This document shows, piece after piece, positions 1 through 40,173 of a stretch of 40,173 nucleotides of DNA. The notes beneath the pieces were generated by a model that saw only the letters and a list, made by a program, of their open reading frames with translations, was not told the origin of the DNA and ran no database searches. Source of the DNA: Myxococcales bacterium (GTDB taxonomy: Bacteria; Myxococcota_A; Polyangia; Haliangiales; Haliangiaceae); the NCBI GenBank assembly GCA_016794525.1, contig JAEUJY010000054.1:1-40173 (forward strand). The letters are read 5' to 3'. Made by a program: the position numbers and the translations under genes. Each line of letters starts with the position of its first letter. The stretch's first letter is position 1.

Positions 1-120
1 GCCGGCTCGCGGCGGGAGCGTCGCGCGGTTGCCCACACCGCCTTGAAGAACGGCGCGGCGAGGGCGGCCGGCTGCAGGCTGTGGGGCGATCGCCGGCACC
101 AGGGCGCCGGGGAGATGTGA
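1..120 (+). CDS. 3' end of an unknown gene (partial, left edge)
   Basis: Frame 1 is open from the window edge to a TGA at 118-120. About nine in ten of its third codon positions are G or C, as in the real genes here, and the other two forward frames look less gene-like. The 39 visible residues are Ala/Arg/Gly-rich and I recognise no family. The convergent arrangement, with a double hairpin between this stop and the stop of the kinase gene, fits a gene end. It could still be a chance open frame in very GC-rich DNA. Confidence 0.33.
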   Translation, partial: AGSRRERRAVAHTALKNGAARAAGCRLWGDRRHQGAGEM

Positions 121-145
121 TGAATGCTCAGGTATCGGGAGGGGA

Positions 146-191
146 CCCACGGGGGCATGACCCCGTGGGGGGGTCTTTGCGAAAGACCCTC
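146..191. terminator. Tandem hairpins between convergent genes
   Basis: There are two perfect inverted repeats in a row. The first has a 9-bp stem (146-154 with 161-169) and a 6-base loop. The second has an 8-bp stem (171-178 with 182-189) and a 3-base loop, extendable by a wobble and a G-C pair. The second lies about 10 bases past the kinase stop codon. No clear T-tract follows on either strand, so intrinsic termination is inferred from position and stem strength only. Confidence 0.5.
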
Positions 192-199
192 CCAGGAGT

Positions 200-3043
<2,844 letters not shown>

Positions 3044-3050
3044 CACGTCG

Positions 3051-3056
3051 ATGGTA
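3051..3056 (-). promoter_or_regulatory. Putative -10 (TACCAT), leaderless-type
   Basis: TACCAT on the minus strand lies 7 bases before the kinase ATG. It fits TANNNT and matches 4 of 6 consensus bases. No -35 element is evident. It lies only 22 bp from the TATCCT of the divergent gene. Confidence 0.4.
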
Positions 3057-3078
3057 GCGCGCCGCCCGCGGCCGAGGC

Positions 3079-3084
3079 TATCCT
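3079..3084 (+). promoter_or_regulatory. Putative -10 (TATCCT), leaderless-type
   Basis: TATCCT lies 6 bases before the ATG at 3091 and matches 4 of 6 consensus bases. Transcription from it would begin at or next to the start codon. No good Shine-Dalgarno sequence is visible. Confidence 0.4.
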
Positions 3085-3090
3085 CGTGCG

Positions 3091-4080
3091 ATGGAGCTGC
3101 GTCGCGTCGGGTTCGCGCTCGCCCTGCTCGCCGCGGCGCCGGCCGCCGCCCAGCCCGCGCCGTCGCCCGCCGCCGAGACGCCGTGGTCGAAGGGCGTGTC
3201 CGACGCCGCCAAGGCCCAGGCCCAGGCGCTGCTCGAGGAGGGCAACGCGCTGATCGTCCAGAACCTCGACAAGGAGGCGCTGGCCAAGTACGAGGCGGCG
3301 CTGGCCCAGTGGGACCACCCGGCGATCCGCTTCAACATGGTGCGCGCGCTGATCAACCTCGATCGGCCGATCGACGCGCAGGACAACCTCGAGCGCGCGC
3401 TGGCCTACGGCGCCGAGCCGCTCGGCCCCGACGTGTTCGCCGAGGCGTCGACCTACCAGCGGCTGCTGGCCCAGCAGATCGCCACCGTGACGATCACCTG
3501 CGATCAACCCGCGGCGACGGTCACCGTCGACGGCGAGCCGATCGGCGCGTGCCCGGGCGACCACCCGCTGCGGCTGCGGGTCGGGCCGCACACCATCGCC
3601 GGCGACGGCGTCGGGCTGATCGCGACCACCCGCCGCGAGGGCCTGGCCGCCGGCGCCAACCCGGCGATCGCGGTGCACCTGCGCACGCTGGTCGACGTCA
3701 CCGTGACCCGCACGCGGTGGGCGACCTGGAAGCCGTGGGCGGTCGCGGCCGGCGGCGCCACGCTGGGCGGCGTCGGCGCCGCGCTGATCGTCTCGGCGCG
3801 CGGCCTGCGCAGCGACTACCAGGCCGCGCTGGTCCGCGAGTGCGGCGAGCTGGCGTGCGACCCGGCCCAGCTGCCGGTCGGCACCGCCGACCTGCTCGAT
3901 CGCGCGCGGTTCCGCGATCGCCTCGGCATCGCGACCGCGATCGCCGGCGGCGCGGCGGTCATCACCGGCGTCGTGCTGGTCGTGCTGAACCGGCCGTACA
4001 CCGTCGTCGAGCGCGACGCCGGGATCGCGCTGACGCCGACCGCCGGCGGCTGGACGATCGGCGTGCGCGGCGCGCTGTAG
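3091..4080 (+). CDS. Secreted or membrane TPR/PEGA-like protein
   Basis: A 329-residue protein with an N-terminal signal peptide (about 1-20, ending AAAAQPA). A helical TPR-like region follows (about 36-125, ALLEEGNALIVQNLD...KYEAALAQW). A short beta-rich PEGA-like segment comes next (about 132-200, with VTVDGEPIGACPGDHPLRL). Two hydrophobic helices lie near 214-235 and 280-302. In Myxococcota such proteins are commonly envelope proteins encoded beside Ser/Thr kinases. The start is 48 bases from that of the divergent kinase gene, so co-regulation is plausible. The exact function is unknown. Confidence 0.88.
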   Translation: MELRRVGFALALLAAAPAAAQPAPSPAAETPWSKGVSDAAKAQAQALLEEGNALIVQNLDKEALAKYEAALAQWDHPAIRFNMVRALINLDRPIDAQDNLERALAYGAEPLGPDVFAEASTYQRLLAQQIATVTITCDQPAATVTVDGEPIGACPGDHPLRLRVGPHTIAGDGVGLIATTRREGLAAGANPAIAVHLRTLVDVTVTRTRWATWKPWAVAAGGATLGGVGAALIVSARGLRSDYQAALVRECGELACDPAQLPVGTADLLDRARFRDRLGIATAIAGGAAVITGVVLVVLNRPYTVVERDAGIALTPTAGGWTIGVRGAL

Positions 4081-4092
4081 CGCCCCGAACGG

Positions 4093-7000
4093 TCACGGCG
4101 GGTTGGCGCAGCCGAGGTACAGCTCGAAGCCGGTGCCGCCGGTCGCGCCCGCGGCGGTGAGCTCGAGGAACACCGGCGCGTGGCCGGGCACGACCAGCGG
4201 CGGCGTGGTCGGGCTCGGCGTCGGCACCTGCAGCTCGGCGGTGGGCGTCGACGCGGTGACCACCGGGGCGGTCGGATCGCACCGGCCGCTGGCGGGATCG
4301 CGCCCGAGGATGCGCAGGCCCAGCGTGCGCGGCGCCGCGATCGCGCGCGCGGTGAGCGTCACCGAGATCGACGCCCGGTACGGCGGATCGAACCGATAGA
4401 GGGCGCGGCCGCCGGCCGGGATCGTGCCGACCATCGGCGGCGCGTTGCTCGTGCAGTACAGCGGCACCGCGTCCGCGCACGGCGGCGCCGCCAGCGGCGG
4501 CAGCGCGTCGCGCTGGCGGAGGATCACGCCGCCGTCGCCGACCGCCCACACCTCCTCGGCGCTCGCGCCCGCGACGGCGGTGAGCGACGCCGGGACCGCG
4601 CCGGTGGCCAACTCGATCGGCGCCCAGCGCTGGCCGTCGTAGTGGTAGAGCCCGCCGCCGTCGCCGACCGCCCAGACGTCGGTCGGGCCGGCGCCCCACA
4701 TCGCGCGCACCGCGCCGCCGAGGTGCGGGCCGTCCTCGAGCGCCGCGAAGGCCGCGGGCCCGAACGGCCCGGGGATCGACAGGTGGCCGATCACGTAGGC
4801 CTGGCCCTGCTCGCCGGCGATCCACACGTCGTCGGGGCTCACCGCCCACAGCGCGGTGACGCGCGACACCTGGCTGGGGACGAACGCGGGATCGAACGCG
4901 GGGCCGCCGGTGTAGTGATAGATGTCGGTGCCCGCGACCCACAGGTCGTCGGGGCCGGTGCCGGCCAGCGCCTGGGCGTACGTCGTCGCGGGCCAGGTCG
5001 CGTGGGCCGTCCACGCGCCGCCGCTGTTGCGCCAGACCGTGTAGCTCCCCGAGTCCGCGAGGTAGAGCGTCGCGCCGATCGTCACCGTCGCGCTGATCGC
5101 GAAGCCGTCGAACGGGATCGTGGTCGAGGTCCAGGTCGCGCCGTTCCAGCGCCACGCCTGGCGATCGAAGCTGAACGCCCACACGTCGGTCGCGGTCCGC
5201 GCGACCACCCGCTCGATGTTCGCGCCGGGCAGCTGGTGCTCCCAGCGGTCGGCCACCGGCTGCGACGGGCGGTAGCGCACGAGGCCGCCGCCGAGGAGCT
5301 GGCCGGCGATCCACGCGTCGGTCGCGGTCACCGCGACCGCGCCGAAGCGCGCCAGCGTGAGATCGATCCCGACCGGCACCTGCCGGCGCCAGCCGTCGCT
5401 CTCGCGGTGCGCGACGACCGGGCCGCCGCCGAAGGCCCACACGTCGCCGTGGCCGCCGTCGAGCATGCCGACGAAGCCGGCGTACGGCCCGGCGATCCGG
5501 GTCCACGTCGCGCCGGCGCGCGTCGCCAGCCACCCGGCGTCGCCGTCGCGGCCGGCCAGCACCAGCCCGTCGCCGTCGCCGGCGAGGCCGACCACCGTGC
5601 CGTCGATCGGGCGCACGCCGACCGGGCCCGGCACCGCCGGATCGCGCGGCTGCCAGTCGCCGTCGACGCGCTCGAGCAGCGCGGCCTGGCCGTCGCCGCC
5701 CGCCACCAGCACGTCGCGATCGTCGGGCAGCGCCAGCGCGCGCAGCGTCAGCCCGCCGACCGGGATCGCCGCCGTCGTCCAAACGCCGGCCGCGCTGCGC
5801 TCGGCCAGCCACGGCCCGCCGCCGCGGCGGTACAGCACCGCGACCTTGCCGCCGGGGCGGCCCGCCACCGCGGTCACCTCGTCGATCGGGCCCGGCACCG
5901 GCTCCAGCGACCAGCCGCCGGCGGTGCGGCGCCACACCTGCGTGGCGGTGGCCGCGAACAGCCGGCTGGGGTCGGCCCACAGCGCGACCGCCGGCGCCGG
6001 CAGCGGCGCGCCGGGCAGCGGCACCCACGCGCCCGCGCCCCGCGCGTGCACCGCGCCGGCCGCGTCGGCGATCCACACGCCGGCGACGCCATCGCTGACG
6101 ATCGCGACCGGCTGGCCGGGCGCGTCGGGATCCAGCTGCCACGCCACGCCGTCGCCGTGGAGCACGGCGTCGATCGACGCCGGGCTGCCGACCAGCGCCC
6201 AGATCTCGCGCCGCGCCGGGCTGGCGATCGCGTGGACGGTGTACTGCGGGAACGGCCCGCCGGTCGTCACGGTGTGCGCGGTCCACGCCTCCGACGCGCA
6301 CGCGCTGGTGTCGCGCCGACAGAACGACGTGCACGCCAGCGCGCCCTCCTCGCCGACCGCGGTGCACGCGCCGTCGACCAGCGTCTGGGCGCGGCCGTCG
6401 CACTCCTCGTCGCCCTGGACCACGCCGTCGCCGCAGCGGTCGACGCAGCCGATCGCGACCTGTCGGCACTGGTTGACGCAGAACAGGTCGCCGCCCTGGT
6501 AGCCGAACGCCTGGCAGGTCGCGTCGCCGACGAACGTCGTGCCGTCGCACACCTCGGGGCCGTTGATGCGCCCGTCGCCGCACGAGTCGTGGCACCCGCG
6601 GATCGGATCGCCCAGCCGCGGATCGATCGCGCACGCGGCGGTGCAGCGCAGCTGGCCCTGGTAGCGCGGCTGCCCGTCGACGAACAGCCACGGCGTCAGG
6701 CAGCTCGCGCCGGCGAAGTCGTCGCCGTCGCACTGCTCGGCGTCGGCGGCCGGCGTCGCCCCGGTCGGCCCGTTCTTGACGCCGTCGCCGCAGCGCCCGG
6801 CGGCGACGCAGCTGCGCCCGTCGAGCCGACAGCCGGCGTCGCAGGCGACCGTGCCGCCGTACCAGCCGCCGCCGTCGTAGGTGGCGCAGCTGGCGCCGCC
6901 CAGCGCCGCGCCGTCGCACTGCTCGGGGCCGCTGATGACGCCGTCGCCGCAGCGCCCGCTGCACGCGGCGACGTCGAGCTGGCAGATGCCGCTGCAGGTC

Positions 7001-8142
7001 ACGGCGGCGGTGGTGTTGTAGAAGCCGAAGTCGCCGCAGGTGTCGTGGGCGGCGTCGAGCGGCACCCCCGGCTCGCACGCCTCGAGGCCCGAGATCATGC
7101 CGTCGCCGCACCGGCCGCTGCAGCCGCCGAAGTCGAAGCGGCACTCGCTGTTGCACGCGAGCCCCTGCGGCTCGTAGTAGCCGCCGGCGCTCTGGCAGTT
7201 GGCGCCGGCCAGCGCGGCGCCGTCGCACTGCTCGCTGCCGTTGATCACGCCGTCGCCGCAGAAGCCGGTCGGCGCGCACGCCGCGCGGTCGTAGGTGCAG
7301 GCGGCGGTGCAGGTCAGCGGCGTGGCGCCGTAGAAGCCGATCGCGGCGCAGGTCGTGGCGGCGCCCAGATCGCCCTGGTCGCACTCCTCGGCGCCGTTCG
7401 CGAGGCCGTCGCCACACCGCCCGGTGCACGCGCTGACGTCGTAGCGGCAGGCGCTGTTGCACGCCAGCCCGTCGCGATCGTAGAAGCCGCCGATGGTCTG
7501 GCAGTCGGCGCCGCCGAGCTGGCCGGCCTCGCATTGCTCGCCGACGTCGACGGTGCCGTCGCCGCAGCGCCCGCCGCCGCAACCGGCGAACGTGAACCGG
7601 CACGCGTCGGTGCAGGCCAGGCCGTCGGGCTGGTAGTAGCCGCCGATCGCGCAGGTCGCGCCGCCGAGGTTCGCCGGGACGCCTGCGTCGGGCGCGCCGG
7701 GGTCGCAGTCTTCCTCGTCGCTGATCACGCCGTCGCCGCAGCGGCCGCGGCAGTCCGACACGTCGAACGTGCAGTCGTCGTTGCACGCCAGCGTGCCGCT
7801 GTTGTAGCCGCGGCTCGTGCAGGTCTCGTCGCCGAGCAGCGTGCCGTCGCACTTCTCGTCGGCGCTGAGGAACCCGTCGCGGCAGCCGCGGCGGACGCAC
7901 GCGCCGCCGTTGCACACGCCGTCGCCGCTGGCGGTCAGGTCGCACGCCGCGCCGGTGGCCTGGCCCGCGCACGCCGCCTGCTGGGCCGCGGTGACGCAGT
8001 GGGTGGTGCCGGCCAGCGCGGCGCAGGTGGTGTCGGCCGGGCACAGCGTGCCGTCGGCGCAGTACACCCCGGGATCGCTGAGGCAGGCACCGGCGAGCAA
8101 CGCGAGCAACCCGAGGCCGGCACACGCGATCGAGCGGACCAT
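4093..8142 (-). CDS. Giant Cys-rich-repeat/beta-propeller lipoprotein, copy A
   Basis: A 1349-residue exported protein with a lipobox (LLALLAGAC, Cys about 20). The first ~610 residues carry about ten Cys-rich units of the form CGDGxxxGxExCD, the Myxococcus Cys-rich repeat type. The middle is built of repeated DVWA/DVWIAG and H-x-DG-x-W motifs, typical of beta-propeller surface proteins. The last ~150 residues (from about CADAVPLYC) resemble a PPC-type beta-sandwich, ending LYLGCANPP. It is probably a cell-surface adhesion or sensing protein. It shares architecture and N-terminal pattern (DPGVxCxDGTxCP, GTTHC) with the gene at 8577-12212, so the two are paralogues. Its stop is 12 bases from that of the convergent TPR/PEGA gene. 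Confidence 0.93.
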   Translation of the reverse strand: MVRSIACAGLGLLALLAGACLSDPGVYCADGTLCPADTTCAALAGTTHCVTAAQQAACAGQATGAACDLTASGDGVCNGGACVRRGCRDGFLSADEKCDGTLLGDETCTSRGYNSGTLACNDDCTFDVSDCRGRCGDGVISDEEDCDPGAPDAGVPANLGGATCAIGGYYQPDGLACTDACRFTFAGCGGGRCGDGTVDVGEQCEAGQLGGADCQTIGGFYDRDGLACNSACRYDVSACTGRCGDGLANGAEECDQGDLGAATTCAAIGFYGATPLTCTAACTYDRAACAPTGFCGDGVINGSEQCDGAALAGANCQSAGGYYEPQGLACNSECRFDFGGCSGRCGDGMISGLEACEPGVPLDAAHDTCGDFGFYNTTAAVTCSGICQLDVAACSGRCGDGVISGPEQCDGAALGGASCATYDGGGWYGGTVACDAGCRLDGRSCVAAGRCGDGVKNGPTGATPAADAEQCDGDDFAGASCLTPWLFVDGQPRYQGQLRCTAACAIDPRLGDPIRGCHDSCGDGRINGPEVCDGTTFVGDATCQAFGYQGGDLFCVNQCRQVAIGCVDRCGDGVVQGDEECDGRAQTLVDGACTAVGEEGALACTSFCRRDTSACASEAWTAHTVTTGGPFPQYTVHAIASPARREIWALVGSPASIDAVLHGDGVAWQLDPDAPGQPVAIVSDGVAGVWIADAAGAVHARGAGAWVPLPGAPLPAPAVALWADPSRLFAATATQVWRRTAGGWSLEPVPGPIDEVTAVAGRPGGKVAVLYRRGGGPWLAERSAAGVWTTAAIPVGGLTLRALALPDDRDVLVAGGDGQAALLERVDGDWQPRDPAVPGPVGVRPIDGTVVGLAGDGDGLVLAGRDGDAGWLATRAGATWTRIAGPYAGFVGMLDGGHGDVWAFGGGPVVAHRESDGWRRQVPVGIDLTLARFGAVAVTATDAWIAGQLLGGGLVRYRPSQPVADRWEHQLPGANIERVVARTATDVWAFSFDRQAWRWNGATWTSTTIPFDGFAISATVTIGATLYLADSGSYTVWRNSGGAWTAHATWPATTYAQALAGTGPDDLWVAGTDIYHYTGGPAFDPAFVPSQVSRVTALWAVSPDDVWIAGEQGQAYVIGHLSIPGPFGPAAFAALEDGPHLGGAVRAMWGAGPTDVWAVGDGGGLYHYDGQRWAPIELATGAVPASLTAVAGASAEEVWAVGDGGVILRQRDALPPLAAPPCADAVPLYCTSNAPPMVGTIPAGGRALYRFDPPYRASISVTLTARAIAAPRTLGLRILGRDPASGRCDPTAPVVTASTPTAELQVPTPSPTTPPLVVPGHAPVFLELTAAGATGGTGFELYLGCANPP

Positions 8143-8150
8143 CGTCCGCG

Positions 8151-8156
8151 ATTCTA
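8151..8156 (-). promoter_or_regulatory. Putative -10 (TAGAAT), leaderless-type
   Basis: TAGAAT on the minus strand matches 5 of 6 consensus bases and lies 8 bases before the ATG at 8142. The context TAGAATCGCGG resembles TATGATCGCCGG before the paralogue at 12212, so the two genes seem to share a short promoter arrangement. Confidence 0.45.
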
Positions 8157-8199
8157 CCGCGGGCGCCCCGCCGGCCGCCGATGTCAGGTCGATATCACG

Positions 8200-8535
8200 C
8201 TAGTCGTCGTCGCCGCCGTCGCCATCCTCGCTCAGCCGGGCCAGCGCGCGGCTGCGCAGCGCGTCCGGGAGCTGCTGGAAGAACGGCGCCACCGACGCGG
8301 CCTCGTCCTCCTCGTCGTAGATCAACGTCTCGAGCCGGATCGCCCTGGTCACGGGCGAGTGGCTCCCCTCGACCTCCGCGTACCAGCGCGGGAACGCCGC
8401 CTGGCCCCAGGCCAGGAACGCGTCGATCAGCTCGCGGTCCTTGCTGAAGACGTTCTCGAACACCTTGCCGTGGCCTTCGTAGATCTCGACGATGTCGTCG
8501 ACCGACGGGCCCTTGCGTGCGGACTTGGTTGCCAT
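8200..8535 (-). CDS. Small hypothetical protein (111 aa)
   Basis: The protein is soluble and acidic at the C-terminus (DGDGGDDD). It begins MATKSARKGPSVDDIVEIY and is predicted to be mostly helical. The composition is balanced and third positions are GC-rich, unlike the Arg-rich antisense frames. It sits between the two giant paralogues on the same strand, 57 bases before copy A and 41 bases after copy B. I do not recognise the family. The ATG at 8533-8535 is the first sensible start, because upstream codons run through the intergenic space. No strong ribosome binding site is seen. Confidence 0.7.
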   Translation of the reverse strand: MATKSARKGPSVDDIVEIYEGHGKVFENVFSKDRELIDAFLAWGQAAFPRWYAEVEGSHSPVTRAIRLETLIYDEEDEAASVAPFFQQLPDALRSRALARLSEDGDGGDDD

Positions 8536-8576
8536 GGCGTGTAGACCCACGACCCGCCGCGGTGTGACAGGCGATC

Positions 8577-11500
8577 TCACTGCGACGTCGCCACGCAGCC
8601 GAACCCCAGCTGGTAACCGGTGGCCGTCGTCGCCGCCGGTGCGGTCAGCGCCAGGTAGTAGGTCCGGTGGCCGGCCAGGATCGAGCCCGACGGCACGCCG
8701 GCCGAGGTCAGCGCGCAGCCGTCGTCGCCGGCCGCCGCGGTGATCGTCGCGGTCACGCCGGTCGCGGCCAGCGTCGTCGCCGTCACCGTCGCCTCGTACG
8801 GCGTCTCGAAGCGGTAGACCGCGCGGCCGCCCAGCGGCACCGTGCCGAACAGCGGCCGGGTCAGGCCGCTGCAGTACAGCGGGATCGCGTCGACGCACGG
8901 CGGCGGCGCCACCGGCGGCAGCGCGGCGTTCATCCGGTACATCGTGCCGTTGCCGCCGACCGCCCACACCGCGTCCTTCGACGCGCCGTGGACCGCGAGG
9001 AACGGCCGCTGGGTGCCCCCGGGCGGCGTGACCGTCACCCAGCTCAGCCCGTCGTAGTGGAGGATCGCGCCGACCTCGCCCACCGCCCAGATGTCCGACG
9101 CGCTGGCGCCCCAGATGCTGGCCAGCGTGCTCGGCACGTTCGGCAGCCCGGTCACCAGCGTGAACGCCGCGGCGGCCGGCCCCTTGTGCACCAGCGTGCC
9201 GACCGAGCGCACGCCGTCGCTGACCGTCGCGACCGCCCAGACGTCGTCGGCGCTGGCCGCGTAGATGCTGGTGACCGCGAGCGCCGGGTGCGCGTGCGAC
9301 GTCCACCCGCTGCCGTTCCAGCGATCGATCGCGCCGCCGCCGCCGCCGAGCCACACGTCGGTCGGGCTGCTGCCGCCGAGCGCCTGCGCGTCGAAGCCGT
9401 CGGGCCACGCGCCGAGCGCCGTCCAGCCGCCCGCGGTGGTGTACCGCCACAGCCCGCGCGGGCTGCTGTTGGCGACGAACAGCGCGCCGCCGATCGCCGC
9501 GACCGCGGTGATGCCCGGGATCGAGAACGGCGCGACCTCGGTCGACCACGCGCTGCCGTTCCAGCGCCGGACGCCGTTGTTCGGGCGCGAGAACGCCCAG
9601 ACGTCGGCGTCGGCGCGCGCCACCACCACGTCGGCGGGGAAGCCCGCGAGCGGCGTCTCCCACCGCGCCTCCGGCGCCTGACCGATGGGCTGGTCGGGGC
9701 GGTGGCGCACCAGGAACAGCGGCTGCGGCGGCGCGCCGTTGGGCACCGCGGTCACCCACACGTCGCCGGGGGTGACCGCGACCGTCGTGTTGATCGACTG
9801 GCCGAAGCGGCCGAGGATCGACGTCGCGTCGGTGGTCGTGCCCGGCAGGTACGGCGCGACCCAGCCCGCGCCGTCGCGGTGCGCGATCAGCGGGCCGTCG
9901 CCGAACGCCCACAGGTCGCCGCGACCGCTGTCGGCGACGCCGGCGAACGGGCCGTACGGGCCGACCTGGCGGCTCACGCCGACCGCGAGGTTGCCGGTGG
10001 TGTTGACCACCCACGCGCGGCCGTTGTCGGTGCCGGCGAGCCACAGGTTGTCGACCTCGCCGCCGGCGCCGACCAGCGTGCCCAGCAGATCGTTGAGGCC
10101 GGTCGGCGTCTGCTCCTTGAGCGGCGTCGCCGCCTGCCACACGCCGCGGACGCGCTGCGCGACGACGTTGGTGCCCTGGCCCAGGGTCGCGCTGGTGCCG
10201 CCGAGCGCCCAGATCAGCTCGGCGCTGCCGACCCACAGCCCGCGGTAGGTGGCGCTGGGCGGCGTCGACGAGGTCCAGCCGCCGGCGCCGCTGCGCTCGA
10301 GCAGCACCGGCCCGCCGGCCCCGACGCCGAGCACGTAGAGGTTGCCGCCGGCCAGGCCGCGCACCGCGGTGACCGCGGTCAGCGCCACCGGCAGCGTCTC
10401 GCGGACCCAGCTGGTGGCGCCGGTCGCGCGCCACACCTCGGCGGCGCCGCCGTTCTGGACGGTCGCGAACAGCCGCGCGCTGTCGCCCCACAGCTGGGTG
10501 ATCGGGGCGGCCGCGGGGGCGCCGCGCGTGAGCCACCCGGTGTCGCTGCGCTCGACCACGGCGCCGGTCGCGGTGCCGACCCAGACCTTGCCGCTCGCGC
10601 CGTGCAGCGCGCTGGCCTGGCTCACCGGTGGGGTCACCGCCGCCCAGCTCGCGCCGTCGCCGTGGATCACCGCGCGCGTCGTCCCGGTCCGGGGCCCGAC
10701 GATCGCCCACACGTCGCGCGGCCCGGCCGCGTACATCGCGATCACCGCGTCGCTCGCGCCGATCGTCACGCCGCTGGTGGTGGCGAGGCTGACCGCGGTC
10801 CAGCTCGACGCCTCGCACGCGCCGGTGTCGAGCTGGCAGTACGAGTCGCAGCCCAGCGCGCCGTGCTCGCCGAAGGTGCCGCACGACGACTCGAGCAGCG
10901 TGTGGGTGGCGCCGTCGCAGGCCTCGTCGCCCTGGACCACGCCGTCGCCGCAGCGGCCGCTGCAGCCGGCCAGATCGATCTTGGTGCACTCGTCGACGCA
11001 CATCAGCGCGCCGAACTGGTAGCCGAACGAGCGACAGCTGGCGTTGCCCAGGTAGCGGTCGTCCTCGGTCTGATCGGGCCAGTCCAGCGCGCCGGCGTCG
11101 CACGGCTCGGGGCCGTTGAGGATGCCGTCGCCGCAGAACTCGCTGCAGGTGGAGGTGTCGATCGTGCAGTCGGCGCGGCACGCCAGCGTGCCGAGGTACC
11201 GGCCGTGCTGATCGCCGGGCTGGCCCGGCTCGTCGAACAGCCACGACGTGCCGCAGGTCGCGCCGTCGAAGTCGCCGCCGTCGCACTCCTCGGGGCCCGG
11301 CCGCAGCAGGCCGTCGCCGCAGCGTCCGGCGAGCTGGCACTCGCTGGTGTCGAAGAAGCAGGTCGGCGTGCAGTTGAGGTTGCCGCCGTAGTAGTGCTCG
11401 GGCAGCGTCATGCACGACATGCCGTTCAGGTCCGGCGCGTCGCACTCCTCGTGCTGCGGGTCGACGATGCCGTCGCCGCACTGCCCCATGCACGCCGTCT

Positions 11501-12212
11501 CGTCGTACTGGCACCGCAGGTTGCAGGTCACCGCCGCGCTGTTGTAGTAGCCGAACGCCGGGTCGTCGCAGGTGTCGTGGTCGGCGTCGAGCGGCGCCTC
11601 GGGGTCGCAGGCCTCGCCGCCGTTGACCTGGCCGTCGCCGCAGCGGCCGCCGGTGCAGGCGCTGAAGTCGAGGCGACAGTTGCTGGTGCAGGCGAGGCCG
11701 CTCGGACCGTAGTAGCCGCCGTCGGTGCAGTCGTTGCCGCCGAGATCGGCGCCGTCGCAGTCCTCGGGCGCATCCTTGACGCCGTCGCCGCAGGTGCCGG
11801 TGCAGGTCGACAGATCCAGATCGCAGGACGCGGTGCAGGTCGGCGTCCCGGCGTAGAAGCCGTTGGCCGCGCAGCTCTCGTCGTCGGCGATCAGCGCGCC
11901 GTCGCACCGCTCGCCGGCGCTGAGGAACCCGTCGCCGCACCCGACCCGCAGGCACACCCCCTGGTTGCACACGCCGGTCACGCCGCCGCCGAACGGGCAC
12001 GCGCTGCCGTCGCCGCCGCCGGCGCACGCGCTCAGCTGATCGGGCGTCGCGCAGTGGGTGGTGCCGACGATGGCCTTGCAGGTGGTGCCGTCGGGACAGA
12101 TCGTCCCGTCGCCGCAGTGGACGCCGGGATCCTCGGCGCACCCGCCGAGCGCGACCACGACGCAGGCCAGCATGCCGAGCGCGACGCGCGCGCAGTCCCC
12201 GCGGTGCGACAT
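8577..12212 (-). CDS. Giant Cys-rich-repeat/beta-propeller lipoprotein, copy B
   Basis: A 1211-residue exported protein and paralogue of the gene at 4093-8142. It begins MSHRGDCARVALG, followed by a hydrophobic stretch and lipobox ALGGC. About seven CGDG...ExCD Cys-rich units follow, fewer than in copy A. The propeller-like region has repeats such as DVWAIVG, DIWAVGEVG and AVWAVGGNG, and the end is PPC-like (CVDAIPLYCSG...GGRAVYRFETPYEA). The start ATG 12212 is chosen for the signal peptide and the TATGAT 6 bases upstream; the frame is open further upstream, but that part is Arg/Pro-rich and non-coding in character. Surface exposure is inferred from the family. Confidence 0.92.
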   Translation of the reverse strand: MSHRGDCARVALGMLACVVVALGGCAEDPGVHCGDGTICPDGTTCKAIVGTTHCATPDQLSACAGGGDGSACPFGGGVTGVCNQGVCLRVGCGDGFLSAGERCDGALIADDESCAANGFYAGTPTCTASCDLDLSTCTGTCGDGVKDAPEDCDGADLGGNDCTDGGYYGPSGLACTSNCRLDFSACTGGRCGDGQVNGGEACDPEAPLDADHDTCDDPAFGYYNSAAVTCNLRCQYDETACMGQCGDGIVDPQHEECDAPDLNGMSCMTLPEHYYGGNLNCTPTCFFDTSECQLAGRCGDGLLRPGPEECDGGDFDGATCGTSWLFDEPGQPGDQHGRYLGTLACRADCTIDTSTCSEFCGDGILNGPEPCDAGALDWPDQTEDDRYLGNASCRSFGYQFGALMCVDECTKIDLAGCSGRCGDGVVQGDEACDGATHTLLESSCGTFGEHGALGCDSYCQLDTGACEASSWTAVSLATTSGVTIGASDAVIAMYAAGPRDVWAIVGPRTGTTRAVIHGDGASWAAVTPPVSQASALHGASGKVWVGTATGAVVERSDTGWLTRGAPAAAPITQLWGDSARLFATVQNGGAAEVWRATGATSWVRETLPVALTAVTAVRGLAGGNLYVLGVGAGGPVLLERSGAGGWTSSTPPSATYRGLWVGSAELIWALGGTSATLGQGTNVVAQRVRGVWQAATPLKEQTPTGLNDLLGTLVGAGGEVDNLWLAGTDNGRAWVVNTTGNLAVGVSRQVGPYGPFAGVADSGRGDLWAFGDGPLIAHRDGAGWVAPYLPGTTTDATSILGRFGQSINTTVAVTPGDVWVTAVPNGAPPQPLFLVRHRPDQPIGQAPEARWETPLAGFPADVVVARADADVWAFSRPNNGVRRWNGSAWSTEVAPFSIPGITAVAAIGGALFVANSSPRGLWRYTTAGGWTALGAWPDGFDAQALGGSSPTDVWLGGGGGAIDRWNGSGWTSHAHPALAVTSIYAASADDVWAVATVSDGVRSVGTLVHKGPAAAAFTLVTGLPNVPSTLASIWGASASDIWAVGEVGAILHYDGLSWVTVTPPGGTQRPFLAVHGASKDAVWAVGGNGTMYRMNAALPPVAPPPCVDAIPLYCSGLTRPLFGTVPLGGRAVYRFETPYEATVTATTLAATGVTATITAAAGDDGCALTSAGVPSGSILAGHRTYYLALTAPAATTATGYQLGFGCVATSQ

Positions 12213-12218
12213 CCGGCG

Positions 12219-12224
12219 ATCATA
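12219..12224 (-). promoter_or_regulatory. Putative -10 (TATGAT), leaderless-type
   Basis: TATGAT on the minus strand matches 5 of 6 consensus bases and lies 6 bases before the ATG at 12212. It overlaps the stop codon of the small upstream gene, so copy B may have its own promoter. Confidence 0.45.
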
Positions 12225-12570
12225 TCGCGGGGCGACCTTGCGCGATCCTTGCGCGTGCGCGCAGCGGCCGGGACGACGCGTCGGCCAGGCCGGGCGCCGG
12301 CAGGTAGTGGGCGATCGCCTCGGTCCACCCCAGCGGCGGCGCGGCGACGAAGTGCCCGCGGCCGTCGAGCGGCGCCCGCTGGACGTGCTCGACCGGCGCG
12401 CCGTCGCCGCAGCGGAAGTGCACCAGCACCAGCCCGCCGTCGACCGGGAGGCCGTCGGCGCGTTCGACCCGCCCGCCGACGCCACGCGGGCCCAGGTCGT
12501 CGAGGGTCGGGATCAGCGTGCCGCGCGGGAGCGCGGCGGGCGGGGCGGCGGGGCAGCGGCACGGGAGCAT
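12220..12570 (-). CDS. Small hypothetical protein (116 aa)
   Basis: Begins MLPCRCPAAPPAALPRGTL and contains a compact mixed segment (GLPVDGGLVLVHFRCGDG, then GRGHFVAAPP). The start at 12570 is supported by GGAGGA ending 3 bases upstream; an upstream in-frame start at 12594 has no such site. The stop lies 7 bases before the start of the copy B lipoprotein. No signal peptide or known domain is evident. The gene could be a short domain-like protein or, less likely, a spurious frame. Confidence 0.5.
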   Translation of the reverse strand: MLPCRCPAAPPAALPRGTLIPTLDDLGPRGVGGRVERADGLPVDGGLVLVHFRCGDGAPVEHVQRAPLDGRGHFVAAPPLGWTEAIAHYLPAPGLADASSRPLRARARIAQGRPAI

Positions 12571-12643
12571 CGGTCCTCCGAGACGGACCGGCATCGGCCC
12601 GCGCCAGCTGGACGCCGCGGCGCGCGGATCTTCACGGCGCGCG

Positions 12644-13153
12644 TCAGCGGTCGCGGCCGGCGACGTCGAGCCCGACGTGCACCTCGACCGAGGCCACCAG
12701 CACCGGCAGGCGCAGCACGCGCAGGCCGGCCTCGAGCCGCGCCAGCAGCTCCGGCGGCGGGTAGCCGGGCGGCGGCGGCGGCGGCGGCGGGTTGATCCGC
12801 GCCGCGACCAGGTCGAACCGGCTGAGCGACCGCGCGGCGGCGCCGTCGTCGACGAAGCCGGCGATGAACGCGGCGCGCTCCTTGCGCGACGGCAGCAGCA
12901 CGACGGTCAGCTCCTCGGCGCCGTCGATCAGCACCAGCGCGTAGCTGCCCTTGTCGTCCTCGCCGCCGCCGACCAGGCTGGCGCTCATGGCGCGGCCGGC
13001 GTGGCGCGCGGCCAGGTCGTTCCAGGCCGGCAGCTCGACGCGGCGCATCTCGCGGCGATCGTGGCTGGCGACCAGCGCCGTCGGTTCGGTCACGAACCCG
13101 ACGCGAGGCTGGTGGGAGGTGTCGATCAGGTCGCGCAAGAGCTTCTTGAACAC
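12644..13153 (-). CDS. Hypothetical third gene of the ECF/CHAT operon (169 aa)
   Basis: Begins with GTG at 13151-13153, preceded by AAGGAG with 7 bases spacing, the clearest ribosome binding site in this region. The product starts MFKKLLRDLIDTSHQPRVGF. It has a predicted alpha/beta core to about residue 110, then a poly-Pro linker (PPPPPPPPGYPPP, encoded by a GGC run near 12772-12787) and a C-terminal helix plus strand. It starts 34 bases after the CHAT gene stop, so it is probably co-transcribed. There is no signal peptide. I do not recognise the family; it may be a substrate or partner of the CHAT protease, which is inference from position only. Confidence 0.72.
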   Translation of the reverse strand: MFKKLLRDLIDTSHQPRVGFVTEPTALVASHDRREMRRVELPAWNDLAARHAGRAMSASLVGGGEDDKGSYALVLIDGAEELTVVLLPSRKERAAFIAGFVDDGAAARSLSRFDLVAARINPPPPPPPPGYPPPELLARLEAGLRVLRLPVLVASVEVHVGLDVAGRDR

Positions 13154-13187
13154 GGGCGGTCTCCTTGCTGTACGGGGCGGGTGACGG

Positions 13188-16058
13188 TCACTGGAACACC
13201 ACGAGGCGGCGCACCCACGACGTCGGATCGGTGGCGAGCCGCGCGGCGCGCAGCTCGGCCACGGCGTCGGCCATCGCGACGCCGCGTGCGGCGGCGTCGC
13301 CGAGCGCGGCAAAGACCTCGCCGGCCTCGCGGTCGGGGATGGGCCCGTCGGCGGCCACCACCGCGCGGGCGCCGGCGGCCACGAACGCCGCGGGGAGACC
13401 CCACGCGATCTGCTCGTAGCCCGCGGTGGCGGCGGCGTTGCACTCGGCGAGCAGCACCACCGGCGCCGCCGTGAGGCGCCAGCCCCGCACCACCTCGGCG
13501 GTGACCGCCCAGCCGTCCGGGCTGTCGGTCAGCGCAAGCGCGGGCGCGTCCGACCCAGCGGCGGGGGCGGTGTGCGCGTGGATCTCGAGCACCGTCGCCG
13601 TGGCGGCGGCGCTGGCGACTCCAGCGACCGTGGCAGCGGCGCCGCGGACGAGCGTGGCGTCCGCGGGGACGTCGAGCACCGCGCCCACCGGCGGCAACGC
13701 GAGCCACGCCGGCGGCAGCGCGCCGCCGACGATCACCCGGCGCGGCGGCGCCGCGCGCGGCGGCGTGCCGGGCCCGAGCACGAACCACCAGCGCAGCGCC
13801 GGCGGCAGCCCGAGGTCGCGACCCAGCCAGGGCGCGGTGGCGAGCACGGCCACCTCGGCGCAGCCCGCCAGCGGCGCCACCACCGCCGGGGGCAGCCCGC
13901 CGGCGTCGCGGTGATCGGGGTCGAAGGCGCCGGTGGCGTGACCGTCGGGCCCCAGCGCGATCGCGGCGTACCGGATGCTGTCCGACGCCACCGCGAGCGC
14001 GCATCGCGTCGGGACCGTCGCGCGGGTCGCGCGCGCCAGCGCCGCCACGCCGTCGGCCCAGCGCCCGTCGGCCGCCGCCGCGACCGCCAGCGTCGCGGCC
14101 GCGAGCTGCGCCACCGCCGGGCGGCCGGGCCCGCTCTCGGGCGCGTCCGAGGTCAGGAGCGCGGCGAGCGCGTCGGCGGCCTGCGGATCGTCCCCGAGCG
14201 CGAGCCGGGCGCGCAGGTAGCGGATCAGGTCGGTCTCGAACCGCTCGCTCGTCACGACCGAGGCCAGCGCGGCGTCGAGCTCGGCCTTCGGGCGCAGCGG
14301 GCGCCCGACGCTCGCCAGCTCCACCTCGAAGTACAGGTCGACCAGCCGCGGCGTCGGCTCGCACGCCGGGTGCGCGCGCAGCAGCGCGACCGCGCCGTCG
14401 AGATCGTGGCGATCGACTGCGAACTCGGCGGCCACCACCGCGGCCTGCCGCGCCGCCGCGCAGGTCGCGGCCGACCGCGCCACCTCGTCGAGGTACGCGC
14501 CCGCCAGCGCCGCGTCGCCGCGGATCCGCTCGGCGTTGGCGATCAGCTCGAGCGCGCGCCAGCGCAGGCCCCACTCGCCGGTCTGCTCGGCCAGCCGCAC
14601 CGCGACGCGGCCGGCCTCGGCGGTCGCCGGCGCCTGGTAGCGCGTCCACGCCAGCTCGGCGCGCTGGTACGCCACCCGCGCGCACGGATACGCCGACAGC
14701 GTGCCCGCCGCGCACGCCGCCTCGAGCGCGGCCAGCCGGCGCGCGGCGTCGTCGGGCGCCGCCGCCCGCACCGCGATCACCTCGTACAGCGCCGGCAGCC
14801 AGCCGCCTTGCTTCGCCGCGACGGCCGCCAAGGCCGGCGACGCGTCGGCGGCCCGCGCGCCCAGGATCATCGCGCCCAGCACCAGCGCGTCGGCGCGAGC
14901 GGTGCGCGCCGCGGCCAGCCACCCGCGCCAGGCGTCGTCGTCGGAGATCGCCAGCGCGTTCAGCCACGCCAGGTACGGCGCCCGCAGCGCGTCGGGCACC
15001 GCCGCCGGGCGCGCCGCGTCGAGCCGCACCACCAGGCCGGCGCCGGTCAACGCGTCCAGCTCGGTCGCCAGCGGCCGCAGCTCGGCCAGGCGCGCCGGCG
15101 TCGTCGCCAATCGGATCGCGTCGTCGAGGCGCAGCGCCGCACGCGCCGGGAACCGTCGCGCCAGCGGCAGCGGCATCGGCGGCCCACCGGCGGCCATCGC
15201 CGCGCCCGCCTCGACGGCGCGCTGGTAGTCGTCGCGCAGATCGAGCAGCGGGCCGCGCGCGTCGGCGGCGCGCCGGCGGGCCTCCTCGGCCCACGGCGGG
15301 TCGAGCTCGGCGACGCGGTCGAAGGCCGCCGCCGCCGCCAGCCCGAGGCCGAGGTCGCGCAGCGCCAGCGCCCGGTTCCACAGCGCCACCGGGTGCGTCG
15401 GCGCGATCGCCAGCGCGCGGTCGGCCAGCGCCAGCGCCCGGGCCGGCGCGTGGTCGAGGAGCTCCAGGCCCGCGCGATCGGCGTCGAGGTCGGCGCCGTC
15501 GCCGCAGCGGTCGTGCTGTTGCCGCGCCCGCGCCAGCTCGCCCGACAGCACGTAGGTGGCGGCCACGCCCGCGCAGTCGCCGCGCTCGACCAGCGCCGCG
15601 ACCACGCGCGGGTCGACGTACTCGGCGGCGGCGGTCGCCGAGCGCATCGGATCGTACGGGCGGTACGCGCGCGCGCCGGCCCACGCCAGCCGCGGCTCGA
15701 TCGTGCGCGCCGGCGCCAGCGCCAGCGTCGGCGCGGCGGCCGGGCGGCGGGCCGCGCCCTGCCACGGGCGCACCGCGACCAGCGCGATCGCCGCCACCGC
15801 CAGCGTCGAGCTCGCGATCACCAGCGGCCAGCGCCGGCGGCGACCCGCGCCGATCGGGATCACCGGCGCGTCGCCGGCACGCGTCGTCGTCGTCGTCGTC
15901 GCGGCCCCCCGCAGCGCGTCCTCGCGATCGCGCAGCTGCACCTCGCCGTGCAGCTCGGCCTGGCACGCCGCGCAGTCGATCAGGTGATCGAGGAACCGCG
16001 CCTCGGCCTCCTCGCCCAGCGCGCCGTCGAGGTACGCGTCGACCTGGTGCGGGCTCAC
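13188..16058 (-). CDS. Anti-sigma-like zinc finger / TM / TPR-like / CHAT protease fusion
   Basis: A 956-residue protein. Residues 5-40 form a zf-HC2 anti-sigma-type zinc finger with HxxxCxxC (H25, C29, C32). A poly-Thr linker (about 54-59, from a GTC trinucleotide repeat) and one transmembrane helix (about 78-96) follow. A long Ala-rich helical repeat region, TPR-like by appearance, covers about 110-720. The C-terminus is a CHAT (caspase-like) domain with the His in EIHAHT (about 827-829) and the Cys in LLAECNAA (C873). The start codon overlaps the sigma-factor stop by 4 bases (ATGA), so translation is coupled. The order suggests a membrane anti-sigma factor whose outer part carries a protease. 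Whether the CHAT part is active, and on what, cannot be told from sequence. Confidence 0.88.
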   Translation of the reverse strand: MSPHQVDAYLDGALGEEAEARFLDHLIDCAACQAELHGEVQLRDREDALRGAATTTTTTRAGDAPVIPIGAGRRRRWPLVIASSTLAVAAIALVAVRPWQGAARRPAAAPTLALAPARTIEPRLAWAGARAYRPYDPMRSATAAAEYVDPRVVAALVERGDCAGVAATYVLSGELARARQQHDRCGDGADLDADRAGLELLDHAPARALALADRALAIAPTHPVALWNRALALRDLGLGLAAAAAFDRVAELDPPWAEEARRRAADARGPLLDLRDDYQRAVEAGAAMAAGGPPMPLPLARRFPARAALRLDDAIRLATTPARLAELRPLATELDALTGAGLVVRLDAARPAAVPDALRAPYLAWLNALAISDDDAWRGWLAAARTARADALVLGAMILGARAADASPALAAVAAKQGGWLPALYEVIAVRAAAPDDAARRLAALEAACAAGTLSAYPCARVAYQRAELAWTRYQAPATAEAGRVAVRLAEQTGEWGLRWRALELIANAERIRGDAALAGAYLDEVARSAATCAAARQAAVVAAEFAVDRHDLDGAVALLRAHPACEPTPRLVDLYFEVELASVGRPLRPKAELDAALASVVTSERFETDLIRYLRARLALGDDPQAADALAALLTSDAPESGPGRPAVAQLAAATLAVAAAADGRWADGVAALARATRATVPTRCALAVASDSIRYAAIALGPDGHATGAFDPDHRDAGGLPPAVVAPLAGCAEVAVLATAPWLGRDLGLPPALRWWFVLGPGTPPRAAPPRRVIVGGALPPAWLALPPVGAVLDVPADATLVRGAAATVAGVASAAATATVLEIHAHTAPAAGSDAPALALTDSPDGWAVTAEVVRGWRLTAAPVVLLAECNAAATAGYEQIAWGLPAAFVAAGARAVVAADGPIPDREAGEVFAALGDAAARGVAMADAVAELRAARLATDPTSWVRRLVVFQ

Positions 16059-16621
16059 GCCTCACCTCCGGCGCGCGCGGCCAAGAGCTCGCGCAGGCGC
16101 TTGCGCGCGCGCAGGATCCGCGAGCCGACCGTGCCCTTGGGCACGCCCAGCGCCTGGGCGATCGCCACGTAGTCGCGGCCCTCGAGCGCGAACATGCGGT
16201 AGGTGTCGCGCACGTCCTCCGGCAGCTCGGCCACCGCCGCGCGCACGTCCTCGACGTCGAGCGCGGCCCACGGCGCGTCGTGCTCGGCGGTCGGCGCCGG
16301 CGGATCGATCGCCAGCTCGACCTCACCCGGGCGGACCCGGCGGCGGCGCAGCGTGTCGAGGAACGTGTTGGTGACGATCGCCAGGAACCAGCCGCGCGCG
16401 TGGTCGGCGTCCTTGAGCTGGCCGCGGGCGCGGAACGCCCGCACCAGCGCGTCCTGGATCAGGTCATCGGGATCGACCGCGGCGCGGCACAGCTGCGCCG
16501 CCCGCACGCGCAGCGCCGGCAGGTGCTCGGCCACCAGCGCGTCGAAGGCCGGGTCGACGGCCGCGGGCGCGCCCTCGCGCAGGCGCACGGCAGGGGCGAC
16601 GGCGGCGGACGGCGACAGCAC
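16055..16621 (-). CDS. ECF-type RNA polymerase sigma factor
   Basis: A 188-residue group IV sigma factor. Sigma-2 includes DPDDLIQDALVRAF (about 50-63) and GWFLAIVTNTFLD (about 77-89), matching the -10-binding and core-binding regions. Sigma-4 includes LPEDVRDTYRMF and the helix-turn-helix YVAIAQALGVPKGTVGSRI (about 151-169). The GTG start at 16619-16621 is chosen because GGTGGAGGC lies about 7 bases upstream and the length then matches the family; the frame is open up to 16765. It heads the operon with the zinc-finger/CHAT gene (4-base overlap) and the 169-aa gene. A TAGATT hexamer at 16677-16682 (minus strand) may be part of its promoter. Confidence 0.92.
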   Translation of the reverse strand: MLSPSAAVAPAVRLREGAPAAVDPAFDALVAEHLPALRVRAAQLCRAAVDPDDLIQDALVRAFRARGQLKDADHARGWFLAIVTNTFLDTLRRRRVRPGEVELAIDPPAPTAEHDAPWAALDVEDVRAAVAELPEDVRDTYRMFALEGRDYVAIAQALGVPKGTVGSRILRARKRLRELLAARAGGEA

Positions 16622-16882
16622 GGGCTCGCCTCCACCGACGTCCCCGGCCGCACGATCTTCGCGGTCCGCCGTCACGAATCTACCGGTACCACGGAGACGC
16701 TCGAAAATCCTGACCCCAGCGTTCATCCGGATGCTGACGCGTGTCGCGAGGACCCCGACGCTCATGGCCGGCCGCCCGCCCGCCCGCGGCTCCTGGCCCA
16801 GGTGCTCATCGTGCCTCTACCCCCCAGGACGCACCGGCGCCCGGTTCTTCACGCGGCCCGCCCCGCCGCCGCCCCGCCGCGG

Positions 16883-18370
<1,488 letters not shown>

Positions 18371-18377
18371 CGCGGCC

Positions 18378-18383
18378 AGCCTA
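18378..18383 (-). promoter_or_regulatory. Putative -10 (TAGGCT), leaderless-type
   Basis: TAGGCT on the minus strand lies 7 bases before the activator ATG, inside the 36-base gap after the histidine kinase gene. It could give the activator its own start of transcription. Confidence 0.35.
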
Positions 18384-18406
18384 ACACGGCGGCCACCCCG
18401 TCGGAG

Positions 18407-20305
18407 CTACGCGCCGGCGGTGACCGCGTCGGGCAGCGGTCGCCCGGACACGATCGCGTCGATCGCCGCCACCAGATCGGCGCGGTCGTACGGCTTGGGC
18501 AGGAAGCCCACCGCGCCGCTGGCCAGGCAGCTGCGCAGGTCGTGATCGTCGGTGTAGCCCGAGACCAGCAGCACCTGCGCCGTCGGCGCGAGCGCGCGCA
18601 GCGCGGTGAAGCACTGCGCGCCGCTCATGCCCGGCATCGACATGTCCATGACCACCACCGCGAACCCCGGCGTGGCGCGCCAGGCGGCGAGCGCGGCCTC
18701 GCCGCCGTCGGCGGCCACCACCTCGTGGCCGGCCTTCTCGAGGACCCGCCGGGTCATCGAGCGGATGATCGCCTCGTCGTCGACGACCAGCACGCGGTGG
18801 CGGCGCGGGGCGGGCGCGGGCGTCGGCGTCGTCGCCTCGGCGGGCAGCGCGACGTCGGCGACCGGCAGGTACAGCGTGACCGTCGTCCCGGCGCCCGGCG
18901 TCGAGACCACGTCGATCGCGCCGCGGTGCTGCTCGACGGTGCCGTAGACCATCGCCAGCCCCAGGCCGGTGCCCTTGCCCAGCGGCTTCGAGGTGAAGAA
19001 CGGCTCGAACATCCGCGCCCGCGTCGCGTCGTCCATGCCGGCGCCGGTGTCGCCGACCGCGATCACCGCGTAGCGCCCGGGCGGCAGGTGCAGCGCGTCG
19101 GCGGCGTCGGGCGTCAGCTCGGCGCGGCGGGTGAACAGCGAGATCCGGCCGCTGCCGGCGATCGCGTCGACCGCGTTGGTGCACAGGTTGACCACCGCCT
19201 GGGTGAGCTGATCGGCGTCGCCCAGCACGACCCCGTCGTCGTCGAGGTGGGTCACCAGCTCGATCCGCTTGGGCAGCGTGCGCTCGAGGAGCGCCACCAC
19301 GCCCTGCGCCACCTGCGCGGTCCGCAGCGGGCCCTGGGTCGCCGGCCGGCGTCGGCTGAACGCCAGCAGGTTGCGGGTCAGCGCCGCGCCGCGCTGGCAC
19401 GACGCGATGATCTGGTCGAGGTCCTCGCGCGTGCGCGGGGGCGCGTCGTCGCGGCACAGCTCGGCCATCGACAGGATGCCGGCCAGCACGTTGTTGATGT
19501 CGTGCGCGACGCCGCCGGCCAGCGTGCCGATCGCCTCCATCTTCTGGGCGGCCAGGAACTGATCGCGCAGCTGCTCGCGCTCTTGCTCGGCGCGCTCGCG
19601 CTCGGCGATCTCGCGCTTGGCGGCGGTCAGCGCCGACTCGAGCTGGCGGCTGCGCTCCTCGGCGACGGCGCGCATCGCCTCGGTCTGGGCCCGGTGGTGC
19701 TCGGCGTCAGCGAGGAACAGCGTCGACGATCGCGACACGACGTGGCCGATCGCGAAGGCGGCCGCCAGCACCAGCCCGTGGTCGTGGCCGAGCGGGATGT
19801 CGGCCGCCAGCGCGACGACGATCCACCCGGCGACCGTCAGGCCGAAGCCGACGTACAGCAGCCGGCGATCGAGCTGCACCGATCCGTAGCTGACCACCAG
19901 CAGCGCGGTGATCAGCAGCAGCGTCGGGTCGCGGTACAGCGCGACGCCGACGAACACCGTCGTGACCACGACCAGCCACACCGCGAGGTGCATCACCGGG
20001 GCGCGGGTCGCGGGGATGTGGCCGCGCCGGGTCATCACCGCGACGGTGGCGACCAGCGCCTCGGCGATCGCCACCGCCACCACGCCGGCGACGCTGTCGC
20101 GCAGCACCGCGTAGATCGCCGCGGCGGGCAGCGACGCGCAGATCGCGATCGTCGTCATTCGCAGCCGCGTGAGCGCGAGCGCGGCGACCCGGGCGACTTC
20201 TGGCGGCGCGACCTCGGCGACCTCGGCGACGTTGGCGCTCGCGGCCGGCGGGGCCGGCGGGGCCGCGGCGGCGTCGGGGGGAGAGGTCAGGGTCGCGATG
20301 AGCAC
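18407..20305 (-). CDS. Membrane hybrid histidine kinase with C-terminal receiver
   Basis: A 632-residue protein. An N-terminal membrane block of about six helices (about 43-190) is followed by a Glu/Arg coiled coil (about 205-250). The HisKA box GGVAHDINNVLAGI has the phospho-acceptor H268. The HATPase region contains NLCTNAVDAI, GDTGAGMD and GKGTGLGLAMVYG. A REC domain covers about 503-632 with acidic VVDDE and phospho-acceptor Asp at about 554 (VVMDMSMPG). No periplasmic sensor domain of note is visible, so sensing may use the membrane helices. The start is GTG at 20303-20305. It is the first gene of the pair with the FHA activator, though the two may work in separate pathways. Confidence 0.92.
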   Translation of the reverse strand: MLIATLTSPPDAAAAPPAPPAASANVAEVAEVAPPEVARVAALALTRLRMTTIAICASLPAAAIYAVLRDSVAGVVAVAIAEALVATVAVMTRRGHIPATRAPVMHLAVWLVVVTTVFVGVALYRDPTLLLITALLVVSYGSVQLDRRLLYVGFGLTVAGWIVVALAADIPLGHDHGLVLAAAFAIGHVVSRSSTLFLADAEHHRAQTEAMRAVAEERSRQLESALTAAKREIAERERAEQEREQLRDQFLAAQKMEAIGTLAGGVAHDINNVLAGILSMAELCRDDAPPRTREDLDQIIASCQRGAALTRNLLAFSRRRPATQGPLRTAQVAQGVVALLERTLPKRIELVTHLDDDGVVLGDADQLTQAVVNLCTNAVDAIAGSGRISLFTRRAELTPDAADALHLPPGRYAVIAVGDTGAGMDDATRARMFEPFFTSKPLGKGTGLGLAMVYGTVEQHRGAIDVVSTPGAGTTVTLYLPVADVALPAEATTPTPAPAPRRHRVLVVDDEAIIRSMTRRVLEKAGHEVVAADGGEAALAAWRATPGFAVVVMDMSMPGMSGAQCFTALRALAPTAQVLLVSGYTDDHDLRSCLASGAVGFLPKPYDRADLVAAIDAIVSGRPLPDAVTAGA

Positions 20306-20314
20306 CGCCCTCGG

Positions 20315-20320
20315 ATTATC
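20315..20320 (-). promoter_or_regulatory. Putative -10 (GATAAT), short leader
   Basis: GATAAT on the minus strand matches 5 of 6 consensus bases and lies 9 bases before the GTG start at 20305. GAGGG sits between, so a very short leader is possible. Confidence 0.35.
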
Positions 20321-20333
20321 GACCGTCGGCGGG

Positions 20334-21068
20334 CTAGTTCAAGTAGCGCTCGTCGCCCTTCGGCTTGCGCGGGATCGTCGACACCTCGGGGGGGACCACC
20401 GACAAGTGGGCCCGGGCCTTGGCGTACTTGCGCCGCCGCCAGAACGCGATCGGGTCGATGCGTCCCGACGCGAGCCCGGCCCCGACCAGCATCGCCGCCG
20501 CCATCGCCGCGCCCTCGGTCCACTCCTGGCCGATCAGCACGAACAGCGCCGTGATGGCCACCATGCCCCACATGAACGCCCGTCCCGTCATCGGCAGCAC
20601 GCCGAAGAACTGCACCGGCTGCCGGGCGTACAGCACCCCGAACGCGACCGTGCCGGCCAGGATGGTCGGGTTCATGCCGGCGATCATGTCCTCGCGGTCG
20701 AGCGCGAGCCCCGCCAGCGTGCCGGCGGTGGTCGCCGCGATCGAGGTCATCGCCACGAACAGGACGAACCGGCGCGGGCCCCACCAGCGCTCCAGCCGCG
20801 GCATCAGCATCCACAGCATCAGGCCCTCGACGAACAGCGACACGAAGCGCGGCTCGAGGAACGGGCCGGTGAGCAGCGTCCAGACCTTGCCCTCGCGGAA
20901 CACGCCGCTCGGCGTCGGGATGAGCCAGGTGGCGATGCGCGCCTGCGCGGCGGGCTCCGACAGTCCGAAGACCAGCGACGTGCCGGCGAGGGCGAAGAGC
21001 AAGATCAGGGCAACCCGGGTGATCCGAAATGAATCGGGATCGACGCGGGTGAAGCTCGTGCGGCGCAC
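20334..21068 (-). CDS. Rhomboid-like membrane protein lacking the catalytic dyad
   Basis: A 244-residue polytopic membrane protein. The layout follows the rhomboid fold: a first helix, then GKVWTLLTGPFLEP (in place of the GQxWRLxTxxFLH element), a hydrophobic core and a PVQFFGVLPM segment. Where an active rhomboid has the GxSG serine there is GMNPTILAGTVAFG, and the last helix has AAAMLVGAGLASG with no catalytic His. It is therefore predicted to be a non-protease rhomboid, perhaps a binding or trafficking membrane protein. The C-terminus is a basic, cytosolic tail. The start is GTG 21068; an in-frame TAG lies just upstream, which fixes it. Confidence 0.8.
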   Translation of the reverse strand: MRRTSFTRVDPDSFRITRVALILLFALAGTSLVFGLSEPAAQARIATWLIPTPSGVFREGKVWTLLTGPFLEPRFVSLFVEGLMLWMLMPRLERWWGPRRFVLFVAMTSIAATTAGTLAGLALDREDMIAGMNPTILAGTVAFGVLYARQPVQFFGVLPMTGRAFMWGMVAITALFVLIGQEWTEGAAMAAAMLVGAGLASGRIDPIAFWRRRKYAKARAHLSVVPPEVSTIPRKPKGDERYLN

Positions 21069-21074
21069 GGGGGA

Positions 21075-21080
21075 AGGCTA
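21075..21080 (-). promoter_or_regulatory. Putative -10 (TAGCCT), leaderless-type
   Basis: TAGCCT on the minus strand lies 6 bases before the GTG start at 21068, with no ribosome binding site between. It is the same hexamer and the same spacing as at 30301. Confidence 0.35.
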
Positions 21081-21220
21081 GCAGAGCCGGGGCCTTCCAC
21101 CCATCGTGATCGGGGCCGCCGGGTGCGCGGATTCGCCATCCGATGCCATCCCCCCGTCACAACCGGCTCCTGTAGACTCCATCGGGACGGGCGGCCACGC
21201 CCAAGGGAGCTGCGCAGACC

Positions 21221-22498
21221 ATGTCGAACGATCAGAAGCCGCCTGCCAAGACCATCATGGGGTGGGCCCCCAACAACCTGCCGGGTCAGCCGGGCCAGCC
21301 GGGCCAACCGCAGCAGCCGTGGGATCAGCAACCGCCCGCGGCGCAGCCGCCCCAGCAGTGGGGCGCGCCGCAGCCGCCGCCGCCCGCGCAGCCGTGGGGT
21401 CAGCAGCCGCCGATGCCGCAGCCGCCGCAGGCGCCGCCGCAGCAGTGGGGCGCGCCGCAACCGCCGCCGCCCGCGCAGCCGTGGGGCCAGCAGCCGCCGA
21501 TGCCGCAGGCGCCGCCGCCGCAGCAGCCGTGGGGCGCGCAGCCGCCGATGCCGCAGCAGCCGCCTCCGCAGCAGTGGGGCGCGCCTCCGCCGCAGCCGCC
21601 TCCGCCGCAGCAGCAGGGCTGGGGTGGGCCGCCGCCGCAGCAGGGGCCGTCGTTCGGCGCGCCTCCGGGCGTCGGCTTCGGCGGGCCGCCGCAGGGCATG
21701 CCGTTCGGCAACCAGCAGCAAGGCAGCAAGCGCGGCATCGCCGGCGCCGACGCGACCGTCGGCGTGTCGGCGCGGGTCAAGTACATCCGCCTCGTCTACC
21801 TGCACCTGTTCGTGGCGATCCTGGCGTTCACCGCCATCGAGTGGTTGCTGTTCAAGAACGCGACGCTCAGCAAGAAGGTCACCGCGCCGCTGGTCGACTT
21901 CGCGATCGGTCACTTCTACGAGGGCGACTTCTACCCGGCCCCCCGCTGGCACTGGGGCGTCGTGCTGGCGGTGTTCACCGCGCTCAGCTTCATCGCGCAC
22001 TACATGGCCGAGCACACGCGGTCCAAGCCGCTGCACTACATCGGCCTGACGATCTACACGATCGGCGAGGCCCTGATCTTCGTGCCGCTGCTGATGATCG
22101 TCACCTGGGTCACCAAGGACATGGTCGCGAGCGGCAAGGGCGATCCCAACATCATCCGTGACGCCGCGTACATCACGCTGGGTGTGTTCGGCGCGCTGAC
22201 CGCGTCGGTGTTCATCACCAAGAAGGACTTCTCGTTCCTCCGCACCGCGCTGGTCGTCGGCGGCGCCGCGGCGATGGGCCTGATCGTCCTGTCGCTGGTG
22301 TTCGGCTTCAACCTCGGGATCGTCTTCTCGATCGCGATGGTGCTCCTCGCCGCCGGCCAGATCCTCTACGAGACGTCGCAGATCATGCAGCACGACGACA
22401 CCGACAACTACGTCGGCGCCGCCCTGTCGCTGTTCGCCTCGGTCGCGCTCTTGTTCTGGTACGTCATCCGCATCCTGCTCAAGCTGCGGTCGGAGTGA
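21221..22498 (+). CDS. Bax inhibitor-1-like (TMBIM) membrane protein with Pro/Gln-rich tail
   Basis: A 425-residue protein. Residues 1-183 are low complexity, rich in Pro, Gln, Ala and Trp, with repeats such as QPWGQQPPMPQ. From about 187 to 422 there are about seven hydrophobic helices. The C-terminal part (ETSQIMQHDDTDNYVGAALSLF, then YVIRIL) matches the pattern of the Bax inhibitor-1/YccA family, which are calcium-leak or protease-modulating membrane proteins. The long cytosolic tail is not part of the family core. AAGGGAG about 11 bases before ATG 21221 is a clear ribosome binding site. TAGACT at 21173-21178 may be its -10. It is divergent from the rhomboid-like gene. Confidence 0.85.
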   Translation: MSNDQKPPAKTIMGWAPNNLPGQPGQPGQPQQPWDQQPPAAQPPQQWGAPQPPPPAQPWGQQPPMPQPPQAPPQQWGAPQPPPPAQPWGQQPPMPQAPPPQQPWGAQPPMPQQPPPQQWGAPPPQPPPPQQQGWGGPPPQQGPSFGAPPGVGFGGPPQGMPFGNQQQGSKRGIAGADATVGVSARVKYIRLVYLHLFVAILAFTAIEWLLFKNATLSKKVTAPLVDFAIGHFYEGDFYPAPRWHWGVVLAVFTALSFIAHYMAEHTRSKPLHYIGLTIYTIGEALIFVPLLMIVTWVTKDMVASGKGDPNIIRDAAYITLGVFGALTASVFITKKDFSFLRTALVVGGAAAMGLIVLSLVFGFNLGIVFSIAMVLLAAGQILYETSQIMQHDDTDNYVGAALSLFASVALLFWYVIRILLKLRSE

Positions 22499-22576
22499 CG
22501 CTCGCGCGCGGCGCGATCGGCCCCGCCGGTCGCGCCCGCCCCGCGTGATGAGTGGGCGGCGGCGGTGGGCAGGGCT

Positions 22577-22595
22577 CGCCGGCTTCGGGCCGGCG
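22577..22595 (-). terminator. Hairpin after the lipoprotein gene
   Basis: A perfect 7-bp stem (22577-22583 with 22589-22595) with a TTCGG loop lies 5 bases past the stop of the gene at 22601-23149. There is no T-tract. It may also end transcripts of the convergent TMBIM gene. Confidence 0.45.
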
Positions 22596-22600
22596 GGCGC

Positions 22601-23149
22601 CTACTTCTTCTTCATGCTCTTGCAGATCGCGACCAGCTTGTCGGCGACCGCGGCGCTGGTGAAGCTGCCGCCGTTGCACGAGTAGGCGGCGCCGCCGACG
22701 TCGATCTTGATGTCGAAGTTCCACTGCTTGCCGAGCGGCGGGTTGCGCTCCCAGCGCGCCTCGGTGTCGCTGACGATCTGGATGTTCGAGTTGTCCTTGT
22801 CGCTCGCCAGGCCCTTGACGCCGTCGGCGTAGTACGGCGCCTCGCTCACCGACAGGAAGTCCTCCTCGGAGATCGCCAGCTGGCGGCTCGGGTCGTCGAA
22901 GGTGACCGTGGTGCCCTCGGGCGCCATCGCGACGAAGCCGGCGAACGGCGCGCCCCAGGCCGACAGATCGACCTCCTTGTCGGCGGCCGGCGGCGGCGGC
23001 GGCGGATCCGCCGGCTTGTCGGCCGGCTTGTCGGCGGGCTTGTCGCCGGGCTTGGCGGCGGGCTCGGCCTTCTTGCCCTCGTCCTTCTTCTTGCAGGCGG
23101 TGGACAGGACGGTCGCGAGGGCCAGGGCGAGGACAGCGGTTTGCTTCAT
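22601..23149 (-). CDS. Small lipoprotein of unknown function (182 aa)
   Basis: Has a signal peptide with lipobox (VLSTAC, Cys 19) followed by KKKDEGKK. A repeat linker ([14 protein letters not shown]) and poly-Pro run lead to a compact C-terminal domain of about 120 residues, ending ICKSMKKK. The domain has a Cys pair (YSCNGG and AICKS) that could form a disulfide. It is probably anchored in the outer or inner membrane. No family is recognised. The TAGGGT hexamer 8 bases before ATG 23149 may be its -10. Confidence 0.82.
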
Positions 23150-23157
23150 GGTGCGCG

Positions 23158-23163
23158 ACCCTA
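23158..23163 (-). promoter_or_regulatory. Putative -10 (TAGGGT), leaderless-type
   Basis: TAGGGT on the minus strand lies 8 bases before the ATG at 23149, with no Shine-Dalgarno sequence between. Confidence 0.35.
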
Positions 23164-23280
23164 TCGCAAGGGACGGGCCAGCAGGGCGTGACCAGGCGTC
23201 GCGGGGTTGTGGCGGAGCGGCGGGGCGCGGCGGACCCGATGGGCGGGAGAGGCGGGCGCGAATGGACCCATTCTTGCGGC

Positions 23281-23354
23281 GGGGGGAGGAGGAGGAGGAG
23301 GAGAAGGAGGAGGAGGAGAAGGAGGAGGAGAAGAAGGAGGAGGAGAAGGAGAGA
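23281..23354 (+). repeat. 74-base uninterrupted purine tract (GGA/GAA)
   Basis: Only G and A occur on the plus strand from 23281 to 23354, mostly as GGA with interspersed GAA. It lies in the 369-base gene-free stretch 23150-23518, directly before the hexanucleotide array. Such tracts can form triplex or slipped DNA. It is open in several frames but reads as simple Glu/Gly runs, so I do not take it as coding. Confidence 0.85.
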
Positions 23355-23356
23355 TC

Positions 23357-23440
23357 GGGCACGGGCACGGGCACGGGCACGGGCACGGGATCGGGGACGG
23401 AATCGGGGACGGGGACGGGGACGGGGACGGGATCGGGGAA
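23357..23440 (+). repeat. G-rich hexanucleotide array upstream of CXXCH lipoprotein A
   Basis: Fourteen hexamers in perfect phase, each starting with GG: five GGGCAC, then GGGATC, GGGGAC, GGAATC, four GGGGAC, GGGATC and GGGGAA. Regular GGG runs with 3-base spacing satisfy the canonical G-quadruplex pattern on the coding strand. A GGGATGAGCCG motif at 23449-23459 follows, 70 bases before the gene start. The paralogue at 25314 has the same arrangement. Confidence 0.88.
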
Positions 23441-23518
23441 CGGGGATCGGGATGAGCCGTTCGGGCGGGGTGGGGGCTCTTGGTCGTGTCGCCCCTCGTC
23501 TGCTGCCCGGACCCCCCC

Positions 23519-24988
23519 ATGCCCCGCCTCGCGCTCACCGTGTCGTTGTTGCTCGTCGCGGCCGCCGGCTGCGTCGAGCGCGACCCGATCGATCCGCCGA
23601 TCGATCCGCCGATCGAGCCACCGATCGATCCGCCGATCGATCCGCCGATCGATCCGCCGCCGGTGGTCACGACGTGCCCGGTCAGCGGCACGTCGCCGTT
23701 CGCGTCCCTGGCGGTCACCGATCCCGAGGTGCTGGCGCGCTTCGGCTTCGCGCGCGTGTTCGATCGGATCCGCGCGACCGCGGCGGTGACGTCGGCCCAG
23801 AGCAGCGTCGCGATCTACCAGGCGTGGTGGCGGACGTTCGGCGCGAGCGCGGCGCTCGGCGACTGCGACGATCCCGGCGTCGACCCCGAGGGCTACGGGC
23901 TGCGTTGCCCGCGCACGCCCGAGCTGGCGCTGGCGTCGGTCAACCCGCTGTCGCCGGCGTCGCCGGTGCGGCTGGTGCCGGTGGGCCTGTTCAACCGCCT
24001 CGACCTGGCGCCCGTCGACGGTCGGCACTGTGGCGAGTACCGCATCGTCTACGCGCTGGCGCTCAGCCCTGGCGCGCCGTTCGGCGGGCGTGGCTTCGTC
24101 ATCTTCGAGGCCGCGCTGCCCAACCCGACGCCGGCCGCGGGCGTCGACGGCTGCCTGCCGGTCGCGCGCTTCTGGCAGGCGCTGTCGGCCGAGCCCGACC
24201 CCGGCGTGCGCGCCGCGCGCCTCGAGCAGTTCTACCTGACCGGCGGCGCGGTGCCCGGCTTCCCGGCGGTGGTCGACGCGCACCACTACGGCCTCGCCGA
24301 CGGCGCCGGCGCGGCGTTCGGCGCCGGCCAGATCCGCACCAACATGTTCGTCGACAACGTCGAGTGGGGCCTGCGCGAGTTCAAGCTGCGCCGGCGCTGC
24401 GCCGATCCCGCGACCTGCCGGCTGACGTTCGAGCACGTCGCGGCCAAGGCCAACCCCGCCGAGGCGCTGTTCGCCGGCACGCACCCGCGCAGCGCGGCGT
24501 TCCTCGCCGGCTTCGTCGCGCAGCTGCGCGGGCTCGTCGGCGGCGACGCCGCGACGCTCGCCCTCGACGTGCCCGAGGTCGCCGACACCTTCGAGAGCGT
24601 GGCGACGCCGGGCACCGCCAACGTGCGCTACGCCGCGCGCGCCAGCGTCGCGACGCGCGCCGAGCTGCAGCGCGGCCTGCTGGCGCTCGACGCGCCGCTC
24701 ACCACTACCAACGTGCTCGCGCGCGCGACGACCCAGACCTGCGCCGGCTGCCACGAGGTGTCGAGCAACGCCGACCTCGGCGGCGGCCTGCGCTGGCCGC
24801 CGTCCAACGGCTTCACCCACGTCGACGAGTCCGGTCAGCTCTCGCCCGCGCTGCTCGACGTGTTCCTGCCCCACCGCCTCGACGTGCTGGAGGGCTTCAT
24901 CAACGCGCGATGCGGCACGGCGCGGCCGAGAGAGGCGAGCGACCCGCGGCTCACGATCGGCGGCGGCGTCGTCGGGAACGCGAACTGA
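23519..24988 (+). CDS. CXXCH-containing lipoprotein, copy A
   Basis: A 489-residue exported lipoprotein (lipobox AAAGC, Cys 18). A repeat linker of IDPP units (about 23-47) follows the lipid anchor, then a conserved domain starting CPVSG. Near the C-terminus CAGCH (408-412) is a single heme c-type binding motif, preceded by RATTQT. Other conserved motifs are [21 protein letters not shown] and [10 protein letters not shown]. It is paralogous to the gene at 25314-26798; large blocks are near-identical. ATG 23519 is chosen because the signal peptide begins there and because it is 70 bases after the shared motif; the frame is open upstream. Whether heme is bound is not proven by one motif. Function unknown. 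Confidence 0.88.
23587..23658 (+). repeat. 12-bp tandem repeat encoding an IDPP linker
   Basis: Six copies of GATCGATCCGCC, the third with two changes (GATCGAGCCACC), encode the Asp/Pro linker after the lipid anchor. The repeat unit is a multiple of three, so copy-number change keeps the frame. The paralogue has an Ala/Pro linker instead. Confidence 0.9.
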
Positions 24989-25016
24989 TCGCGCGGATCG
25001 GGGACGGGGACGGGGC

Positions 25017-25250
25017 GGGGACGGGGACGGATCCGGATCCGGAGTCGGAGTCGGAACCGGAGTCGGAGTCGGAACCGGAGTCGGAGTCGGAACCGGAACC
25101 GGAGTCGGAACCGGAGTCGGAACCGGAACCGGAGTCGGAACCGGAGCCGGAGTCGGAACCGGAGCCGGAGTCGGAACCGGAGTCGGAGTCGGCGTCGGGC
25201 ACGGGCACGGGCACGGGCACGGGCACGGAGCCGGAGAGGGGCACGGGATG
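25017..25250 (+). repeat. G-rich hexanucleotide array upstream of CXXCH lipoprotein B
   Basis: Thirty-nine hexamers in unbroken phase, every one starting with GG: GGGGAC, GGATCC, then a long mix of GGAGTC, GGAACC and GGAGCC, then five GGGCAC and a short end. It fills most of the 325-base gene-free stretch 24989-25313, with out-of-phase G-rich bases before it at 24995-25016. It ends in the same motif as the first array, GGGATGAGCCG (25245-25255), 69 bases before ATG 25314. The block of exactly five GGGCAC units occurs in both arrays. Confidence 0.9.
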
Positions 25251-25313
25251 AGCCGATCGTGGGGGCTGGTGGCTCTTGCTCACGATCTGCCACCTCCCAC
25301 CCCGGAGCCCCAC

Positions 25314-26798
25314 ATGCCGCGCCTGGTCCCCTGGTTGCTCACGCTCACCGCCGCCGCCGCGTGCGTCGACGATCCTGCTCCCCTCGACGACGTCGGCGAG
25401 GCCCCATCGGCGCTGACCGAGGGCGCGGTCGCGCCGGCGCCCGACGTCGCGGCGGCGGCCGCCGCGGCCGCGTGTCCGGTGAGCGGCACGGTGCCGGCGC
25501 GATCGCTGGCGGTCACCGACGCCACGGCGCTGGCGCGCTTCTCGTTCACCCGCGTGATGGATCGCCTGCGCGCGACCGCGGCCGTCAGCGCGGTGCAGAC
25601 CAACCTCGGCATCTACCAGGCGTGGTTCCGCACCTTCGGCGCCACCGCCGCCGTCGGCGACTGCAACGACGCGAACATCGATCCCGAGCGCTACGGCCTG
25701 CGCTGCCCGCGGACGCCGGAGCTCAAGCTGGCGGCGGTGAACCCGTTCCTCGCGACGTCGGCGGTGAAGTTCGTGCCGGTCGGCCTGTTCAACCGCTTCG
25801 ACCTGGCGCCCTCGACCGGCGCCAACTGCGGCGAGTACCGCATCGTCTACTCGGTCACCACCACCGCCGCGGCGCCGCTCTCCGGGCCCGGCTTCGTCAT
25901 CTTCGAGGCCACGCTGCCCAACCCGACGCCGGCCGCCGGCATCGCCGCGTGCCTGCCGGTCGCGCGGTTCTGGCAGGAGCTGTCGACCGACGCCGACGCC
26001 ACCAGCCGCGCCGCCAAGCTCGAGCGGTTCTACTTCACCGGCGGCGCGGTCGCTGGCTTCCCGGCGGTGGTCGACGCGCGGCACTACGGCCTGGCCAACG
26101 GCGCCACCGCGGCGTTCACCAACGGCCAGGTGCGCACCAACATGTTCATCGACGGCGCCGAGTGGGCGCTGCGCGAGTTCAAGCTGCGCAAGAGCTGCTC
26201 GGTCGCGACCGAGCCCAGCACGTGCCGGCTCGCGTTCGACCACGTCCAGGTCAAGGCCAACCCCGCCGAGGAGCTGTTCGCCGGCACCCACGCGCGGTCG
26301 AGCGCGTTCCTCACTGCGTTCGTCAACCAGATCCCCGCGCTCGTCCGCACCAGCACCGCGACGATCGGCCTGTCGACCAGCAACCTGTTCAACGAGTTCG
26401 AGAGCGTCTCGATGCCGGGCACCGAGACCGTCCGCTACCGCGCCCGCGCCAACGCCGCCGCGCGTGCCGCGATCCAGACCAAACTCACCGCGCTCGGCTC
26501 GACGCTCACCACCAACAACGTCCTCGACCGCGCCACCACCCAGACCTGCGCCGGCTGCCACCAGACCTCGGTCGGCGTCGCGCTCGGCGGCGGCCTGATC
26601 TGGCCGTCGTCCAACGGCTTCACCCACATCGACGGCGCCAAGACGCTGTCGCCCGCGCTCACCGGCGTGTTCCTGCCGCGGCGCAAGGCCGTGCTCGAGG
26701 CGTTCATCAACGCGCGCTGCGCGACCGCTCGCGTCGCCCCGACGATCGTCGATCCCACGCTCACCATCGGCGGCAGCGCCGTCGGCGCCGCGAACTGA
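25314..26798 (+). CDS. CXXCH-containing lipoprotein, copy B
   Basis: A 494-residue exported lipoprotein (AAAAC lipobox, Cys 17), paralogue of the gene at 23519-24988. After an Ala/Pro-rich linker the conserved domain starts CPVSGTVPARSLAVTD. It keeps [55 protein letters not shown] and the heme-type CAGCH (412-416). The end is FINARCATAR. The start ATG 25314 has GGAG 8 bases upstream; an upstream ATG at 25248 lies inside the shared leader motif and is less likely. The two copies probably arose by duplication of gene plus leader, since the leader is shared too. Function unknown; a secreted electron-transfer or binding role is only a guess. Confidence 0.9.
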   Translation: MPRLVPWLLTLTAAAACVDDPAPLDDVGEAPSALTEGAVAPAPDVAAAAAAAACPVSGTVPARSLAVTDATALARFSFTRVMDRLRATAAVSAVQTNLGIYQAWFRTFGATAAVGDCNDANIDPERYGLRCPRTPELKLAAVNPFLATSAVKFVPVGLFNRFDLAPSTGANCGEYRIVYSVTTTAAAPLSGPGFVIFEATLPNPTPAAGIAACLPVARFWQELSTDADATSRAAKLERFYFTGGAVAGFPAVVDARHYGLANGATAAFTNGQVRTNMFIDGAEWALREFKLRKSCSVATEPSTCRLAFDHVQVKANPAEELFAGTHARSSAFLTAFVNQIPALVRTSTATIGLSTSNLFNEFESVSMPGTETVRYRARANAAARAAIQTKLTALGSTLTTNNVLDRATTQTCAGCHQTSVGVALGGGLIWPSSNGFTHIDGAKTLSPALTGVFLPRRKAVLEAFINARCATARVAPTIVDPTLTIGGSAVGAAN

Positions 26799-26804
26799 CC
26801 GCGA

Positions 26805-27713
26805 TCAGTGCCAGCTGAGGCCGCGATCGGCCTCGACCACCAGCCGGTCGCCCTCGACGCGGTAGACGGTGGCGGGCGTCGCCGACGCGGTGCCGCCGCT
26901 GCACACCCGGATGAACATGCTGTCCTCGCCGCTCGGGCGCACCAGCACGTAGCGCTGGCCGTCGACCACGGCGGTCGTGATCGACGAGACGCCGCAGCAG
27001 AAGCCCGCGTCGACCAGCGCGCCGTCGTCCGCGCTGAGCCGGCGCGCGCCGGCGGCGGTGCGCCGCTCGACCGCGGGGCAGACCACGTCCTCGATCATGT
27101 CGGTGTCGGGGTCGTCGGCGGCCGCGCCCTCGGGCGGCTCGCCCTCGACCAGCGCGAAGCACGCGTCGTCGCTCGGGCAGGTCGGCGGCGCGAACGCCGC
27201 CAGCTCGGCCTCGGCGGCCGCGCCGCAGCGCTCGCCCAGCGCCAGCGCGTCGTCGACCAGCGGCTGCAGCTCCTCGGTGACCTCGTAGTCCGACAGCCCG
27301 CCCGGGTACGGCGTGGTCACCGCGGTCATCAGATCCTCGCAGTCGTGCGGGAACCCCGCCTCGAGCAGCGCCGTGCCGAAGCCCACGTACGCCGCCAGGC
27401 CGGCCGCGTCGATCGCGCGGTCCTCGCCCTGCCAGTCGAACCAGCAGGTGTCGGCGACCGCGGCCCAGGCGTCGGCCCGCGCCGCTGCCGGCTCGCCCGC
27501 GCGCGCGGCCGCCGGCGCGTAGTCGCTCGCGGCGCAGCGACGGCTGCCGCCGCCGCGGCGGTGGTTCACCCAGAACGAGCGGAACAGCGGCGCGCGCTCG
27601 GCACGGCCGCCGGGCGTGTTGCCGGGCGCGGCGGTCGGCGCCTTGCCGTGGCACGCCGGAGCGAGCGCGAGCAGCACCAGCGAACAGGAGAGCGGAGCGC
27701 GGCGCGTGGTCAT
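26805..27713 (-). CDS. Lipoprotein of unknown function (302 aa)
   Basis: Signal peptide with a weak lipobox (LALAPAC, Cys 21) and a Cys-rich mature part (CWFDW, HDCED, RCGAA, PTCPSDDACF, FCCGVSS, RVCSGG) suited to disulfides outside the cytoplasm. The ATG at 27711-27713 is preceded by GGAGG with 4 bases spacing, a clear ribosome binding site. The stop is 6 bases from the stop of the convergent CXXCH copy B. I do not recognise the family. The open frame continues upstream into the chimeric remnant, but that part is not included. Confidence 0.8.
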   Translation of the reverse strand: MTTRRAPLSCSLVLLALAPACHGKAPTAAPGNTPGGRAERAPLFRSFWVNHRRGGGSRRCAASDYAPAAARAGEPAAARADAWAAVADTCWFDWQGEDRAIDAAGLAAYVGFGTALLEAGFPHDCEDLMTAVTTPYPGGLSDYEVTEELQPLVDDALALGERCGAAAEAELAAFAPPTCPSDDACFALVEGEPPEGAAADDPDTDMIEDVVCPAVERRTAAGARRLSADDGALVDAGFCCGVSSITTAVVDGQRYVLVRPSGEDSMFIRVCSGGTASATPATVYRVEGDRLVVEADRGLSWH

Positions 27714-27758
27714 CGTGCCTCCATGGATCGCACATCCAACGCCTGGCCGGGGCCGGAT

Positions 27759-27905
27759 CGACGTCGACGGCAACACTGCCACCGCCCCCGGGCACAGCCT
27801 GCTCGGCGCCGGCGTCGTCGCGCACGCGTCAGCGCCTCGTCGCGCGCGCCGCACAGCCCGAACGCGCGCTCCAGCGCCACGACGATGTCGACGAACCGGT
27901 CGCGG
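27759..27905. pseudogene. Chimeric remnant of the 163-aa gene and of hsdR
   Basis: Bases 27760-27819 match 30051-30110, inside the gene at 29757-30248, with three mismatches. Bases 27815-27905 match 32109-32198, inside hsdR, with one mismatch and one extra base. The two matches overlap in TCGTC, so the junction is a 5-base microhomology. On the minus strand it still encodes an HsdR piece ([20 protein letters not shown]). Order and orientation are as in the intact locus, minus about 2 kb. It lies between two convergent-unrelated genes and encodes nothing intact. Confidence 0.88.
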
Positions 27906-27911
27906 GCTCGA

Positions 27912-29501
27912 TCACGGCAGCGAGTAGAAGGGCCCGGTCGTCCAGCGCACGCCAAACGGCACGAAGCCGGTGCCATCGGACAGCGCGACCCAGTCGCCGT
28001 CGTCGTTGACCGCGATCAGGTCGGTGCGGCCGTCACCGTTGACGTCGCCGAACAGGGTGGCGCGGGTGCCCCAGAACGGCGCCGTCGTCCAGCGCTCCGG
28101 GACCAGGACCGAGGTGTCGAACGAGCGGATCACGTCGACGCCGTCGTAGGACACGGCGATCAGGTCGGCGCGGCCATCGCCGTCGACGTCGCCGAACCCG
28201 AGCTCGCGGTCGACCCACAGGCGGGAGGCGATCGCGTGGTACGTCTGATGGAAGTCGAAGGCGGAGTCCTGGCTCAGGCGCGTCACGACGATCTCCGGCC
28301 CCATCCACCGGATCCCCTCGGCCCGCCCGTCGCCATCGACGTCGGCGAGGTCGTGCTGTAGGTCGGTGCCCAGGCGCGCCCCCGGCCACCCGTAGTGGCC
28401 GGGCGGCGCGAAGCTCGTCCCGGTCGACAGCGCGACGTAGACCTGCCCATCGACCTGGACCAGATCGAGGTGGCCGTCACCGTTGACCTCGGCGAGCTGG
28501 TACCGGCCGTTGCCGTCGAACGGGTTGAGCGGCAGCGGCGTCCATCGGCCAGCGAACTGCAGCGTCGTCCCGTCGGACACCGCCACGTACGCGCCGTCTG
28601 CGTTGATCGCGACGCCGTCGGCCAGGCCGTCCCCGGTGACGTCGCCATAGAGCGTCGCCACCGAGCCGTAGAACGCTCCGAACACCCAGTGGAAGCCGTC
28701 GAACCCGAAGCCACCCGAACGCAAGGCCCACGTGCTGTCGCGGTTGGTCGCGATCGGCTCGACTCGACCGTCGCCGTTGAGGTCGGCGACGCGATCGCGC
28801 CGATCGGGGCGCCGGCCGTAGGCCATCGCGACGGTCTTGCGATCCAGCTCCGACAGGAACGGCCGTCGCTCGCCACACCCGTACATCACCGACTGGCGAT
28901 CGAGGACGTCCAGGACGTGGCCCGTGCCGTCTGGGACTCCGGTCAGATCGCGGCACGAGCCGTCGTCGAAGATCAGCTCGTCGTTGGCGAAGCCGAGGAC
29001 GTGTCCGAACAGGTGGATGATCTGGTACTCAGCGTCGGCGCGGTCGGTGCCGAGGGCCACATCGACGCCCGGGCACGGGACGAAGAACCCGTCGTCGCCG
29101 AGGCACCACACCGGAGCGGTCGGCGGCGCCGCCGCGGCGGTGCCGATCGTCGCCGCCCCGTGAGAGGCCGCGCCGGCGGCGTGACGGAACGAGACGCGGA
29201 CCTGGGGTGTGGTGCCGGTGAACGGGCACGCGTCGCTCCAGTGCACGGTGATCGCCGCGGCCGCGCCCCAGGTCCGCTCGACCGTCGTGCGAAACAGCGC
29301 GCGCTCGTCGACCGTGCCGTTCAAGAAGCAGACCGGGATCTGGTTGCCGCGGGTGGTCCAGAGCGCCGCACCGGTGGGCACGATGAGACCGCTGGCCGCG
29401 GTGGCGGGCTCCTCGGTCGGCGGGTCGGTGCAGCTCGCGCCAGTCGCGAGCCACGCGACCACCACCGTCCGGAGCGCGGGGCACATGAGGGCTTGGGGCA
29501 T
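27912..29501 (-). CDS. Secreted FG-GAP/VCBS-repeat protein with a degenerate zincin motif
   Basis: A 529-residue exported protein. The signal peptide ends near GASC (Cys 24; the lipobox is weak). The N-terminal half resembles a secreted metalloprotease (HLFGHVLGF, 163-171, and the Met-turn-like SVMYG), but the catalytic Glu of HExxH is Leu and the third ligand position is Asn, so protease activity is doubtful. The C-terminal half has six FG-GAP type repeats with calcium-loop motifs such as DLNGDGRVE, DVTGDGLAD, EVNGDGHLD, DVDGDGRAE, DVDGDGRAD and DVNGDGRTD. A propeller-type surface or binding role is likely. The start ATG 29501 is uncertain; 29486 is an alternative. Confidence 0.85.
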   Translation of the reverse strand: MPQALMCPALRTVVVAWLATGASCTDPPTEEPATAASGLIVPTGAALWTTRGNQIPVCFLNGTVDERALFRTTVERTWGAAAAITVHWSDACPFTGTTPQVRVSFRHAAGAASHGAATIGTAAAAPPTAPVWCLGDDGFFVPCPGVDVALGTDRADAEYQIIHLFGHVLGFANDELIFDDGSCRDLTGVPDGTGHVLDVLDRQSVMYGCGERRPFLSELDRKTVAMAYGRRPDRRDRVADLNGDGRVEPIATNRDSTWALRSGGFGFDGFHWVFGAFYGSVATLYGDVTGDGLADGVAINADGAYVAVSDGTTLQFAGRWTPLPLNPFDGNGRYQLAEVNGDGHLDLVQVDGQVYVALSTGTSFAPPGHYGWPGARLGTDLQHDLADVDGDGRAEGIRWMGPEIVVTRLSQDSAFDFHQTYHAIASRLWVDRELGFGDVDGDGRADLIAVSYDGVDVIRSFDTSVLVPERWTTAPFWGTRATLFGDVNGDGRTDLIAVNDDGDWVALSDGTGFVPFGVRWTTGPFYSLP

Positions 29502-29756
29502 GACGGGTTGGTGCCCGTGCCGACCGCGGTTGTGACAGCCCGCTGGGCTACGACGGCGCCCCGGTCGCCTGGGCGGCGCGGCCATCGACCGCCCCGGGCC
29601 GCGGTTGCGCAAAATCAGCGCCCGCGGCGGCGGGACACAGGAAGTAGGTGGGCGCGGCTGCAAACACGACGGCGACGCGGGCGGTGGCGGTCGTGGCAGC
29701 TCCGCGATCCGATCGGTTGCGACCCGGATCCCGGGCGTCGTGCGACGCTCATCGCG

Positions 29757-30248
29757 ATGTGCGACCTGTACACGATCACCGTGCTGGCCCGCGACGGCGG
29801 CGTCATCGACCTGGCGGTCGACATCGTCCACCCCGACGTCGTCGACATCCCGCTGTCGCCCAGCTTCGCCGCGATGCTGGTCGAGGACGAGTGGGGCCCC
29901 GGCGCCGCCGCCTACAAGGCCTGGTGGCGGGCCTGGGCCGATCGCGATCCGGCCGCCGACCCCGCGCCGCTCTACCAGTCGGTCGAGCTGATCGAGGTCC
30001 GCAACCTGCCGCGCGTCCAGAGCGAGCCACCCACCGGCATGACCTGGGACGACGTCGACGGCAACGCCGCCGCCGCCCCCGGGCACAGCCTGCTCGGCGC
30101 CGGCGTCGTCCGCATCACCGTCAGCGACCCCGGCCTGATCGCCCACCTCGACCCCGGCATGCGCTGGTCCAGCACCGCCTACGACGAGGGCGGCACCGGC
30201 CCGCTCGCCTTCGGCAACCCCGGCGAGGTCCGCCGCTGGCAACGCTAG
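29757..30248 (+). CDS. Hypothetical protein (163 aa)
   Basis: A soluble acidic protein starting MCDLYTITVLARDGGVIDL, with Trp-rich helix KAWWRAWADRDP and a Gly-rich middle (GHSLLGAGVVRITV). There is no signal peptide and no domain I recognise; the size and composition would suit an immunity or adaptor protein, but that is a guess. A 60-base piece of it is duplicated at 27760-27819. It is divergent from the FG-GAP gene and 64 bases before the small membrane protein gene. No good ribosome binding site is seen; the start is the first ATG that gives a sensible N-terminus. Confidence 0.65.
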   Translation: MCDLYTITVLARDGGVIDLAVDIVHPDVVDIPLSPSFAAMLVEDEWGPGAAAYKAWWRAWADRDPAADPAPLYQSVELIEVRNLPRVQSEPPTGMTWDDVDGNAAAAPGHSLLGAGVVRITVSDPGLIAHLDPGMRWSSTAYDEGGTGPLAFGNPGEVRRWQR

Positions 30249-30300
30249 GCACGAGGCGGCGGACATGCGGCCCGACGTTCCCGCGGAAACGCCGGACGCG

Positions 30301-30306
30301 TAGCCT
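30301..30306 (+). promoter_or_regulatory. Putative -10 (TAGCCT), leaderless-type
   Basis: TAGCCT lies 6 bases before ATG 30313, with no ribosome binding site between. It is the same hexamer and spacing as upstream of the rhomboid-like gene. Confidence 0.35.
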
Positions 30307-30312
30307 CGACGC

Positions 30313-30630
30313 ATGGGCATCCTGATCTACCTGGCGATGCTGGGCAGCGTCGTGTGGGTCGCCATCGACTCCAGCCGCCTGGGCTACGACAAGCGCGACC
30401 TCACCGGCGTCGCCGCGATGGGGCCCGTCGGCTGGACGCTGTGCGTGCTGATGATGTGGATCGTCGGCTTCCCGATGTACCTGGTAAAGCGCCCCTACCT
30501 GAAGGCCATGGGCCAGTGGCGCCGCCAGGTCGGCCCCGCCGCCCCACCCGCGCCGCTCTTCGTCTACCCGCCGCCTGGCGCAGGCTACCCGCCGCCAGGC
30601 GCCGGCTACCCGCCGCCCGCAGCGCGCTAG
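30313..30630 (+). CDS. Small two-helix membrane protein (105 aa)
   Basis: Two hydrophobic helices (about 2-20 and 40-61) flank a short charged loop (DSSRLGYDKRDLTG). A basic stretch then leads to a C-terminal Pro-rich tail with three PPPGAGY-type repeats. It is probably an inner-membrane protein with a cytosolic tail, and the tail may bind a partner. It overlaps the convergent gene by 3 bases: the stop codons share a palindromic CTAG (30627-30630). Function unknown. Confidence 0.72.
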   Translation: MGILIYLAMLGSVVWVAIDSSRLGYDKRDLTGVAAMGPVGWTLCVLMMWIVGFPMYLVKRPYLKAMGQWRRQVGPAAPPAPLFVYPPPGAGYPPPGAGYPPPAAR

Positions 30631-31370
30631 GGCCGAAGACTCGGAAACGCCGCCGACCGCCACGCTCCGTCGATGTGCGCCGTCTCGCGCGCGATCAAGG
30701 CGAGCCGCACGTCGCCCTTGGGGTGATGGGCCATGAACTGGCCGCGCGCCCTCGCCAATACCTGGCCCGCGTTGGGAATGCTGGCCGTGTGGCTGAACGC
30801 GATCGCGTAGGCGATGCCCGGCCGCTCGTGCGCCAGCTTGCGGCAGTCTGCGAGTAGCCCGGCCTCGAGCTGGTTGAGGTCTGCGGTGGTCGGTTCACCG
30901 CCCGCTTGCTTGGAAACGTGCGCCATCTTGAACTCGACACCCGCTGCCAGGATCGCCGGCTTGTGGCCCGCATCGACGGCCGCGCGCAGCAGCGCCCTGC
31001 ATGTCTCGTCCTTGTTGATCACCGTCAGCAGCTTGTTTGCCTCCGCAAACGCGCGCTCGAGAACCGCAAAGTCGAGGGCTCCGACGTCGCCTTCGCCCTG
31101 CCGCGAATAGCGCTGCAAGAAGGCCTCCTTCTTGGCGCCGCCGCGATATCGGCCCAGCGTGTTGTACTCGTGGCGGAACAGCGAGACGGTGTGGTGCCGA
31201 CCGTTGCCGTCGGCGACCGTCGCCTCGCCGAACGCGCCGCGGGCCAGCGCGTAGAACTCCGCCTGCAGCTCGCGCTCGGAGAAGTAGTCGAAGGGTCGCT
31301 CGACGAAGCGTCCGGCAAGCTGCACGAGCAGCGACTCGAGGCGATCCTGTTCATCGTTCGCTAGCGGCAC
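30627..31370 (-). CDS. Possible PD-(D/E)XK-type protein next to hsdR (247 aa)
   Basis: A soluble protein with RELQAEFYALAR near the N-terminus and ILAAGVEFKMAHV further on. The E-x-K in VEFK and nearby Asp residues resemble a PD-(D/E)XK nuclease core, but the assignment is weak. The GTG at 31368-31370 is chosen because GAGAGG is 6 bases upstream; a GTG at 31397 would overlap hsdR. It lies 14 bases after the hsdR stop on the same strand and is probably co-transcribed, so it likely works with the restriction subunit. It ends in a stop shared with the convergent gene. Confidence 0.6.
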   Translation of the reverse strand: MPLANDEQDRLESLLVQLAGRFVERPFDYFSERELQAEFYALARGAFGEATVADGNGRHHTVSLFRHEYNTLGRYRGGAKKEAFLQRYSRQGEGDVGALDFAVLERAFAEANKLLTVINKDETCRALLRAAVDAGHKPAILAAGVEFKMAHVSKQAGGEPTTADLNQLEAGLLADCRKLAHERPGIAYAIAFSHTASIPNAGQVLARARGQFMAHHPKGDVRLALIARETAHIDGAWRSAAFPSLRP

Positions 31371-31384
31371 AACGCTCCTCTCCG

Positions 31385-34513
<3,129 letters not shown>

Positions 34514-34524
34514 CGGTGTCCCGG

Positions 34525-34530
34525 ACTGTA
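34525..34530 (-). promoter_or_regulatory. Putative -10 (TACAGT) of hsdR
   Basis: TACAGT on the minus strand lies 11 bases before ATG 34513, giving a very short leader. No good -35 is seen. It lies in the 90-base gap after the upstream gene. Confidence 0.3.
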
Positions 34531-34603
34531 ACGCATTGCCCGGATCGGTGGGCGCGCACCCGCCAGCCAGGCACAGGTCGGGCTCGCTACGGCGCTGTGC
34601 GTA

Positions 34604-35146
34604 TCAGTAGAACCACAACGGAATGGGTTTGCCGACGCCGTCGGGGCCGACGACCACGCAGTAGTACGTCGTCGCTTCGCGGTGGAACGCTGGCGGTGTG
34701 CCGGACGGGACCTGCTTGACGACGCGGACGTGAACCCGGTCACCGCCGGAAAACCCCACAGTCGCGAGCGAGAACAGCACAGCCGTCGAGACCTTCGGGT
34801 CTGGCACGGCCACCGAGTACCCTTCGACCGGGCCTGCCACCTCGTCGGACACGAAATACCGCAGTGGCGCTGACCTCGAAGCGGGCTCTGTCGCCCGGGC
34901 ATCGCCCGGCAGCGCTCCCAGCGACAACGCCGCGGTGGCGACCTCGCTCTTCAACAGCGCCTGGTGCGCCGCCTCGGCCAGGGCATGCTCTCGGGAGCGC
35001 TCGACAGTCGAGGGCACGTCGCACGGCGCGCATGGCATCGCACCGGTTGTCGGGCTCACACACGCAGGCGAAGGCCGTGCCGCCGGGGCGGAACACGCGG
35101 TCCACGTCATCAGCGTCAAGACGAAAGTGACTTCTGAAGCATCCAT
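34604..35146 (-). CDS. Small exported protein of the large-protein cassette (180 aa)
   Basis: N-terminal hydrophobic segment with a lipobox-like TWTAC (about Cys 18), so probably a lipoprotein, but the signal is weak. A Cys-containing stretch (PACVSPTTGAMPCAPCD) follows. The C-terminal half has beta character (HVRVVKQVP, TTYYCVVVGPDG). It overlaps the upstream HExxH gene by 31 bases, which suggests translational coupling. Base composition is less GC-rich than in the left half of the window. I do not recognise the family. Confidence 0.65.
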   Translation of the reverse strand: MDASEVTFVLTLMTWTACSAPAARPSPACVSPTTGAMPCAPCDVPSTVERSREHALAEAAHQALLKSEVATAALSLGALPGDARATEPASRSAPLRYFVSDEVAGPVEGYSVAVPDPKVSTAVLFSLATVGFSGGDRVHVRVVKQVPSGTPPAFHREATTYYCVVVGPDGVGKPIPLWFY

Positions 35147-36063
35147 AGCCGTTCAACCTCGCGTACGATCTTGTCGCGATCGCCTGGGCGGTAGGGGAGG
35201 ACATCACCAATCATCCGCTGCGTTGTCAGGCGCGTCGCCATTGCGGTCCCGTCGGTTGCATGGGTAGTGATGTTGCAGACGTGGCCAAACTCGTGGAGCA
35301 ACGCATTTGTAATCAGCGTCTTATTGCCCATTCGGTCGCCTTCGGTGAAGATCGACTTCTTTAGGAAGATCATGCGATTGTAGGCTCGCCCGAGGCCTGG
35401 CGGGACTGCCGTGCCCCGAAGGCCGCCACCCCATTCGTCACGCGCATGCTGGCGAATATCAAACTTCATGTAGGGGACGAGCTTCGGGTACCGATGCTCG
35501 TCTATGATCTTGATGATGTTCGATCCGGACTTGTCGTCGTCAGCGAGATAGACCGGGCATTGCATTGGCCCGAACCGGGTCCTCTCCTGGGCGCGAAGAT
35601 CGCGGTTCACCCACTGTAATTCGAAGACGATGCCGCGCTTGGCCAGCGAAGGGGTCGCATCGAGCCCGTTGAGCGCGGTCTCGACGAGGCGTTGCACGCC
35701 ACGCCGAAGCTCCGTGCCTGCGAGGCCGGTCGGGTCGTAGACCGCGATCGTGATGAGCTTGCGAATGCTGGCGGCGATACCCGTGAAGTCGGGCGCCGTG
35801 TCTTTGCCTGACACTCCGGATTCGGCCAGGTATGTCCTGACTCGCGTAGCCGGGCTGGTCGCGTTCGAGACCGGCGATGGCAGGATCGTCGCTGCGTTCG
35901 GCAACACGGTTGCCGCTTGCCCCGGTCGCGTGCTCGTGGGCGGCGGACCTCGGGAAGCGAGCAACTGTACGTAGAGCCTTTGGCGTTCCCGCTCGTCGAG
36001 CTGGTCGATCGCCGCGATGATGTTCGCGACCGCTGCTGCGGCGCCTTGCCGCGGATCCGGCAC
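35116..36063 (-). CDS. Putative HExxH metallopeptidase (315 aa)
   Basis: Contains ALLHEFGHVCNITTH (H257, E258, H261), a complete HExxH zinc motif, in the C-terminal third. There is no signal peptide at the N-terminus; a Pro/Thr-rich linker near 38-75 separates it from the core. The GTG start (36061-36063) is 2 bases after the stop of the upstream giant gene, with GAGGA about 9 bases before it. GC is clearly lower than elsewhere (about 53% over 35281-35340 against about 83% over 15001-15060), suggesting transfer from another genome. The peptidase family and substrate are unknown. It is the middle gene of a three-gene unit. Confidence 0.78.
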   Translation of the reverse strand: MPDPRQGAAAAVANIIAAIDQLDERERQRLYVQLLASRGPPPTSTRPGQAATVLPNAATILPSPVSNATSPATRVRTYLAESGVSGKDTAPDFTGIAASIRKLITIAVYDPTGLAGTELRRGVQRLVETALNGLDATPSLAKRGIVFELQWVNRDLRAQERTRFGPMQCPVYLADDDKSGSNIIKIIDEHRYPKLVPYMKFDIRQHARDEWGGGLRGTAVPPGLGRAYNRMIFLKKSIFTEGDRMGNKTLITNALLHEFGHVCNITTHATDGTAMATRLTTQRMIGDVLPYRPGDRDKIVREVERLWMLQKSLSS

Positions 36064-36065
36064 GG

Positions 36066-39000
36066 CTACCGGTCCTCGCCGTTGCCGGCGCCGGGCGACC
36101 GGCCGTCGACGACGGTGTCGCTGCCCGGTGGCGCGACGACCATGGTCTCGATGTCGGGGTCGCCGAGCTGGCCCTGGCGGATCAGCGCGACGCGGCGCAG
36201 GTTGTCGAGCTCCCGGCGGCGCACCTCGGCCGCGACGCGCGAGACGTCGATGGCGCGGTGGAGCAAGCGGAAGTCTTCGAGGACGGGGCGCGTGCCGGGC
36301 AGGGCCTCGATGAACGTCGACCCGGTCGGCACCACCACCTCTTCTTCGCTGGGGACGGGGCGGTCATCAAGGGCGTCGAGCAGCCCGTGGAGCTTGGGCA
36401 GCATGGCGGCGAACTGGTCGCGTGGCATGCCCTGTCGTGCAGCCTCGGCGTACGCGAGCAGCTCGGTCGGCGTGTAGTTGGCCAGCAGCTCCGGGTCGCA
36501 CGCGCCGTCGCGGTTGTCGAGGTAGGGCAACGCCAGGTACTTGGTCAGCACGTTGTGCTGCCGCAAGGGGAACACCATGAAGTTGCCCTTGTAGCCGATG
36601 GGGTGCTCGAGGTCCGCGACGTCGCCGAGGCGAACGGTGTCCGCCATCGGATCGACGTTCTCGGGGACCAACGTCGCCTCGATCGTGTACGGCGGCTGCC
36701 ACAGCGGCGGCACCGGCGGCGCGCCGGGGCTCTCGATCAGGCGGTAGTCGAGGTGGCCCGCCAGGCGCGGCACGCGGACGCTGTGCAGCTCGAAAAACCG
36801 CTGGTCGCGGTCCTCGGCGTTCCAGATCGCGCGCATGTAGTGGAGGATGTGCTGCTTGACGTGGACGCGCAGGCGGCGCACCGCCATCTCGCTGTCACGG
36901 AAGCGGGCCAGGGCGTCGGCGTGCTCCTTGGTCGCGAGCTCGAGCGAGGACGCCGCCTGGGTCAGCCGGTCGCGCGCGTCGCGCTCGGCCCGCAGGGCCT
37001 GGTCGTAGGCCTCCTTGGCCATCTGCTCGCGCAGGCGGGCGGTCTCGACCGAGTTGTCGCTGCCCAGGACGGCCTCGGCGGCGCGCTCGATGAACCCATC
37101 GCTACCGTCGGCGGCCTGGGCCCGCGCCAGGGCAGCGAACGCCGCGGCGACCGCGCCGTAACGGCTCGCGGTATCCCGGCTCAGGCGATCGACCTCGTCC
37201 GAGAGTCGGTCGACGAGCCGCCGCAGGCCGTCGCGGTGGATCTGAAGCTGGCCGAGCCGGGCCTCGGCGCCGGCCGCGTCGTGCAGGAGGTATCCGAGCG
37301 GCGCATTGAACTGTTCGTCGAGGAGCGCCCGGCGGAGGATCCACCCGTGGGTGAACAGCCAGGCGCGGGTGATGCGGTCGGGTGGTGGGACGCGGCGCGC
37401 GACCATGACGACCGGCACCATGCGGTGGACGCGCTCCGAGACCTGGAAGCGCCGCTGCAGCTCGTAGAACAGGTAGGTGACCGGGAGCTCTTCGTTGGGG
37501 TTGACGAGCCTGCCGGTCTCCTCGGTGAAGACCTCGGTCGACTCGCTGCTGGTGATCTCGGTGCGCGTGGACGACTTGGCCTCCTGCGCGGACCGGCGCA
37601 CGCCCTCGCGCATCAGCTGCCGGGTCTCCTGCGACGAGCGCTCGCTGCCTTGGGTCAGCGTGGCCGAGGTGTCGGCCGAGAACAGCTCGCCGATGCCGAC
37701 GGTGCCCTCGGCGGTGACCTCGAAGCCCAGGCTCGACTTGGCGGCGTTGACGATGTCGGCCGCGCTGCGCATCGTGTCCTGCGTCTCGGTGCGATCGCTG
37801 CGCTCGAGGTTGGTGGCCTGGACCGAGCTGGTGGCGCGCTTGTAGGTCGTGCGGGTGACGTAGCCGCGCTCTTCCCGCGGCGCCAGCGTGATGGTCTTGA
37901 CCAGCGCGCCGGCCTGGTGCCCGCGGGGCTCCCAGCGCTGGCGGTACGTCACGAACAGCCCGAAGTCGAGCGCGCGGTCGTCGCCGTCCGCCGCGAAGAC
38001 CTGGAAGGCATACGGCTCGCTCAGGCGATCCTCGAGCTCGGCGAGGAGCGCCTTGTACTCAGGCGTCCGCGGCTCGCCTTGCGCCCACAGGCTGCGATCG
38101 GGCCGCACGGCGATGGTCCCGTCGCCGCGGTGGTCTTGCTCGTGGCTGGGCGCGGGGGCGGCGTCCGCGTCCCCGGTGAGTCGGTCGACGACGTAGTCGA
38201 CCGCAGCCGCGATGCTCCAGCGTGCGGTCGGCGACGGGGCTGGTCGGTCGCCGATCGCGGGGGCGCCGCTCGCCGACGCGATCGCCTGGGCCTCGGTGGT
38301 GAGCTCCCGCAAGAGCGGGCCCGTGCGCGGCAATGCGCCACCGCCGGCGCCGATGGCGACGTGCAGGTCGGCCGCGGTGGCGATCAGATCGTCATCGACG
38401 TGCTCCTGCCACACGCCGTCGATCGTGCCCACCAGGACGCCGTAGTCGAACAGCGCCGTGCGATCTGCGGGGCCGGCGGCGAGATCGAGCTGGCGCAGGC
38501 GCGCGCCGACGCTCTGCTGGTCGGCGCGGGGGTCGATCACCGGCGCGCTGCGTCGAGCGATCTCGTCGACCATCGCGGCCAGCGCGCCGTCGAGATCAGC
38601 CGCCGTCGGCGGCGGCGATGCGGGTGGGGGCGGCGATGGCGGAAGGTCGAGCGCGGGCATCCGCCGCAGCAGGCGACCGCAGTACCGCGCGATGGCGTCC
38701 TCGCGGACCCGGGCGCGGGCCCCATCGCCGAACGCGATGGCTTCGACGCGGTCGCGCGCGAGTTCGTCGCCGCCGGGCGCGGTGCGCAGCGACGCGAGGA
38801 CGTCGTCGGTGATCAGCAACCGCAGGTGCGTCGGCCGGCCAGCGCGCACGTTGGTGATCCCGTCGCGGATGGCGCCGGCGACGAGCACAGGCAGCTCGGC
38901 GCCCGGCACGAGCACTCGAGGACGCCCCGGGCGCGTCACGCCGAGGTCGCCGAGCAGCCGCGCGGTCACCTCCTCGCGCGCCGCGATCGCGGCTTGCCGC

Positions 39001-39455
39001 TTGGCGGCGACGCGGGGCCCGAGCACGGCAGGTACTCCCTGATCGAGCACGGCCCGACGCGCCTGGTCACCGCCGGCGCGGGCCAAGAGCGCCAGCGGAT
39101 CGGCGACCGTGGTGCCGCCGTGGCTCGGCCGGACGATGCCGGCGGCGGCCACCGTCGCGTCATCGAGCCAGATCTCGAACTCCTCGTGTCCGCCCGTGAC
39201 CGTGCGCGGCGGCGACACCGCGAGCGGTTTGTCGAACGCCGACCCCAGCGGGGCGTCGACGATGACCCTCAGTGTCTGCGTGCCGTCGGCCGCCTCGCCG
39301 CTCACGACGAACGCGCCGCGGTCGGTGCTCACCGCCGAGCCGACGTGCAGCTCCTTGCCTCCATCCAGCACCCAGACGGCGCGGACGACGACGCCGGCGA
39401 CTCCCTGATGGCTCTCCCGCACCAACACCCGCCCCGTGATCGTCAGCTTCGCCAT
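36066..39455 (-). CDS. Very large unknown protein, first gene of a three-gene cassette
   Basis: A 1129-residue protein. The N-terminus (about 1-100) is beta-rich, of the carboxypeptidase-regulatory/transthyretin-like type (ITGRVLVRESHQGVAGVVV). The middle is Ala/Arg-rich with a Pro linker. A Ser/Thr/Glu-rich segment follows with long polar helices (about 560-660). A conserved-looking block reads NPNEELPVTYLFYELQRRFQ, and a coiled coil is at about 770-900. There is no signal peptide. It resembles no family I can name; a structural or toxin-delivery role is possible but unproven. It heads an operon with the HExxH gene (2-base gap). Confidence 0.8.
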   Translation of the reverse strand: MAKLTITGRVLVRESHQGVAGVVVRAVWVLDGGKELHVGSAVSTDRGAFVVSGEAADGTQTLRVIVDAPLGSAFDKPLAVSPPRTVTGGHEEFEIWLDDATVAAAGIVRPSHGGTTVADPLALLARAGGDQARRAVLDQGVPAVLGPRVAAKRQAAIAAREEVTARLLGDLGVTRPGRPRVLVPGAELPVLVAGAIRDGITNVRAGRPTHLRLLITDDVLASLRTAPGGDELARDRVEAIAFGDGARARVREDAIARYCGRLLRRMPALDLPPSPPPPASPPPTAADLDGALAAMVDEIARRSAPVIDPRADQQSVGARLRQLDLAAGPADRTALFDYGVLVGTIDGVWQEHVDDDLIATAADLHVAIGAGGGALPRTGPLLRELTTEAQAIASASGAPAIGDRPAPSPTARWSIAAAVDYVVDRLTGDADAAPAPSHEQDHRGDGTIAVRPDRSLWAQGEPRTPEYKALLAELEDRLSEPYAFQVFAADGDDRALDFGLFVTYRQRWEPRGHQAGALVKTITLAPREERGYVTRTTYKRATSSVQATNLERSDRTETQDTMRSAADIVNAAKSSLGFEVTAEGTVGIGELFSADTSATLTQGSERSSQETRQLMREGVRRSAQEAKSSTRTEITSSESTEVFTEETGRLVNPNEELPVTYLFYELQRRFQVSERVHRMVPVVMVARRVPPPDRITRAWLFTHGWILRRALLDEQFNAPLGYLLHDAAGAEARLGQLQIHRDGLRRLVDRLSDEVDRLSRDTASRYGAVAAAFAALARAQAADGSDGFIERAAEAVLGSDNSVETARLREQMAKEAYDQALRAERDARDRLTQAASSLELATKEHADALARFRDSEMAVRRLRVHVKQHILHYMRAIWNAEDRDQRFFELHSVRVPRLAGHLDYRLIESPGAPPVPPLWQPPYTIEATLVPENVDPMADTVRLGDVADLEHPIGYKGNFMVFPLRQHNVLTKYLALPYLDNRDGACDPELLANYTPTELLAYAEAARQGMPRDQFAAMLPKLHGLLDALDDRPVPSEEEVVVPTGSTFIEALPGTRPVLEDFRLLHRAIDVSRVAAEVRRRELDNLRRVALIRQGQLGDPDIETMVVAPPGSDTVVDGRSPGAGNGEDR

Positions 39456-39513
39456 CCTCGTCCGGCCTTTCTACGACGGCGCCTGCGCGTCGAATGTGTC
39501 GATTCGCCCGATG

Positions 39514-39542
39514 ATGCTAGCGGCGCCGCTGCCATCGGACAA
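39514..39542 (-). promoter_or_regulatory. Putative sigma-70 promoter of the large-protein cassette
   Basis: On the minus strand TTGTCC (39537-39542) and TAGCAT (39514-39519) are separated by exactly 17 bases, each matching 4 of 6 consensus bases. The -10 lies about 58 bases before ATG 39455, so this unit would have a normal leader, unlike many genes here. Confidence 0.4.
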
Positions 39543-39685
39543 GCGAATAGTCGATTTAGGTGCCTGGAAAGTCGGTACGCTGTCGCTGTGGTCGAGTGGT
39601 TCAGGCGGGGTGAAACTCCGGCCTGACCGCGCGCAACGCGTCAAGAACGGACCAGGCACGCGGCGCATCTCCGCCGACGGCCACG

Positions 39686-40039
39686 TCAGGAGCGAGGCTT
39701 CCGTGGCCGGCGCTTGGCTTGGGCCTCGATGGCGCGCACGGCGGCGGCGAAGTGGTCCTCGACGGGCGAGGGCAGCTCGGCGCGGGCGCGGGCGAACAGG
39801 TCGAACTGGTGCTGGGCCTGATCGACGGCGGCCTGGTGGGAGACGGTGCCGGCGGTGGTGAGCAAGGCGCGGTCGCTGAGCTTCAAGAACTCGTCGAGCT
39901 TGGTGGCCCAGGCGGCCATGTGCATCGGCTTGCGACTCAGGGCCTGCAGCTCGGCGAACTCGAGGTACGCGGTGACGATGCGGTTGAGGGCTTCCAGTTC
40001 GTCGGCCGTGAGGTAGTTCTTGGCGACGAGCGCCAGAGT
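39686..40039 (-). pseudogene. RhuM family protein, 5'-truncated remnant
   Basis: The 117 residues match the C-terminal part of the RhuM virulence-protein family (YLTADELEALNRIVTAYLEF, then MHMAAWATKLDEFLKLS and TVSHQAAVD). The frame is closed by a TGA at 40040-40042 upstream and no start codon precedes residue 39, so roughly the first two thirds of a normal RhuM (about 330 residues) are missing. The break lies 14 bases from the stop of the edge gene, possibly a transposase. RhuM genes are typical of genomic islands beside restriction genes. Confidence 0.85.
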
Positions 40040-40053
40040 TCATACCGATGATC

Positions 40054-40173
40054 TCATGAGGGTTGGGTTTCGAACCGGAGCGGGAGGCGGCGACGATCGC
40101 CGGGCAGGGTGAGCGCACGCTGGTTGAAGACGCGGAGCATCGCCGCGATCGCTCGACGCTCGGCGCGGTTGGC
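40054..40173 (-). CDS. 3' end of a gene, possibly a transposase (partial, right edge)
   Basis: The 39 C-terminal residues end in LTLPGDRRRLPLRFETQPS, after an Arg/Ala helix (AERRAIAAMLRVFNQ). The basic helix followed by a short Arg-rich tail suits a transposase end, but the piece is too short to name a family. It runs off the window edge. It lies next to the broken RhuM gene on the same strand. Confidence 0.35.
   Translation of the reverse strand, partial: ANRAERRAIAAMLRVFNQRALTLPGDRRRLPLRFETQPS

Follow-up and report, generated by a model that had tools for sequence, protein, structure and literature searches.

Can an anti-sigma factor with a built-in protease domain across the membrane act as a switch that frees an ECF sigma factor? 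This question is raised by a three-gene locus in the 40,173-nucleotide stretch of a Myxococcales bacterium analysed here (contig JAEUJY010000054.1 of assembly GCA_016794525.1), hereafter called the window. The first-pass annotation had described a sigma gene, a gene for a zinc-finger/membrane/CHAT protein and a third gene; all three are real and lie on the minus strand in that order of transcription. The sigma gene (16055..16621, GTG start at 16621) encodes 188 residues, or 236 if translation begins at an upstream ATG at 16765. Its product exceeds the Pfam cut-offs for Sigma70_r2 and Sigma70_r4_2 and scores 80.7 bits against TIGR02937 (cut-off 42.9); having regions 2 and 4 only, it qualifies as an ECF factor. 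It is 62-68% identical to the sigma factors encoded next to the CHAT genes of the two closest relatives. The sigma stop overlaps the start of the CHAT gene by four nucleotides (16055..16058, minus strand). The overlap itself was correctly noted at first, but it reads GTGA and not ATGA, since the CHAT gene begins with GTG. As judged from the sequence, this overlap couples translation of the two genes, and comparable overlaps are found in most relatives. The layout is more than chance, because it recurs in dozens of myxobacterial loci. No -35/-10 pattern of a common ECF promoter was found upstream of the sigma genes of the family. Upstream of the Kofleriaceae sigma genes of this family a GAAGA(T/C) element is overrepresented: GAAGAT[CT] occurs in 6 of 16, where 0.2 would be expected. 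In the window the element lies on the minus strand at about 16654-16660; the longer form SRGAAGATCS has no match within the window.

The CHAT gene (13188..16058, minus strand, GTG start) encodes a protein of 956 residues. A search with phmmer aligned its residues 5-956 with residues 8-991 of DdvA (PDB 8ROT) at E 8.7e-47, and the family profile retrieved DdvA (8ROT/8RW5) from the Protein Data Bank over its full length at E 1.2e-258. An AlphaFold2 model, built from 48 sequences with a mean pLDDT of 87.9, has DdvA 8ROT as its best match both with Foldseek (TM 0.73 and 0.78, E 3.3e-34) and with VIA (Z 37.3 over 827 residues). It is virtually certain that the window protein belongs to the DdvA type. 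Its N-terminus carries an anti-sigma zinc finger (residues 4-32, 15963..16049), matched by zf-HC2 over residues 6-33 with 23.6 bits (Pfam cut-off 22.2). The finger residues H25, C29 and C32 and the CHAT residues H827, H829 and C873 lie exactly where they were first placed, as confirmed on the translation. H25, C29 and C32 are invariant in 17 aligned relatives. A fourth ligand had been missed: a Cys or His at -22 from the finger His in those other members that were read individually, and H4, at -21, in the window protein. The rest of the protein consists of a single membrane helix, a TPR superhelix (residues 150-680, 14019..15611) delimited from the AlphaFold2 helices, and a CHAT domain resembling those of separase and Csx29 (residues 681-956, 13191..14018). 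The latter was recognized by VIA and by Pfam (PF12770, residues 804-943, 32.9 bits, cut-off 24).

In Myxococcus xanthus, DdvA acts as anti-sigma factor to DdvS, which becomes active once DdvA is inactivated; the signal was not known as of 2015 (PMC4374960). As in the window, the DdvS/DdvA pair (PDB 8ROT, 8RW5, 8RLZ; Bernal-Bernal 2018, NAR, and 2024, Sci Adv 10:eadp1053) consists of an ECF sigma gene and a transmembrane anti-sigma factor with an N-terminal finger and a C-terminal TPR-CHAT part. Both proteins share the same fold over nearly their whole length and the His and Cys of the presumed dyad, but they are only about 25% identical, and within the family DdvA lies closer to a different clade. 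At the first ligand position of the finger the window protein has His and DdvA Cys, and the cysteine pair 533/566 of the window protein is absent from DdvA in the family alignment. The title of entry 8RW5 describes DdvA as dimeric. A finger, a single membrane helix and a far-side CHAT domain are thus indeed joined in one protein, as proposed, and the prototype is an established anti-sigma factor of solved structure; this strongly indicates an anti-sigma function for the finger. What does not survive is the fusion as a novelty. The same architecture has been published for DdvA (8ROT/8RW5), so that the fusion is known in kind and the window protein adds one more member.

To locate the CHAT domain relative to the membrane, hydropathy and charge were compared across the family. 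The single helix (residues about 78-96, 15771..15827) is preceded by RRRR, the positive side facing the finger, and basic residues are commoner before than after the helix in nearly all members. Cysteines of the C-terminal part are kept or lost in pairs. Both members of the pair 449/459 are present in 57 proteins and neither in 2, with no single cysteine; for 533/566 the corresponding numbers are 52, 6 and 1, and both cysteines of 686/733 are found in 59 proteins, the independent losses behind these counts being few (two or three). The first two pairs lie in the TPR superhelix and the third in the CHAT domain. Cysteines that are lost pairwise are expected to form disulfides, and hence to lie in a compartment outside the cytoplasm. 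Because basic residues precede the helix and the cysteine pairs are lost together, both of them indirect markers, we strongly infer that the C-terminal TPR-CHAT part is extracytoplasmic. Just beyond the helix, the motif R118-x-x-E121-x-R123 (15690..15707) is conserved despite variable flanks (R118 in 54, E121 in 52 and R123 in 54 of the 57 relatives with a complete CHAT domain). It is a candidate cleavage or docking segment, and taking it for the cleavage site itself would be a guess.

After DdvA, the closest VIA matches of the CHAT part are Csx29/TPR-CHAT (Z 20.8), separase (about 17) and gingipain R (about 16), all three of which are proteases. A profile of the CHAT domain alone, run against solved structures, found DdvA as its sole sequence-level match; the proposed kinship to Csx29 and separase is one of modelled fold. 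The predicted catalytic residues H829 (13572..13574) and C873 (13440..13442) are invariant in all 57 relatives with a complete CHAT domain, including members that have no sigma gene, and D909 is kept in 54 of them. The conservation that the first-pass annotation had wanted checked is thus complete for H829 and C873; H827, the first His of the HxH motif, is His in 49 of the 57. Of the outcomes named in that annotation as refuting it, none was observed among those open to a test. Selection on the presumed active site is strict throughout the family, and the CHAT domain of DdvA-type proteins is probably catalytic. A different view would make the domain a catalytically silent sensor, in which a bound ligand or partner would alter the dimer and loosen its finger, or else lay open a site to other proteases. 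The variation at H827 would fit, as would the active site of DdvA, which the structure paper reportedly calls incomplete. Silent caspase-like domains, however, usually lose the catalytic His or Cys, and the complete retention of H829 and C873, even in proteins with no sigma factor to regulate, makes a silent domain improbable in our judgement.

Known systems provide precedents for proteolysis at such a locus. In type III-E CRISPR, Csx29 cleaves Csx30, an inhibitor of an ECF sigma factor (PMC10028731). There, as in the window, a CHAT protease goes together with an ECF sigma factor and its anti-sigma protein, and Csx29 has a TPR-CHAT fold similar to that of the window protein (VIA Z about 20). 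In that system, however, protease and anti-sigma protein are separate and the protease is activated by RNA through Cas7-11, whereas the window encodes a single membrane-anchored fusion. Csx29, Csx30 and CASP-sigma form, by analogy, the closest worked-out precedent for a CHAT domain acting on an anti-sigma protein. The ECF54 group also has CHAT proteins, besides subtilases or carboxypeptidases, in its gene context, and proteolytic regulation has been proposed for it (PMC8999054). That proposal dispenses with an anti-sigma factor, in contrast to the window, where CHAT is fused to a zinc-finger anti-sigma domain encoded by the adjacent gene. Like the window protein, RseA of the RseA/DegS/RseP system is a membrane anti-sigma factor coupled to sensing outside the cytoplasm; its site-1 protease is a separate protein, while in the window the protease domain is built in.

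In order to determine how widely this arrangement is shared, we searched for relatives in the order of the window and across the phylum. They are present in 16 of 35 genomes of the order. The source genome holds three full-length copies of the CHAT protein; one Kofleriaceae-level genome has eleven matches, some of them fragments, the most of any genome searched. A first scan of contigs of named genomes with a single protein as query retrieved no relatives; an alignment query did, yielding 53 loci. Every locus with a group in its title belongs to the Myxococcota, a few being labelled simply Deltaproteobacteria. The family was found in Kofleriaceae, Nannocystis, Myxococcus, Pyxidicoccus, Corallococcus, Archangium, Hyalangium and Citreicoccus. 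Within the phylum a clear gap in the matches to the CHAT profile sets it apart: E stays under 1e-77 for DdvA-type proteins, with the exception of a short fragment with a broken frame (6.5e-14), and exceeds 1e-23 for the other CHAT proteins. The counts exclude five truncated or frame-broken loci (L051, L054, L091, L096 and L104).

Pairing with an ECF sigma gene, which the first-pass annotation had suggested looking for by profile search, recurs across these myxobacterial loci: a sigma gene lies upstream of 43 of the 44 complete fingered relatives. Among the 56 members with a complete CHAT domain, 43 have both finger and sigma gene, 12 have neither, one (L040) has only the finger and none has only the sigma gene. 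In L039 the sigma gene is set 722 nt upstream. The CHAT-domain tree has four changes of the finger, but only one independent, well-supported pair, in which sigma follows finger, can be drawn from it, so that its statistical weight is modest. Distances between sigma factors correlate with those between fingers, TPR parts and CHAT domains (r 0.68-0.71, against at most 0.27 in shuffles): the sigma and CHAT-protein sequences diverge in parallel.

Coupling of finger and sigma gene is not coupling of CHAT and sigma gene. All 12 finger-less, sigma-less proteins retain the H829/C873 dyad. Most finger-less proteins are membrane-anchored; L053 shows no anchor in the reading used. Conversely, five short proteins (in L067, L088, L094, L095 and L099) have a sigma partner, a finger and a helix without CHAT. 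In L067 (5770-11401) the two halves of the fusion stand apart: a finger-less CHAT gene ends at 8514 and, about 1.2 kb further on, a sigma frame starting at 9707 is paired with a CHAT-less finger/helix protein of 284 residues. Since dyad-keeping, sigma-less relatives and CHAT-less sigma/finger proteins both exist, the CHAT and sigma-switch functions are separable. Retention of the dyad in finger-less, sigma-less proteins also means that CHAT has probably been selected for more than sigma release and probably has, or had, an additional substrate. A protease that serves sigma release alone cannot be the full explanation.

A candidate for such a substrate is encoded directly downstream. The third gene (12644..13153, minus strand) has, as first described, 169 codons and an AAGGAG upstream of its GTG start; its product is proline-rich near the C-terminus. 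No Pfam or NCBIfam family exceeded its cut-off. Pfam matches to androgen receptor and PRIMA1 fell below the cut-off and are apparent artefacts of proline composition. The AlphaFold2 model is poor (pLDDT 54), residues 31-100 being better. The gene is single-copy in the source genome, and the homologues found are confined to the position immediately after CHAT in the two closest relatives, apart from a marginal match (E 5e-4) elsewhere in L049. The small gene behind CHAT is a different one in most other clades, whether or not a sigma gene is present, and about a dozen of 32 such genes have a lipobox-like start. Tandem sigma-CHAT-sigma-CHAT arrays in Pyxidicoccus and Myxococcus (L062, L068, L083 and L105) carry a short proline-rich frame of about 60-83 codons with DPPP motifs behind each CHAT gene.

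These observations bear on a reading, akin to the alternative offered in the first-pass annotation, in which CHAT is an extracytoplasmic protease whose main substrate is another protein, for example the downstream product. The sigma factor would then report binding or the state of CHAT, and would not be released by self-cleavage. The intact dyad of finger-less, sigma-less members agrees with this, as does the small gene behind CHAT with or without sigma, often encoding a lipoprotein. Several groups of these genes look related by HHalign (G1 and G2 at 92%, L038 and L043 at 84%), and proline triplets occur in 22 of 32 downstream partners compared with 17 of 145 control genes, in a post hoc test that ignores relatedness. 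Against it, the partner genes have diverged strongly, to the point that kinship is not detectable for several groups, and in one clade (L070, L071 and L076) the finger-less CHAT gene is followed by a conserved protein of 417-419 residues, unrelated to the small partner. We consider a main substrate other than the anti-sigma protein possible, if rather unlikely. The fast-evolving small gene behind CHAT may nevertheless encode a partner or substrate. In the broadest form of this idea, DdvA-type proteins would be membrane-anchored extracytoplasmic caspase-like enzymes, each with a fast-evolving downstream partner or substrate, and sigma factor and finger an optional module that reads partner binding or cleavage into transcription; this we offer as a speculation of low probability.

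Whatever the mechanism, the pair could serve as an antiphage regulator that, like DdvS/DdvA, turns on a CBASS/CRISPR island in the source species. DdvS does control a defence island in M. xanthus (PMC12288465). Yet no defence family recurs among 86 genes neighbouring the CHAT relatives, each PADLOC family listed matching one member, and DdvA is nearest a clade other than that of the window protein. PADLOC gave no match for the sigma, CHAT and third proteins. The window neighbours to which Pfam was applied encode a kinase/STAND protein, a histidine kinase, a sigma-54 activator, a Bax1-I protein and large surface-type proteins. We consider such a role unlikely. The product of the kinase gene (203-3046, minus strand) joins a Ser/Thr kinase to an nSTAND1 domain; the Bax1-I family membrane protein is encoded at 21221-22495 on the plus strand.

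The explanation that we favour, and regard as a whole as somewhat likelier to be right than wrong, is that of a DdvS/DdvA-type pair controlled by proteolysis. The cytoplasmic zinc finger would hold the sigma factor, with the single helix spanning the membrane and the extracytoplasmic TPR-CHAT part combining the roles of sensor and caspase-like protease. An extracytoplasmic signal, perhaps conveyed by the small protein encoded downstream, would activate CHAT, which would cut the anti-sigma molecule near the membrane, probably that of the dimer neighbour. A site-2 protease would then complete intramembrane proteolysis and release the sigma factor. We prefer this explanation because of the full-length homology to DdvA, the invariant dyad, the co-occurrence of finger and sigma gene, the parallel divergence of sigma factor and CHAT protein and the topology markers, and because the CHAT fold matches are proteases, site-2-type M50 proteases are present in the source genome and Csx29/Csx30 provide a precedent. 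Counting against it are the dyad kept without sigma and finger, the sigma/finger proteins without CHAT, the reportedly incomplete active site of DdvA, and the third protein, for which no signal peptide was seen in the clade of the window and which fits an extracytoplasmic CHAT partner poorly. The 2024 structure paper by Bernal-Bernal reportedly raises autoproteolysis of CHAT in trans within the DdvA dimer before intramembrane proteolysis by RseP; the central idea of the first-pass annotation would thus already be in print for the prototype.

What is new here is family-wide: the invariant dyad, the cysteine pairs lost together, the tight coupling of finger and sigma gene, the CHAT relatives without sigma and a candidate partner gene. 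Nature has provided variants that part the protease from the sigma switch, in the form of sigma-less CHAT proteins and CHAT-less anti-sigma proteins, and the downstream gene is flagged as a possible partner of CHAT. A structural proposal for sigma release by DdvA-type proteins thereby becomes a set of questions that can be tested by single mutants.
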